Part shown: one piece after another, positions 1 through 55,304 of the stretch
Position numbering within the stretch: the stretch's first letter is position 1
Layout: the number at the start of each line of letters is the position of its first letter
Source: an uncultured Synechococcaceae cyanobacterium
GTDB lineage: Bacteria > Cyanobacteriota > Cyanobacteriia > PCC-6307 > Cyanobiaceae
Reading direction: 5' to 3'
Length of the DNA: 55,304 nucleotides
Assembly: GCA_903907855.1 (NCBI GenBank)
Contig: CAIVPT010000130.1
Coordinates: 1-55,304 of the forward strand
The notes under the pieces: model-generated
What the model was told of the DNA's origin: nothing
What the model saw: the letters and a program-made list of their open reading frames with translations, nothing else
Database searches by the model: none
Position numbers and translations under genes: made by a program

Positions 1-42
1 CAGATCGCCACCGTCAAGGCCTTCGGTGCCCCCCTGCCGTGA
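1..42 (+). CDS. C-terminal tail of an upstream gene (partial)
   Basis: The first frame is open from the window edge for 13 codons and ends in TGA at 40-42, giving a tail ending AFGAPLP. The next gene begins about 100 nt downstream on the same strand, so this is probably the end of a real gene. The piece is too short to name. Confidence 0.45.
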   Translation, partial: QIATVKAFGAPLP

Positions 43-139
43 TGCAGGTCGTGTCCGAGCCTGACCCTGTCGGCCATCCCAAGCTCGCCCCTTGCGGCGC
101 AGGCAAACTGGGACCGCCAACGGTCTGAACCCACTCCCC

Positions 140-1438
140 ATGCGCTTCCTGGCCCTGGCCATTCTGCTGGCCCTGATGGCCTTCTTCGCGGCCGGGGAGT
201 TCGCCCTGATCCGCCTGCGCCCCAGCCGGGTGCAGCAGCTCCTCGACGACGGCGAACCCGGTGCCCGGGCCGTGGCGCGCCTGCAACAGCGCCTGCGGCG
301 CGTGCTGGTGGCCACCCAGCTGGGGGCCGTGCTCGCCCTGCTGGCGGTGGGCTGGATCGGCCGTGGCATCGCGGCAGAACTGGGCCGCGTCCTGGCCGAG
401 CAGCCCGGCGCCTCCCTGCAGCCCTGGGTCGACATGGGCGTCTTCCTGGCGCTGGCCCTGCTCGCCACCCTGGTCGGCGGGCTGCTGCCCAAGGCGTGGG
501 TGCTGCACCGGCCCGAAGCCTCCGCCCTGCAGATGGCGCCCCTGCTCGAATCCCTCACCCGCACCCTCTCGCCGCTGCTGCTGCTGATCGAGCGCCTCAC
601 CGGTGTCCTGCTGCGCCTGCTCGGCCTGCCCCGCAACTGGGACGAACTGGTGCCCGTTCTCTCGGCCGGCGAACTGGAAACGCTGATCGAAAGCGGCGGC
701 GTCACCGGCCTGCTGCCCGATGAACGCAGCATTCTCGAAGGCGTTTTCTCCCTGCGCGACACCCTCGTGCGCGAGGTGATGGTGCCCCGCTCCGGCATGG
801 TCACCCTGCCGCTGGAGGTCACCTTCGCCGGGATGATGGAGGCGGTGCACGCCAGCCAACACGCCCGCTTCCCGGTGATCGGCACCTCCCTCGACGACGT
901 GCGCGGCCTGATCGACCTGCGCCGCCTCGCGGCCCCCATCGCCCGCGGCGAGCTGCGCCCCGACAGCCCCCTGGCCCCTTACCTGGTGGAGGTGGCCCGG
1001 GTGCAGGAGAGCGCCTCCCTGGCCGAGCTGCTACCCCTGATCCGCAGCGGCAAGCCGCTGCTGGTGGTGGTCGACGAGCACGGGGGCACCGAGGGGCTGG
1101 TCACGGTGGCCGACCTCACCGGTGAAATCGTGGGCGAGGAGGACAACCCCCAGGAGGCGGCCGACGACCTGCAGCCCCTGCTGGAGGGGGGATGGTCGGT
1201 GGCGGGCGACCTGGAAATCGTGGAGCTGAACCGGCAGCTGGGCCTGCGCCTGCCCGAGGCCGAGGGCCACCACACCCTGGCGGGCTTCCTGCTGGAGCGG
1301 CTGCAGCACATCCCGGCCCCGGGGGAGGGGCTGCGCTGGAAGGGCCTGCGCTTCGATGTGCTCACCATGGATGGCCCCCGCATCGAGCGGGTGCGGATCG
1401 CGCCGCTCCAGGGCGACGGGGCCGGCGATCGCCGATAA
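140..1438 (+). CDS. CNNM/CBS-domain membrane protein (HlyC/CorC/TlyC family)
   Basis: The product has 432 residues. Residues 1-190 carry hydrophobic segments of the CNNM (DUF21) type, starting with an N-terminal helix that includes the family-typical FFAAGEFAL. A CBS-domain pair follows at about 200-320; it contains REVMVPRSGMV and later LVVVDEHGGTEGLVT, the hallmark CBS sequences of this family. The last 100 residues fit the CorC/HlyC transporter-associated domain. The family is linked to Mg2+/Co2+ efflux or homeostasis; older 'hemolysin' labels are not informative. I chose the ATG at 140 because the transmembrane segment starts immediately there, whereas the 48 nt before it in the same frame encode an unlikely leader. 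It is an inner-membrane protein. Function within the family is inferred. Confidence 0.85.
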   Translation: MRFLALAILLALMAFFAAGEFALIRLRPSRVQQLLDDGEPGARAVARLQQRLRRVLVATQLGAVLALLAVGWIGRGIAAELGRVLAEQPGASLQPWVDMGVFLALALLATLVGGLLPKAWVLHRPEASALQMAPLLESLTRTLSPLLLLIERLTGVLLRLLGLPRNWDELVPVLSAGELETLIESGGVTGLLPDERSILEGVFSLRDTLVREVMVPRSGMVTLPLEVTFAGMMEAVHASQHARFPVIGTSLDDVRGLIDLRRLAAPIARGELRPDSPLAPYLVEVARVQESASLAELLPLIRSGKPLLVVVDEHGGTEGLVTVADLTGEIVGEEDNPQEAADDLQPLLEGGWSVAGDLEIVELNRQLGLRLPEAEGHHTLAGFLLERLQHIPAPGEGLRWKGLRFDVLTMDGPRIERVRIAPLQGDGAGDRR

Positions 1439-1464
1439 TCACTAGGCCTCTCCCGCCTGTGCCC

Positions 1465-2457
1465 ATGAACCCTGTCCGCGTCGGGGTCATCGGCATCGGC
1501 AACATGGGCTGGCACCACGCTCGCGTGCTCAGCCTGCTGCGCGACGCCGATCTGGTGGGGGTGGCCGACCCCGATGCCGCCCGTGGCCAGCTGGCGGTGG
1601 ATCAGTTCGGCTGCCGCTGGTTCGCCGACTACCGCGCCATGCTCCCGGAGGTGGAGGCGGTCTGCATCGCCGTACCCACCCTCCTGCACCACGGCGTCGG
1701 CCTGGCCTGCCTGGAGGCCGGCGCCCACGTGCTGATCGAGAAGCCGATCGCCGCCACCCAGGAGGAGGCCGCCGACCTGATCCGCGCCGCCGAGGCGGCC
1801 AGCCGCCTGCTGCAGGTGGGCCACATCGAGCGCTTCAATCCCGCCTTCCGCGAGCTGCTCAAGGTGGTGGTTGACGAGGAGATCGTGGTACTCGAGGCCC
1901 GCCGCCACAGCCCCAACCCCGATCGCGCCAACGATGTTTCGGTGGTGCTCGATCTGATGATCCACGACATCGACCTCGTGCTGGAGCTGGCCGCCTCCCC
2001 CGTGGTGCGCCTGGCGGCGGCTGGCGGGCGCAGCAGCGATGGCCCCATCGATTACGTCAATGCCACCCTGGCCTTCGCCAACGGCGTGGTGGCGAGCCTC
2101 ACCGCGAGCAAGATGGCGCACCGCAAGGTGCGGCGGCTTTATACCCACTGCCGCAACAGCCTGATGGAAACCGATTTCCTCAACCACAACCTGCGCATCC
2201 ACCGGCGCTCCACCGGCTCCTTCAGCGCCGATCACGGCGAGCTCGTGTACCGCAACGACGGCTTCATCGAAGAGGTCAGCACCACCTCAATCGAGCCCCT
2301 CTACGCCGAACTGGAGCATTTCCTGCGTTGCGTGCGCGGTGATGAGACCCCCGCCGTCGATGGCCTGCAGGCCTCCCGCGCCCTGCAGCTGGCCGACCTG
2401 ATTGAGCAATGCGTCGAGCAGCCCAACCTCTGCATGACGCTGGACGCCCCGATCTGA
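1465..2457 (+). CDS. Gfo/Idh/MocA family NAD(P)-dependent oxidoreductase
   Basis: The product has 330 residues. An N-terminal Rossmann fold starts with VRVGVIGIGNMGWHHARV (GxGxxG), and the family's EKPIA motif appears near residue 92. A C-terminal alpha/beta substrate domain follows, containing the HDIDLVLEL segment. Such enzymes oxidise or reduce sugars and related compounds, often in polysaccharide or nucleotide-sugar metabolism; the substrate cannot be read here. The ATG lies 26 nt after the CNNM/CBS gene on the same strand, so the two may be cotranscribed. The next gene is convergent, with its stop only 5 nt beyond this one. Confidence 0.85.
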   Translation: MNPVRVGVIGIGNMGWHHARVLSLLRDADLVGVADPDAARGQLAVDQFGCRWFADYRAMLPEVEAVCIAVPTLLHHGVGLACLEAGAHVLIEKPIAATQEEAADLIRAAEAASRLLQVGHIERFNPAFRELLKVVVDEEIVVLEARRHSPNPDRANDVSVVLDLMIHDIDLVLELAASPVVRLAAAGGRSSDGPIDYVNATLAFANGVVASLTASKMAHRKVRRLYTHCRNSLMETDFLNHNLRIHRRSTGSFSADHGELVYRNDGFIEEVSTTSIEPLYAELEHFLRCVRGDETPAVDGLQASRALQLADLIEQCVEQPNLCMTLDAPI

Positions 2458-2462
2458 ACCCC

Positions 2463-5400
2463 TCAGGCGGTGAGCTGCTGCAGCGCCAGCAACTGCCAGT
2501 GGCGGCAATCGGCCGGTGACGACCGGTAGAACAGATCCCAGGCATCGCCCTTGTGGAGGCCATACTCCTGCGACGGCACCGTGGGATGGCACTGCTGCCA
2601 GCCCGCCCGCACCGCGTGGCCGATCACCACATCGAGCGCGAGGTCATCGTCGAACTGCACCTGGGGATTGGCGGTCACAAAGGCGATCAGGGTCAGCAGG
2701 GTTTCGGTGCAGAGCTGCCGATATTCGGGCGCCTCGATCTTGCCCAACAGTTGTTCCACCAGGGCCGCGAAATTGCGCTCACCAGGGGTCTTCTCGCTCA
2801 GCAGCGGGCCGCTCTCCAGCCGGTTGCGCCGCTCCAGCTTGTCGCCGATCACGATGCCGCGGCAGTGGTGCAGCAGATCCCAGATGCCGGCGTGGAAGTT
2901 GCGCGGCACCCGCCCCAGGGCCCCCAGCCGCATGCGGTGCTGCAGCCAGCCGCCCGCCTTGGGCAGCTCCTCCAACGGATCGGGCACCTCCCAGCGCACG
3001 CGACCGCGCAGGTGCAGCTGCTCCTTGCGCTGCAGGGCCGCCCGGGCGTGCTCCACATCCGCCAGCACCGCCCGCAGCCGCCGCCGGATCTGGTGGGGCG
3101 GCAGGGCACAGAGGGCTTCGAACGCATCGGAGGGGCTCAGGTCGTCCGCGGCCGCCAGCTCACTGGTGAGCAGCAACAGCAGCTGGCCGAGCTGGAGGGT
3201 GAGGCTGCCGCTGAGCAGGTTGGGCTCATGCCGCGCCAGGCCGTCGAGGGCGAGCAGCAACTCCTGCTGCAGCATCCCCTCCCGACCATCTTCGCCCCCG
3301 AAGCGGCGAATGCGGGCGGCGATCGTGCGGCTGCCGAGCGGCTGGCAGATCAGGGCATCGTTGGTGTAGTTGCGACCCACCACCACCTGCTTCTGGCGCA
3401 CCAGCAGGTCGGTGAGGGCATCCTCGAGGCGGGGGTGCACCAGGCCCATGGCGCCGGCAGCGCGGCGCACCACATTCCAGTCGGCGCGCGCCAGGGCCCG
3501 GCGATACACCTCCTGCAGCAACACCATCAACTTCACCGGCGGCCCGGGCATCGGCCCCTGCAGCCGGGCGTTGGGCCCCAACCGCCGGCCCAGCAGCTCG
3601 AGCACCTCCGCCTGCTCCTCCAGCGAACGGCTGTGCCAGAGCCGTTCCGCCAGGTCGGCCACCGGCGTCTCGTCGAGCTCCTGCTCCTGCTGGGCGGTGA
3701 GGGGCGCGCGGCTCGTGATCGGAGGCAGAAGGGTTTGCTCGCTCGGCCAGAGGGTGCAGGCGGCGAGCGCCTGATCCGGCAGCTCCACCACGCTGGCCTG
3801 GCTCACCAGCTGCGCCAGCGGCGCCAGCTGCACCGACACCCCCTCCAGATCGCCGCGGAGCAGATCGCGGCCGAGCCTCAGAAAAGCCTCCGAATCGTGC
3901 TGGAAGGCGGCGGCGGCCACCGGCACCAGCAGCAGCGGCGCACCGGCGCCACGCCAATGGCGCTGCAGCAGACGCACCTCCGCCGCCACCGTGTCCACCA
4001 GCTGCTGGGGATCGTCGGCCAGGTAGAAGGTGTCCTCCTCCAGCACCGCGGGCAGGTAGGCCACCAACTCATCGCCGAGGCGATAGAGCCGGGCGGTGGC
4101 CATGGTTTCCATGCGCACCGGCGGATGGCCGCTCAGGCCAAGCCGGGGGTTGGCACCCACCGTCGCCATGCGCTGGGCCAGTTCCCGCGAGCTGGCGATG
4201 CGGGTGGTGGTGGCAGAAGCCTCGGGGGGCGGGTTGACCGCCAGCCCCGCCTGGCTCAGGAGGGCGGCGATGGCGGCATCGGCGGGCACCAGGCTCACCA
4301 GCACCTCGCTGGCGCCGAGCGGAGCCCCCAGCCGCCGCTGGCAGGGGTCGAGATCCTCCGGGGTGATCAGGCCATGCAGCAGCAGATCCGAGAGCCAGGT
4401 GAGGCTCTGGGTCCAGAGCAGCGGCACGTTTTCGTTGGGTTGGCGGGACTGGCTGCCGGGGTTGCGGCGCTCCGCGGCGATGGCCTCCTCCGGCACCAGG
4501 TACAGCTCGGGGAGCAGCGGCACCCCATCCACCGCCTCACTCAGCTCCTCGAGCCGGCGGCGCCAGCGCCGGGCCTCCTCCCAACGCTCCTCACAGCAGG
4601 CCGTGATCAGCTCATAGGCCAGAAACAGGGGCCATTCGCACTCGATGTGCTCGAACTCGGCCAGCTCCTCCGGTTCGTAGTGCAGGCGGGTCACGTCCTC
4701 CACCACGGTCTGGTGACCATCGCGACGGAAGCGCTTGTAGCCGTAGGCGCCCCCCAGATCGGCGCGGATGCGGGCGCGGGTGCGCTCCACCAGGGCCGCG
4801 TCATCCACCGCCCAGGCGGGGTAGCCGATCACCGACAAGCAGGCGCTGTCGACCTCCTTGCTCCCCGACTCCCGGGGCAGGAGGGCCGCCAGGGCGCGGC
4901 GCAACCGCACCACCGCGTCGTGGGGGATCACCAGGCAACAGCTGCCATCACCATGGGGCCCGTAGAGATCCACGCCATCAAGAGCCTCCAGGGCCGCCTT
5001 CACCAGGCCGATTGAGCTGGCGTTGCGCTCCGGCAGGCCGTGGTTGCCCTTGTCCCCCCGCTCCCAGATGCCGTAATCGGCCACCCGGTAGGCGCGGCAC
5101 ACGTAGTACACCAGGTTCTGCACGAAGTCCCGCTCGGCGCCGCTCTGCACCACCACCAGGCCCGAGCGGGTGAGCTGGGCGAGCTGCAGCAGGAACAGGG
5201 CGGTGGCGTCGAGCTGCAGGTGCCCCCAGCCGTCGTCGGCCACCGCCGGCAGGCCGGTGTCGGTGTCGAACTTGGCGTGGAGAGAATCGAGCGGATCGAG
5301 GCTGCCCTTGAACCGCTCCACCTTCGCGGCCTGACGCAGCATGGCGGCGAGCAGGCCGCGCATCAGCTGCAGCACCCGCTGCTCGAGCTCAAAGGAACGG

Positions 5401-5663
5401 CGGCAGGGCCCGCGCAGACGGCGATGGGCGAGGGCCAGGCCCCACACGCACTGAATCGAGTACACGCAATCGCGCACCCAGGCGTCGCCGTAGTTGCCGT
5501 GCACGGTGTTGGCGGTGCTGGCGGGCAGCAGGCCGGTGAGGGGATGCTGGCGGCTGAGCACCACGGCGTCGATCTGCCGATCGAGCTCCTGCAACACGGC
5601 CCAGGCTTGCGGGTCAGCCCCCCGGGCGGGCGGGGGAACGGTGGAAACGGGACCGTGGGGCAT
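2463..5663 (-). CDS. Glycoside hydrolase family 15 / phosphorylase kinase alpha-like protein
   Basis: The product has 1066 residues. The N-terminal half has GH15-type sequence, for example NTVHGNYGDAWVRDCVYS near residue 50, GYKRFRRDGHQT, and WPLFLAYELITACCEERW. This resembles the alpha/beta subunits of eukaryotic phosphorylase b kinase rather than compact bacterial glucoamylases. The C-terminal 500 residues are helical and contain RNYTNDALICQPLGSRTIAA, also typical of the PhK-like cyanobacterial proteins. The ATG at 5663 follows a proline-rich start (MPHGPVSTVPPPARG); an upstream in-frame extension would overlap the divergent gene at 5719. No signal peptide is seen, so it is probably cytoplasmic. 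A role in glycogen or other alpha-glucan metabolism is inferred. The gap to the divergent WecG-like gene is only about 55 nt. Confidence 0.75.
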   Translation of the reverse strand: MPHGPVSTVPPPARGADPQAWAVLQELDRQIDAVVLSRQHPLTGLLPASTANTVHGNYGDAWVRDCVYSIQCVWGLALAHRRLRGPCRRSFELEQRVLQLMRGLLAAMLRQAAKVERFKGSLDPLDSLHAKFDTDTGLPAVADDGWGHLQLDATALFLLQLAQLTRSGLVVVQSGAERDFVQNLVYYVCRAYRVADYGIWERGDKGNHGLPERNASSIGLVKAALEALDGVDLYGPHGDGSCCLVIPHDAVVRLRRALAALLPRESGSKEVDSACLSVIGYPAWAVDDAALVERTRARIRADLGGAYGYKRFRRDGHQTVVEDVTRLHYEPEELAEFEHIECEWPLFLAYELITACCEERWEEARRWRRRLEELSEAVDGVPLLPELYLVPEEAIAAERRNPGSQSRQPNENVPLLWTQSLTWLSDLLLHGLITPEDLDPCQRRLGAPLGASEVLVSLVPADAAIAALLSQAGLAVNPPPEASATTTRIASSRELAQRMATVGANPRLGLSGHPPVRMETMATARLYRLGDELVAYLPAVLEEDTFYLADDPQQLVDTVAAEVRLLQRHWRGAGAPLLLVPVAAAAFQHDSEAFLRLGRDLLRGDLEGVSVQLAPLAQLVSQASVVELPDQALAACTLWPSEQTLLPPITSRAPLTAQQEQELDETPVADLAERLWHSRSLEEQAEVLELLGRRLGPNARLQGPMPGPPVKLMVLLQEVYRRALARADWNVVRRAAGAMGLVHPRLEDALTDLLVRQKQVVVGRNYTNDALICQPLGSRTIAARIRRFGGEDGREGMLQQELLLALDGLARHEPNLLSGSLTLQLGQLLLLLTSELAAADDLSPSDAFEALCALPPHQIRRRLRAVLADVEHARAALQRKEQLHLRGRVRWEVPDPLEELPKAGGWLQHRMRLGALGRVPRNFHAGIWDLLHHCRGIVIGDKLERRNRLESGPLLSEKTPGERNFAALVEQLLGKIEAPEYRQLCTETLLTLIAFVTANPQVQFDDDLALDVVIGHAVRAGWQQCHPTVPSQEYGLHKGDAWDLFYRSSPADCRHWQLLALQQLTA

Positions 5664-5718
5664 GGGGCAGCCGCCGTCGGGGGGGACCTTAGATTTTCTC
5701 CCGCTGACCCCCCCGGCC

Positions 5719-6441
5719 ATGGCAGCCATCGTGACCGCTCCGGTCCGCACCCGCGTGTTAGGAATCAATGTGAATGCGTGCGGCGACGCGTTCGCGGCCG
5801 CCCTTGACCTCCACGGGCACGGCGGCGGTCAGGTGGTCACCCTCAATGCCGAGATGACGATGGCCGCCCGCGCCGATCCCGCCCTGGGGGAGGTGATCGA
5901 GGCGGCCCAGCTGGTGATTCCCGATGGCGCCGGTGTGGTGTGGGCCCTGGGCCGCCAGGGCCTGCGGGTGCCGCGCAGCCCCGGCATCGAGCTGGCGCGG
6001 CGCCTGCTGGAGCATGGGGCCCGCCACGGCTGGCGGATGGCCCTGGTGGGGGCCTCACCCGCCACCATGGAGCGCCTGCGGGAGCGGCTGGCGGCCGAGA
6101 TTCCCGGGCTGCAGCTGGCCCTGGCCTGCCACGGGTACCAGAGCGCCGAAACCTGGCCGGGCATCGAGAACGAGTTGCTCACCCTCCAACCCGACCTGGT
6201 GCTGGTGGCCCTGGGGGTGCCCCGCCAGGAAACCTGGATCCACGACCTGCGCCCCGCCTACGGCCTGTGGATGGGCGTGGGCGGCAGTTTCGATGTGTGG
6301 GCCGGCATGAAAAAAAGGGCCCCCGGCTGGATGGGGGCCCTGCAGATCGAATGGCTGTACCGATTGGTGCAGGAGCCGCACCGTTGGCGCCGCATGCTCG
6401 CCCTGCCGGAATTCGCCTGGGCGGTGCTGCGCGGCGGTTAA
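5719..6441 (+). CDS. WecG/TagA/CpsF family glycosyltransferase
   Basis: The product has 240 residues. Family motifs are clear: TLNAEMTMAARADP followed by IPDGAGVVWA (conserved Asp-Gly), then VALGVPRQETWI and GVGGSFDVWAGMKKRAPGWM, and a C-terminal EWLYRLVQEPHRWRR. Relatives transfer N-acetylmannosamine(-uronic acid) onto undecaprenyl-linked GlcNAc during teichoic acid, enterobacterial common antigen or capsule synthesis. Partners would include a WecA/TagO-type initiator such as the one at 21492. The chosen ATG gives the usual family length. A -10-like TAGATT sits at 5690-5695. Confidence 0.88.
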   Translation: MAAIVTAPVRTRVLGINVNACGDAFAAALDLHGHGGGQVVTLNAEMTMAARADPALGEVIEAAQLVIPDGAGVVWALGRQGLRVPRSPGIELARRLLEHGARHGWRMALVGASPATMERLRERLAAEIPGLQLALACHGYQSAETWPGIENELLTLQPDLVLVALGVPRQETWIHDLRPAYGLWMGVGGSFDVWAGMKKRAPGWMGALQIEWLYRLVQEPHRWRRMLALPEFAWAVLRGG

Positions 6442-6444
6442 CCC

Positions 6445-7107
6445 TCAGACCGAGGCGCGGATCCGACCGCGCATGCGGCGCGAGAAGGCCAGGCCGACGC
6501 CTGCGCCCACGATCGGCAGAGGACCGGGAACGAAGGGGCTGGGGACGACGGCCTTGGTGAAGAAATTACCGCCGGAGGAATTCAGCTGGGATCCATTGAC
6601 GCTCCGATACTGAATGCGGGCCTCAAGCGTGGCTCCAGCGGGGGCAACGCCATCGGGGATCCGCAGTGACATCAGGCTGTTGGCGAAATCCAACTGGCTG
6701 ATGTTGGTGTCCAGCATGGCCCAAGCCGAATTGTGATCATCATAGTCATTACTGGCGAAGTTGATGATCTTGCTTGGGATGCTCAGGCTGCTGGTGATGC
6801 CGTCGCCCTGCACACTCAAGTTATCCAGGGTGAAGGGGGTGGTCCAAGCACCGGTGAACTTGAACTGGAGGCGCACTTCACCGTAGGCGTTCCCTGGGCT
6901 GGGGGGCGGCGAAAACACACCGGTGAAACCGTCGCGCTCCAGAACGTTGGACGGAGTGGAGGGGTCGAAGGACAAGCAGGTGGCCGAGGGATCGGACGGC
7001 TTGCACGCCGCGTGAGCAGGAGCCACGCCTGCGCTCACAGCAACGCCGGAGGTGAGAAGAAGACCGAGGGCGAAACCGCGAAGAAAGCGCGTACGCATGT
7101 TTTTCAT
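6445..7107 (-). CDS. Secreted protein with PEP-CTERM-like C-terminal sorting tail
   Basis: The product has 220 residues. A classical signal peptide occupies about residues 1-33: basic MKNMRTRFLRG, a hydrophobic core GFALGLLLTSGVAV, and AHA before a likely cleavage site. The middle looks like an extracellular beta-rich domain. The tail is a VPGPLPIVGAGVG segment, then LAFSRR and a basic end, the pattern of cyanobacterial PEP-CTERM-type anchors (motif, hydrophobic stretch, Arg-rich end). Such proteins are processed by an exosortase-like enzyme; none is in this window. Base composition is visibly lower in GC than the neighbours. Function is unknown. Its stop is 3 nt from the convergent WecG-like gene. 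Confidence 0.7.
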   Translation of the reverse strand: MKNMRTRFLRGFALGLLLTSGVAVSAGVAPAHAACKPSDPSATCLSFDPSTPSNVLERDGFTGVFSPPPSPGNAYGEVRLQFKFTGAWTTPFTLDNLSVQGDGITSSLSIPSKIINFASNDYDDHNSAWAMLDTNISQLDFANSLMSLRIPDGVAPAGATLEARIQYRSVNGSQLNSSGGNFFTKAVVPSPFVPGPLPIVGAGVGLAFSRRMRGRIRASV

Positions 7108-7187
7108 GTGAGGTCTTCCAGGAGTATGGCGAGCGGCGTGAATCTTGTCACCCTCAAAAGCAACAAATGTGGGCTCAAATAGCGCGA

Positions 7188-7215
7188 ATCATATTGCACT
7201 TTATCCTGATGAAAA
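7188..7215 (-). promoter_or_regulatory. Candidate sigma-70 promoter of the PEP-CTERM-like gene
   Basis: On the minus strand TTTTCA (7215-7210) is followed after 16 nt by TATGAT (7193-7188), a good -10 box, in an unusually AT-rich patch about 80 nt before the ATG. The -35 match is weak, so this is a proposal only. Confidence 0.35.
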
Positions 7216-7348
7216 GCGTTGCATATTCTTCGCAGACTCGCCCTGCCCTCACCTCGCGACCCTGATGGCAGCTGTGATGGCGGCTTTGCTGGCGGCTGGC
7301 CGCGTCGTGGCGTGGCGGCCGACGGCGGCACGCAAAAAGGCGGCACAT

Positions 7349-7379
7349 AAAAAAAGCAGATGTCCAAGGGACACCTGCT
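7349..7379 (-). terminator. Rho-independent terminator downstream of psbK
   Basis: On the minus strand a 10-bp stem with one mismatch (arms at 7378-7369 and 7365-7356, three-nucleotide loop) is followed directly by seven T at 7355-7349. It lies 70 nt past the psbK stop, in the right orientation. Confidence 0.8.
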
Positions 7380-7447
7380 GGGGGAAAACGGAAGGTCCTG
7401 GGAAAGGGGGAGGACCGGGATCGAGGGGGGTCTGCGGCCAGGCCGGC

Positions 7448-7618
7448 TCAGCGGAAGCCCACCGAGGCCTGCCAGACGAACGCCAGCAGCAGGAAGAACA
7501 GGGGGATGATCGGCAGGATGTCGACCAGCGGACCGAATGCCTGGTAGGCCTCGGGCAGCTGGGCGAGGGGGGCCTGGAGGTGGGAACCGGCCAGCAGCGA
7601 GAGAACCATGGGCGTCAT
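7448..7618 (-). CDS. psbK: Photosystem II reaction center protein K
   Basis: The precursor has 56 residues. The mature region reads [19 protein letters not shown] and continues into a single membrane helix ending [11 protein letters not shown], which matches PsbK closely. PsbK is a one-helix subunit at the edge of photosystem II in the thylakoid membrane, and it is made with a short N-terminal presequence that is removed. Two starts are possible, MTPM at 7618 and the second Met at 7609; neither has an obvious Shine-Dalgarno. It lies upstream of a strong terminator and downstream of tgt on the same strand, 55 nt apart, as in other Synechococcus-type genomes. Confidence 0.93.
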
Positions 7619-7673
7619 GGGAATGGGGGATGGGGGACGGGGCCCGACGGGCCATCCCGACAAGGCCTGGACG

Positions 7674-8843
7674 CTACCACGTGTGGGCGGCTCGAGAATC
7701 GGGCTCCCAGGGAGCGAAATCCTCTGAAAAACAACCCTCCGCGATCGCGCGGGCCATGGCCGTGCTGAAGCGCAGCAGGGTGGTGAGGTTGTGCAGGCTC
7801 AGCAGGGTGCGGCCGAGCATCTCCTCGGCCCGGATCAGGTGATGCAGATAGGCGCGGCTGTGCAGGCGGCAGGCCAGACAGGCGCAGCTGGCATCAAGCG
7901 GCGTGTGGTCGTGGCGGAAACGGGCGTTGCGCAGGTTCCAGCGTTCGCCCCCCACCAGCGCCGTGCCATGCCGCCCCAGGCGGGTGGGCAGCACGCAGTC
8001 GAAGAGATCGAACCCCTGGGCCACCGCCACCGCCATCTCCCGGAAGCTGCCCACCCCCATCAGGTAGCGGGGCCGGTCCTCCGGCAGCAGCGGCGCCACC
8101 AGGCGCACGATTTTGTGCATCTCCTCCGGCGGCTCCCCCACGCTCACCCCGCCCACGGCGATGCCGGGCAGGTCCATCGCGGCCACGATCCGCGCCGACT
8201 CCTGCCGCAGATGGGGGAAGCACCCCCCCTGCACGATGCCGAACAACGCCTGGCCGGGGCGGTCGTGGGCGGCCCGGCAGCGCTCCAGCCAGTCGTGGGT
8301 GCGGCGACAGGCGGCGGCCACATCGGCCTCGCTGGCGGGATAGGGGGGGCACTGGTCGAAGGCCATCGCCACATCCGCGCCGAGGGCCATCTGGATGCGC
8401 ATCGACTCCTCGGGGGTGAGGGTGATGCGGCGGCCGTCGCGGGGGGAACGGAAGGTCACCCCCTCGTCATCGATGCGGTTGATGTCCGCCAGGCTGAACA
8501 CCTGGAATCCGCCGGAGTCCGTGAGGATCGGCCCCGACCAGCCCATGAAGCGGTGCAGCCCACCGGCCTCAGCGACGATCTCCTCGCCCGGCTGCAGATG
8601 CAGATGAAAGGTGTTGGCCAGCACCATGCGGGCGCCGGTGTCGGCCAATTGGGGCGCCGTGATCCCCTTCACCGTGGCCAGGGTGCCCACGGGCATGAAG
8701 CGCGGCGTGGGCACCGGGCCGTGGGGGGTGTCGAGGCAGCCGCAGCGGGCGCGGGTGCGCGGGCAGCGGGCGTGGATCCGGAAGGCAGAGTGGGAGGCGA
8801 TCGCCGCGTGCCGTCGCTGGTTCGACGCTACGCGCCGCCGCAC
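7674..8843 (-). CDS. tgt: tRNA-guanine transglycosylase (queuine)
   Basis: The product has 389 residues from this start. It exchanges guanine for the queuosine precursor at position 34 of GUN-anticodon tRNAs. Visible signatures are [15 protein letters not shown] near the N-terminus, the substrate-binding [13 protein letters not shown] with the conserved Asp, [13 protein letters not shown], and the zinc site CACLAC with a downstream His in SLHNL. The start is unclear: no ATG precedes the conserved core, and the GTG at 8843 adds an atypical basic leader ([11 protein letters not shown]). The true start may be another non-ATG codon nearer the core. The divergent cobS gene begins just 14 nt away, so the two promoters must lie within coding DNA or one start is wrong. 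Confidence 0.92.
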
Positions 8844-8857
8844 CCCTGCCCCCCCGG

Positions 8858-9634
8858 ATGCGTCCTCCGCCCCCCCCCTCCTGGCTGCGGGACCTGAGCG
8901 GCGCCTGGATCTTCTATTCCGTGCTGCCCGCCTGGCCGGGCATCGAGCCGCGCTTCACGCGCATCGCCCGCTTCGCCCCCTGGATCGGCGCCGTGCTCGG
9001 CGGCCTGCAGGCCCTGCTCTGGCTGGGGCTGGAGGGCCGGGTGCCGGTCCTGGCCCAGGTGGCGCTCACCCTGGCCCTGGCCCTCTGGCTCACCGGAGGC
9101 CTGCACATGGATGGCGCCATGGACACCGCCGATGGCCTGGCGGCCGGCGAGCGGCTGCTGGAGGCGATGGACGACAGCCGGGTGGGCGCCGCCGGCGCCC
9201 AGACCCTGGCCCTGCTGCTGCTGCTGCGGGCCGCCGCCCTGGCCTGCCTGGGGGCGGCGGCTCCGCTGGCGCTGCTTTGGGCGGCGGTGTGGGGACGGGT
9301 GGCCCCCCTGCTGGCGATGGCCCACTTCCCCTACCTGCGGCCCGGCGGCACGGCCGCCTTCCACCGCCACCACTGGGCCGGCCTGGGCGTGGAGCTGCGC
9401 CCCACCCTGCTGGTACTGGCCGCCCTCGGCCTGCCCACGCTGGCGCTGGCGCCTTCCCCGGCGCTGGCGCTGGCCCTGCTGGCCGGCGCTCTGCCCGCCC
9501 TGCTGGTGCCGCGCCGGCTGGGCCAGCGCCTGGGGGGCCACAGCGGCGACAGCTACGGCGCCTGCGTGGAGTGGAGCGAATGCGGTGCCCTGCTGCTCAG
9601 CGCCCTGGCGGTGACGCTGGTGCCGGCAGGCTGA
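8858..9634 (+). CDS. cobS: Adenosylcobinamide-GDP ribazoletransferase (cobalamin synthase)
   Basis: The product has 258 residues and joins adenosylcobinamide-GDP to alpha-ribazole in the last steps of cobalamin (or pseudocobalamin) synthesis. It is a polytopic inner-membrane protein. Signature segments are the early FYSVLP, the [15 protein letters not shown] motif with its Asp residues, the [14 protein letters not shown] segment (usually MKDSRVGAXG), and a C-terminal [16 protein letters not shown]. The 3' end overlaps the convergent kinase gene by 38 nt. Confidence 0.92.
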
Positions 9635-10724
9635 GCCGGAAGGCATTGCCCGCGCCGGGCAGGGCGGCATTCACGGTGGCGGGGGAGGGCAACAACTCCA
9701 GGGAGCCCCCCAGGGCGACGGCCAGATCGCGGGCCAGCGCCAGCCCCAGCCCCGTGCCGGGCCGCTGGGCGCCGCGTCGCCCCCGCACGCCGCGATCGAA
9801 AATGGTCTGGCGTTCGTCCGCATCGATCGGCGGCCCCCCATCCCACACGGTCAGATCGAGCCGGCCCTCCCCTTGCTGCGCCGCCAGCCCCACTGCCACC
9901 CCCTGGGGGCTGTAGCGGAAAGCGTTCTCCAGCAGATTGGCGAGGATCTCGGCCACCGCGCCGCTGTCGCCGCGCCAGGGGGGCAGGGTGGTGGGTCCCT
10001 GCCAGGGCCGCCCCTGCAGGGCGGCGGTGGCCGCTGCCCGCTGCAGGAGTGGCTCGAGCAGTTCGGCCAGGGGCTGGCCCTCCGGACCACTGAGCAGCGG
10101 GGGCAGCAGTAGGGGCTGGGGGGTGGCCGCGCCGGCGAGCAGGGCATCGGGCCGGGCCAGGGTGCTGAGGGCATCCACATAGCGGTTGAGCTGCCGCTCC
10201 TCCGCCAGCAGACCCTCCACCAGCGAGCGGTTGTCGCTGTCTTGATCGAGGCGGCGCAACAGAAGCTGGCCGAAGGTGCGCAGGGCGGTGAGGGGGTTGC
10301 GCAGTTGGTGCACAAGAACGCGCAGCTGCTCTTCCTGAACGGCCAGCCGCTGCTCCAGGCGCCGCTGCTCCAGATCGAGGGCCACGGCCTCCGTAAGGCA
10401 GAGGGCCAAGGCCTGGAGGCGCTGGGCCAGGGGCTCGGGCCAGACGCTGCCCTCGCTCTCCACCTGCACCGCGCCGAGCAGAACCTGCTGGTGGCGCAGG
10501 GGCAGCCAGCGGCGCTCCTCGGCCGGCAGCCGCAGCCGGCTGGCGCTGTCGACCGCCGGCAGGGCCCGGCCATCGAGGGGCCAATGCCCGACGGGCACGA
10601 GGCTGGGCTGCCCTTCGGGCCCCTGGTGGGCCACGTAGACCACCAGGGAGCGGATGGCGACGCAATCAACGAACTGGGCGAGCTGGTGCTGCAGCAGGCT
10701 CAGAAACCGCTCCGAGACGGGCAT
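9597..10724 (-). CDS. hik2: Soluble sensor histidine kinase, Hik2/CSK-like
   Basis: The product has 375 residues and no membrane segment. Residues 1-130 form a GAF-like sensory region. The phospho-acceptor motif is VHQLRNPLTALRTFGQ, which I recall as characteristic of cyanobacterial Hik2 and chloroplast sensor kinase (known from the family; not checked here). The catalytic part shows an N-box (EILANLLENAF), a G1-type WDGGPPID, and GTGLGLALA. Hik2/CSK kinases respond to plastoquinone redox state or salt in other cyanobacteria. The ATG at 10724 (MPVSERF) was chosen over an upstream in-frame ATG at 10784 because it starts at the conserved region. Its response regulator is not adjacent. Confidence 0.75.
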   Translation of the reverse strand: MPVSERFLSLLQHQLAQFVDCVAIRSLVVYVAHQGPEGQPSLVPVGHWPLDGRALPAVDSASRLRLPAEERRWLPLRHQQVLLGAVQVESEGSVWPEPLAQRLQALALCLTEAVALDLEQRRLEQRLAVQEEQLRVLVHQLRNPLTALRTFGQLLLRRLDQDSDNRSLVEGLLAEERQLNRYVDALSTLARPDALLAGAATPQPLLLPPLLSGPEGQPLAELLEPLLQRAAATAALQGRPWQGPTTLPPWRGDSGAVAEILANLLENAFRYSPQGVAVGLAAQQGEGRLDLTVWDGGPPIDADERQTIFDRGVRGRRGAQRPGTGLGLALARDLAVALGGSLELLPSPATVNAALPGAGNAFRLSLPAPASPPGR

Positions 10725-11126
10725 CACCGGTGACGGAGCAGGCGCGGGGCGAATGGCCAAAAACCGTCCGCCGGGTGTTCGCAAAACTTTTTGGTCGCCC
10801 GCGGGGGGAATCCGAAAAAAAGCTTTAGGGTGGCTGTATCGATCACTACCTTGCGGCCCAATCGAGGGCGGCAGGTCTGGGTTGCGACAGCTGGGGTTGC
10901 ACTAACCACGCAACCAAGGCTACAGCAGGGTGAGCAGCGTCCCTGCTGCCGTAGCGCTCCCTCGGGAGCTGCCCCGCCCCCTGATCTGTCCCCGATCTCT
11001 TGCTGGGCCTCTGAAGTAGGGACGATGGCTCCGCGTCCGGGCGGAGCCACACCGGGCTGCCTTGGCAGCCCGTCTTCTCCCGCCACCCCCCAGTCCCTCC
11101 AGCCTCCCGTCCGGGAGCAGCCCACC
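10725..11126. other. Divergent intergenic region between the Hik2-like gene and the DUF3155 gene
   Basis: These 402 nt hold no convincing protein gene. They contain A/T-rich patches at about 10780-10835 that may include the divergent promoters, and two tightly spaced strong hairpins at 11026-11072 in the leader of the DUF3155 gene (listed separately). Confidence 0.5.
11026..11072 (+). promoter_or_regulatory. Tandem hairpins in the 5' leader of the DUF3155 gene
   Basis: A 9-bp perfect stem (11026-11034 with 11041-11049, six-nucleotide loop) is followed three nucleotides later by a second 9-bp perfect stem (CGGGCTGCC at 11053-11061 with GGCAGCCCG at 11064-11072, two-nucleotide TT loop). A pyrimidine run follows, but no clean T-tract. 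It could be a structured leader, an attenuator-like terminator or part of a small RNA. Confidence 0.4.
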
Positions 11127-11498
11127 ATGTCCAAGAAGCGCAAGCGGATCAGCCGCCGCCGTCTCGCCGGTCAGCGTGTTCTCGCCCACGTCCCCACGTT
11201 CAACCTCGAAACCGGCTCCCACAAGCCGGTCACCGCAGCCCGTCGCTACATAGCCGAGGCCGAACTGGTGCCTCCGGCCATCCTCAATGTGCGCCGCAAC
11301 GAGCACACCACCGACCGCTTCTTCTGGGGGGAGAAGGGCCTGTTCAGCGCCCAGTACGCCGAAGAGAACCACTTCCTCTTCCCCTCCCTGCGCCTGATCG
11401 TCGATCGCATCGGTGAAGAGGTGCTCTTCGAGGGCCTCGAAGCGCTCGCCGCCGACGACTGGGAGGAAATGGAGGAGTACGAGTACGCGTTCGTCTGA
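11127..11498 (+). CDS. DUF3155 family protein, cyanobacterial
   Basis: The product has 123 residues. It opens with a strongly basic MSKKRKRISRRRLAGQRVL, has a conserved core around ETGSHKPVTAARRYI and FFWGEKGLFSAQYAEE, and ends with an acidic tail rich in Glu and Tyr. I recognise it as the cyanobacteria/plastid-lineage DUF3155 family, of unknown function. The basic head and acidic tail suggest nucleic-acid or ribosome contact, but that is inference. The ATG was chosen because family members start at MSKKRKR. It has a long leader with hairpins. Confidence 0.85.
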   Translation: MSKKRKRISRRRLAGQRVLAHVPTFNLETGSHKPVTAARRYIAEAELVPPAILNVRRNEHTTDRFFWGEKGLFSAQYAEENHFLFPSLRLIVDRIGEEVLFEGLEALAADDWEEMEEYEYAFV

Positions 11499-11519
11499 GT
11501 GCGTCAGAGCGGATCCCCA

Positions 11520-11541
11520 GGGGCGCCCGTCGCAGCGCCCC
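11520..11541 (+). terminator. Possible terminator hairpin after the DUF3155 gene
   Basis: A 7-bp GC stem (GGGGCGC with GCGCCCC, eight-nucleotide loop) lies 22 nt past the stop. No T-tract follows, so it is only a weak candidate. Confidence 0.25.
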
Positions 11542-11576
11542 CGGCCCCGTTCGTTCCTCCGGTTCCTCCCCGTTCC

Positions 11577-12227
11577 TCAGCCCGCCTCGGCGCTGCCGCC
11601 CCAGCCGACCTGAAGGAACTCCCGCATCACCGGAAAGAGTTCCGGAGCGATGCCATGACCCCCCGGGAACTCCACCCGGCGCACGGCTCCCCCCGCCGCC
11701 CGAAGCTTGCGCTCGAGCTCCTCACTGGCGGCCGGCAGCACCACCCCGTCCTCCCGACCATGGGTGAGCAGCACCGGGGTGCGCGGCTGGGGCTGCCAGG
11801 CGGGATGGGGGTAGCCGCTGCAGGCGATCAGAGCCGCCAAGGGCAGGTCGGCGGCCGCATCCACGGCCATCGCCGCCCCCTGGGAGAAGCCCAGCAGGGC
11901 GGTTCTCTCCAGGGGCACGGTGGCCGCCAGCCGCTCCAGACGCTGGCGCAGGGCCTGACGGGCCTGGGGCAGCTGCACCCATTCCGGCGCCGGGCTCAGC
12001 GGGTACCACTGCCGGCCGAAGCCACCGGGGTGGGCCTGGGGCGCCCGCAGAGCCACCACGCTCACCGTGGCATCCACCAGCTCCTGACCCAGATCCAGCA
12101 GGTCATCGGCATCCGCCCCCCAGCCGTGCAGCAGCACCAGGCGCCGGGCGGCGCGCTCGGGGCCGGCCACCAGGGCTTCGGGATCGGCCGGGGCCCCCGG
12201 GGTGGGGAGGGTTGCGTCAGGGTCCAT
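11577..12227 (-). CDS. Alpha/beta-hydrolase, phospholipase/carboxylesterase family
   Basis: The product has 216 residues. It shows an oxyanion-region LVLLHGWGADADDLLDLG, a nucleophile elbow GFSQGAAMA with the catalytic Ser, an Asp in LTHGREDGVVLP and a His in FPGGHGIAPE. This is the triad arrangement of the acyl-protein thioesterase/carboxylesterase family. It is predicted to be cytoplasmic, with no signal peptide; the substrate is unknown. It is convergent with the DUF3155 gene and divergent from purH, with 71 nt between the starts. Confidence 0.85.
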   Translation of the reverse strand: MDPDATLPTPGAPADPEALVAGPERAARRLVLLHGWGADADDLLDLGQELVDATVSVVALRAPQAHPGGFGRQWYPLSPAPEWVQLPQARQALRQRLERLAATVPLERTALLGFSQGAAMAVDAAADLPLAALIACSGYPHPAWQPQPRTPVLLTHGREDGVVLPAASEELERKLRAAGGAVRRVEFPGGHGIAPELFPVMREFLQVGWGGSAEAG

Positions 12228-12298
12228 GGCGGAGTGGGTGGGGGGAAGGGGTGGCGGTTGCTGCGTAGGTTGGCCCCTGCGTCATCCTCCTTGCCGCC

Positions 12299-13888
12299 AT
12301 GGCTCCGACGGCCCTCTTGAGCGTGTCCGACAAGCAGGGACTGGTGCCCCTGGCCGAAGGACTCCTGCGGCATGGCTACCGGCTTCTCTCCAGCGGCGGT
12401 ACCGCAACCAGCCTGGCGCAGGCCGGCCTGAGCGTCACCCGCGTGGCCGACCACACCGGGGCGCCCGAGATCCTGGGCGGCCGCGTCAAGACCCTGCACC
12501 CGCGCATCCATGGCGGCATCCTGGCCCGGCGCGAGGATCCGGCCCACCGCGCTGACCTGGAGGCCCAGGGGATCGATCCCATCGACGTGGTCGTGGTGAA
12601 CCTGTACCCCTTCGTACGCACGGTCGCCGATCCGAGCGTCTCCTGGGAGACCGCGATCGAAACCATCGACATCGGCGGGCCGGCCATGGTGCGCGCCGCC
12701 GCCAAGAACCACAGCGACGTGGCGGTGCTCACCGATCCGGCCCAGTACGGCCCCTTCCTCGAGGCCCTGGCCCGCGGCAATCTCGACCTCGACCTGCGGC
12801 GCCGCCTGGCCCTGGCGGCCTTTCAGCACACAGCGGCCTACGACGCAGCGATCGCTGGCTGGCTGGGCGAGCGGCTGGGCGGCGCGGATGAAGCCGAGGG
12901 AGGGGACGGTGCGGCTGAAGCCGAAGGAACGGGCCGAGTGGCCCCGTTGCAGTTGACCCTGCCGGCGCGCCAGAGCCTGCGCTACGGCGAAAATCCCCAC
13001 CAGAGCGCCACCTGGTTCGCCGGCGAGGGCGCCGGCTGGGGGGCCGCCGTGCAACGGCAGGGCAAGGAGCTCAGCTACAACAACCTTCTCGACCTGGAAG
13101 CCGCCCTCGCCACGGTGCGCGAGTTCGGCTACGGAGACGGCGCCGAACCCGCCGCGGTGGTGATCAAGCACACCAACCCTTGCGGCGTGGCCATCGGCGG
13201 CTCCGTGGCCGACGCCCTCGGCCGTGCGCTCGACGCCGACCGGGTTTCGGCCTTCGGCGGCATCATCGCCCTCAACGGACCGCTGCTGCCGGCCGCCGCC
13301 GAACAGCTCACCAGCCTGTTCCTCGAGTGCGTGATGGCCCCTGCGGTGGATCCGGAGGCCCTCGCCCTGCTGGCCGCCAAACCCAACCTGCGGGTGCTGG
13401 AGCTTGCCCCCGAGGCGATCGGGCGGGCGGAACGGCGCCAGCTGCGCAGCATCCTCGGCGGCGTGCTGGCCCAGGACCTGGACGACCAGCCCACGGAGCC
13501 CGCCGCCTGGACGGTGGCCAGTCAGCGGCAGCCCGATGGGCGAGAGGCGCGCGACCTGCTCTTTGCCTGGAAGCTGGTGCGCCATGTGCGCTCCAACGCG
13601 ATCGTGGTGGCCAGCGATGGCCGCAGCCTCGGCATCGGCGCCGGCCAGACCAATCGGGTGGGCTCCGCCCAGCTGGCCCTCGCCGCGGCCGGTGAGGGGG
13701 CGCAGGGAGCGGTGCTGGCCAGCGATGGCTTCTTCCCCTTCGACGACACCGTGCGCCTGGCCGCCTCCCACGGCATCACCGCCGTGATCCACCCCGGCGG
13801 CAGCCTGCGCGACGGCGATTCGATCCGCGCCTGCGACGAGCTGGGCCTGGCGATGGTGATCACCGGTCGCCGCCACTTCCTCCACTGA
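12299..13888 (+). CDS. purH: Bifunctional AICAR formyltransferase / IMP cyclohydrolase
   Basis: The product has 529 residues, close to the usual length. It performs the last two steps of IMP synthesis. The N-terminal MGS-like cyclohydrolase domain opens with LLSVSDKQGLVPLA and has SGGTATSLAQAG and GGRVKTLHPRIHGG. The formyltransferase part shows LRYGENPHQSATW, VVIKHTNPCGVAIG, AFGGIIALN and a C-terminal FPFDDTVRLAASHGITAVI. The ATG at 12299 begins the conserved region. A -10-like TAGGTT lies 28 nt upstream. A 24-bp tandem repeat starts across its stop codon. Confidence 0.97.
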   Translation: MAPTALLSVSDKQGLVPLAEGLLRHGYRLLSSGGTATSLAQAGLSVTRVADHTGAPEILGGRVKTLHPRIHGGILARREDPAHRADLEAQGIDPIDVVVVNLYPFVRTVADPSVSWETAIETIDIGGPAMVRAAAKNHSDVAVLTDPAQYGPFLEALARGNLDLDLRRRLALAAFQHTAAYDAAIAGWLGERLGGADEAEGGDGAAEAEGTGRVAPLQLTLPARQSLRYGENPHQSATWFAGEGAGWGAAVQRQGKELSYNNLLDLEAALATVREFGYGDGAEPAAVVIKHTNPCGVAIGGSVADALGRALDADRVSAFGGIIALNGPLLPAAAEQLTSLFLECVMAPAVDPEALALLAAKPNLRVLELAPEAIGRAERRQLRSILGGVLAQDLDDQPTEPAAWTVASQRQPDGREARDLLFAWKLVRHVRSNAIVVASDGRSLGIGAGQTNRVGSAQLALAAAGEGAQGAVLASDGFFPFDDTVRLAASHGITAVIHPGGSLRDGDSIRACDELGLAMVITGRRHFLH

Positions 13889-13954
13889 GCGCAGCGGCCC
13901 GCTGCCCACTGAGCGCAGCGTCCAGCTGCCCAGGGAGCGCAGCGGCCCGCTGAG
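13883..13954. repeat. Three tandem imperfect 24-bp repeats overlapping the purH stop
   Basis: Units at 13883-13906, 13907-13930 and 13931-13954 share the core GAGCGCAGCG followed by a CCNGCTG block. Unit 2 differs from unit 1 at two positions and unit 3 at four. The first unit contains the purH TGA. A further partial core (GAGCGCGTAGC) follows at about 13965. Confidence 0.85.
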
Positions 13955-14032
13955 CGAGAACTCAGAGCGCGTAGCCGGAGACCGCCGCGGTCCCCTGGGG
14001 CGTCCTACCTTCGCCTGGCACCACTGAGCGCC

Positions 14033-14506
14033 ATGGCCCTCCCGATCCCCTCCCCGCTCCCCCTGCCCATCAGCTTTCTGCATCCGCTGCTGATGTGGGT
14101 GCTGCTGGGGCTGTCGATCCAGGCGATGGTGCTCGGCATCAAGGCCAAGAAAACCCGCACCGCTCCGGCCGAGGAGCGCAAGACCCTGGTGAAGGGCCAG
14201 TTCGCCCGCCGCCATTTCCGCTCCGGCAGCCTGGTGCTCGCCCTGATGACCCTGGGCACCGTGGGCGGCCTGGCGGTCACCTACGTGAACAACGGCAAAC
14301 TCTTCGTGGGCCCCCACCTGCTGGTGGCGCTCGCCATGCTCAGCATGATCGCCATCGCCGCCTCCCTGGCGCCGCTGATGCAGGCCGGCAACGAATGGGC
14401 CCGCAAGATTCATGTGGGCATGAACATGCTGCTGATGACCCTGTTCCTCTGGCAGGCCGTCACCGGCATGCAGATCGTCAACAAGCTGCTGCAGCCGCAG
14501 GCCTGA
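14033..14506 (+). CDS. DUF4079 family membrane protein
   Basis: The product has 157 residues with about four hydrophobic segments: FLHPLLMWVLLGLSIQAMVLG near residue 15, VLALMTLGTVGGLAVTYV near 65, the LLVALAMLSMIAIAASLAP region, and a last one before the end. His residues in the first and last helices (FLHPLLMW, RKIHVGMN) are positioned like haem or chlorophyll ligands of DUF4079/cytochrome b561-like proteins, but this is inference. The family is common in cyanobacteria and functionally uncharacterised. It lies 144 nt after purH on the same strand. Confidence 0.8.
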   Translation: MALPIPSPLPLPISFLHPLLMWVLLGLSIQAMVLGIKAKKTRTAPAEERKTLVKGQFARRHFRSGSLVLALMTLGTVGGLAVTYVNNGKLFVGPHLLVALAMLSMIAIAASLAPLMQAGNEWARKIHVGMNMLLMTLFLWQAVTGMQIVNKLLQPQA

Positions 14507-14522
14507 AGCCTGACGAACCGCC

Positions 14523-15173
14523 TCAGAACCTTGCCCGCCGGCGCGGCGGGCAAGGGACTCCATGGCTGGCGTGGAAATCCTCCTGCACCTTCCAGGTGAG
14601 GCGACGCGAGATCTGGCGCACGATCTGCCGCAGCAGCCGATCGCCGCTGGACTGCACCAGCGCCTCGGGCAGGATCGTGATCATGCCGGGCAACCGGATC
14701 CACACCTGCAGATCGAGCGACCAACGCACGAGGGTGTGGGCCATCAGGCCGTCCACCTCCTCACGGGAGAGATCCGGCTCCTCGGGGCCAGGTTCGTCCA
14801 GGCGCAGGCTGGCGTTGAATTCCACGTCGTACAGCCCGGCAAGCACCGCATCCGCCTCGGGCGACGGCACGGTGAGGATGCGGTACACGCCGGCATCCTG
14901 GGGGAGCAGCTCCAAGCCGATGGTGGGCTCCACCTCAAAGCCGAAGTTACCGAAACGCCCGAGCGTGAGCACGTAGCCATCGCGCCCCAGAGGGGTCACC
15001 GTCATCGGCGCGGCGCAGCGCTGGAACCAGCCCTCGTGGCGATCGAGGTAGGCCGCCACCACCGGAGCCGGTGCCCGCATCTCCATCAGATCGGCGAACT
15101 GGCTGGCGTAACGGCGCACACGGGGATCGTCGACACCGCGCAGGGGCCCGGCGGTAGCGACGGAATCCGGCAT
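14523..15173 (-). CDS. DUF1997 family protein
   Basis: The product has 216 residues. It contains the conserved opening DPRVRRYASQFADLMEM, then VAAYLDRHEGWFQRCAAPM, and a C-terminal RRLTWKVQEDFHASHG. These are the blocks of the cyanobacterial/plant DUF1997 family, whose fold resembles lipid-binding START/SRPBCC proteins; the role is unknown. I chose the ATG at 15173 because GGGAG sits about six nucleotides ahead of it; longer in-frame starts at 15197 (ATG) and 15233 (TTG) lack this. It is convergent with the DUF4079 gene. Confidence 0.82.
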   Translation of the reverse strand: MPDSVATAGPLRGVDDPRVRRYASQFADLMEMRAPAPVVAAYLDRHEGWFQRCAAPMTVTPLGRDGYVLTLGRFGNFGFEVEPTIGLELLPQDAGVYRILTVPSPEADAVLAGLYDVEFNASLRLDEPGPEEPDLSREEVDGLMAHTLVRWSLDLQVWIRLPGMITILPEALVQSSGDRLLRQIVRQISRRLTWKVQEDFHASHGVPCPPRRRARF

Positions 15174-15309
15174 GGAGCTCCCGGGTAACGGTGGCATGCT
15201 CTCGGTCAGAACGGACGAAAGCGGAAGGGACAAGGGATCGGGGGGAGCGGAACAGCGGCGGGGACCCGGCCGGGTCTTACGAGAATGTAAAGCCAGCCGC
15301 TACGGCGGC

Positions 15310-16506
15310 TCAATCGCCGCAGAGGGCGATCAGGCGGCGGATCACGTCCTCCACCACCCGGTCGGGGGTGGAGGCGCCGGAGGTGATTCCCACACGGATC
15401 GGCCCCTCGGGCAGGAACGGTTCGAGGGTCTCGAGCTCACCACCCAGGGGCTTGTGCTCGATGCGGTTACCGGGCCCGATCCGCTCCGGTGTGTCGATGT
15501 GGAAGGAGGGGATGCCGCGGCTGACGGCAATCTCCTGCAGATGGGTGGTGTTGGAGGAGTTGAAGCCCCCGATCACCACCATCCGGTCGAGCGGTTCATC
15601 CACCAGGGCGAACATGGCGTCCTGACGCTCCTGGGTGGCATCGCAGATCGTGTTGAAGGCCAGGAAGTGCTGATCGAGCTCCACGGGGCCGTAACGGGCC
15701 AGCATGGTGCGCTCGAACAGGCGGCCGATCTCCTCGGTTTCGTTCTTGAGCATGGTGGTCTGGTTGGCGACCCCCACCCGCACCAGATCGCGGTCGGGAT
15801 CGAAGCCCGGGGAGCAGGCCTTTGCGAAGCGCGCCATGAAACCCTCCCGGTCGCCGCGGCCGAGGATGTAATCGCAGACCATCTGCGCCTCGGGCAGATC
15901 GAGAACCACCAGATAGGTGCCGGCAAAGGAGCTGGTGGCCAGCGTTTCCTCGTGCTTCACCTTGCCGTGGATGATCGAGGTGAAGGCATGCTTCTTGTGC
16001 TTCTCCACGGTGTTCCACACCTTCGAGACCCACGGGCAGGTGGTGTCGACGATGTGGCAGCCGCGCTCGCTCAGCAGCTGCATCTCCTGCACGGTGGCCC
16101 CGAAGGCCGGCAGGATCACCACATCGCCGCCTGCCACCTCCGAAAAATCCTTCACGCCTGCCTCCACCGGGATGAAGTGCACGTCCATCTCCCGAAGATG
16201 GGCGTTCACCGAGGGGTTGTGGATGATCTCGTTGGTGATCCAGAGGCGCTCGCTCGGGTAGTGGCGGCGGGTTTCATACGCCATCGCCACCGCCCTCTCC
16301 ACCCCCCAGCAGAAGCCAAAGGCCTCGGCCAGCCGCACGGTGAGGCGCCCCTCCCGCAGCTCGTGGCCGTCGGTGCGCAGGCGGGCGATCAGGTCGCTCT
16401 GGTAGGCCGTCTGCAGGCTGCCGGAGACCTCCTCGCCCAGGCCGAAACCACGGCGGTTGTAGCGCTCGGAATGGTGCAGGCTGCGCTTGAAGGCTCGGGT
16501 ATCCAC
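15310..16506 (-). CDS. ispH: 4-hydroxy-3-methylbut-2-enyl diphosphate reductase
   Basis: The product has 398 residues, the long cyanobacterial/plant type. It makes IPP and DMAPP in the last step of the MEP isoprenoid pathway. The three cysteines that bind the [4Fe-4S] cluster are visible in [25 protein letters not shown] and [12 protein letters not shown], with the catalytic Glu region in [13 protein letters not shown]. The start is GTG, giving [17 protein letters not shown]. It supplies chlorophyll, carotenoid and quinone precursors. It is upstream of the DUF1997 gene on the same strand, with 136 nt between. Confidence 0.97.
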
Positions 16507-16569
16507 TGCGGCACGGGCTGACCAGCCCGACTCTATGGGGGGCGGCCCCGCGGGCGGCGACCGCAGGCC

Positions 16570-17346
16570 TCAAGGCTGGCGATCGAGCACTTCCGCCAGC
16601 CCCAGCCAGCACACGGCCTCGGAGCTGAAGGCATAGCGGCAGGGCAGCACCTCCACCCCGGCGGCCCGCGCCCGCCGGAACAGCTCGCCGTAGCGGGGAT
16701 CAGCCCGATCCCCTGGCGCAAAGCGGGTGACATCGGCGCGGCTGAGGCAGGGCAGCAGCACCGGCCGGGCCTGGGGCAGCAGCGCCTCCAGCTCCACGAG
16801 ATGCTTCTGGCCCCGCTCGGTGACGGTGTCTGGGAAGAGGGCCAGATCCCCCTCGCTCCAGGTGGTGTTCTTCACCTCCACGTAGATCGGCCGGGGATCG
16901 GCGGCCCCCTCGGACGGCGTGAGCAGCAGGTCGATGCGGCTGCGGCGGTCCTTGCCGTAGGGCACCTCCGCCCGGATCGCCGCCACCGGCCCCAGCCAGG
17001 GCTCCAGGCAGCCGGCCTCGATCGTGGCCCGCACCAGCCGATTGGGTAGAGCGGTGTTGACCCCCACCCACACGGGCTCGCCGTCGGCGCCCCCCACCTC
17101 CGCCTGCTCCCAGGTCCAGGCCAGCTTGCGGGTGGGGGAGGGGTCGTGGCGGAGCCGCACCCGGCCGCCCGGATGGAGCAGCCCGGTCATCGGACCGGTG
17201 TTGGGGCAGTGGGCGGTCACCTCAGTGCCGTCGCCGAGGGCCACATCCGCCAGAAACCGCTTGTAGCGCCGCAGCAGCACCCCCTCCACCAGCGTTCCGG
17301 TCTCGAGCACGGGCAGGCCGAGGGGCACAGGGCTGGAGGTCGGCAT
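16570..17346 (-). CDS. sfsA: SfsA family DNA/RNA-binding nuclease-like protein
   Basis: The product has 258 residues, a little longer than the usual 230-240. Conserved blocks are LLRRYKRFLADV, HCPNTGPMTGL, GVNTALPNRLV, the nuclease-fold segment RIDLLLTP, and YVEVKNTTW (Glu and Lys of a PD-(D/E)XK-like core), followed by FPDTVTERGQKHL. SfsA ('sugar fermentation stimulation') binds DNA in E. coli; its cellular role in cyanobacteria is unknown. The start at 17346 is the second of two adjacent Met codons. It is divergent from murJ with 66 nt between. Confidence 0.93.
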   Translation of the reverse strand: MPTSSPVPLGLPVLETGTLVEGVLLRRYKRFLADVALGDGTEVTAHCPNTGPMTGLLHPGGRVRLRHDPSPTRKLAWTWEQAEVGGADGEPVWVGVNTALPNRLVRATIEAGCLEPWLGPVAAIRAEVPYGKDRRSRIDLLLTPSEGAADPRPIYVEVKNTTWSEGDLALFPDTVTERGQKHLVELEALLPQARPVLLPCLSRADVTRFAPGDRADPRYGELFRRARAAGVEVLPCRYAFSSEAVCWLGLAEVLDRQP

Positions 17347-17412
17347 CACTGGCGCCCGGGATCACGGCGGCCATACTGCCCTGCGTTCCGTCGGGGCCTG
17401 GCCCCGGACCGC

Positions 17413-19026
17413 ATGGCCCGTTCGCTGCGTCGCATCGCCCTGATCGTGGCGGTGGCGACGGCCCTCTCCAAGGTGGCCGGACTGGTGCGCCAGCAGGTGA
17501 TCGCGGCGGCCTTCGGGGTGGGCGCCGCCTACGACGCGTACAACTACGCCTACGTGCTTCCGGGCTTCCTGCTGATCCTGCTGGGGGGCATCAACGGGCC
17601 GTTCCACAGCGCCATGGTGAGCGTGCTGGCCCGCCGGCCGCGCGAAGAGGGCGCCCATGTGCTGGCGGCGATCAACACGATCGTGGGGGCCGGCCTGCTG
17701 GTGGTGACGGTGCTGTTGGTGGTGGGGGCCGACCCGCTGATCACCCTGGTGGGTCCCGCCCTCGACCCGGAGCGCCACGCCATCGCCGTGGACCAGCTGC
17801 GCTGGATGGCGCCGATGGCCCTGTTCGCCGGCCTGATCGGCCTGGGCTTCGGCGCCCTCAACGCCGCCGATGTGTTCTGGTTGCCGTCGGTGAGCCCGCT
17901 GCTCTCCAGCGTGGCGGTGATCGGCGGCATCGGCCTGCTGTGGTGGCGGCTGGGGTCGGCGATCCTCGAGCCCCGCTACGTGGTGCTGGGGGGCGTGGTG
18001 CTCGCCGCCAGCACCACCGTGGGCGCGGTTCTGCAGTGGCTGATCCAGCTGCCCGCCCTCAGCCGCGAGGGGCTGAACAAGCTGAAGCTGGTGTGGGACT
18101 GGAAGGACCCTGGCGTTCAGGAGGTGCTCCAGGTGATGGGGCCGGCCACCCTCTCCTCCGGGATGCTGCAGATCAATGTGTTCGTGTCGCTGTTCTTCGC
18201 CTCCGGGCTGCCGGCGGCGGCGGCCGGCCTCGGCTACGCCAACCTGCTGGTGCAGACGCCCCTGGGGCTCCTCTCCAACGCCCTGCTGGTGCCCCTGCTG
18301 CCCGTCTACGCCCGGCTCACGGCGCCGCAGGACCGGCCCGAGCTGATCGGCCGCATCCGCCAGGGCCTGATGCTCTCCAACGCCAGCATGCTGCCCCTGG
18401 GGGCGGTGATGATCGCCCTGGCGGTGCCGATCGTGGCCCTGATCTACGAGCGCGGCGCCTTCGACGCCTCGGCGGCGGATCTGGTGGGGCGGCTGCTGAT
18501 GGCCTATGGCCTGGGCATGCCCGCCTACCTGGCCCGCGACGTGCTGGTGCGGGTCTTCTATGCCCTCGGCGATGGCGTCACGCCGTTCCGCTGGTCGCTG
18601 GCGGGCATCGGCCTCAACGCCATCTTCTGCTGGATGTTCGTGGGTGGGCCCACCCCCTGGGGGCTGCAGCTGCCGCCGCTCAATTTCGGCGCCCCCGGCC
18701 TGGTGCTGGCCACGGTGGGGGTGAACCTGATCACCTGCGTGGGCCTGCTGCTGGCCCTGGGCAGACGGTTGGGCGGGTTGCCCCTGCGCACCTGGGCCCG
18801 CGACACCGGCGTGCTCACACTCGCCGCCCTGCTCGGAGGGGTGGCGGCCTGGGCCCTGGCCGACTTCGTGGGTTGGCCTGCGGGATTGTTCGGTCGGTTG
18901 CTGCAGACCGGCTTCGGCACCGCCCTGGCCTTCGCGGTCTACGGGCTGGTGGCCTCGTGGGCCCGGGTGCCGGAGGCCACAGAGCTGCTGGCGATGCTGC
19001 GGCGCCGGCTGCCCGGGCGGGCCTGA
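17413..19026 (+). CDS. murJ: Lipid II flippase MurJ
   Basis: The product has 537 residues with about 14 hydrophobic helices. It begins with the typical SLRRIALIVAVATALSKVAG and VRQQVIAAAFG, and includes GGINGPFHSAMVSV, a loop common to MurJ of cyanobacteria. It flips peptidoglycan lipid II across the inner membrane. The ATG at 17413 was chosen because the family starts right there; upstream in-frame sequence overlaps sfsA and is not conserved. Confidence 0.93.
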   Translation: MARSLRRIALIVAVATALSKVAGLVRQQVIAAAFGVGAAYDAYNYAYVLPGFLLILLGGINGPFHSAMVSVLARRPREEGAHVLAAINTIVGAGLLVVTVLLVVGADPLITLVGPALDPERHAIAVDQLRWMAPMALFAGLIGLGFGALNAADVFWLPSVSPLLSSVAVIGGIGLLWWRLGSAILEPRYVVLGGVVLAASTTVGAVLQWLIQLPALSREGLNKLKLVWDWKDPGVQEVLQVMGPATLSSGMLQINVFVSLFFASGLPAAAAGLGYANLLVQTPLGLLSNALLVPLLPVYARLTAPQDRPELIGRIRQGLMLSNASMLPLGAVMIALAVPIVALIYERGAFDASAADLVGRLLMAYGLGMPAYLARDVLVRVFYALGDGVTPFRWSLAGIGLNAIFCWMFVGGPTPWGLQLPPLNFGAPGLVLATVGVNLITCVGLLLALGRRLGGLPLRTWARDTGVLTLAALLGGVAAWALADFVGWPAGLFGRLLQTGFGTALAFAVYGLVASWARVPEATELLAMLRRRLPGRA

Positions 19027-19076
19027 GGGGCGTCGACGGGGAGGGGCGGCGCGCGGTGGCGGATGCGGTGGCGGCC

Positions 19077-19334
19077 TCAGGGCAGCCGCACTTCCCGCTC
19101 CTCGCGCACCTGCAGGGGCACTTCAAGACGGGAGCGACCGAGCATCTGCGGACCATCCACCGAAACGATGCGGGCCTCGATGCCGAACTCGCGGAAGGCG
19201 TTCTCCAGCTCCTGGATCAGGGCCTTCTCCACCTGGGCCTCGGCGTCGACCACCTTGCCGATCAGCCGGCTGCCCAGCTTGCCGATGCGCTGACGGACCA
19301 CCTCGCGGGCGTTGGTGACCTCGATGATCAGCAC
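19077..19334 (-). CDS. Small conserved cyanobacterial protein, function unknown
   Basis: The product has 85 residues, opening MLIIEVTNAREVVRQRIG. It has a short beta-alpha region, GKVVDAEAQVEKALIQELE, then REFGIEARIVSVDGPQ and a basic/acidic end. The clean amino acid composition and codon pattern, against the very different readings of other frames, support a real gene. I believe close relatives occur in other Synechococcus-type genomes but cannot name a domain. It stands on the opposite strand to murJ, convergent, and 30 nt downstream of the DUF3181 gene. Confidence 0.7.
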   Translation of the reverse strand: MLIIEVTNAREVVRQRIGKLGSRLIGKVVDAEAQVEKALIQELENAFREFGIEARIVSVDGPQMLGRSRLEVPLQVREEREVRLP

Positions 19335-19364
19335 GGACCGGCAGGGTGAAGGGTGGGGGTCACC

Positions 19365-19655
19365 CTATCCGGCGAAGGGCTCAAGAACCTCCTCCAGATC
19401 GCGCAACTGGCCGGCGGGCACCAGCCGGGCGAGGGGCAGGCGGGTGGCGCCCCCGCCGATCGGCACCTGCACCGCTTCCAGGGCCTGGCGCGCCGCCACC
19501 GCCGCCCCCTGCTCGAGCCGCCCCGCAGCCTCGATCGCCAGGGTGTCGGCCAGGCCGGCATCACCGAGATAGAGGTGCCAGCTGGCCACCTGGATGTAGA
19601 GGCGATCGGCGATGGCCCGGCTCAGCTCCTCCAGGTCGCGGGCGGCGAGGGTCAT
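19365..19655 (-). CDS. DUF3181 family small protein
   Basis: The product has 96 residues. The conserved part is LEELSRAIADRLYIQVASWH followed by LYLGDAGLADTLA, which fits the cyanobacterial DUF3181 family. It is predicted to be cytoplasmic and helical. The ATG at 19655 overlaps the stop of the preceding 2TM gene by four nucleotides (ATGA), so the two are probably translationally coupled. No function is known. Confidence 0.75.
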   Translation of the reverse strand: MTLAARDLEELSRAIADRLYIQVASWHLYLGDAGLADTLAIEAAGRLEQGAAVAARQALEAVQVPIGGGATRLPLARLVPAGQLRDLEEVLEPFAG

Positions 19656-19885
19656 GGCTTGGGGCGCAGCAGCACGACCACGGTGGCATGAATCAGCAGG
19701 CCGAGACCCCAGGCCAGCGAGAGCCTCTCCAGGTGGGGCCAGGGATGGCGCAGCCCCTCCACCACCCACAGGCCGCTGTTGACGGCGGCGAACAGGGCGG
19801 CGTGAAGGGTGAGGTTCACGATCCGCTCGAAGTGTCGGTAGGTGGGGTCGGCGGGGTCGGCGGGGCCGTACCAGCGGATCGGCAT
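19652..19885 (-). CDS. 2TM-domain small membrane protein
   Basis: The product has 77 residues, opening MPIRWYGPADPADPTYRHFE, followed by two hydrophobic segments (LHAALFAAVNSGLWVV and LSLAWGLGLLIHATVVVLL) with HPWPHLERLS between them. This is the pattern of the '2TM domain' proteins common in cyanobacteria. The start is the last ATG before the conserved part; longer in-frame versions run toward the tRNA gene. It is coupled to the DUF3181 gene by an ATGA overlap. Confidence 0.75.
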   Translation of the reverse strand: MPIRWYGPADPADPTYRHFERIVNLTLHAALFAAVNSGLWVVEGLRHPWPHLERLSLAWGLGLLIHATVVVLLRPKP

Positions 19886-19972
19886 GGGGAGCGGGGGGGC
19901 GCTGCCGCCAGGTTGACGGATGGACCCCCCGTGCGGTGAGAATGTCAGGGAGCGGCTCCGGCCGTCGCCCAT

Positions 19973-20046
19973 GCGCTTGTAGCTCAGCGGATTAGAGCAT
20001 CTGACTACGGATCAGAGGGTCGGGAGTTCGAATCTCTCCAGGCGCG
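19973..20046 (+). tRNA. tRNA-Arg (anticodon ACG)
   Basis: A 74-nt cloverleaf is visible. The acceptor stem GCGCTTG pairs with CAGGCGC, with G as discriminator. The anticodon arm is TCTGA-CTACGGA-TCAGA with ACG at positions 34-36, and the T arm contains GTTCGAATC. CCA is not encoded; the genome continues TCC. A34 would be deaminated to inosine to read CGU/CGC/CGA, so a TadA-type enzyme is expected. A strong terminator follows. Confidence 0.97.
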
Positions 20047-20060
20047 TCCCCAACACTCCC

Positions 20061-20086
20061 ACCGCCCCGATGGGGCGGTTTTTTTT
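20061..20086 (+). terminator. Rho-independent terminator after tRNA-Arg
   Basis: An 8-bp stem (ACCGCCCC with GGGGCGGT, loop GAT) is followed by a run of eight T (20079-20086) on the plus strand. It separates the tRNA from glyA. Confidence 0.9.
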
Positions 20087-20167
20087 GCCCCGGCCCAGAA
20101 CATGGCCCCGGGTTCGCCGCTTCTGTTGCCTACGATCGACTCCTACGCCCTCGCTGCTCCCGGTTCC

Positions 20168-21445
20168 ATGGCGGATTCCCTCAACGCGTCCCTGGCCAGC
20201 GGTGATCCGGCGATTGCCGCCCTGATCGAGCGTGAGCTGCACCGCCAGCAGACGCACCTGGAGCTGATCGCCAGCGAAAACTTCGCCTCCCGGGCGGTGA
20301 TGGAGGCCCAGGGCTCCGTGCTCACCAACAAGTACGCCGAGGGCCTGCCCCACAAGCGCTATTACGGCGGCTGCGAGCACGTGGACGCCATCGAGGAGCT
20401 GGCGATCGAACGGGCCCGCGAGCTGTTCGGGGCCGCCTGGGCCAACGTGCAGCCCCACAGCGGCGCCCAGGCCAACTTCGCGGTGTTTCTGGCCCTGCTC
20501 CAGCCGGGGGACACGATCCTGGGCATGGACCTCAGCCACGGGGGGCACCTCACCCACGGCTCGCCGGTGAATGTGTCGGGCAAGTGGTTCCGCGCCGTGC
20601 ACTACGGCGTCGACCGCGAGAGCCAGCAGCTCGACATGGCGGCCGTGCGCACCCTCGCCCTGGAACACCGGCCCAAGCTGATCGTGTGCGGGTACTCCGC
20701 CTACCCCCGCACCATCGATTTCGCCGCCTTCCGGGCGATCGCCGATGAGGTGGGCGCCTACCTGCTGGCCGACATCGCCCATATCGCCGGCCTGGTGGCG
20801 GCGGGACTGCATCCCTCCCCCCTGCCCCACTGCCACGTCGTCACCACCACCACCCACAAGACCCTGCGGGGCCCCCGCGGGGGCCTGATCCTCTGCAACG
20901 ACGCCGAATTCGGCCGCCAGTTCGACAAGGCGGTCTTCCCCGGCACCCAGGGCGGCCCCCTCGAGCACGTGGTGGCGGCCAAGGCGGTGGCCTTCGGGGA
21001 GGCCCTGCAGCCCTCCTTCCGCACCTACGGCGAGCAGGTGATCGCCAACGCCCAGGCCCTGGCGGGCCGCCTGATCGAGCGGGGCATCGCTGTGGTGAGC
21101 GGCGGCACCGACAACCACCTCGTGCTGCTCGACCTGCGCTCGATCGGCATGACCGGCAAGGTGGCCGACCTGCTGGTGAGCGACGTGCACATCACCGCCA
21201 ACAAGAACACCGTGCCCTTCGACCCCGAGTCGCCGTTCGTCACCAGCGGCCTGCGCCTGGGCACCGCCGCCTGCACCACCCGCGGCTTCGATGAGGCGGC
21301 CTTCCGCGAGGTGGCCGACGTGATCGCCGACCGGCTGCTCAACCCCGAGGACGCCGCCATCGAGGAGCGCTGCCGCACCCGGGTGGCGACCCTGTGCTCA
21401 CGCTTCCCCCTCTACGGCGGCCAACGTGAGCTTCAGCACGCCTGA
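20168..21445 (+). CDS. glyA: Serine hydroxymethyltransferase
   Basis: The product has 425 residues, the normal bacterial length. It interconverts serine and glycine with tetrahydrofolate, feeding one-carbon metabolism and photorespiratory glycine use. The sequence shows [33 protein letters not shown], the PLP-lysine motif [16 protein letters not shown], and [19 protein letters not shown]. The ATG at 20168 (MADSLNAS) matches family starts; an upstream in-frame ATG at 20102 would add 22 unlikely residues. Confidence 0.97.
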
Positions 21446-21491
21446 TCCCCGGAACGACCCGTAATGTGACGGCCACAGGCCCGCCGCTGCC

Positions 21492-22604
21492 GTGACCCTC
21501 GCTGAGAGCCCGATCGCGGCTGCCCTCCTCACCCTCGCGAGCGCAGCCCTGCTCACGGCTCTGATCGTGCCGGTGGTCCGTCGGCTCGGCCTGCTCTGGG
21601 GGCTCGTGGACCGACCCGATTCACGCAAGCAGCACACCGTGCCGATGGTGCGGCTGGGCGGGGTGGGCATCGTGCTGGGCTTCAGCCTGGCCCTGCTGCT
21701 CACCTGGCAACTGGCGGGCTTCGCCCAGCTGCAGGCCGACAAGGACCAACTCATCTGGACCACCCTCGCCGGCGCCCTCTGCTATTTCGTGATCGGCCTG
21801 GCGGATGACCTCACCGCCCTGCCCCCCCTGCCGCGCCTCGCCAGCCAGGTGGCCGTGGCGATGGTGGTGTGGAACCAGGGCGTGCAGATCGGCACGATCG
21901 AGCTGCCCTTCGCCCTGTGGGGCGGCGATCCGATCCTGCGGCTGGCCCCCAGCCTCAGCCTGCTGGCCACCGTGGTCTGGCTGGTGGGGATCACCAACGC
22001 GATCAACTGGCTCGACGGCCTCGACGGCCTGGCGGCCGGCGTGAGCGGCATCGCCGCCGTGGGGCTGCTGTCGGTGAGCTTCAGCCTGCATCAACCGGCT
22101 GCGGGCCTGCTGGCGGCGGCCCTGGCCGGCGCCTGCCTGGGCTTCCTGCGCCACAACTTCAACCCCGCCCGCATCTTCATGGGCGATGGGGGCTCCTACT
22201 TTCTTGGCTTCGCCCTGGCGGCGATCAGCATCGTGGGGCCGGCCAAAGGTCTTACCAGCGTCAGCCTGCTGCTGCCGCTGTTGATCCTTTCGCTGCCCCT
22301 GGCCGATATGTCGGCGGTGATCATGGGGCGCCTCAGCGAAGGCCGCTCCCCCTTCTATCCCGACCGGCGGCACCTGCACCACCGCCTGCTGCGGGCAGGC
22401 CTGAGCCACCGGCGCACGGTGCTTCTGATCTACGCCTTCACCCAGTGGCTGGCGTCTCTGGCGCTGGTGGTGGCCAACGCCGAGATGCGCTTCCTCTGGC
22501 TGGGGGTGGCCACCGCCGTGCTGGTGGCGGTGGTGGTGCTCTGCCGCCGCCAGATGCAGCAAGACTCCCTGGTGTCCGAGACGGATGCGGGGGCGCCGCG
22601 ATGA
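21492..22604 (+). CDS. Undecaprenyl-phosphate N-acetylglucosaminyl 1-phosphate transferase (WecA/TagO-like)
   Basis: The product has 370 residues and is polytopic. Catalytic and substrate motifs of the MraY/WecA superfamily are visible: [35 protein letters not shown] (Asp-Asp), [15 protein letters not shown], and [12 protein letters not shown], then [17 protein letters not shown] as the His-rich loop of the WecA group. It would start lipid-linked glycan chains (O-antigen or exopolysaccharide) at the inner membrane and could feed the WecG-like enzyme at 5719. The start is GTG. It overlaps cinA by four nucleotides (ATGA). Confidence 0.9.
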
Positions 22605-23872
22605 GCGCCGCCGGCGATCCCAGGGCGGTCGAGATCCTCTGCGTCGGCACCGAACTGCTGCTGGGCAACATCCTCAACAGCAACGCCCGCTGGCTGGCCG
22701 AGCGCCTGGCCTCCCTGGGGCTTCCCCATCACCGCCAGGGGGTGGTGGGCGACAACCGGGAGCGGCTGATCGCCGCGGTGCGGGAGGCGGCCGGGCGCTG
22801 CCGTGTGCTGGTGACCACCGGCGGGCTGGGCCCCACCCCCGACGACCTGACCACCGAAGCGATCGCCGCAGCCTTCGGCACCGATCTGGTGGAGCACCCT
22901 GAGGTGTGGGCCGACATTGAGGCCAAGCTGGCGGAACGGGGCCGCCACCCGGAGGCCTCCCTGCGCCGCCAGGCCCTGCTGCCCCGCGGCGCCGCCGTGC
23001 TCCCCAACCCCACGGGCACCGCCCCCGGCATGGTGTGGACCCCCCAGCCCGGCTTCACGGTGCTCACCTTTCCCGGGGTACCCAGCGAGATGAAGGCGAT
23101 GTGGGAGGCGACCGCCGAGCCATGGCTGCGGAGCAGCGGCCTGGCCCAGGGCGTCTTCTCCAGCCGCACCCTGCACTTCTGGGGCCTCTCCGAATCGGCG
23201 CTGGCCGAGCGGGTGGCCGACCTGCTGGCGGGGGAGAACCCCACCGTGGCTCCCTACGCCGGCGCTGGCGAGGTGCAGCTGCGCCTCACGGCCCGCGCCG
23301 GGGATGGGGCGGCGGCGGCCGCCCTGCTGGCACCTGTGGAGCGCGAGCTGCGCAGCCGCACCGATCGCTGTTGCTTCGGGGTCGACGGGCAGAGCCTGGC
23401 GGCGGTGGTGCTGGACCAGCTGCGGCGCCGCGGTGAGACCCTGGCGGTGGCCGAATCATGCACGGGGGGCGGCATCGGCGCGGCCCTCGCGGCGGTGCCG
23501 GGCGCGTCGGATGTCTTCCTCGGTGGCGTGATCGCTTATGCCAATTCCGTCAAGGAGGCGTTGCTGGGAGTGCCGGAGGATCTGCTGCAGACCCATGGGG
23601 CGGTGAGCGATCCGGTGGCGGCAGCGATGGCCGAGGGCGTGCGCCGCCGCTGCGGCACCACCTGGGCGGTGGCGGTCACCGGCATCGCCGGACCGGGCGG
23701 CGCCACCGCCGACAAACCGGTGGGCCTGGTGCACATCGCCGTGGCGGGGCCGCAGGGGTGCGCTGTGGCACCCGTGCGCTTCGGAGCTCGGCGAGGCCGC
23801 CACTGGATCCAGACACTCACCGTGGGCGAGTCCCTCAATCGCCTGCGCCTGCTTCTGACTGAGCCAGGTTGA
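22601..23872 (+). CDS. cinA: CinA family protein (COG1058/PncC domains)
   Basis: The product has 423 residues. The N-terminal MoCF-like domain starts with [19 protein letters not shown] and holds [13 protein letters not shown]. The C-terminal nicotinamide-nucleotide amidase (PncC) domain holds [35 protein letters not shown] and [12 protein letters not shown]. Such fusions hydrolyse ADP-ribose or NMN and act in NAD recycling; the competence link of the name comes from other bacteria. Its start overlaps the stop of the WecA-like gene. Confidence 0.95.
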
Positions 23873-23991
23873 GATCAGACGATCTCGCACGGCCAATGGC
23901 GAACGATTGATCCTCGATTGCCCATCGCGGGGCGCTTGCGGAATGGACGACAACCGGTACGGTTACGGCGCGGTTGTTTTTCCTTCCCATC

Positions 23992-24360
23992 ATGCTCACC
24001 GGCGCCGAACTTCTCGCCAAGGTCAAAGAACTGGGCGACGTCTCCAAGTCCGAACTGGTTCGCGGTTGCGGCTACGTGAGCACCAAGAAGGTTGGCGGCG
24101 AACGCCTCAACTTCACCGCCTTCTACGAAGCGTTGCTGGAGGCCAAGGGGCTCAGCCTCAGCGACGGCGGCGGCAAAGGTGGCGGCAAAGGTGGGCGCAA
24201 GCTCAGCTATGTGGCCACCGTTCAGGGCAACGGCAACCTGCTGGTGGGCAAGGCCTACACCGCCATGCTCGACCTCCAGCCGGGCGACGAATTCGAGATC
24301 AAGCTGGGCCGCAAGCAGATCCGGCTGGTACCAGCCGGTGGCTCCGACGACGAGGAATGA
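23992..24360 (+). CDS. cyabrB: cyAbrB-type transcriptional regulator
   Basis: The product has 122 residues. The N-terminal region MLTGAELLAKVKELGDVSK and the CGYVSTKK...RLNFTAFYEALL segment are typical of cyanobacterial AbrB proteins. A Gly/Lys linker (GGGKGGGKGGRK) then leads into a C-terminal swapped-hairpin AbrB fold (TVQGNGNLLVGKAYTAMLDL, PGDEFEIKLGRKQIRLV). Members bind DNA broadly and influence nitrogen and carbon genes, which is relevant to the nitrate block in this window, though no direct link is visible. The ATG at 23992 was preferred to a TTG six codons earlier. Confidence 0.9.
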   Translation: MLTGAELLAKVKELGDVSKSELVRGCGYVSTKKVGGERLNFTAFYEALLEAKGLSLSDGGGKGGGKGGRKLSYVATVQGNGNLLVGKAYTAMLDLQPGDEFEIKLGRKQIRLVPAGGSDDEE

Positions 24361-24704
24361 GCGTTCCCTGCCGGAGGGCCGGGGATTGATCACCATTGCT
24401 GTGCGATGGGCTTTTCCCCGGCCTTCAGGCCCTTTTCCCCGCTTCTGGCGGTTTTTTCCCCAGGTCTGGGCGGCCACCCTCGGCCCCGGCCGGCCCGAGG
24501 CCGCCCAGGCCTGGGGAAAGCGTCCCTCCCCTTGACGGCCCCGGCCAAGCCGCTGTCGACCCATCACCCCCAGCCCCCCACCCCAGGAGCGAGGCTCCAG
24601 CAGCTGAGATCTTGGTGTGCGCCACGCGAGACCAGCGAGAGGCCGGTGGCTTTGACGGGCGGCGACCCGCCGTGGGGTGATGGGGGCGTTGCCGCGAGAC
24701 GCCG
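24361..24704. other. Intergenic region after the cyAbrB gene
   Basis: In these 344 nt I see no protein gene with sensible composition. They hold a weak terminator-like hairpin at 24439-24457 and a small GGAGC/GCTCC hairpin near 24585. The leftover is GC-rich with no clear promoter boxes. Confidence 0.5.
24439..24457 (+). terminator. Weak terminator candidate after the cyAbrB gene
   Basis: A short stem (CCGC with GCGG, five-nucleotide loop) is directly followed by six T at 24452-24457. The stem is only 4 bp, so this is uncertain. Confidence 0.3.
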
Positions 24705-24989
24705 ATGAGCCAGATCCCCGACCAGGCCCCCAGCCACGTGAGCATCGAGAACCAGATGCCCGAGGACCTGTTCCTGGCGATGAGGGAATTCATCCGGCTC
24801 CACCCCCAGTGGGATCAGTACCGGCTGATGCAGGCGGCCCTGGCCGGCTTCCTGTTCCAGCACGGTTGCAGCGATCGCGCCGTGGCCCGCCACTACCTCG
24901 ACGGGCTCTTCCAGCGCGGCCTGGCCCCTGGCCTTGCGGCCGCACCGGGCGGGCCCGCCGTGCCATCCGCGCCCATCGCGCCCCGATGA
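24705..24989 (+). CDS. DUF2811 family small protein
   Basis: The product has 94 residues. The conserved part, VSIENQMPEDLFLAMREFIR followed by HPQWDQYRLMQAALAGFLFQ and DRAVARHYLDGLF, matches the cyanobacterial DUF2811 family, a small helical protein of unknown function. The last 25 residues (Ala/Pro-rich) are not conserved. Its stop overlaps the ATG of the dehydrogenase gene by four nucleotides, so expression is probably coupled. Confidence 0.8.
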   Translation: MSQIPDQAPSHVSIENQMPEDLFLAMREFIRLHPQWDQYRLMQAALAGFLFQHGCSDRAVARHYLDGLFQRGLAPGLAAAPGGPAVPSAPIAPR

Positions 24990-25990
24990 CCTCCCCCAGC
25001 GCCGACCCCGCAGCCTCCCCCCAGCTGGTGGTCCTCGATGGGCACACCTGCAATCCCGGCGATCTCTCCTGGGAGCCGCTCGAGCGCCTGGGCCACCTGA
25101 CGGTGCACCCGCGTACCGCCCCCGACCAGGTGGCCGAGCGCATCGCCGGCGCCGACGTGGTGCTCACCAACAAGACCCCGCTCAACGCCGCGGCCCTTGC
25201 CGGAACACCGGGATTGCGGGGCATCGCCCTACTGGCCACCGGCTACGACGTGGTCGACCTGGCGGCGGCCCGCCGCGCAGGCATACCCGTGTGCAACGTG
25301 CCGGAATACGGCACGGCCTCGGTGGCCCAGGCGGTCTTCGCGCTGCTCCTGGAGCTCTGCCTGCACACCGGCGACCACGCCCGGGCGGTGCGGGAGGGCC
25401 GCTGGTCGGACAGCCCCGATTTCTGCTTCTGGGATGGCAGCCTCACGGAGCTGGCCGGCCGCACCCTCGGCGTGGTGGGCCTGGGACGGATCGGGCACGC
25501 GGTGGCGCGCATCGGCCGGGCCTTCGGCATGGAGGTGATCGCCTGTCGCCGCGGGGTCGCCAGCGGCGGGGTCGCCAGCGGCCATGACCCCGAAGGCCTG
25601 ACCCTGGTGGACCTCAACACCCTGCTGGCCACCAGCGACGTGGTGAGCCTGCACTGCCCCCTCACCGAGGAAACCCGCGGCCTGATCAACGCGGAGCGCA
25701 TCGCCCGCATGAAACCCGGCGCCCTGCTGCTGAACACCGGCCGCGGCGCCCTGATCCAGGAGGCCGATCTGGCGGCCGCCCTGCAGGCCGGCCGACTGGG
25801 CGGGGCGGGGCTCGATGTGCTCACGGTGGAGCCACCCGCCCGCAACCACCCCCAGCTCGAGGCCCCCAACTGCCTGATCACCCCGCACATCGCCTGGGCC
25901 ACCCGCCAGGCGCGCGAACGGCTGATCGCGATCAGCGCCGCCAACGTGGCCGCCCTGCTGGCGGGGCACCCCCAGCACCGGGTGGGCTGA
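24986..25990 (+). CDS. D-2-hydroxyacid dehydrogenase (NAD(P)-dependent)
   Basis: The product has 334 residues. It has the nucleotide-binding [20 protein letters not shown] with a downstream basic ACRR, and the family's catalytic triad regions: the Arg in [15 protein letters not shown], the Glu in DVLTVEPP, and the His in [10 protein letters not shown]. Substrate could be glycerate/hydroxypyruvate or a related 2-keto acid; it cannot be resolved here. A 15-bp in-frame tandem duplication gives [10 protein letters not shown] at about residues 190-199, just after the cofactor-binding strand. It is coupled by ATGA to the DUF2811 gene. Confidence 0.87.
25553..25582 (+). repeat. 15-bp perfect tandem duplication inside the dehydrogenase gene
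   Basis: GGGGTCGCCAGCGGC occurs twice in a row, in frame, and encodes GVASG twice. The duplicated loop follows the ACRR segment in the cofactor domain. Confidence 0.95.
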
Positions 25991-26054
25991 GGTCTGTCCA
26001 GCTGGTCTGATTCCTGCCCACGTAGGCTGGTCCTTCTGTGCGGTCGGGTCGTCC

Positions 26055-27464
26055 GTGAGTGCCGGCACCCTCTACGACAAGGTCTGGGATCTGCATCGGG
26101 TCGCCGAGCTGCCCGGTGGTGCCAGCCAGCTGTTCATCGGTCTGCACCTCATCCACGAGGTGACCAGCCCCCAGGCCTTTGCCGCCCTGCGAGAGCTGGG
26201 GCTGTCGGTGCGCCATCCCGAGCGCACCGTGGCCACGGTGGACCACATCGTGCCCACCACGTCCCAGGCCCGGCCCTTCGCCGATCCCCTGGCCGAGGAG
26301 ATGCTGGCCACCCTGGAGGCCAACTGCGCCGAGTACGGCATCACCCTCCATGGCATCGGCAGCGGCCGCCAGGGGATCGTGCACGTGATCGCCCCGGAGC
26401 TGGGGCTCACCCAACCCGGAATGACCGTGGCCTGCGGTGATTCCCACACCTCCACCCACGGGGCGTTCGGGGCGATCGCCTTCGGCATCGGCACCAGCCA
26501 GGTGCGCGATGTGCTCGCCAGCCAGAGCCTGGCGATGGGCCGCCTCAAGGTGCGACGCATCCTGGTGGAGGGCAGCCTGCGGCCGGGCGTGCATGCCAAG
26601 GACCTGATCCTCCACGTGATCCGCCGGCTCGGGGTGAAGGGGGGCGTCGGCCATGCCTATGAGTTCGCCGGTCCGGCGATCGAGGCCCTCTCGATGGAGG
26701 AGCGCATGACCCTGTGCAACATGGCGATCGAGGGCGGCGCACGGGTGGGTTATGTCAACCCCGATGCCGTCACCTTCGCCTATCTGCAGGGGCGGCCAGC
26801 GGCCCCCCAGGGGGAAGCCTGGGAGCGGGCGGTGGCCTGGTGGAGCTCCCTGGCCAGCGGCCCCGATGCCGTCTTCGACGACGAGGTGGTCTTCGATGCC
26901 GCCACGATCAGCCCCACCGTCACCTGGGGCATCACCCCCGCCCAGGCGATCGGTGTGGATGAAGCGGTGCCGCGGCCCGAGGAGCTGGAGGAGGGGGAGC
27001 GCCCCATCGCCGCCGAGGCCTACCGCTACATGGATCTGGAGCCGGGCCGTCCGATCGCCGGCGTGCCGGTGGACGTGTGCTTCATCGGCAGCTGCACCAA
27101 CGGGCGGCTGAGCGATCTGCGGGCGGCGGCGGCGGTGGCGCGGGGCCGGCATGTGGCGCCCGGCATCAAGGCCTTCGTGGTACCAGGGTCCGAACAGGTG
27201 GCGGCGGCGGCGGAAGCCGAGGGCCTCGACCTGGTGTTCCGTGAGGCGGGCTTCGAATGGCGCGAACCCGGCTGCTCGATGTGCCTGGCGATGAATCCCG
27301 ACCGGTTGGAGGGGCGCCAGATCAGCGCCAGCTCCAGCAACCGCAACTTCAAGGGCCGCCAGGGTTCCGCCACCGGCCGCACCCTGCTGATGAGCCCCGC
27401 CATGGTGGCCGCCGCCGCCGTGCGCGGCCATGTCACCGACGTCCGTGAGCTGCTGAGCCGATGA
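26055..27464 (+). CDS. leuC: 3-isopropylmalate dehydratase large subunit
   Basis: The product has 469 residues, the standard length. Together with LeuD it isomerises 2- to 3-isopropylmalate in leucine synthesis. It carries an aconitase-type [4Fe-4S] cluster, with Cys residues visible in [13 protein letters not shown] and [11 protein letters not shown]; the substrate loops [20 protein letters not shown] and [11 protein letters not shown] are intact. The start is GTG at 26055 ([16 protein letters not shown]). A -10-like TAGGCT lies about 25 nt upstream. It overlaps leuD by four nucleotides. Confidence 0.97.
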
Positions 27465-28078
27465 ATCCCATCCCCTTTCCCCAGGGCCCGATCACCGCCT
27501 GGAGCGGCCGGGGCGTCGCCGTGGTCGGCGACGACATCGACACCGACCGCATCATCCCGGCGCGCTACCTGAAGTGCGTCACCTTCGACCACCTGGCGGC
27601 CGGCGCCTTCGCCGATGACCGCAGCGAGCAGGCCGGTGCCCATCCCTTCGACCTGGAGCAGCACCGCGACGCCACGATCCTGGTGGTGAACCGCAACTTC
27701 GGCTGCGGCTCCAGCCGCGAGCACGCTCCCCAGTCCCTGATGCGCCGCGGCATCCGGGCCCTGATCGGCGAGAGCTTCGCCGAGATCTTCTTCGGAAACT
27801 GCCTCACCCTCGGTGTCCCCTGCCTCAGCGGCAGCCACGACGATGTGGCCGCCCTGCAGGCCCTACTGAGCCGCGAACCCAGCACCACGCTCACGATCGA
27901 CGTGGCGGGGCTCACCGTGGGCAGCGGCGACCGGCAATGGTCCCTGCAGCTGGCGGCGGGCCCCCACAGCATGCTGGTGAGCGGCCAGTGGGACGGCACC
28001 TCCCAGCTGGTGGCCCACGACGCCGAACTGCGCGCCACCGCCGCCCGGCTCCCCTACCTCAACAGCTTCGCGGCCTGA
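27461..28078 (+). CDS. leuD: 3-isopropylmalate dehydratase small subunit
   Basis: The product has 205 residues. Hallmarks are [16 protein letters not shown] and [15 protein letters not shown], which form the swivel domain of the LeuCD heterodimer. The ATG overlaps the leuC TGA (ATGA), the usual coupled arrangement. Confidence 0.97.
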
Positions 28079-28118
28079 CATCCAGAGGATCGGAAGCCTC
28101 CGGCAGGCGAGCCAGTGA

Positions 28119-28931
28119 TCAGGCGGGCCGGGCCACGATCCAGGTGGAGGAGTGCCAGGCACCGCTGGCATCGAAGCGACGGATCAGGCGTTCCATCCGG
28201 TCCGGCGCCGAAAGCCAGCCCGCCTCCAGCTGGGCGGGGGCGCGGTGGCTCAGCTGCCGCGGCGTGAGGCTCCAGCCGCCATCGGGCAGGAGCAGCAGCT
28301 GCCCATCCGCCCCGGCTGCCGGGCCCTCACTGACGGGGCCGGCGAGGGTGGTGCGCAGCTGCAGCTCCGGCCCATCGGCCGATCCGCCCGCCGCCGCCGT
28401 CACCTCCATGCCGCACTCCGCGAGCTCTGGCTCGGGCCATGCCGCGGTGATCGTGGCCGCCTGGCCCCGCCAGCGGCCCAGCAGTTGCCCGGGCTCCAGG
28501 GGCGGGCGTTCCAAGGCACCGCTGCCCTCCCGGAACTCGCGGATCAGCACCAGGCCCGAGAAGCGGCCCTCCGCGTCATAGAGCTGCACCAGGCGATGGC
28601 GGCGATCGCCATGCACGAAGCCGAATTCACCCCCTCCGGCGGTGCCGGGGGCCACCTGCAACGTCCCCTTGGCGAACGATCCACTCTCGAAGAAGACCAC
28701 CTGCCGACCCAGGGAGCGGTAGTCCTGCTGGATGTCGCGGGTGGGGGGGGCGTCGGTTCCCTCCGGGCCATAGCGCTGCAGGCGGAAGCGCACGAGCCGC
28801 TCTCCGGGCACCTCCTCCAGGCTCAGGAGGGAGGGCGAGCTCTCCAGCACCTCCCCGACAGGGGAGAGGGAGGTGAAACTGCCGCGCCACTGCCCCAGGT
28901 TGCGCAAAAAGTGATCCCATTGGCTGGCCAT
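28119..28931 (-). CDS. DUF3598 family protein (calycin-like)
   Basis: The product has 270 residues. It opens MASQWDHFLRNLGQWRGSF and shows RDIQQDYRSLGRQVVFFESG, RLVQLYDAEG and IREFREG, followed by LLGRWRGQA as a second copy of the lipocalin-like start. This fits DUF3598, a cyanobacterial two-barrel calycin family related to phycobilin lyase folds; the ligand is unknown. The ATG at 28931 starts at the conserved block. It is convergent with leuD and 26 nt downstream of the glutaredoxin gene on the same strand. Confidence 0.78.
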   Translation of the reverse strand: MASQWDHFLRNLGQWRGSFTSLSPVGEVLESSPSLLSLEEVPGERLVRFRLQRYGPEGTDAPPTRDIQQDYRSLGRQVVFFESGSFAKGTLQVAPGTAGGGEFGFVHGDRRHRLVQLYDAEGRFSGLVLIREFREGSGALERPPLEPGQLLGRWRGQAATITAAWPEPELAECGMEVTAAAGGSADGPELQLRTTLAGPVSEGPAAGADGQLLLLPDGGWSLTPRQLSHRAPAQLEAGWLSAPDRMERLIRRFDASGAWHSSTWIVARPA

Positions 28932-28957
28932 GGCCGCACTCCCGCCTCGAAGGGCCC

Positions 28958-29218
28958 TCAGCCTTGCAGCAGGGCATCGAGGCGGCCGTTGCGCTCCAAT
29001 GCGTGCAGGTCGTCGCAACCACCGACGTGGGCGTCGTCGATGAAGATCTGGGGCACGGACCGGCGACCGTCACGGCCGCGGGCCGCCATGGCGTTGCGGC
29101 CGGCCTCATCGCCATCGATGGCATACTCGATATAGGCGACACCCTTGCGATCGAGCAGTTGCTTGGCGCGAACGCAGAAGGGGCAGGCGCGCCAGGTGTA
29201 GATCTCTACCTTCGCCAT
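28958..29218 (-). CDS. grxC: Glutaredoxin 3
   Basis: The product has 86 residues. The dithiol active site is CPFC in YTWRACPFCVRAKQLLD, and the glutathione-binding part shows RSVPQIFIDDAHVGGCDDL. It reduces disulfides and glutathione adducts with GSH in the cytoplasm. The start is ATG at 29218 (MAKVEIY); an upstream TTG would add one residue. Confidence 0.95.
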   Translation of the reverse strand: MAKVEIYTWRACPFCVRAKQLLDRKGVAYIEYAIDGDEAGRNAMAARGRDGRRSVPQIFIDDAHVGGCDDLHALERNGRLDALLQG

Positions 29219-29350
29219 CAACGGGGTGGAACTGGCGGCACGTTATCGGCCGGCCAACCCGCCCGGGGGATTTCCCTGTGGTGGGCCCACCACGGGGGCA
29301 GCGCAAACGCAGCGGAAGCGGCACCATCGGAACGTTGCGCACCCCTGCCG

Positions 29351-29743
29351 ATGGATTCCGAGCCGCGGCCGATCCGGGCGGATCAGTTGGCCCTTCTGCA
29401 CCACGATGACGAGGCCTGCCCCGGGCCCTGGCGCGTGCGTCGCAAGCTGCCCCACCTGCTGCCCGTGCCCTCAGCCCTCGACCGGGTGGACGCTGTGGTG
29501 GTGTCGGCCCTGGTGGGCCAGGGCGATCTGCTCGATGACCTGGCGACCCTCACCGCCGAAGCGGTGCGCCAGCTTCCCTGGTCGGAAACCGGGCCGGATG
29601 CGGCGGTGGTGCGGGGGATCGCCGCCCGGGTGGCCGCTGGCCTGGCGGTGGCGCTGATGGAGTCGGATCTGGCGGAGCGCATCGCGGCGCAGCTGGAGGA
29701 GCGCTCCGCCTTCGCGGAGGGCTGGCGCGCCTGCCCGGAGTGA
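29351..29743 (+). CDS. Hypothetical protein, possibly cyanobacteria-specific
   Basis: The product has 130 residues, opening MDSEPRPIRADQLALLHHDD, then GPWRVRRKLPHLLPVPSALD and an all-helical C-terminal half with ALVGQGDLLDDLATL and RGIAARVAAGLAVALMESDL. No signal peptide or catalytic motif is visible. The ATG was chosen because the in-frame upstream sequence overlaps the grx gene on the other strand and lacks coding character. It is convergent with the EAL-GGDEF gene, 12 nt between stops. Confidence 0.6.
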   Translation: MDSEPRPIRADQLALLHHDDEACPGPWRVRRKLPHLLPVPSALDRVDAVVVSALVGQGDLLDDLATLTAEAVRQLPWSETGPDAAVVRGIAARVAAGLAVALMESDLAERIAAQLEERSAFAEGWRACPE

Positions 29744-29755
29744 GGCTGGGCGGGA

Positions 29756-31855
29756 TCAGGCGGGGGGAGGGGCTGGTGGGCCTTGGGGGGCTGGGGGGGG
29801 GAAGACCTGCACGGGAAGGCCGGCGCCCATCTCCCCGAACCGCCGGCAGACCACCTGGTTGCGGCCCGCATTCTTGGCCTCGTAAAGGCAATCATCGGCA
29901 AGCTGCTGCAACGCCTCGGGATTGCAGGACTGGCCCGAGCCCGCTTCCCACACCGCCGCTCCGATGCTGACCGTCAGGGGATGGGTGTGGCCCAGGCGAG
30001 CATGGGTGATCGGCACGGCCGCCACACAGGCCCGCAGCCGCTCCGCGAGCACCTGGGCCTGGGTGACATCGATGTCCTGCAGGATCACCGCGAACTCCTC
30101 CCCCCCCAGCCGGGCGAGGAAATCACGCTCCTGGCGCAGCTGATGGGTGAGGATCGTGGCGAGCTGCCGCAGGCACTGGTCGCCATGGGCGTGGCCGTAG
30201 GTGTCGTTGACCTCCTTGAAGCGATCGATGTCGAGCAACAGCAGGGCCATGTCGCGGTTGGCGACGCGTGCGGCGGCAAGATTGCCCTTGAGGAAGGAAT
30301 CAAAGCTACGACGATTGGCCAGCTGGGTGAGCGGATCGAGCAGGGCAAGGCGCATGGCCCGCTCACTCTCGAAGCTGTGGAAGAGCAGGCTCAGAAGAGA
30401 GCTGAGTGATTCGATCCGCTGAATCTGATCATCGCTGAAGCGGCTTGTGCCCTGCAGGGCGATCGTGAGCACCGGCACGGAGACGCCCCTGGATTCGAGC
30501 CGGATGCCGAGGTAATCGGTGGCGCCCCGCTCCTGCAGGGTGCGCAAAAATGGGAAGCCAGGGGATTCGGGGCTATCCAATCGGCGGCGCATCATGCTGG
30601 CCGAGGTGGCGATGTAATGCAGCGGGCTGGCCAGGTGCTCGGGCTGCTCGAGAAAATCGCGGCCCATGCACAGGGTCTCCACCTCCCCGGGTTTATGGGA
30701 ATACCAGATGTACTGAAAGCAGTCGACATCGTCTCTATCCGGCAAAAAGGCCAGGGAGAGGCGCTGGGTATCGAGGCCCCAGCTGCGCAATTCGTTGACG
30801 AACAGCAGCACGAACTCCTCAAAGCTGCGCAGGCCGGCCCAGTTCTCCAGGATGGACTGATCCAGCGACAGCGAGGCGCGGCGTTCGCTGGGGACCTGCG
30901 GATCCGACGGGACGGGAGTGTCGCGCAGGGGGGCCAGCAGCAGCCGCACACCCTCGGCATCTGCCCAGGGGGAGCGGATCAGGAACAGGGGCAGCGCGTC
31001 GGGATGGATGGGACGGGAGATCAGGGGCCCCTGCAACGCATCAGCGCCAAGCCGGATCGCGGTGACCAGGTCGCGGTACTCGATCACGCCCTCCATGCCC
31101 ACCACCTTGCCGAGGGAGTGGGCGCTGCTGAGGAAGGCCCCCAGAAAGCGCTGGAGGCGGAATGACCCATGCAGATCGCGCACCAGCTCGGGGTGGAGCT
31201 TGATGGTGTCGTACCACCCCTCGGCAATACTCCGCAGGCCGCTGACCGCCGATCCGAAGCGATCAACGCAGACCCTCACCCCCAGCTCCCGGTGGATCCG
31301 TTCCGCGACGGTGGTGGCGGGGCTGACGTCATCCAGCCTCTGGCTGACGGCCATCTCGCTGATCTCGATGGCGAAGCCGCGGTGATCGACACCCTGGCGA
31401 CGAAGCTGAAGCAGCACCTCCTCCAGGGCCTGGGGGCCCGCCAGCGATTCGGCGCTGAGGTTGAAGGCAAGGTGATCGAGCCGGGCCGCGGTGGCGGGAT
31501 CTCGACGCAGGGTTTCCTGCAGGTCGGGGAGGCCCTGGATCACGAGCTGATCGAGATGGGGGGCAACCCCAAGCCGGCGGGCCAGGGCGTAGAGCTGGAG
31601 GCTGTCGAGCGTGCGCAGCCGCGGTGTGCGGGCGCGGGGCATCACCTCCAGCGCAAACTGGCCGGGGTTGGCCACCAGCAGGATCGGCTGGACGAACAGC
31701 TCCAGATCGCGGGGGCGCAATCGGCGCAGTTCTTCGGCCAGGGCCGGCTCCACCGCGGGGCGTTGGGGGCGCCAGCGGCCGAGCCGGAAGCCCGCTGCCA
31801 GGGCGATCAGCGGCAGCCCGAGAAAAAGGAGGAGCTGCAGGGCCTCGCGGATCAT
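29756..31855 (-). CDS. EAL-like / sensor / GGDEF protein (putative c-di-GMP enzyme)
   Basis: The product has 699 residues. A membrane helix is at residues 6-26. Residues 50-300 are EAL-like but degenerate: EVM at 70-72 instead of EAL, DRFG at 198-201 instead of DDFG, with FNLSAES, IEISE and IKLHPEL retained. Residues 320-460 resemble the N-terminal sensor found before many class III adenylate cyclases (ASPLHYIATSASMMRRRL, FPFLRTLQERGATDYLGIRL). A GGDEF domain follows at 505-675 with GGEEF at 584-588 and LLDIDRFKEVNDTYGHAHGD; the inhibitory RxxD is replaced by QERD. Likely a membrane-tethered diguanylate cyclase with a ligand-binding EAL domain; activity is inferred. Confidence 0.85.
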   Translation of the reverse strand: MIREALQLLLFLGLPLIALAAGFRLGRWRPQRPAVEPALAEELRRLRPRDLELFVQPILLVANPGQFALEVMPRARTPRLRTLDSLQLYALARRLGVAPHLDQLVIQGLPDLQETLRRDPATAARLDHLAFNLSAESLAGPQALEEVLLQLRRQGVDHRGFAIEISEMAVSQRLDDVSPATTVAERIHRELGVRVCVDRFGSAVSGLRSIAEGWYDTIKLHPELVRDLHGSFRLQRFLGAFLSSAHSLGKVVGMEGVIEYRDLVTAIRLGADALQGPLISRPIHPDALPLFLIRSPWADAEGVRLLLAPLRDTPVPSDPQVPSERRASLSLDQSILENWAGLRSFEEFVLLFVNELRSWGLDTQRLSLAFLPDRDDVDCFQYIWYSHKPGEVETLCMGRDFLEQPEHLASPLHYIATSASMMRRRLDSPESPGFPFLRTLQERGATDYLGIRLESRGVSVPVLTIALQGTSRFSDDQIQRIESLSSLLSLLFHSFESERAMRLALLDPLTQLANRRSFDSFLKGNLAAARVANRDMALLLLDIDRFKEVNDTYGHAHGDQCLRQLATILTHQLRQERDFLARLGGEEFAVILQDIDVTQAQVLAERLRACVAAVPITHARLGHTHPLTVSIGAAVWEAGSGQSCNPEALQQLADDCLYEAKNAGRNQVVCRRFGEMGAGLPVQVFPPPAPQGPPAPPPA

Positions 31856-31982
31856 CCGGCGGGGTGGGGGATGGGGGCGGCGAAGCCCTGGGAGGCCCTC
31901 TCCAAGACTGGGGTGCCCTTGGGGACCATAAACAAGGGAACCCTACAGAGTTCGCCCAGGCTTCTGGCTACCTATGGCCCCT

Positions 31983-32006
31983 CACCCCCCCCCCAAAGGG
32001 GGGGTG
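31983..32006. repeat. Homopolymer palindrome C10-AAA-G7
   Basis: CA, ten C, AAA, seven G, then TG form a potential 9-bp hairpin. It lies in the C-terminal end of the amine oxidase remnant. The run lengths make it prone to slippage. Confidence 0.8.
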
Positions 32007-32053
32007 CCTGCGCCGCGGCGTGGCCCGCCTCGATCGCCCCTTCGAAATAGCCG

Positions 32054-32074
32054 GGCCCCACCCAAGGTGGGGCC
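32054..32074 (-). terminator. Strong hairpin downstream of sdhCAB, possible terminator
   Basis: A perfect 9-bp GC stem (GGCCCCACC with GGTGGGGCC, three-nucleotide loop) lies about 90 nt past the sdhB stop. No T-run follows on the minus strand, so termination is uncertain. The hairpin is inside the amine oxidase remnant. Confidence 0.3.
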
Positions 32075-32162
32075 GACACCATGCGCCCCCTGACCCGAAA
32101 GGCCGGCGCCCACCACCACATCCAGCGGGGGAGGGCTGGCGGTCATCGGCGGCCGCTCCCCT

Positions 32163-32915
32163 TCAGGGCGGCGCCTGCCGGCGCGACTCGCGCTGCATCC
32201 AGCTGATCCAATCGGCCGAGATGCCCTTCGGACACGCCGCCTCGCACTCCAGATGGCCGCTGCAGCCCCCAAACCCCTCGGCCTCCATCGCGGCACGCAG
32301 GGCCCGCACCCGGCCGGTGCGTTCCGGTTGCCCCTGGGGCAGCTGGGCGAGATGGGCGACCTTGGCGGCGGTGAACAGGCTGGCGGAGGCGTTGGGGCAG
32401 CTGGCCACGCAGGCGCCGCAGCCGATGCAGGTGGCGGTATCGAAGGCGCGGGAGGCCTGGTCGCGGCCGATCAGGCTGGCGTTGGCGTCCGGGGCACTGC
32501 CGGCGTTCACCGAGCAGTAGCCGCCGGCCGCGATGATGCGATCGAGGGCGGAGCGGTCGACCGCCAGGTCCTGCAGCGGCGGGAAGGCGCGGGCGCGGAA
32601 GGGCTCGAGCGTGAGGGTGGCGCCATCGGCGAAGCTGCGCAGATAGAGCTGGCAGACCGTGGCCAGGGCCACGGGGCCATGGGCCTGCCCATTCACCAGG
32701 AAGCCACAGGCGCCACAGATGCCTTCGCGGCAATCGTGATCGAAGCCCACCGGCCGTTGGCCAGCGCTGATCAACCGCTCGTTGAGCCCATCGAGGGCCT
32801 CCAGCAGCGACAGATCGGTCGAGACCCCCTCGAGCCGGTGGGTCTCGAAGGCACCGGGCTCGCCGGGGCCGGCCTGCCGCCAGATGCGCAGGGTGAGGGA
32901 CACGGTGCGGCTCAT
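32163..32915 (-). CDS. sdhB: Succinate dehydrogenase/fumarate reductase iron-sulfur subunit
   Basis: The product has 250 residues. The plant-type [2Fe-2S] ligands are in DCREGICGACGFLVNG, and the bacterial ferredoxin-type clusters are in TCIGCGACVASCPNAS and CSGHLECEAACPKGI. It passes electrons from the SdhA flavin to the quinone site at the SdhC anchor. The ATG at 32915 begins MSRTVSLTLRIWRQ; upstream in-frame sequence overlaps sdhA. The stop of sdhA is 10 nt before. Confidence 0.93.
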   Translation of the reverse strand: MSRTVSLTLRIWRQAGPGEPGAFETHRLEGVSTDLSLLEALDGLNERLISAGQRPVGFDHDCREGICGACGFLVNGQAHGPVALATVCQLYLRSFADGATLTLEPFRARAFPPLQDLAVDRSALDRIIAAGGYCSVNAGSAPDANASLIGRDQASRAFDTATCIGCGACVASCPNASASLFTAAKVAHLAQLPQGQPERTGRVRALRAAMEAEGFGGCSGHLECEAACPKGISADWISWMQRESRRQAPP

Positions 32916-32925
32916 CGATCGCGGC

Positions 32926-34835
<1,910 letters not shown>

Positions 34836-34836
<1 letters not shown>

Positions 34837-35567
34837 CAGGTGCCCCCCCGCAGGGCCAGGGCCAGGGGCAGCAGCGCGAAGCCACCACCCAGGAGCAGGG
34901 CCAGTCCCCGGCCGGCGAGGCGGATGGCCCGGCCGTTGTCCGGCTCCAGCAGGCCGAGGCTGCGGTGGGCGCTCTCCACCCCGTGCAGCAGGTGCAGGCC
35001 CACCGCCAACCCTGCGGCGGCGTAGAGGGCCAGGGAGAGGGGGCTGGCCAGCACCGCCGCCAGCGCCGCCAGCTCGGCACCAGCCGACGGCCGCGGCCAG
35101 CGCAGCTGGGCCAGGTGCACCACCAGAAACAGCAACAGCAGAGCGCCGCTCCAGGGGAGCCAGCGCCCGGCGCGCGCCACGAGCGCTTCGATCACGCCGG
35201 AGCGGCGGCTGGCACGGCTGCCTGGGAGCGGACCACCGGCGAGGGCATTGCGCCGGGCCCGCCCCAGGCTGAGGAGCGGGTGCAGCAGCAGCGCTGCCGC
35301 CAGGGCGATCTCCAGGGGCGGCAGCCAGGGCTGGTGGTGCAGGGTGGCGGCCCAGGCCTCGAAGGCGGGGGGGGCCAGCAGGGCCAGCGACACCCCCGCC
35401 AGGTGCAGCGCCAGGAAGAGCACCAGCAGCAGGCCGCTGAGGGGGATCAGGGCGTCCAGGGGTGCGTGGGCGGGGTCCGTCCGACGATGGCACCGGAGCC
35501 CGGCAGCTGACAACGGCCGCGGCGGCGGCTGCGGCTTCTGGCTCCGTGCTGCGGCTTCTGGCTCCAT
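34836..35567 (-). CDS. sdhC: Succinate dehydrogenase cytochrome b558-type membrane subunit
   Basis: The product has 243 residues with about five hydrophobic helices. His residues at the right places for haem ligation are visible in [26 protein letters not shown] and [14 protein letters not shown]. This is the single-anchor (B-type) SdhC known from Bacillus and Wolinella relatives. The ATG at 35567 makes an odd hydrophilic start, [13 protein letters not shown], encoded by the second copy of a 20-bp tandem repeat. It leaves only 3 nt to the divergent MFS gene, so the real start may be further in, though I see no better one. Confidence 0.8.
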
Positions 35568-35568
35568 A
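35529..35568. repeat. Two tandem 20-bp repeats at the sdhC/MFS divergent junction
   Basis: CTGCGGCTTCTGGCTCC followed by GTG (35529-35548) or ATA (35549-35568) occurs twice in a row. Only the last three bases differ. The repeat covers the annotated sdhC start codon. Confidence 0.9.
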
Positions 35569-35570
35569 AC

Positions 35571-36863
35571 GTGAGATCCCCCCGGTCGCCCGCCGTGCGC
35601 CTCTCGCGCCCCTCCACCTATCTCTGCGCCTTCCTCACCCTGCTCAACGACCGGCTGGGGGAGAGCATCGTGTTTCCGCTGTTGCCCTTCCTGCTGGCCG
35701 GGATCAGCCGCGACGCCCGCACCCTGGGCCTGCTCACCGGCACCTACGCCCTCTCCCAGTTCGCCTTCACGCCGCTGATCGGTGCCCTGAGCGACCGCTA
35801 CGGGCGCCGGCCCGTGATCGCCACCTGCGTGGCGGGCTCGGTGCTGGGCCTGGGCCTGTTCGCCCTAACGATCAGCCTGCCCTGGTGCTCCCGCTTCCCA
35901 GTGGCGAACGCCGAGGGTTGGCCCCTGGCCCTGCTGTTTGTGGCGCGCATCATCGATGGCGTCAGCGGCGGCACCGCGGCCACTGCCACCGCCGTGCTGG
36001 CGGACATCTCACCACCCGAGAAGCGGGCCCGCGCCTTCGGGCTGGTAGGGGTGGCGTTCGGGCTGGGCTTCGTCCTCGGCCCCTTCCTCGGGGGTGTGCT
36101 GGCGGAACGCAGCCTGAGCCTGCCGGTGTTGGTGGCTGTGGCGGTGGCGGTGGTCAATCTGGTGCTGGTCCTGGCGCTGTTGCCCGAGACCCTGCCCGCC
36201 CAGGCCCGGCTGCCGATGCCCCGCAAACGGGAGCTGCAGCCCTTCCACCAGCTGGGGCGCGTCTTCAGCAACCCCCGCATTCGCCGCCTGGCGGCCGCCT
36301 TTTTTCTCTTCTTCCTGGCCTTCAGCGCCTTCACCGGCGTTCTGGTGCTGTTCCTGCAGCAAACCTTCAGCTGGGGCCCCGGTCTGACCTCCACCGCCTT
36401 TCTGGTGGTGGGGGTGGTGGCCATGGTGGTGCAGGGGGGCCTGATCGGTCCGCTGGTGAAGCGCTTCGGGGAACAACAACTGACGGCAACGGGCATCGGC
36501 TTCGTGATCGCCGGCTGCCTGTTGATCCCCCTGGCCACCACCGCCACGGCGCGCGGCCTGGTGTTCAGCGCCGTGGCGCTGCTGGCGGTGGGCAGCGGCC
36601 TGGTCACCCCGTGCCTGCGCAGCCTGGTGTCACGCCGGTTGGCCGACAGCGGCCAGGGGGCCGCCCTGGGCAGCCTGCAGGGGCTGCAGAGCCTCGGCAG
36701 CTTTCTGGGACCACCCCTGGCCGGGCTGGCCTACGAGGGCGTGGGCCGCACGAGTCCCTTCTGGCTGGCGATCCTGCTGCTGGGCGGCGTCCTGGCGCTG
36801 ATCGGCGGAGGCGGATCGGGGAAAAATCAGTCAGAAAACGAAAGAAATGGCGATATCGCGTGA
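35571..36863 (+). CDS. Major facilitator superfamily transporter (TetA/YajR-like)
   Basis: The product has 430 residues and 12 predicted helices. The MFS loop 2-3 signature is visible in [14 protein letters not shown], and helix 5 has [18 protein letters not shown], typical of drug:H+ antiporter family 1. It resembles tetracycline-type effluxers, but the substrate cannot be read. Start is GTG at 35571, with an alternative GTG at 35595 that still leaves all helices. It ends 29 nt before the ligand-binding protein gene and could be part of the same operon. Confidence 0.85.
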
Positions 36864-36892
36864 TAAGGTTCGGATGTTGACCCTTTTTTGCC

Positions 36893-38023
36893 GTGCCTGG
36901 GTCCACCGATCGCAGCCCTGGTGCTACCGGTGCCATGGTTGGTGTCGGGTTGATCGTCCTGGTCAGTGCGGTCTTCTGGTTCTGGCACCAGCGGCTCCGG
37001 CCCGTGGTGGTGGCGGTGGGGGTGGACGAACCGGTGGTGAACGGCGCGGTGATCGACCCCAGCGACCGCAACACCGCTGACCTCTACCTGGAGGACCACC
37101 CGCACAGCCGCATCCGACTGGTGGATCACTTCAACCCAGCGGATCCCGCCCGCGGTCCCGCGTCGATCGCCGCCCTCAAGCGCCGTGGCGTGGCGTTGTT
37201 CGTGAGCACGCAGGCCTCCAGCCACGCGGTGCCCAGCCTGCCCCAGTTCGCCGATGGCCGGGCCCTGGCGATCAACGTGGCGTCGGTGAGCAACGCCCTC
37301 AGCGGCCACAAGGATTTCTTCCTGCGGATCGTGCCCGACCTGAGCAGCGAGCAGCGGGCGATCGCCCGCGAGATCGATCGCCTGCCCGGCCGCCGCCTGC
37401 TGGTGCTGCAGGACACGGGCAACCGCGCCTACACCGACCCCGCCTTCCGCGCTTTCGCCGCCGCCCTCGCCCCCTCAGGCCGCTGGCGAATCGAACGCCG
37501 CGAACTCCCCATCGCCCGATTCAAGGTCAGCCAGGACCGGCACCTGCTCGCAGGCGACTTCGACGCCCTCTACATCCTGGGCGGCGGCTTCGTGCCGATC
37601 ATCGGCAACCTCTCCCAGCTCTTTCACAGCCTGAACCCCCAGGCGCCGATCCTCCTCACCCCCTGGGCCCGTTCGCCGCAGGTGAGCGGGAGTGCCGGCC
37701 CGGCCGCTGCCCGGATCCGGGTGGTGAGCCCCTACCCATCCCGGCGCCAGGATCCGCGGGTGGATGCCTTCCTGCGCCGCTTCGAGCGGCGGTTCGGCTA
37801 CACCCCTTACGCCATGGCCCTCGGCACCCACCAGGCCCTGGAGTTGCTGGATCAGGCCGTGACCCAGGGCGCCAGCAGCCCCGAGGGCGTGCGGCGCCAC
37901 CTTCTCTCCGAGCCGGAGCACAACACCAGCTTCGGCCGGATCCGCTTCGATGCCTACGGGGACGTGCAAGCGGAGTATCACGTGTTCAACCTCGCGGACG
38001 ACGCCCCCGTGGCCGCCCGATGA
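36893..38023 (+). CDS. Membrane-anchored periplasmic binding protein, type 1 (branched-chain amino acid-like)
   Basis: The product has 376 residues. An N-terminal hydrophobic segment at about 15-32 (MVGVGLIVLVSAVFWFW) acts as signal or membrane anchor. The body has a two-lobe Peripla_BP_6-like layout: an opening VVVAVGVDEP, FVSTQASSHAVPSLPQF, FFLRIVPDLSSEQRAIA, and FDALYILGGGFVPIIGNL. The ligand is unknown. Start is GTG at 36893, or ATG at 36935 directly before the hydrophobic segment. The TGA overlaps the kinase ATG by four nucleotides; no ABC permease or ATPase is nearby, so it likely acts as a ligand sensor for the kinase rather than a transporter part. Confidence 0.75.
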   Translation: MPGSTDRSPGATGAMVGVGLIVLVSAVFWFWHQRLRPVVVAVGVDEPVVNGAVIDPSDRNTADLYLEDHPHSRIRLVDHFNPADPARGPASIAALKRRGVALFVSTQASSHAVPSLPQFADGRALAINVASVSNALSGHKDFFLRIVPDLSSEQRAIAREIDRLPGRRLLVLQDTGNRAYTDPAFRAFAAALAPSGRWRIERRELPIARFKVSQDRHLLAGDFDALYILGGGFVPIIGNLSQLFHSLNPQAPILLTPWARSPQVSGSAGPAAARIRVVSPYPSRRQDPRVDAFLRRFERRFGYTPYAMALGTHQALELLDQAVTQGASSPEGVRRHLLSEPEHNTSFGRIRFDAYGDVQAEYHVFNLADDAPVAAR

Positions 38024-39837
38024 AGCACCCGCGCCCCGGCAAGGGTTCAGCACCCACCAGCTTCTGGCGCTTCAGCCTGCAGCACGAATGGATGGCCGGG
38101 GCCACCGCCGGCGCCCTGTTCATCGCCGCCGCCGCCCTCAGCCTGGAAACGCTCCGCAACCGCTCTCTGGCCCTGCAGCGGATCGAGGCCAACCGGGTGG
38201 AGCACCACCTGAACGTGCACCTGAACGAAGCCCTCGAGCAGCTCGACGCGTTCCTGAAGCGGCCCGCACAGGGCTGGCGGGAGGGGAGTTTGGTGCTGCT
38301 GCCCGCCTTCTCCGACCTCTACGAACTGGGGGACCAGAACGAGGTGCTGCAGGTGCTCAAGGCCACCCCCGACAGCCGGGTGTTTCCGGGCTTTTCCTTC
38401 GAGGGCACCCCGATCGGCCCCTATCTGCGTCAGCAGGAAGTGCCGCAACCCGACGGCACCACTCCGGTGATCCGCGGCATGGAGGACGAGAGGGCGAGCC
38501 TGTACGTGCACCGCCACATCCAGGGCCGGGCCCTGCTGGCCCGCATCGAACTGGGCTACGTCCGTGGCTTTCTGCAGCGCTACAGCGCCTTTTCGGGCAC
38601 CCCAACCCTGCTGGTGAGCCGCGATGGCTTCGTGATGATCTCGGGGGCCGAGGAACTGCAGATCTCGAGCCTCGATCTGCGCACAGACGCCGCCCGGAGC
38701 GGCAATCCCGAGCCGCTGTTGGCGGGCGAGCGCCTCTGGCGGCCGGTGATCTCCGACGGGCAGCAGCTGGGGGTGAAGATCATCACCCTGCTGCCGGAGG
38801 ACCATCTCGCCCCCTTCGAGCAGGTGCTGCTGAGCGCGGGGGGGGCCGTGCTCCTGCTCAGCGCCCTGGTGTTCTTCTGGAAAAACCGGCGACTGCGGCG
38901 CGAGCTGTTCACACCGGTGGGGCGCTTCGTCGAGCAGATCGAAGCCCAGGAGGAGAGGCTGCGCCTGGGGCTCCCCCCCTTGCCCAGCGCCTCCCCCGGC
39001 AGCGCAGGCTCCAGCCGCTTCGAAGAGCTGGCGGCGTTGCAAGGGAGCTTCGAGCGGCTGATCGAGACGCTGGCCGCCCGCGATCGCTCCCTGGGGGAAG
39101 CCCGCCGACGGGAGCAGCTCCAGGAGGAGCGGCAGCGGCTCGAGCTGCGCGACAAGCTCCACAGCAGCCTGATGGCCGCCACCATCGCCCACGAGATCAA
39201 CCTGCCCTTGAGCACGATCCGCATGCTCTGCCACCAGGCCAGCGAGAAGCTCCTCCACGGCGAGGCCCCCCTCGACATCGAGGCCCTGGTGCACGATTTG
39301 AGTGAGCAGAGCCAGCAGGTGAGCGGCGTGATCGAGAAGATGCGCATGCTGCTGCGCAACGTGCAAAGCGAAGCACACCCCACCGATCCGGTGGCGGTGT
39401 TGCAGGGCGCCTGCCTGGCGGTCAAACCGCTGCTGCGGCGGGATCGGGTGCAGCTGGAGGTGCGCGGGCTGGAGCCACCACCGGCCCTGCTGCTGCAGGG
39501 CGACGCCGTACCGCTGCAGATGGCGGTGAGCAATCTGCTGCGCAATGGCATCGAAGCGGCGGCCGAACGCCCCCCCGGCCAGCGCCACGTGCGGCTGGGG
39601 CTCGCGCGCGAACCGGGCGGCGTGGTGGTGGAGGTGGCCGACAGCGGCTCCGGTTTCCGGTTCGATCCCGAGGGGGACACCGTGTTGCACAGCGATAAGC
39701 CGGGGGGCAGCGGCCTGGGGTTGTTCGTGGTGCGGACCACCGTGGCCAACCACCGCGGCCGGCTCAGCTTCGGGCGTTGCCGGGAGCTGGGCGGGGCACA
39801 GGTGCGCCTGCACCTGCCCTTGGAGGGGCAGCCATGA
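38020..39837 (+). CDS. Transmembrane sensor histidine kinase, FixL/DctB-like core
   Basis: The product has 605 residues. Two membrane helices at about 24-42 and 268-288 enclose a periplasmic domain of some 225 residues. A coiled region at 330-380 leads to the acceptor His at 391 in ATIAHEINLPLSTIRML. The ATPase part shows NLLRNGIEAA near 505, DSGSGF near 541, and GGSGLGLFVV near 562. The HEIN-PL type H-box is used by FixL- and DctB-like kinases. The ATG overlaps the binding-protein stop, and the stop overlaps the regulator start (both ATGA), so the three proteins are made together. The signal is presumably the binding protein or its ligand. Confidence 0.88.
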   Translation: MKHPRPGKGSAPTSFWRFSLQHEWMAGATAGALFIAAAALSLETLRNRSLALQRIEANRVEHHLNVHLNEALEQLDAFLKRPAQGWREGSLVLLPAFSDLYELGDQNEVLQVLKATPDSRVFPGFSFEGTPIGPYLRQQEVPQPDGTTPVIRGMEDERASLYVHRHIQGRALLARIELGYVRGFLQRYSAFSGTPTLLVSRDGFVMISGAEELQISSLDLRTDAARSGNPEPLLAGERLWRPVISDGQQLGVKIITLLPEDHLAPFEQVLLSAGGAVLLLSALVFFWKNRRLRRELFTPVGRFVEQIEAQEERLRLGLPPLPSASPGSAGSSRFEELAALQGSFERLIETLAARDRSLGEARRREQLQEERQRLELRDKLHSSLMAATIAHEINLPLSTIRMLCHQASEKLLHGEAPLDIEALVHDLSEQSQQVSGVIEKMRMLLRNVQSEAHPTDPVAVLQGACLAVKPLLRRDRVQLEVRGLEPPPALLLQGDAVPLQMAVSNLLRNGIEAAAERPPGQRHVRLGLAREPGGVVVEVADSGSGFRFDPEGDTVLHSDKPGGSGLGLFVVRTTVANHRGRLSFGRCRELGGAQVRLHLPLEGQP

Positions 39838-40427
39838 ACACCGCCCCGATCGCACCAGTCCTGACCTGCGTGGTGGTGGAAGACCAGCGGATGTTCCTGC
39901 AGATGCTGGTGGTGATGCTGCGTTCCCTCCCCGGTCTGGAGGTGGTGGCCACCGCCACCACGGCGGCGGAGGGGATCGAGGCCTGCGAGACGCTGGCACC
40001 CGACCTGCTCCTGCTCGATCTGACCCTGCCGGATGAGAACGGCCTGGCGGTGGCGCTGGCGCTGGGGCGCGTCAACCCGGAGGCCCGGCTGATCGTGCTC
40101 TCGGCTGCCGCCAGCAGCTTTGTCTGCGACAGCGCCATGCAACCGATGCTGCACGCCGTGGTCGACAAGATCGATGCCTGCGAGGCCCTCACCACCGAGA
40201 TCGGCGAGCTGCTAGGGGAGAGGTTCGACAAGCCGGCGCCGCTCACGGCCCGGGAGGAGGAGGTGCTGCGACTGATCGGCCAGGGGTTCAGCAATGGCCA
40301 GATCGCCGAGCGCCTCACCCTCTCGGTGCACACGGTGGGAACGCACCGGCGCAACATCAGCGGCAAGCTGGGGCTGCGGGGGGCCGAGCTGGTCCGCCAT
40401 GCCACCCTGTGGCAGATACGGAGCTGA
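39834..40427 (+). CDS. Response regulator, receiver plus LuxR-type DNA-binding domain
   Basis: The product has 197 residues. Receiver residues are present: acidic pair Glu16-Asp17 (VVVEDQRMFL), phospho-acceptor Asp62 (LLLLDLTLPDENG), Ser90 and Lys112 (VVDKIDA). The output domain is LTAREEEVLRLIGQGFSNGQ, then AERLTLSVHTVGTHRRNI, the LuxR/FixJ helix-turn-helix. The start was set by the ATGA overlap with the kinase gene. It is the natural partner of that kinase. The target genes are unknown; the next gene downstream is ppk. Confidence 0.9.
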   Translation: MNTAPIAPVLTCVVVEDQRMFLQMLVVMLRSLPGLEVVATATTAAEGIEACETLAPDLLLLDLTLPDENGLAVALALGRVNPEARLIVLSAAASSFVCDSAMQPMLHAVVDKIDACEALTTEIGELLGERFDKPAPLTAREEEVLRLIGQGFSNGQIAERLTLSVHTVGTHRRNISGKLGLRGAELVRHATLWQIRS

Positions 40428-40435
40428 CGCCGGTG

Positions 40436-40453
40436 CTGTCGCCGGGACGACAG
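40436..40453 (+). terminator. Small hairpin after the response regulator gene
   Basis: CTGTCG pairs with CGACAG across a six-nucleotide loop, 9 nt past the stop. There is no T-run, so a terminator role is only possible. Confidence 0.25.
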
Positions 40454-40503
40454 GTGGGCATTGCTACGGTTTCGGCCCTGAGTCCAGCGTTGACGGCTAA
40501 CCC

Positions 40504-42720
40504 ATGAGCAGCGGATCCAGAACGAGCGGATCCCAGAGCAGCGGGGGCTCGGGCGGCACGGCAGGCGAACCCAGGCCTGCGCTAGAGGCTGACCTCTACA
40601 TCAACCGCGAGCTGAGCTGGCTGGCCTTCAACCACCGGGTGCTGGCCCAGGCGCTCAACGAATACACCCCCCTGCTGGAGCAGGCGAAGTTCAGCGCCAT
40701 TTTCAGCAACAACCTCGATGAGTTCTTCATGGTGCGGGTGGCCTCGCTCAAGTCGCAGCTGGAGGCCGGCGTCACCAGCCGCAGCGACGACGGCCTCACG
40801 CCGCTGGAGCAGCTGGAGGCAATCCAGCAGAGACTGCGCCCCCTGCTGGAGCTGCAGCAACAGCATTACCGCTATTCGCTCAAGAGTCACCTGGCCGAAT
40901 ATGGCGTATACCTGCTCGATTACCAACGGCTCAACAAGCGGCAGAAAAGCTGGGCGGATGAAACGTTCCGCACCTCAATCTTCCCGGTGCTGACGCCGCT
41001 GGCGGTGGATCCGGCCCACCCCTTCCCGTTCATGAGCAACCTCAGCCTGAACGTGGCGGCCCTGATCCGCGACCCCGACACCGGCCAGCAGCAGTTCGCG
41101 CGGGTGAAGGTGCCGCAGAAGACCCTGCCGCGCTTCGTGCCGATCCCCACCGAGATGTGCGAGCGCCATCCGCGGCCCGTGTTTGTGGCGGTGCCGCTGG
41201 AGCAACTGGTGGCCTTCAACCTGCATCTTCTCTTCCCCGGCATGGTGATCGAGGGGCATTACTTCTTCCGCGTCACCCGCGATGCCGACCTGGAACTGCG
41301 TGACCTGGAGGCCGACGACCTGATGGAGGCCCTGCAGGAGGGGCTGCGCAAGCGGCGCATGGGGGGGGAAGTGGTGCGGCTGGAGGTGGCCGACGAGATG
41401 CCCGAGGAGGTGGTGCAGCTGCTGATGGAGGGCCTGGAGGTGGAGCCCGAAGACCTGTACCGCATCAATGGTCCGCTGGGCCTCGACGACCTGATGAGTC
41501 TGCTGGCGATCCCTTTGCCCGAGCTCAAGGATCCGCCCTGGAAAGGGCGAACGGTGTCGGCCCTGGCGCGGGCACAGAAGAGCCTGCTGGAGGATGGCTC
41601 GATCAAGGAAGAGGAATTCGAGAGCATCTTCCGCGTGCTGCGCCGTCGCGACGTGCTGTTGCACCACCCCTACGACCTGTTCGCCACCTCGGTGGAGGAA
41701 TTTCTGAACCAGGCGGCCGACGACCCAGCCGTGCTGGCAATCAAGATGACCCTCTACCGCACCTCAAAGGATTCGCCGGTGGTTGGGGCGTTGATTCGCG
41801 CCGCCGAAAACGGCAAGCAGGTGATGGCGCTGGTGGAGCTCAAGGCCCGCTTCGACGAGGACAACAACATCCAGTGGGCTCGCCAGCTGGAGCGCTCAGG
41901 GGTGCACGTGGTGTACGGCGTGCTCGGCCTCAAGACCCACACCAAGGTGACGCTGGTGGTACGACGTGAGAAGGAGAGGCTGCGCAGCTACGCCCACATC
42001 GGCACCGGCAACTACAACTCCCGCACCTCAAGCCTCTACACCGATCTTGGCCTCCTCACCGCCCGCGAAGAGTTCGGCCAAGACCTGGTGGAACTGTTCA
42101 ATTACCTCACCGGCTTCTCCAAGCAGCAGAGTTTCCGCAAGCTGCTGGTGGCGCCGGTGACCCTGCGCCGTGGCATGGAGGCCCTGATCCGTCGCGAGAT
42201 CGAGCATGCCCAGGCGGGCCAGGGCGGCCATATCCGGGCCAAGATGAATGCCCTGGTGGATCCGGCGATCATCGCGCTGCTCTACGAGGCCTCCCAGGCC
42301 GGCGTGCGCATCGAGCTGGTGATCCGCGGCATGTGTTCGCTGCGGCCGGGGCTGCCGGGGGTGAGCGAAAACATCTCGGTGCTCAGCGTGATCGGACGCT
42401 TCCTCGAACATTCGCGTGTGTTCTGGTTTGCCAATGCTGGTGAGCCGGAAATGTTCCTCGGCAGCGCCGACTGGATGCCGCGCAATCTCGATCGCCGCGT
42501 GGAAGCCGTGGCACCGGTGGAAGACGAAAGCCTGCGCCGCCAGCTGGAGAAACTGATGCTTCTTTATCTAGAGGACACCACGGCCTGGGTGATGCACAGC
42601 GATGGGCAGTTCAGCCAGCGGCAGCCGGAGGGGGAGCAGAACTCGGCGCAGGCGGCGCTCATGGAGCGTTGGCGCACCGGCCTGGGGGGTGAGGCATCGC
42701 CCGCGACCGCCACAAGGTAA
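40504..42720 (+). CDS. ppk: Polyphosphate kinase 1
   Basis: The product has 738 residues. It polymerises ATP gamma-phosphate into polyphosphate. N-domain INRELSWLAFNHRVLAQA and FSNNLDEFFMVRVASLK are clear. Catalytic-domain segments include IKMTLYRTSKDSPVV, ARFDEDNNIQWARQLE, and the two His residues in LGLKTHTKVT (the phospho-His region) and RFLEHSRVFWFAN. It is intact and of usual length. The Ser/Gly-rich first 25 residues are not conserved, so a later start is conceivable, but the ATG at 40504 is the best available. No clear Pho box is seen upstream. Confidence 0.95.
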   Translation: MSSGSRTSGSQSSGGSGGTAGEPRPALEADLYINRELSWLAFNHRVLAQALNEYTPLLEQAKFSAIFSNNLDEFFMVRVASLKSQLEAGVTSRSDDGLTPLEQLEAIQQRLRPLLELQQQHYRYSLKSHLAEYGVYLLDYQRLNKRQKSWADETFRTSIFPVLTPLAVDPAHPFPFMSNLSLNVAALIRDPDTGQQQFARVKVPQKTLPRFVPIPTEMCERHPRPVFVAVPLEQLVAFNLHLLFPGMVIEGHYFFRVTRDADLELRDLEADDLMEALQEGLRKRRMGGEVVRLEVADEMPEEVVQLLMEGLEVEPEDLYRINGPLGLDDLMSLLAIPLPELKDPPWKGRTVSALARAQKSLLEDGSIKEEEFESIFRVLRRRDVLLHHPYDLFATSVEEFLNQAADDPAVLAIKMTLYRTSKDSPVVGALIRAAENGKQVMALVELKARFDEDNNIQWARQLERSGVHVVYGVLGLKTHTKVTLVVRREKERLRSYAHIGTGNYNSRTSSLYTDLGLLTAREEFGQDLVELFNYLTGFSKQQSFRKLLVAPVTLRRGMEALIRREIEHAQAGQGGHIRAKMNALVDPAIIALLYEASQAGVRIELVIRGMCSLRPGLPGVSENISVLSVIGRFLEHSRVFWFANAGEPEMFLGSADWMPRNLDRRVEAVAPVEDESLRRQLEKLMLLYLEDTTAWVMHSDGQFSQRQPEGEQNSAQAALMERWRTGLGGEASPATATR

Positions 42721-42757
42721 CCACCACCACAGAAGGACAGATTGACGAGCGGCAGTA

Positions 42758-42778
42758 CAGGAAATCTTCGGTTTCCTG
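42758..42778 (+). terminator. Hairpin between ppk and the sigma factor gene
   Basis: CAGGAAA pairs with TTTCCTG across a seven-nucleotide loop (TCTTCGG), 38 nt past the ppk stop. No T-tract follows. It may end the ppk transcript or lie upstream of the sigma promoter. Confidence 0.3.
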
Positions 42779-42781
42779 ACG

Positions 42782-42808
42782 TTGACCGGGCTGCTTCAGT
42801 GCTAACGT
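42782..42808 (+). promoter_or_regulatory. Candidate promoter of the group 2 sigma factor gene
   Basis: TTGACC (42782-42787) is followed after 15 nt by TAACGT (42803-42808). The spacing is short by two, but both boxes are good. A GGAGG ribosome site lies at 42825-42829, before the start codon. Confidence 0.35.
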
Positions 42809-42838
42809 CCGGCCAAATTCAATCGGAGGCCTGGGGTG

Positions 42839-43852
42839 ATGGGGACACCTCTGCATTCCGCTCCCACCGGACAGGGCTCTGCCCTTTCGGCCGGTGGTGA
42901 GCCTAGGGCGTCACGCCCTGCCCGTGCTATGTCTGCGGCGCAGCGATCTGCGGCCCGCAACAACGGTCGTGTCAGCGCTGATTCGATCGGTTGGTATTTG
43001 AGCACCATCGGCCGCGTGCCGCTGCTCACCCCTGCCGAAGAAATCGAACTGGCCCATCACGTGCAGTGTGGCAAGCGCCTGCTGGAGACCCCAGCGGAGC
43101 AGCGCACGCCCAAGCAGAATCGACAGATCCGGATGGGCCAGCGTGCCCGCGACCGGATGATGGCCGCCAACCTTCGCTTGGTGGTGAGCGTGGCGAAGAA
43201 GTACCAGAACCAGGGCCTGGAGCTGCTGGATCTGGTGCAGGAGGGGGCGATTGGCCTGGAGCGTGCGGTCGACAAATTCGACCCGGCGATGGGCTACAAA
43301 TTTTCCACCTATGCCTACTGGTGGATCCGCCAGGGAATGACGCGGGCGATTGACAACAGCGCCCGCACCATCCGCCTGCCGATCCACATCAGCGAGAAAC
43401 TCTCCAAGATGCGCCGGGTGAGCCGCGAGCTCTCCCATCGCCTCGGCCGCCAGCCCAATCGGCTCGAGCTGGCCCATGCCCTCGGCATGGCTCCAGAGGA
43501 GCTGGAGGAATTGATCTCGCAGAGCGCCCCCTGCGCCTCCCTCGATGCCCATGCCCGGGGCGAGGAGGATCGCAGCACCCTCGGGGAACTGATCGCCGAC
43601 CCGGCCAGTGGCGAACATTTCGACTCGATGGACCGCCATCTGCAGAAGGAACACCTCGGCACCTGGCTGGCCCAGCTCAACGAACGGGAGCAGAAGATCC
43701 TCAAGCTGCGCTTCGGCCTGGAGGGCACCGAACCCCTCACCCTTGCCGAGATCGGCCGCCAGATCAACGTCTCCCGCGAACGGGTGCGGCAGCTGGAGGC
43801 CAAAGCGATCATGAAACTGCGGCTGATGAGTTCCCTGCAGCAGGCCGCCTGA
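42839..43852 (+). CDS. Group 2 RNA polymerase sigma-70 factor
   Basis: The product has 337 residues. Region 1.2 is DSIGWYLSTIGRVPLLTPAE, region 2 is NLRLVVSVAKKYQNQGLELL through YKFSTYAYWWIRQGMTRAID, region 3 starts IRLPIHISEKLSKMRR, and region 4 ends with EIGRQINVSRERVRQLEAK. The short N-terminus (no long region 1.1) and length match the group 2 sigma factors (SigB/C/D/E type) used for stress, nitrogen and circadian responses in cyanobacteria. ATG at 42839 and GTG at 42836 are both possible behind the GGAGG. Which member it is cannot be told by eye. Confidence 0.93.
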   Translation: MGTPLHSAPTGQGSALSAGGEPRASRPARAMSAAQRSAARNNGRVSADSIGWYLSTIGRVPLLTPAEEIELAHHVQCGKRLLETPAEQRTPKQNRQIRMGQRARDRMMAANLRLVVSVAKKYQNQGLELLDLVQEGAIGLERAVDKFDPAMGYKFSTYAYWWIRQGMTRAIDNSARTIRLPIHISEKLSKMRRVSRELSHRLGRQPNRLELAHALGMAPEELEELISQSAPCASLDAHARGEEDRSTLGELIADPASGEHFDSMDRHLQKEHLGTWLAQLNEREQKILKLRFGLEGTEPLTLAEIGRQINVSRERVRQLEAKAIMKLRLMSSLQQAA

Positions 43853-43871
43853 GACCCTGCCCTCCCCCCGC

Positions 43872-44534
43872 TTGATTCCCCAGCTCCTCGGCATGGCCGC
43901 CGTCGGCGGCTGGCTCGCCCTGCTCGGCGCCCTGGCCCTGGCGGTGCGCGCCCGCTGGCCGCAGGAGCGGGAGTGGAGCCGCAAGCTGGTGCACATCGGC
44001 GCCGGCGCCGTGTTGCCGATCGCCTGGGTGGCGGGGATCGAGCGGGCGATCGCCGTCCCCTGCGCGGCGCTGGTGACCCTGCTGGCCCTGCTCAACCACC
44101 GCCGGCGGGTGCTGCCGGCGATTGAAGACATCGACCGCCCCAGCTACGGCACCGTCGGCTATGGCGCGTCGATCACCCTGCTGCTGTGGGTCGGCTGGCC
44201 CCATCAGGCCGCCGCGGCCTGCGCCGGTGTGCTGGTGATGGCGCTGGGGGATGGCCTTGCGGGGCTGATCGGGCCGATGCGAGCGAGCCCCAGCTGGCTG
44301 GTGCTGGGGCAGCGTCGCTCCCTGCTCGGCACGGGCGTGATGGCGCTGGCGAGCCTGGCGGCGCTGGCGGGCCTGGCGGCGTTCTGCCGGGCCCAGGGGC
44401 TGGCGGCGCCCTCCGCGGCCGAGCTGGTGGCGATCGGGGCGAGTGCAACGCTGCTGGAGCAGGTGGCCTTCGCCGGGATCGACAACCTCACGGTGCCGCT
44501 GGCGGTGGCGGCCCTGTGGCAGCGGCTGGCCTGA
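43872..44534 (+). CDS. Phytol/dolichol kinase-like membrane protein
   Basis: The product has 220 residues and about six membrane helices. The motif REWSRKLVHIGAGAVLPIAW and the ALGDGLAGLIG segment with its Asp are shared with VTE5-type phytol kinases and CTP-dependent dolichol kinases. It may phosphorylate phytol recovered from chlorophyll for tocopherol or chlorophyll recycling; that is inference from the family. The start is TTG at 43872, 19 nt after the sigma gene; ATG at 43893 is the alternative. Confidence 0.8.
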   Translation: MIPQLLGMAAVGGWLALLGALALAVRARWPQEREWSRKLVHIGAGAVLPIAWVAGIERAIAVPCAALVTLLALLNHRRRVLPAIEDIDRPSYGTVGYGASITLLLWVGWPHQAAAACAGVLVMALGDGLAGLIGPMRASPSWLVLGQRRSLLGTGVMALASLAALAGLAAFCRAQGLAAPSAAELVAIGASATLLEQVAFAGIDNLTVPLAVAALWQRLA

Positions 44535-44542
44535 GGAGGTCG

Positions 44543-44905
44543 TCAGACCCGTAGGAGGGATTCGCAGCGGCGCGTCCAGTCGCGCTGGGTGCCCAGGGCC
44601 GCCACCAGGAGGCGGTCGGCGGGTTCATCGCGCAGGCGGAGCTGCCACTGGCGAATCAGGTCGGCCCGCTCCATCCACACATCGAGAATGGTTCGCTGGA
44701 TGCCCTCGAGTTCCCAGCTGCGCTGACGGGCGGTGTCGAGGGCCCAGGCCAACAGCTCATCGAGGGTGAAGGGGCGGAAGCCGGCGAAGGCGGGGCCGCG
44801 GAGGCCGCCGGCGCCATCCTCAGCGCCACCCGCCCCACTCTGTTGCTCGAGGTAGAAGAGCTGGAGGGGGTCGGATAAACCGCAGAATTGAATCAGATAG
44901 GTCAT
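44543..44905 (-). CDS. Small protein of unknown function with a regulated-looking leader
   Basis: The product has 120 residues, opening MTYLIQFCGLSDPLQLFYLE, then a Gly/Ala-rich variable stretch and FRPFTLDELLAWALDTARQR, then IQRTILDVWMERADLIRQW. It is mostly helical and lacks a signal peptide or catalytic motif; I do not recognise the family. The ATG at 44905 was chosen over one six codons earlier. Its 157-nt leader holds a CIRCE-like inverted repeat and a second palindrome (listed separately), which would make it a stress-responsive gene if functional. It is convergent with the phytol-kinase-like gene, 8 nt between. Confidence 0.65.
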   Translation of the reverse strand: MTYLIQFCGLSDPLQLFYLEQQSGAGGAEDGAGGLRGPAFAGFRPFTLDELLAWALDTARQRSWELEGIQRTILDVWMERADLIRQWQLRLRDEPADRLLVAALGTQRDWTRRCESLLRV

Positions 44906-44964
44906 GGCCGAGGCCTTCTCCAACCGGAAGGACGCTCAGGGTAGACAGCGGGAGCCCGGCCACT

Positions 44965-44977
44965 GTTCACAGAGAAC
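44965..44977. promoter_or_regulatory. Short palindrome GTTC-N5-GAAC in the leader of the 44543-44905 gene
   Basis: GTTCACAGAGAAC is a 4+5+4 inverted repeat, extended by one more matching base pair (T/A) at each side. It could be an operator for an unidentified regulator. It does not match the cyanobacterial LexA box. Confidence 0.25.
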
Positions 44978-45019
44978 AACAGGCCCAAATCCGTCGCAAA
45001 GCGAGGCTTTGTTGACAAT

Positions 45020-45046
45020 TTGGCAGTCTCACTTCGCGAGTGCCAA
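45020..45046. promoter_or_regulatory. CIRCE-like inverted repeat (HrcA operator-like)
   Basis: TTGGCAGTC, nine nucleotides, GAGTGCCAA. The arms are complementary at eight of nine positions, and the 9-9-9 layout is that of CIRCE (TTAGCACTC-N9-GAGTGCTAA). The right arm differs from CIRCE at one base and the left at two. A TTGACA lies at 45012-45017 on the plus strand. The first start codon on the minus strand is 114 nt downstream. Confidence 0.45.
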
Positions 45047-45062
45047 CTATGCGGCTTCCCCC

Positions 45063-46136
45063 TCAGACCGCCGCCAGCTCCCGGGAGCGGGCCGTGCGCA
45101 CCGCCTCCGCGAGCTCCTCCAGCAAGGCCAGGGTGGTGGGCAGGTCGAGGCAGGCATCGGTGATGCTCTGGCCGTAGGTGAGCGAGGAGAGGTCGGCGGG
45201 GATTTTCTGGCTGCCGGCCACCAGATGGCTCTCGATCATCACGCCCATCACCTGGCGCGAACCTCCGGCCACCTGGGCGGCGATGGAGCGGAGCACGTCC
45301 GCCTGACGGCGGTAGTCCTTGTTGGAGTTGCCGTGGCTGCAATCCACCATCAGCCGTGGCGGCAGACCCTCCCGCGCCAGCTGGGCGGAGGCCGCCTCGA
45401 TCGCCTCGGGCTCGTAATTGGGGCCGCCCTTGCCGCCCCGCAGCACCAGGTGGCCATCGGGGTTGCCGGTGGTGCTCACGATCGCCGCGTGGCCCTCGGC
45501 ATTGATGCCCAGAAAATGATGGGGCCGGGCCGCGGCCTCCATGGCGTTGATCGCGGTGGTGGCACTGCCATCGGTGCCGTTCTTGAAGCCGATCGGCATC
45601 GACAGCCCGGAGGCCATCTCGCGGTGCGTCTGGCTTTCGGTGGTGCGGGCACCGATCGCGGTCCAGCTGATCAGATCGGCGATGTACTGGGGCACCACCG
45701 GATCGAGCAGTTCGGTGGCGGCCGGCAGATTGCGCTCGGCCAGGTGCAGCAGCAGGGCCCGGGCCCGCCGCAGACCGGTGTTGATGTCGTAGCTGCCGTC
45801 GAGGTGGGGGTCGTTGATCAGACCCTTCCAGCCCACCGTGGTGCGGGGCTTCTCGAAATAGACGCGCATCACCACCTCGAGATCCTCGCGATGGCGGTGA
45901 TGGGCGGCGGCGATCGCTTCGGCGTACTCGCGGGCCGCGTCGACGTCATGCACCGAGCACGGACCCACGATCACCAGCAGACGGGTATCGCCGGCGTGGA
46001 GGATCGCCTTGATCCGCTCGCGGGCCTGCTGCACGGTGCGAGCACCGGCTTCGCTGATCGGCAGCTCGCGGTGCAGCGCCGCCGGGGGCACGAGCGGCCG
46101 GGTCTCCACCACGTGGAGGTCGGAGGTGGGGATCAT
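45063..46136 (-). CDS. aroG: 3-deoxy-7-phosphoheptulonate synthase, class I (AroG-type)
   Basis: The product has 357 residues. It condenses PEP and erythrose 4-phosphate, the first step of the shikimate pathway. Diagnostic segments are LLVIVGPCSVHDVDAAREYA, VMRVYFEKPRTTVGWKGL, SDGLSMPIGFKNGT-like ASGLSMPIGFKNGTDGS, and VDCSHGNSNKDYRRQ. The ATG at 46136 begins MIPTSDLHVVETRPL. Feedback type cannot be told. The small unknown gene follows on the same strand. Confidence 0.95.
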   Translation of the reverse strand: MIPTSDLHVVETRPLVPPAALHRELPISEAGARTVQQARERIKAILHAGDTRLLVIVGPCSVHDVDAAREYAEAIAAAHHRHREDLEVVMRVYFEKPRTTVGWKGLINDPHLDGSYDINTGLRRARALLLHLAERNLPAATELLDPVVPQYIADLISWTAIGARTTESQTHREMASGLSMPIGFKNGTDGSATTAINAMEAAARPHHFLGINAEGHAAIVSTTGNPDGHLVLRGGKGGPNYEPEAIEAASAQLAREGLPPRLMVDCSHGNSNKDYRRQADVLRSIAAQVAGGSRQVMGVMIESHLVAGSQKIPADLSSLTYGQSITDACLDLPTTLALLEELAEAVRTARSRELAAV

Positions 46137-46190
46137 GGACCGGCGGCGCAAAACGACAGCAGACGAACCAGCCTAGGAGCGCCCGGCCCT

Positions 46191-46991
46191 TCAGAAAGGG
46201 ATCGGCATCTCCGCGTCGGCGGGATGGGGGGCGCAGCTCGCCACCCGCTGGGCCACCACCGGGCCGATCACCACGATCGCCGGCGAGCCGAAGCCCTCCT
46301 TCTGCACCCGCTCCGGCAACTCCGCCAGGGGGGCCAGCAGCAGCCGCTGTCCCACCACCGTGCCCTGCTGGATCACCGCCGAGGGGGTGTCGGCGGCCAG
46401 GCCACCGGCCTGCAACTCGGCGCAGATCGACGCCAGGTTGTGCAGCCCCATGTAGATCACCAGGCCGTCGCTGCTGCGGGCCAGGCCCCGCCAGTCGACA
46501 CCGGGCCGACCCTTGTCGATCTCCTCATGGCCGGTCACGAAGGTGACGCTGGAGCCCGCCCGGCGATGGGTGACCGGGATGCCCGCGTAGGCCGGCGCCG
46601 CGATGCCCGCCGTCACCCCCGGCACCACCTCCACGGGGATGCCGCGCGCCGCCAGATGGGCCGCCTCCTCGCCGCCGCGGCCGAACAGGAAGGGGTCACC
46701 GCCCTTGAGGCGCACGATCGTGCGATGGCGCCCGGCCAGCTCCACCAGCACGGCGTTGGTGCTGACCTGGGGAACCGAATGGTGGCCGCGGCGCTTGCCG
46801 ACGAAGTGCCGCTCGCAGTGGGGCGGCACCAGATCGAGCAGGGCCCCTGGCACCAGGGAGTCGTAGACGAGGGCATCGCAGCTGCGCAGCAGCCGGTGGG
46901 CCCGCAGGGTGAGCAGCTCCGGATCGCCCGGGCCTGCGCCCACCAGATACACGGTGCCGAGCCCATGGGGGTCGGGGAGGGGATCGCTCAT
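46191..46991 (-). CDS. cobA: Uroporphyrinogen-III C-methyltransferase
   Basis: The product has 266 residues. It makes precorrin-2, shared by siroheme and cobalamin synthesis. The SAM-methyltransferase signatures are VYLVGAGPGDPELLTLRA and IVRLKGGDPFLFGRGGEEA, with GIPVTHRR later. It is a stand-alone SUMT without the CysG dehydrogenase/chelatase domain, so oxidation and iron insertion need other proteins. Its ATG overlaps the stop of the HEAT-CbiX gene (ATGA), tying it to the nirA operon. Confidence 0.95.
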   Translation of the reverse strand: MSDPLPDPHGLGTVYLVGAGPGDPELLTLRAHRLLRSCDALVYDSLVPGALLDLVPPHCERHFVGKRRGHHSVPQVSTNAVLVELAGRHRTIVRLKGGDPFLFGRGGEEAAHLAARGIPVEVVPGVTAGIAAPAYAGIPVTHRRAGSSVTFVTGHEEIDKGRPGVDWRGLARSSDGLVIYMGLHNLASICAELQAGGLAADTPSAVIQQGTVVGQRLLLAPLAELPERVQKEGFGSPAIVVIGPVVAQRVASCAPHPADAEMPIPF

Positions 46992-48346
46992 GGCAGGGCC
47001 TCCAGGGCCGCCAGCAGCGCCTGGCGCACCTGCGGGCGTGCCAGGAGCGGCGCGGCGGCGGCGGCGCCGAGCCGGGGGGTGAGCGCCTCGGTGAGGCGGT
47101 TGGCCGCCAGGGCCAGGGGCAGGACGGGGCCGCGGATTGCCAGGGCCAGCTCCTCGGGATCGGCCGAACTGTATGGAGCGGCCAGGCAGGGCGCGGCGCA
47201 GCGGCGCTCCAGATGGCGCAGATAGCGGCGGGGCAGCGCCCCCTCCAGGGGGTGATGGAGCAACAGCGGACGCTGAGCCGCGGACGACGCCGCTGCCGCC
47301 ACGGACGCCACCGCCGCCACCAGGCTGTCCACCTCCTGGGCGAGGGCCGTCTGCCAGCAGGGCCAGGCCCCCAGGAAGGGCCAGCGGCGCACTGGGCCAT
47401 GGCGGCGCAGGTCGTCCACCAGCGGCGGCAGGTCCTGGCGGGCATGCCCCCCCGGCAGCAGGAGCAGCGGGACCACCCCCAGTGGCAGTGCCCCCTGCGG
47501 CGGCGGCGGCGGGGCCGGATCGGTGAGGGCGCGCAGCACCACCGGCGCACCGCGGCGCCGCTCCAGCTCCGCCGCCAGCTCCTGCAGCTCCTGCGGTACC
47601 AGCCCCCCGGAGCGGCCATGCACCACCAGCAGCAGTGGGGCGGCGGGGAGGGAGTGCAGCCGCCGCTCCAGGCGCTCCACCAACGCCGGCGCCAGGGCCC
47701 GCTGCCGCAGGGGCACCAGGGTGCGGCGCGCGTCCGGCAGGCGCACCAGGGCATCGACGGCGGCGGCCGCCAGGGTGGGATCCAGATCGGCCACCAGCAC
47801 GGCCAGGGTGTGGCGCAGCGGGGCCAGGGGCCAGGCGCTCAGGCCAAGGCACAGCCCCTCCAGAGCGGCACGGCGCACGGGGGTGGGTTCAGGCCCGAGC
47901 GCGACGGCGGCCAGATGGGGGAAGTCGGCGGGATCGCGCTGGTGGCCCAGGAGCGGCAACAGCGCGGCCTGGCGCGGCCTGCTCAGCCCGGCCGCCAGGG
48001 CCTGGCGGAGCAGGGAGGCCACCGGGGGCTGACGGCGCCGCAGCACCAGGGCCGGAAGCTGGGGATCGGCGGCGGGGGTGGCGAGCCACCAGCGCAGCAG
48101 GCGCGCCTCGGCCGGAGCGTCGAGCCGCGGGGTGAGGGCGGCCAGCAGGTCGGGGAGGGGTTCAAGGTCACCGACCTCGATCGCCGCCAGCCAGGGCTCC
48201 AGGGGCAGGGGAGCGGGCCCGCCCAGGCGCTGCAGGAAGGCCCAGCGCTCCGGGGAGCCGGGTTCGGGAAGGGCGGCCGGATCCGGGGGCGGGTCGAGGC
48301 CGGGGCTGGGGGCCACGCGCGGGAGGAACCGGGGGGAGATCAGCAT
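46988..48346 (-). CDS. HEAT-like repeat / CbiX (sirohydrochlorin chelatase-like) fusion protein
   Basis: The product has 452 residues. Residues 45-230 are helical repeats of HEAT type (for example RPRQAALLPLLGHQ and TPVRRAALEGLCLGLSAWPL). Residues 236-340 match the first half of CbiX/SirB: LLLVVHGRSGG with His243 and LLLLPGGHARQDLPPL with His301, the two conserved metal-site His residues. Residues 356-452 look like a weaker second half (LLLHHPLEGALPRRYL). Placed between nirA and cobA, it is a good candidate for the ferrochelatase that finishes siroheme for NirA; this is inference. It overlaps cobA by four nucleotides and begins 15 nt after nirA. Confidence 0.75.
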   Translation of the reverse strand: MLISPRFLPRVAPSPGLDPPPDPAALPEPGSPERWAFLQRLGGPAPLPLEPWLAAIEVGDLEPLPDLLAALTPRLDAPAEARLLRWWLATPAADPQLPALVLRRRQPPVASLLRQALAAGLSRPRQAALLPLLGHQRDPADFPHLAAVALGPEPTPVRRAALEGLCLGLSAWPLAPLRHTLAVLVADLDPTLAAAAVDALVRLPDARRTLVPLRQRALAPALVERLERRLHSLPAAPLLLVVHGRSGGLVPQELQELAAELERRRGAPVVLRALTDPAPPPPPQGALPLGVVPLLLLPGGHARQDLPPLVDDLRRHGPVRRWPFLGAWPCWQTALAQEVDSLVAAVASVAAAASSAAQRPLLLHHPLEGALPRRYLRHLERRCAAPCLAAPYSSADPEELALAIRGPVLPLALAANRLTEALTPRLGAAAAAPLLARPQVRQALLAALEALP

Positions 48347-48361
48347 GGCAAGTCCCGGAGG

Positions 48362-49945
48362 TCAGGAACCCGTGCCGCGGCGCCTGGCCCCGAACCTCTC
48401 CACCAGCAACGCCTCCAGCACGTCGGGCAGTTCGCTGAGGGGCACCCCCTTCTCCTGCAGCTCCGCCAACCGCGGTTCAGACCCCATCGAGCCGCCCACG
48501 TAGATCTTGGCCGCCTCCACCATCACGCCGTCCTGGCGGGCCTTGGCCCCCATCAGTCCGATCTGGCCCAGGTAGGGCTGGCCGCAGGCATTGGGGCAGC
48601 CAGTCCAGTGGGTGCGCACGGCATGGGGCAGCTCCAGGCGACGCTCCAGCTCCTCCACCACCGCCTGGGCGGTGCTCTTGGTGGGGATCAGGGCGAAGCT
48701 GCAGTAGTGGTTGCCGGTGCAGCTGACCGCCTCCGCCAGCAGCGGTCCGGGCTCCAGCGGGAAGCGCTGCAGCAGCGGCTCGGCCCGCAGGGCCTCCAGC
48801 CGCTCCTCGGGCACATCAACGAGCAAGACGTTCTGGCTCTCGCTCAGCCGCAGCTCGCCGCTGCCGTAGGCGCTGGCCAACCGGGCCAGCTCGGCCATGG
48901 CGGCGGCATCGAGGCGGCCCATCGGCACATTCAGGCCAACCCAGCAGAGGCCGGGCTGCTTCTGGCGATGCACGCCGCAGACATCGCGCGGCGCCCGGGT
49001 CACCAGATGGCTGCCGTCGTGGGGAACGGCGACGGCGGCCTCCCCCTCCAACTCGCGCCAGCACTGCAGCACCTGCTCGCGGTAGGTCTCCAGGCCGAGG
49101 GACTCCACCAAGTACATCACCCGGCTGCGGTTGCGGGCGCCGCGGTCGCCTGTCGCCTCGTAGTGGCGCAGCACCGCCAGGGTGAAGCCCGCCAGCTGGT
49201 CGGGCCGCAGCCACAGCCCCAGGGGGATCGCCAGCTCGTTGCGCTGGGCCGAGAAGAAGCCGCCCACCATCACGGTGAAGCCGAGCTGGTCGCCGTGGAG
49301 GGCCGGCAGGAAAGCCAGGTCGTTGTGCAGCAGGAAGCTGTCGGGGGCACCGCCGACGGCGACGTTGAACTTGCGGGGCAGGTTGCGCGGCCCCCCCTCC
49401 CCGAGCAGGCGCGCCTGGATGGCCTGCACCAGTGGGCGGCTGTCGAGGAATTCCTCCGGATCGAGGCCGGCCAGGGGGTTGGCGGTGATGTTGCGGGGGT
49501 TGTCGTGGCCCGACTGGTGGCTGGTGAGCCCCACGGCTGCGATCCGCGTGAGCAGCGGGGCCATGTCCTCCAGCAGCAGGCCGCGCAGCTGCAGGTTCTG
49601 GCGGGTGGTGATATCGGCGCTGCCGTGCTCGCCGCAGCGATCCACCGTGTCGGCCAGCACCGCGAGCTGATCGGCCTGAATCACCCCGCCGGGCAGCCGC
49701 AGCCGCACCATGAAGCGGCCGGGGGTAACCGGACGGAAGAAGATCCCCAGCCACTTGAGGTGGATCGTGAGGGTGGCTTCATCGAGCTGGTCCCAGCCGG
49801 CGGCGGCGAGCTCGGCCAGGCGGGGCTCGAGATCCAGGCCGCACAACTGGGCTTTGGCGCTCTCCACTTTGCTGAGGGGAGCGGAGGCGGCATCGCTGGT
49901 GGGGCCGGCGGGAGACGCAACGGACCCGTCCGGACGGGAGGTCAT
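48362..49945 (-). CDS. nirA: Ferredoxin-nitrite reductase
   Basis: The product has 527 residues. It reduces nitrite to ammonium using ferredoxin, a [4Fe-4S] cluster and siroheme. Cluster cysteines are in SCTGNHYCSFALIPTK and HWTGCPNACGQPYLGQ; ITTRQNLQLRGL and GHDNPRNITANPLAG are siroheme-side motifs. The ATG at 49945 gives a Ser/Ala/Pro-rich first 25 residues. It heads a minus-strand operon nirA-(HEAT-CbiX)-cobA. A candidate NtcA site lies about 150 nt upstream. Confidence 0.96.
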   Translation of the reverse strand: MTSRPDGSVASPAGPTSDAASAPLSKVESAKAQLCGLDLEPRLAELAAAGWDQLDEATLTIHLKWLGIFFRPVTPGRFMVRLRLPGGVIQADQLAVLADTVDRCGEHGSADITTRQNLQLRGLLLEDMAPLLTRIAAVGLTSHQSGHDNPRNITANPLAGLDPEEFLDSRPLVQAIQARLLGEGGPRNLPRKFNVAVGGAPDSFLLHNDLAFLPALHGDQLGFTVMVGGFFSAQRNELAIPLGLWLRPDQLAGFTLAVLRHYEATGDRGARNRSRVMYLVESLGLETYREQVLQCWRELEGEAAVAVPHDGSHLVTRAPRDVCGVHRQKQPGLCWVGLNVPMGRLDAAAMAELARLASAYGSGELRLSESQNVLLVDVPEERLEALRAEPLLQRFPLEPGPLLAEAVSCTGNHYCSFALIPTKSTAQAVVEELERRLELPHAVRTHWTGCPNACGQPYLGQIGLMGAKARQDGVMVEAAKIYVGGSMGSEPRLAELQEKGVPLSELPDVLEALLVERFGARRRGTGS

Positions 49946-50057
49946 GGGGAGAGCAAGGAAGGGGCGACCCGCAAAACGCGGCAAAAAGTCCTGATCCTTT
50001 CCTCGCGGGGAGGTGCGGGGACCGGGACGGCCAGGGGCGGCCACACTGCTCTCACCC

Positions 50058-50103
50058 ATAATTTGACCACCTGGCCCCAGCGCGAACCTGTTGCCACCGC
50101 TAC
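50058..50103 (-). promoter_or_regulatory. Candidate NtcA-activated promoter of nirA
   Basis: On the minus strand GTAGCGGTGGCAAC (50103-50090) fits GTN10AC, with GTA-N8-AAC against the consensus GTA-N8-TAC. After 26 nt comes AATTAT (50063-50058), part of AAATTATGGG. The spacing is slightly longer than the usual 22-24. The site is 145 nt before the nirA ATG. Confidence 0.4.
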
Positions 50104-50126
50104 CAAATGCCAGTGCGCCCGCAGCG

Positions 50127-51194
50127 ATGGGGCTGCCGGACCGGCGCCACCAGCGGCTCCAGGACCTCGGCCCGGCGCGGGCACGCTTCCGGGAGCTGCT
50201 CGGCAAGGTGGGCAGCGGCGAACACACCAGCACCGGCCTGAGTCGGGAAGAGGCGCGTGAGTCGATCGAGCTGATGCTCGGCAGCGGGGTGGACGAGGCG
50301 CAGGTGGGGGCGTTCCTGATCGCCCACCGCATCCGGCGACCCACGCCCGAGGAGCTCACCGGCATGCTCGATGCGTACCGGGCCCTGGGGCCGGTCCTGG
50401 AGACGCCGGGGCGGAGCGCCCTCTGTTTCGGGGTGCCCTACGACGGGCGCAGCCGCACGGCACCGCTGTTGCCCCTGCTGGCCCTGAGCCTGGCCGCCGA
50501 GGGGCTGCCCGTGGTGCTGCACGGCGGCGATCCGATGCCCGTGAAGTACGGCGTCACCCTGGCGGAGCTGTTCGCGGCCCTCGGGATCGAATGGCGCGGC
50601 CTGACGCTGGCGGCGCTGCAGCAGCGGCTCGATCGCCACGGGCTGGCGCTGGCCCACCAGCCCGACCACTTCCCGGCCGCTGAGCGGCTGGTGGCGATCC
50701 GGGACGCGATCGGCAAGCGGCCGCCGGTGGCGAGCCTGGAGCTGCTCTGGACCCCCCACCGCGGGGAGCACCTGCTGGTGAGCGGCTTTGTGCATCCCCC
50801 CACCGAGGCGCGGGCCTGGGAGGCGCTCGGGGCCGCCGGCGAGAGGGATCTGCTGACGGTGAAGGGGTTGGAGGGCTCCACGGATCTGCCCACCACCCGC
50901 GCCGGCATCACCGCCCGCGTGCGCGAGGGAGCGGTGGAGCGGATCCTGCTTCACCCCCGCGACCACGGCATCTCCGCCCCGGAGGAGCCCTGGACCAGCC
51001 TGGAGACGTGGCGGCAGGACGCCCTGGCGGCCCTCTGTGGTGAGGGGCCCTTGGCGGAGGCGCTGGGCTGGAATCTGGCGGCCTACCTCTGGTTCGCCGG
51101 CCGGGTCGCCGGCCTGGCGGAGGGGTTGGAGCGGGCGCGGGCGCTGCTGCTGGCCCGCAGCGGCGAACGGCTGCGGGCGGAGCTGGCCGAATGA
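50127..51194 (+). CDS. Anthranilate phosphoribosyltransferase-like protein (TrpD2 family)
   Basis: The product has 355 residues. It has the glycosyltransferase family 3 layout: a helical N-terminal part with GAFLIAHRIRRPTPEELTGM, then VLHGGDPMPVKYGVTLAELF in place of the usual TrpD PRPP-binding VKHGNRA/S loop, and TVKGLEGSTDLPTTRAG. These changes suggest it is not the tryptophan enzyme; a nucleic-acid-binding role is known for some TrpD2 relatives. It lies between nirA (divergent) and narM, with 16 nt to narM. The role in nitrate assimilation is unknown. The ATG at 50127 is the start of the conserved region. Confidence 0.78.
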   Translation: MGLPDRRHQRLQDLGPARARFRELLGKVGSGEHTSTGLSREEARESIELMLGSGVDEAQVGAFLIAHRIRRPTPEELTGMLDAYRALGPVLETPGRSALCFGVPYDGRSRTAPLLPLLALSLAAEGLPVVLHGGDPMPVKYGVTLAELFAALGIEWRGLTLAALQQRLDRHGLALAHQPDHFPAAERLVAIRDAIGKRPPVASLELLWTPHRGEHLLVSGFVHPPTEARAWEALGAAGERDLLTVKGLEGSTDLPTTRAGITARVREGAVERILLHPRDHGISAPEEPWTSLETWRQDALAALCGEGPLAEALGWNLAAYLWFAGRVAGLAEGLERARALLLARSGERLRAELAE

Positions 51195-51210
51195 TCACCC
51201 TGAAACCCAC

Positions 51211-51705
51211 ATGAACAGCCAGGAGCCCCGCTGCCGCCGCGTCTTCGCCTTCGAGGCCGACTTCGCCGGCGATCTGCGCTGCCTGCCGATGGCGGTGCGC
51301 CGCAAGCTCGACCTGGCGGGGGTGAAGCTGAAATTGCTGCAGTGGCACGGCCTCGAAGAGGAGGAGCGGCGGCGGCTGCTGGCCTGGGACGACGACGACA
51401 GCGCGATCGCGGGGTTGCGGGAGTGGCTGCTGGCCCGCAGCGCCACCCTCCCTGAGGGTCCGGCACGAGCCCTCGAGCCAGCCGCCGATCCGGAGTGGCG
51501 CAGCAGCGCTGCCTGGCCGGAGGCCGTGCTCCGTTCTTGTGCGCAGCTGGGGTTGACGCCACAGCCAGAGCGCTGGCGCACGTTGGACGAACTGGAGCGA
51601 TTCGCGTTGCTGAAGCTCAGCCACCCCGGCCACGAACACCGCAACCTGCCCCGGGCCCTGGCCGAGTTCGGGGCGCTGGCGGATCCTCTACCGGAGCATC
51701 GGTAA
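51211..51705 (+). CDS. narM: Nitrate reductase-associated protein NarM
   Basis: The product has 164 residues. Conserved blocks VFAFEADFAGDLRCLPMAVR, KLDLAGVKLKLLQWHGL, and FALLKLSHPGHEHRNLPRAL match NarM, which is needed for active ferredoxin-type nitrate reductase (NarB) in cyanobacteria. narB itself is not in the window and may follow nrtC. The start is the ATG 16 nt after the TrpD2-like stop. Its TAA lies inside the NtcA site of nrtA. Confidence 0.92.
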   Translation: MNSQEPRCRRVFAFEADFAGDLRCLPMAVRRKLDLAGVKLKLLQWHGLEEEERRRLLAWDDDDSAIAGLREWLLARSATLPEGPARALEPAADPEWRSSAAWPEAVLRSCAQLGLTPQPERWRTLDELERFALLKLSHPGHEHRNLPRALAEFGALADPLPEHR

Positions 51706-51745
51706 CAACCGCCACAGTGGATTGGAACGGCAGGGTGGTTAGTTA
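51702..51745 (+). promoter_or_regulatory. NtcA-activated promoter of nrtABC
   Basis: GTAACAACCGCCAC (51702-51715) fits GTN10AC, with GTA-N8-CAC. After 24 nt comes TAGTTA (51740-51745), as part of TTAGTTATGGG. This is the layout of class II NtcA promoters (NtcA site about 22-24 nt ahead of a -10 box and no -35). The site overlaps the narM stop codon. The leader to nrtA would be about 170 nt. Confidence 0.55.
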
Positions 51746-51765
51746 TGGGCGTCGGTCAGCCTGAC

Positions 51766-51808
51766 GCGCCGGCTTGCTTACGTCCAACCGGCGCACTTCG
51801 TTGCGAAG
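51766..51808 (+). promoter_or_regulatory. Hairpins in the nrtA leader
   Basis: GCGCCGG (51766-51772) pairs with CCGGCGC (51788-51794) across 15 nt. A second hairpin, CTTCG-TTG-CGAAG, follows at 51796-51808. They lie 15-65 nt after the expected start of transcription. A regulatory role is possible but not shown. Confidence 0.3.
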
Positions 51809-51924
51809 CCCGGTTGCCTGGCCGCACGCTCTCACCCGCGACCACCCACCCTTTTCCACCCGCGACGAGCGCCATGCCCCGCAGCGGCGGCGGTGTCGTG
51901 CCCGTACATCCCGAGTTCCTTCCT

Positions 51925-53229
51925 ATGGCGTCCACCTCCCGTCGCAGATTCCTGATCACCGCCGCCGGCAGCGCCGTTGGCACCGCGTTTCTGGCCGCCT
52001 GCGGCGGCCGCGGCCCCTCCGGCGGCGACACCGCCACGGCCCCGGCCGGCGGCGGCGGCGACACCGAGGTGAAGGGCGCCACCCTGGGCTTCATCGCCCT
52101 CACCGACAGCGCTCCGCTGATCATCGCCAAGGAGAAGGGCCTGTTCGCCAAGCACGGCATGCCCGACACGAAGGTGGTGAAGCAGACCTCCTGGGCCGTG
52201 ACCCGCGACAACCTGGAACTCGGCAGCGAGCGGGGCGGCATCGACGGCGCCCACATCCTCTCGCCGATGCCCCTGCTGCTCACCGCGGGCACGATCAGCA
52301 AGAGCAAGCAGCCGGTGCCGATGTACACCTTGGCGCGGCTCAACCTGCAGGGCCAGGCCTTCAGCGCCTCAAAGGATCTGCTGGATGAAAAGCTGACGAT
52401 CGACAACAGGGAGGGCTTGGCCAAGGCGAGCAAGAGCCTGGGCCGCACCCTGAAGGCGGCGGTCACCTTCCCCGGCGGCAACCACGACCTCTGGATGCGC
52501 TACTGGCTGTCGGCCAACGGCCTCGACCCCAACAAAGATGCCGACCTGGTGGTGGTGCCGCCGCCGCAGATGGTGGCGAACATGCAGACCGGCACGATGG
52601 ATCTGTTCTGCGTGGGCGAGCCGTGGAACCAGCGTCTTGTGAACAAGAAGCTCGGCTATACCGCGGCCCAAACCGGTGAATTCTGGAACAAGCACCCTGA
52701 GAAAGCCTTCTCGATGCGAGCCGACTGGGTGGACAAGAACCCCAAGGCGGCGAAGGCCCTGCTGATGGCCGTGCAGGAGGCCCAGATCTGGTGCCAGGAC
52801 CCGGCCAATCTCGACGAGATGTGCGAGATCATCTCCAAAGACAAGTACATCAAAGCCGCGGTGGCTGACCTCAAGCCCCGCCTGGCCGGCGTGGTCGACT
52901 ACGGCGACGGCCGCAAGGTGACCGACAGCCCCCACAAGATGCTGTTCTGGGACAGCAACGCCTCCTTCCCCTTCAAGAGCCACGACCAGTGGTTTGTGGT
53001 GGAAGACATGCGCTGGGGCTACCTGCCCGCCGACACCGACATCGACGCGCTGGTGAACAAGGTGAACCGCGCCGATCTCTGGAAAGAGGCGGCCAAGGCG
53101 ATCGGCCGCAGTCAGGACATCCCCGCCAGCGATTCCCGCGGCAAGGAAACCTTCTTCGATGGTGTGGTGTTTGATCCCGCCAATCCCAAGGCCTACCTCG
53201 ACGGTCTGAAGATCAAGGCGATGCGCTGA
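51925..53229 (+). CDS. nrtA: Nitrate/nitrite-binding lipoprotein NrtA
   Basis: The product has 434 residues. The N-terminus MASTSRRRFLITAAGSAVG has a twin-arginine motif, followed by a lipobox AFLAAC with Cys26 as lipid site, then a low-complexity GGDTATAPAGGGG linker. The binding domain shows LGFIALTDSAPLIIAKEKGL, TSWAVTRDNLELG and VPPPQMVANMQTGTMDLFCV, as in NrtA. It captures nitrate and nitrite at the periplasmic face for the NrtBCD transporter. The ATG at 51925 is set by the signal peptide; it lies 219 nt after narM. Confidence 0.95.
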   Translation: MASTSRRRFLITAAGSAVGTAFLAACGGRGPSGGDTATAPAGGGGDTEVKGATLGFIALTDSAPLIIAKEKGLFAKHGMPDTKVVKQTSWAVTRDNLELGSERGGIDGAHILSPMPLLLTAGTISKSKQPVPMYTLARLNLQGQAFSASKDLLDEKLTIDNREGLAKASKSLGRTLKAAVTFPGGNHDLWMRYWLSANGLDPNKDADLVVVPPPQMVANMQTGTMDLFCVGEPWNQRLVNKKLGYTAAQTGEFWNKHPEKAFSMRADWVDKNPKAAKALLMAVQEAQIWCQDPANLDEMCEIISKDKYIKAAVADLKPRLAGVVDYGDGRKVTDSPHKMLFWDSNASFPFKSHDQWFVVEDMRWGYLPADTDIDALVNKVNRADLWKEAAKAIGRSQDIPASDSRGKETFFDGVVFDPANPKAYLDGLKIKAMR

Positions 53230-53272
53230 GGTCCAGCCCCGCCCCGCGCCCCCACCGTCCCACCGTTTCCCG

Positions 53273-54115
53273 ATGACCCCCTCCTCCCCCGCCGCGGCCC
53301 CGCGGCGTGCCGATCGCCCGCGCCGGTGGCTGCCGGCGGTGCGGGCCTCGCTGCCCTACCTGGTCTGCATCGGCGGCTTCCTGCTGCTGTGGCAGCTGCT
53401 CTCCCTGTTCCTCGGAACGGCACGGCTGCCGGGGCCGATCAACGTGATCGTCGACACCTGGGACCCTTACATCACCCAGCCCTTTTTCGATGAGGGCGGC
53501 ACGAGCAAGGGCCTGGGCTGGCAGATCCTGCTGTCGCTGCAAAGGGTGGCGCTGGGCTACGGGCTGGCGGCGCTGGTGGGGATCGGCATCGGCGGCCTGC
53601 TGGGGTTGAACCGCTTCATTGGCAAGGGCCTTGATCCGGTGATCCAGGTGTTGCGCACCGTGCCACCCCTGGCCTGGTTCCCGATCTCGCTGATGGTGTT
53701 CCAGGACGCCAGCACTTCGGCGATATTCGTGATCTTCATCACCGCGATCTGGCCGATCATCATCAACACCGCCGTCGGCATCCGCGAGATCCCGCAGGAC
53801 TACACAAACGTGGCGCGCGTGCTGCGGTTGCGCAAGGGTGAATACATCCGCAATGTGGTGATTCCGGCCACGGTGCCCTATGTATTCACCGGCCTGCGCA
53901 TTGCCGTGGGCCTGGCCTGGCTGGCGATCGTGGCGGCGGAGATGCTCAAGGCCGATGGCGGCATCGGCTACTTCATCTGGGACGCCTATAACGCCGGCGG
54001 CGACGCCAGCTCCAGCCAGATCATCCTGGCGATCATCTATGTGGGTCTGGTGGGCCTGGCCCTCGACCGCCTGGTGGCCTGGGCGGGCCGGCGCGTGGCA
54101 CGGGGGTCCAACTGA
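53273..54115 (+). CDS. nrtB: Nitrate ABC transporter permease NrtB
   Basis: The product has 280 residues with about six membrane helices. The permease loop reads NVARVLRLRKGEYIRNVVIP, leading to an EAA-like stretch PYVFTGLRIAVGLAWLAIV, and LRTVPPLAWFPISLMVF is the NrtB/SsuC family signature. It forms the inner-membrane channel of NrtABCD. It starts 43 nt after nrtA and ends 1 nt before nrtC. Confidence 0.95.
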   Translation: MTPSSPAAAPRRADRPRRWLPAVRASLPYLVCIGGFLLLWQLLSLFLGTARLPGPINVIVDTWDPYITQPFFDEGGTSKGLGWQILLSLQRVALGYGLAALVGIGIGGLLGLNRFIGKGLDPVIQVLRTVPPLAWFPISLMVFQDASTSAIFVIFITAIWPIIINTAVGIREIPQDYTNVARVLRLRKGEYIRNVVIPATVPYVFTGLRIAVGLAWLAIVAAEMLKADGGIGYFIWDAYNAGGDASSSQIILAIIYVGLVGLALDRLVAWAGRRVARGSN

Positions 54116-54116
54116 G

Positions 54117-55304
54117 ATGGTCTCCTTCCTCACCGTCGACGACGTCACGCAGATTTTTCCCCTGGCCGATGGTGGCCGCTATGTGGCCCTCAAGGACATC
54201 GACCTGGAGATCCGCGAGGGCGAATTCGTCTCGCTGATCGGCCATTCCGGCTGCGGCAAGAGCACCCTGCTCAACCTGCTGGCGGGCCTGGCGCAGGCCA
54301 GCCATGGCGGCATCCTGATCGATGGGCGGGAGGTAACCGAGCCGGGGCCCGACCGGATGGTGGTGTTTCAGAACTATTCGCTGCTGCCCTGGCAGACCGT
54401 GCGCCAGAACGTGGCGCTGGCGGTGAACCGGGTGATGGGCCAGCTGAGCGCAGCCGAGCGGCGCGAGATCGTGGAGCGCAACCTGGCGATGGTGGGGCTG
54501 GCGGCCGCCGCCGAGACATTTCCGGCGGAGCTCTCGGGCGGCATGAAGCAGCGGGTGGCGATCGCCCGCGCCCTGTCGATCCGCCCGCGGCTGCTGCTGC
54601 TCGATGAACCCTTCGGCGCCCTCGATGCGCTGACGCGCGGCAATCTGCAGGAGCAGCTGATGCGCATCTGCCAGGAGGCTGGCGTCACCACCGTGATGGT
54701 GACCCACGACGTGGATGAGGCCCTGCTGCTCTCCGACCGGGTGGTGATGATGACCAACGGTCCGGAGGCGGGCATCGGCCAGATCCTGCCGGTGCCGTTC
54801 GCGCGGCCCCGCCAGCGGTTGGCGGTGATGGAGCACCCCGACTACTACCGGTTGCGCAGCGAGCTGATCGGCTTCCTGCAGCAACAGCGGCGCCTGCGCC
54901 AGCGCCGGGCCACCAGCGCCGCCGCAGTTGCCGCGAGCGCACCGCCCGCCGCAGCCGCCGCGGCCCCCGCCAGCACCCCCACCACGGTGCGGCTCGGCTA
55001 CCTCCCGGGCCTCGACATCGCCCCGCTGGCGATGGCGATGGATCGCCACCTGTTCGATCAGGAGCGGGTAACGGTGATCCCGGTGCCGTTCGCCAACTGG
55101 GAACGGCTGGAGGAACGGCTGCGGGAGGGCGACCTGCAGGCGGCGATCACCTCCGCCTCCACACCGCTGGCCCTCGCCCTTGGCCTGAACGGCAGCAGCC
55201 CCTGGCCGGCGATCACGCCGATGACGGTGAGCCGCAACGGCAATGCCTTCTGCCTGGCCCGGCGCTTCCGGGAGGCTGGCGTACGCAGCCGGGCCGACCT
55301 GGCG
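54117..55304 (+). CDS. nrtC: Nitrate ABC transporter ATPase with NrtA-like domain, NrtC (partial)
   Basis: The frame stays open for 396 codons to the window edge. Residues 1-260 are an ABC ATPase: Walker A GHSGCGKST, Q-loop VVFQNYSLLPWQ, signature LSGGMKQR, Walker B LLLLDEP, and the His-loop VTHDVDEA. After an Ala/Pro-rich linker, a domain like NrtA begins with VRLGYLPGLDIAPLAMAM. This fused C-terminal domain marks NrtC, not NrtD, and in other cyanobacteria it mediates ammonium- and nitrate-linked inhibition of uptake. The rest of the gene and probably nrtD and narB lie beyond the window. Confidence 0.95.
   Translation, partial: MVSFLTVDDVTQIFPLADGGRYVALKDIDLEIREGEFVSLIGHSGCGKSTLLNLLAGLAQASHGGILIDGREVTEPGPDRMVVFQNYSLLPWQTVRQNVALAVNRVMGQLSAAERREIVERNLAMVGLAAAAETFPAELSGGMKQRVAIARALSIRPRLLLLDEPFGALDALTRGNLQEQLMRICQEAGVTTVMVTHDVDEALLLSDRVVMMTNGPEAGIGQILPVPFARPRQRLAVMEHPDYYRLRSELIGFLQQQRRLRQRRATSAAAVAASAPPAAAAAAPASTPTTVRLGYLPGLDIAPLAMAMDRHLFDQERVTVIPVPFANWERLEERLREGDLQAAITSASTPLALALGLNGSSPWPAITPMTVSRNGNAFCLARRFREAGVRSRADLA

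Follow-up and report, generated by a model that had tools for sequence, protein, structure and literature searches.

A candidate receptor cassette in which an anchored periplasmic binding protein is inherited with one sensor domain and the cytoplasmic output is exchanged

The window, the whole stretch of 55,304 nt that was analysed, carries three intact open reading frames encoding a type I periplasmic binding protein (PBP), a sensor histidine kinase and a LuxR-type response regulator (Table 1). The PBP frame begins with a GTG codon and encodes 376 aa. It matched Peripla_BP_6 with an E value of 6.5e-9 and 36.3 bits against a Pfam gathering cutoff of 31.7, which places it among the type I PBPs. 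A hydrophobic segment at approximately residues 12–30 lies within the predicted N-terminal helix, and neither a lipobox Cys nor an AXA site was found in the window PBP. The hydrophobic segment was present in all 26 aligned homologues and a lipobox in none of them; an AXA site was present in ten, so signal cleavage is possible for those ten. The motifs of the kinase were complete (H391, N box at 505, G boxes at 541 and 562), and in its AF2 model two predicted membrane helices flank a periplasmic domain of about 215–225 residues. In the regulator D62, S90 and K112 were all present, and the REC phosphoacceptor Asp together with the GerE helix-turn-helix assigns it to the NarL/FixJ type. The first-pass annotation had described an anchored type 1 PBP, 4-nt overlaps at both junctions and a two-helix kinase with a 225-residue periplasmic domain, and the Pfam match, the predicted helices and the two ATGA overlaps agree with that description. 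A scan of the cassette for promoters and terminators gave nothing above shuffled sequences.

Table 1. Features of the cassette and its flanks (positions in the window).
Feature	Position	Strand	Basis
MFS efflux-type transporter, insertion flank, outside cassette	35571..36863	+	Pfam MFS_1; ppk neighbour in relatives lacking the cassette at this site
PBP: anchored type I periplasmic binding protein (Peripla_BP_6, LivJ-like fold)	36893..38023	+	Pfam, AF2, VIA
Predicted N-terminal membrane anchor helix of PBP, residues 9-35	36917..36997	+	AF2 secondary structure, hydropathy of 26 homologues
ATGA stop/start overlap, PBP-kinase	38020..38023	+	Sequence; 4-nt overlap in 25/31 distinct homologues
Sensor histidine kinase, 605 aa	38020..39837	+	Pfam HisKA + HATPase_c
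Periplasmic sensor domain of kinase, residues ~45-264, predicted double-PAS/dCACHE fold	38152..38811	+	AF2, VIA, sensor profile
HisKA + HATPase_c catalytic core of kinase	39169..39825	+	Pfam
ATGA overlap, kinase-regulator	39834..39837	+	Sequence
NarL/FixJ-type (REC-GerE) response regulator, 197 aa	39834..40427	+	Pfam Response_reg 3.9e-14, GerE 1.4e-14
Polyphosphate kinase ppk1, other insertion flank, outside cassette	40504..42720	+	NCBIfam/Pfam

The cassette lies between an MFS transporter gene and ppk. In each of the 28 other genomes of the genus in which the ppk locus was read, MFS adjoined ppk without the cassette between them and was followed by the same sigma factor gene. The cassette was found at this site only in the window genome and its closest relative, G315. 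The fact that the empty site was found in 28 of 28 other genomes indicates that the cassette was inserted into an old block of MFS, ppk and sigma factor. The base composition of the cassette is not foreign-looking (69.8% GC vs 70.4% for the window), so the insertion rests on synteny. On the other side of the MFS gene, at 32163–35567 on the minus strand, is an operon that resembles those of succinate dehydrogenase/fumarate reductase; it encodes an iron-sulfur subunit (Fer2_3/Fer4) together with large (FAD-type) and membrane subunits, both of the latter assigned by eye.

MFS and ppk predate the cassette, and their proximity is therefore uninformative about regulation by it. The suggestion of the first-pass annotation that either might be its target was not supported by the empty-site comparison; both were rejected as partners, and the guess is corrected here. 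A sensor of phosphate or polyphosphate status with ppk under its control is accordingly a very improbable reading of the cassette. The ppk start is 77 nt downstream of the cassette on the same strand, but the adjacency of MFS and ppk is ancestral, ppk is absent among the neighbours listed for the other cassette loci, and the PBP is LivJ-like rather than PstS-like.

The AF2 model of the PBP (pLDDT 91.4) has the bilobal LivJ fold, with best VIA matches to 8z0g (Z 33.1, rmsd 2.8, 327 residues aligned) and 4gnr (Z 32.9). In LivJ the ligand residues are presumably S79, T102 and E226, the Ser holding the carboxylate and the Glu the amino group. In a profile alignment with LivJ, the equivalent of S79 (S109 in the window) was Ser in 26 of 26 PBPs. 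The position of T102 was Thr in 18 of the 26 and Val in the window PBP, and that of E226 was Pro in 25 of 26, beside an invariant Trp. The PBP family thus does not keep the three residues of the amino-acid-binding LivJ subgroup, and the Pro at E226, with the Val at T102 in the window, makes a plain alpha-amino acid less likely as the ligand.

The sensor domain of the kinase is predicted to have a double-PAS (dCACHE) fold. Its AF2 model, of moderate confidence (pLDDT 78, pTM 0.59), shows two PAS-like lobes after a long N-terminal helix, the whole lying between the two membrane helices. VIA matched it to 8w7p, a kinase extracellular domain (Z 14.5, rmsd 3.3, 211 residues aligned), and to 2p7j (Z 14.1). 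No Pfam Cache profile matched any of 21 receptors, the window kinase included; profiles often fail to detect Cache domains that have diverged. LuxQ was not among the 50 structural matches listed for the sensor model, which is no evidence of a different fold.

PBP and sensor domain were found together well beyond the window. The next gene encoded the same sensor part (kinase residues ~1–360) in 28 of 31 distinct PBP relatives, a recurrence which puts the pairing far beyond chance. The junctions of these 28 pairs were a 4-nt overlap in 25 (including L019, where the conserved start is 117 nt inside the first start of the frame), a 1-nt overlap in one and short gaps in two. The three unpaired PBPs were the first of a tandem pair at L035 and two orthologous stand-alone paralogues, one in the window genome (contig C90) and one in G315 (contig C76). 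At L035 (Burkholderiaceae), PBPs at 5488–6591 and 6694–7815 are followed by a single hybrid kinase with the same sensor domain.

Genome by genome, both families occurred together in 7 of 400 Cyanobiaceae genomes (PBP in eight, one of them with a PBP fragment, and sensor in seven; hypergeometric p 2.6e-14) and in 15 of 195 genomes of the purple-sulfur order (PBP in 16, counting a distant ordinary PBP in G893, and sensor in 15; p 1.6e-21). The trees of PBP and sensor were broadly congruent, with a distance correlation of 0.86 that was reached in none of 5000 permutations. In the PBP tree the cyanobacterial copies formed one supported group, inside which the forms with GGDEF output formed one subgroup. 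Adjacent genes inherited together would also yield such co-occurrence and congruence; these results therefore demonstrate a heritable unit and not contact between PBP and kinase. The PBP gene adjoins that of a transmembrane kinase with a periplasmic domain and the pair is conserved, as in a PBP-coupled sensor kinase, and we conclude that the PBP and the periplasmic part of the kinase are one heritable module.

The cytoplasmic output of this module is exchangeable while PBP and sensor domain stay together. A plain kinase followed the sensor in the window, L011 and L013, and a GGDEF domain in the Cyanobium loci L012, L014 and L022. Hybrid kinases with REC, Hpt, PAS or GGDEF domains were found in Chromatiaceae and others. 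At L013 (G140) the genes are ordered differently: the regulator (4510–4884) precedes the PBP, which it overlaps by 4 nt, and consists of a receiver that lacks a DNA-binding domain. Cassettes of Chromatiaceae have REC-GGDEF response regulators or CHASE-domain hybrid kinases as neighbours (L030 4911–5819, L026 2680–5898, L037 3322–5949), which suggests a c-di-GMP output there too.

Alternatively, the PBP might be an ordinary transport component, serving either an ABC importer or the MFS protein next to it, and lie beside a kinase by accident. It has the fold of LivJ-type transport proteins, and AgtB, PA0602 and PA4985 show that neighbouring substrate-binding protein (SBP) and kinase genes need not interact (PMC11113362). 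However, no permease was near the PBP at any locus checked. The window yielded no Urt/Liv-type permease, and its sole ATPase-like match was distant (54126–54716), in agreement with the first-pass annotation, which had found no ABC permease or ATPase beside the unit. No UrtB/UrtC-like reading frame was found in any cassette locus checked. Permeases in the searched genomes lay at a distance of some 37 kb or more, or on contigs other than that of the PBP wherever the latter was known, and BPD_transp_2 had no match anywhere in the cassette-bearing genomes G727, G730 and G731. Linked genes for a BPD_transp_2 permease and an ATPase, by which an importer component would be recognised, were thus lacking, and the assignment was rejected. 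As for the MFS, it is an older neighbour of ppk, and no MFS protein is known to use an SBP. We therefore give the transport explanation hardly any weight.

The dedicated partnership of PBP and kinase that the first-pass annotation had proposed is strengthened by these comparisons, since across phyla the PBP keeps its link with this sensor domain, including in receptors with a non-kinase output, since the two co-occur in individual genomes, and since PBP relatives do not lie beside ABC permeases. PBP genes regularly beside ABC genes or transcribed separately from the kinase, which had been named as evidence against the partnership, were not the pattern of the family, the two orthologous stand-alone paralogues being the exceptions.

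The distribution of the cassette is patchy. A plain-sequence scan of genome contigs with the window PBP alone gave no match, and a PBP profile scan of one genome per species gave 23 loci, in Cyanobium and many Chromatiaceae and also in Methylococcaceae, Desulfomonile, Burkholderiaceae and Verrucomicrobiales. Within a 388-genome sample of the class the PBP was confined to the family of the window, Cyanobiaceae. Among freshwater picocyanobacteria the carriers of the receptor cassette are few, among purple sulfur bacteria many, and this patchy distribution across phyla points to horizontal transfer. L067 (G893), a candidate kinase-first member, was rejected as an ordinary Peripla_BP_6 protein (77 bits) located 3' of a PAS kinase. 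At 348–677 of L040 (G352, contig C111) there is a 109-codon 3' fragment of a PBP gene from this family, apparently a pseudogene remnant.

G315 carries the same locus at approximately 92–93% DNA identity, and its PBP (L075 1260–1475, contig C8) has lost 948 nt in frame, so that anchor, tail and the overlap with the kinase remain. Its kinase and regulator are intact and under purifying selection (dN/dS 0.22 and 0.26). The stand-alone paralogue in the window genome (C90:8791–9909, minus strand; L010) is 54% identical to the window PBP and has no adjoining receptor. Its orthologue in G315 (L029 5932–7050) has 91% amino-acid identity to it and is also under purifying selection (dN/dS 0.39). The paralogue may serve the kinase in trans, the kinase may work without a PBP, or the loss may have happened recently or reflect an error of assembly.

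A PBP deletion beside a conserved kinase and regulator is our main reason for withholding certainty about a co-sensor. It would fit a kinase whose dCACHE domain itself senses the ligand, as in most dCACHE receptors, with the PBP as a dispensable accessory that concentrates or antagonises the ligand. The close folds KinD, DctB, PctA and Mlp24 were solved with directly bound ligands. This explanation is nevertheless unlikely, because the pairing of PBP and sensor persists through output swaps and across phyla, and because G315 was the only case of a sensor without a linked PBP among the 22 sensor-bearing genomes of the Cyanobiaceae and purple-sulfur-order samples (400 and 195 genomes).

We propose that the three genes are a self-contained, horizontally mobile cassette in which a ligand-binding anchored PBP docks on the dCACHE-like domain of the kinase and thereby sets the phosphorylation of the regulator, a reading to which we assign a probability of about 75%. 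In the periplasm the anchored PBP would bind a small ligand and make contact with the dCACHE-like domain of the kinase whose gene comes directly next. As the PBP opens or closes upon ligand binding, the packing of the membrane helices may change, and the kinase would then phosphorylate, or stop phosphorylating, the LuxR-type regulator, which in turn would control its target genes. PBP and sensor would act as one input module, with a kinase, a hybrid kinase or a diguanylate cyclase as output in relatives. The sequence comparisons support a co-sensor role for the PBP, dedicated to this kinase as in LuxP-LuxQ or TorT-TorS.

Several known receptors resemble the cassette in part. LuxP is a soluble, sugar-PBP-like protein and LuxQ a hybrid kinase; the sensor domain of TorS is helical; the ligand of XylFII is xylose; NspS is a PotD-like SBP and MbaA has GGDEF-EAL. 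LuxP-LuxQ gave no sequence match in the searches of this analysis. As in the cassette, LuxP of this autoinducer-2 system acts through a PAS/Cache-fold kinase domain (PMC6321045, PMC8694187). In TorT-TorS and XylFII-LytS, too, a dedicated PBP acts on a sensor kinase (PMC6321045), although PBP and sensor belong to other families. NspS-MbaA (polyamines, c-di-GMP; PMC8967002, PMC9993111), likened here by description, resembles the GGDEF form of Cyanobium in that a PBP acts on a c-di-GMP receptor. The Dret_0059 receptor of Desulfohalobium retbaense (PDB 5ERE; Wu 2017, as cited in PMC8694187) joins a LivJ-like PBP and, C-terminal to it, a tandem PAS/dCACHE domain in one fused polypeptide, in the order of the window genes; the cassette, by contrast, encodes two proteins, and its PBP has its own predicted anchor. 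Residues 32–350 of 5ERE matched the window PBP (Z 30.1) and residues 352–593 the sensor (Z 13.3), the latter tied with matches to many other dCACHE domains. At identities of 17% (PBP) and 9% (sensor), 5ERE is an analogue.

We found no paper in the open-licence literature that describes the cassette family. The family stands apart through its anchored PBP and exchangeable output, and by analogy would work like LuxP-LuxQ, TorT-TorS and XylFII-LytS. A wider reading is tentative and, in our view, less likely than not to hold in full: an unnamed receptor system whose plug-in unit of anchored PBP and dCACHE domain moves between purple sulfur bacteria and picocyanobacteria, with transcription or c-di-GMP as output, a ligand other than the usual amino acids, and a stand-alone paralogue that can supply the PBP in trans where, as in G315, the linked copy has gone.

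Receptors activated by PBPs are believed to be widespread, and proven pairs are few because partners are hard to recognise (PMC11113362). Characterised SBP-kinase pairs were gene neighbours in 10 of 11 cases, and neighbours are not always partners, AgtS and AruS having been negative (PMC11113362). In the cassette family the partnership can be read from genomes, as PBP and sensor are constant and the output varies. Picocyanobacteria offer both kinase and GGDEF versions, and a natural PBP deletion serves as control, so that the family lends itself to a clean test of how one input is coupled to two kinds of output.
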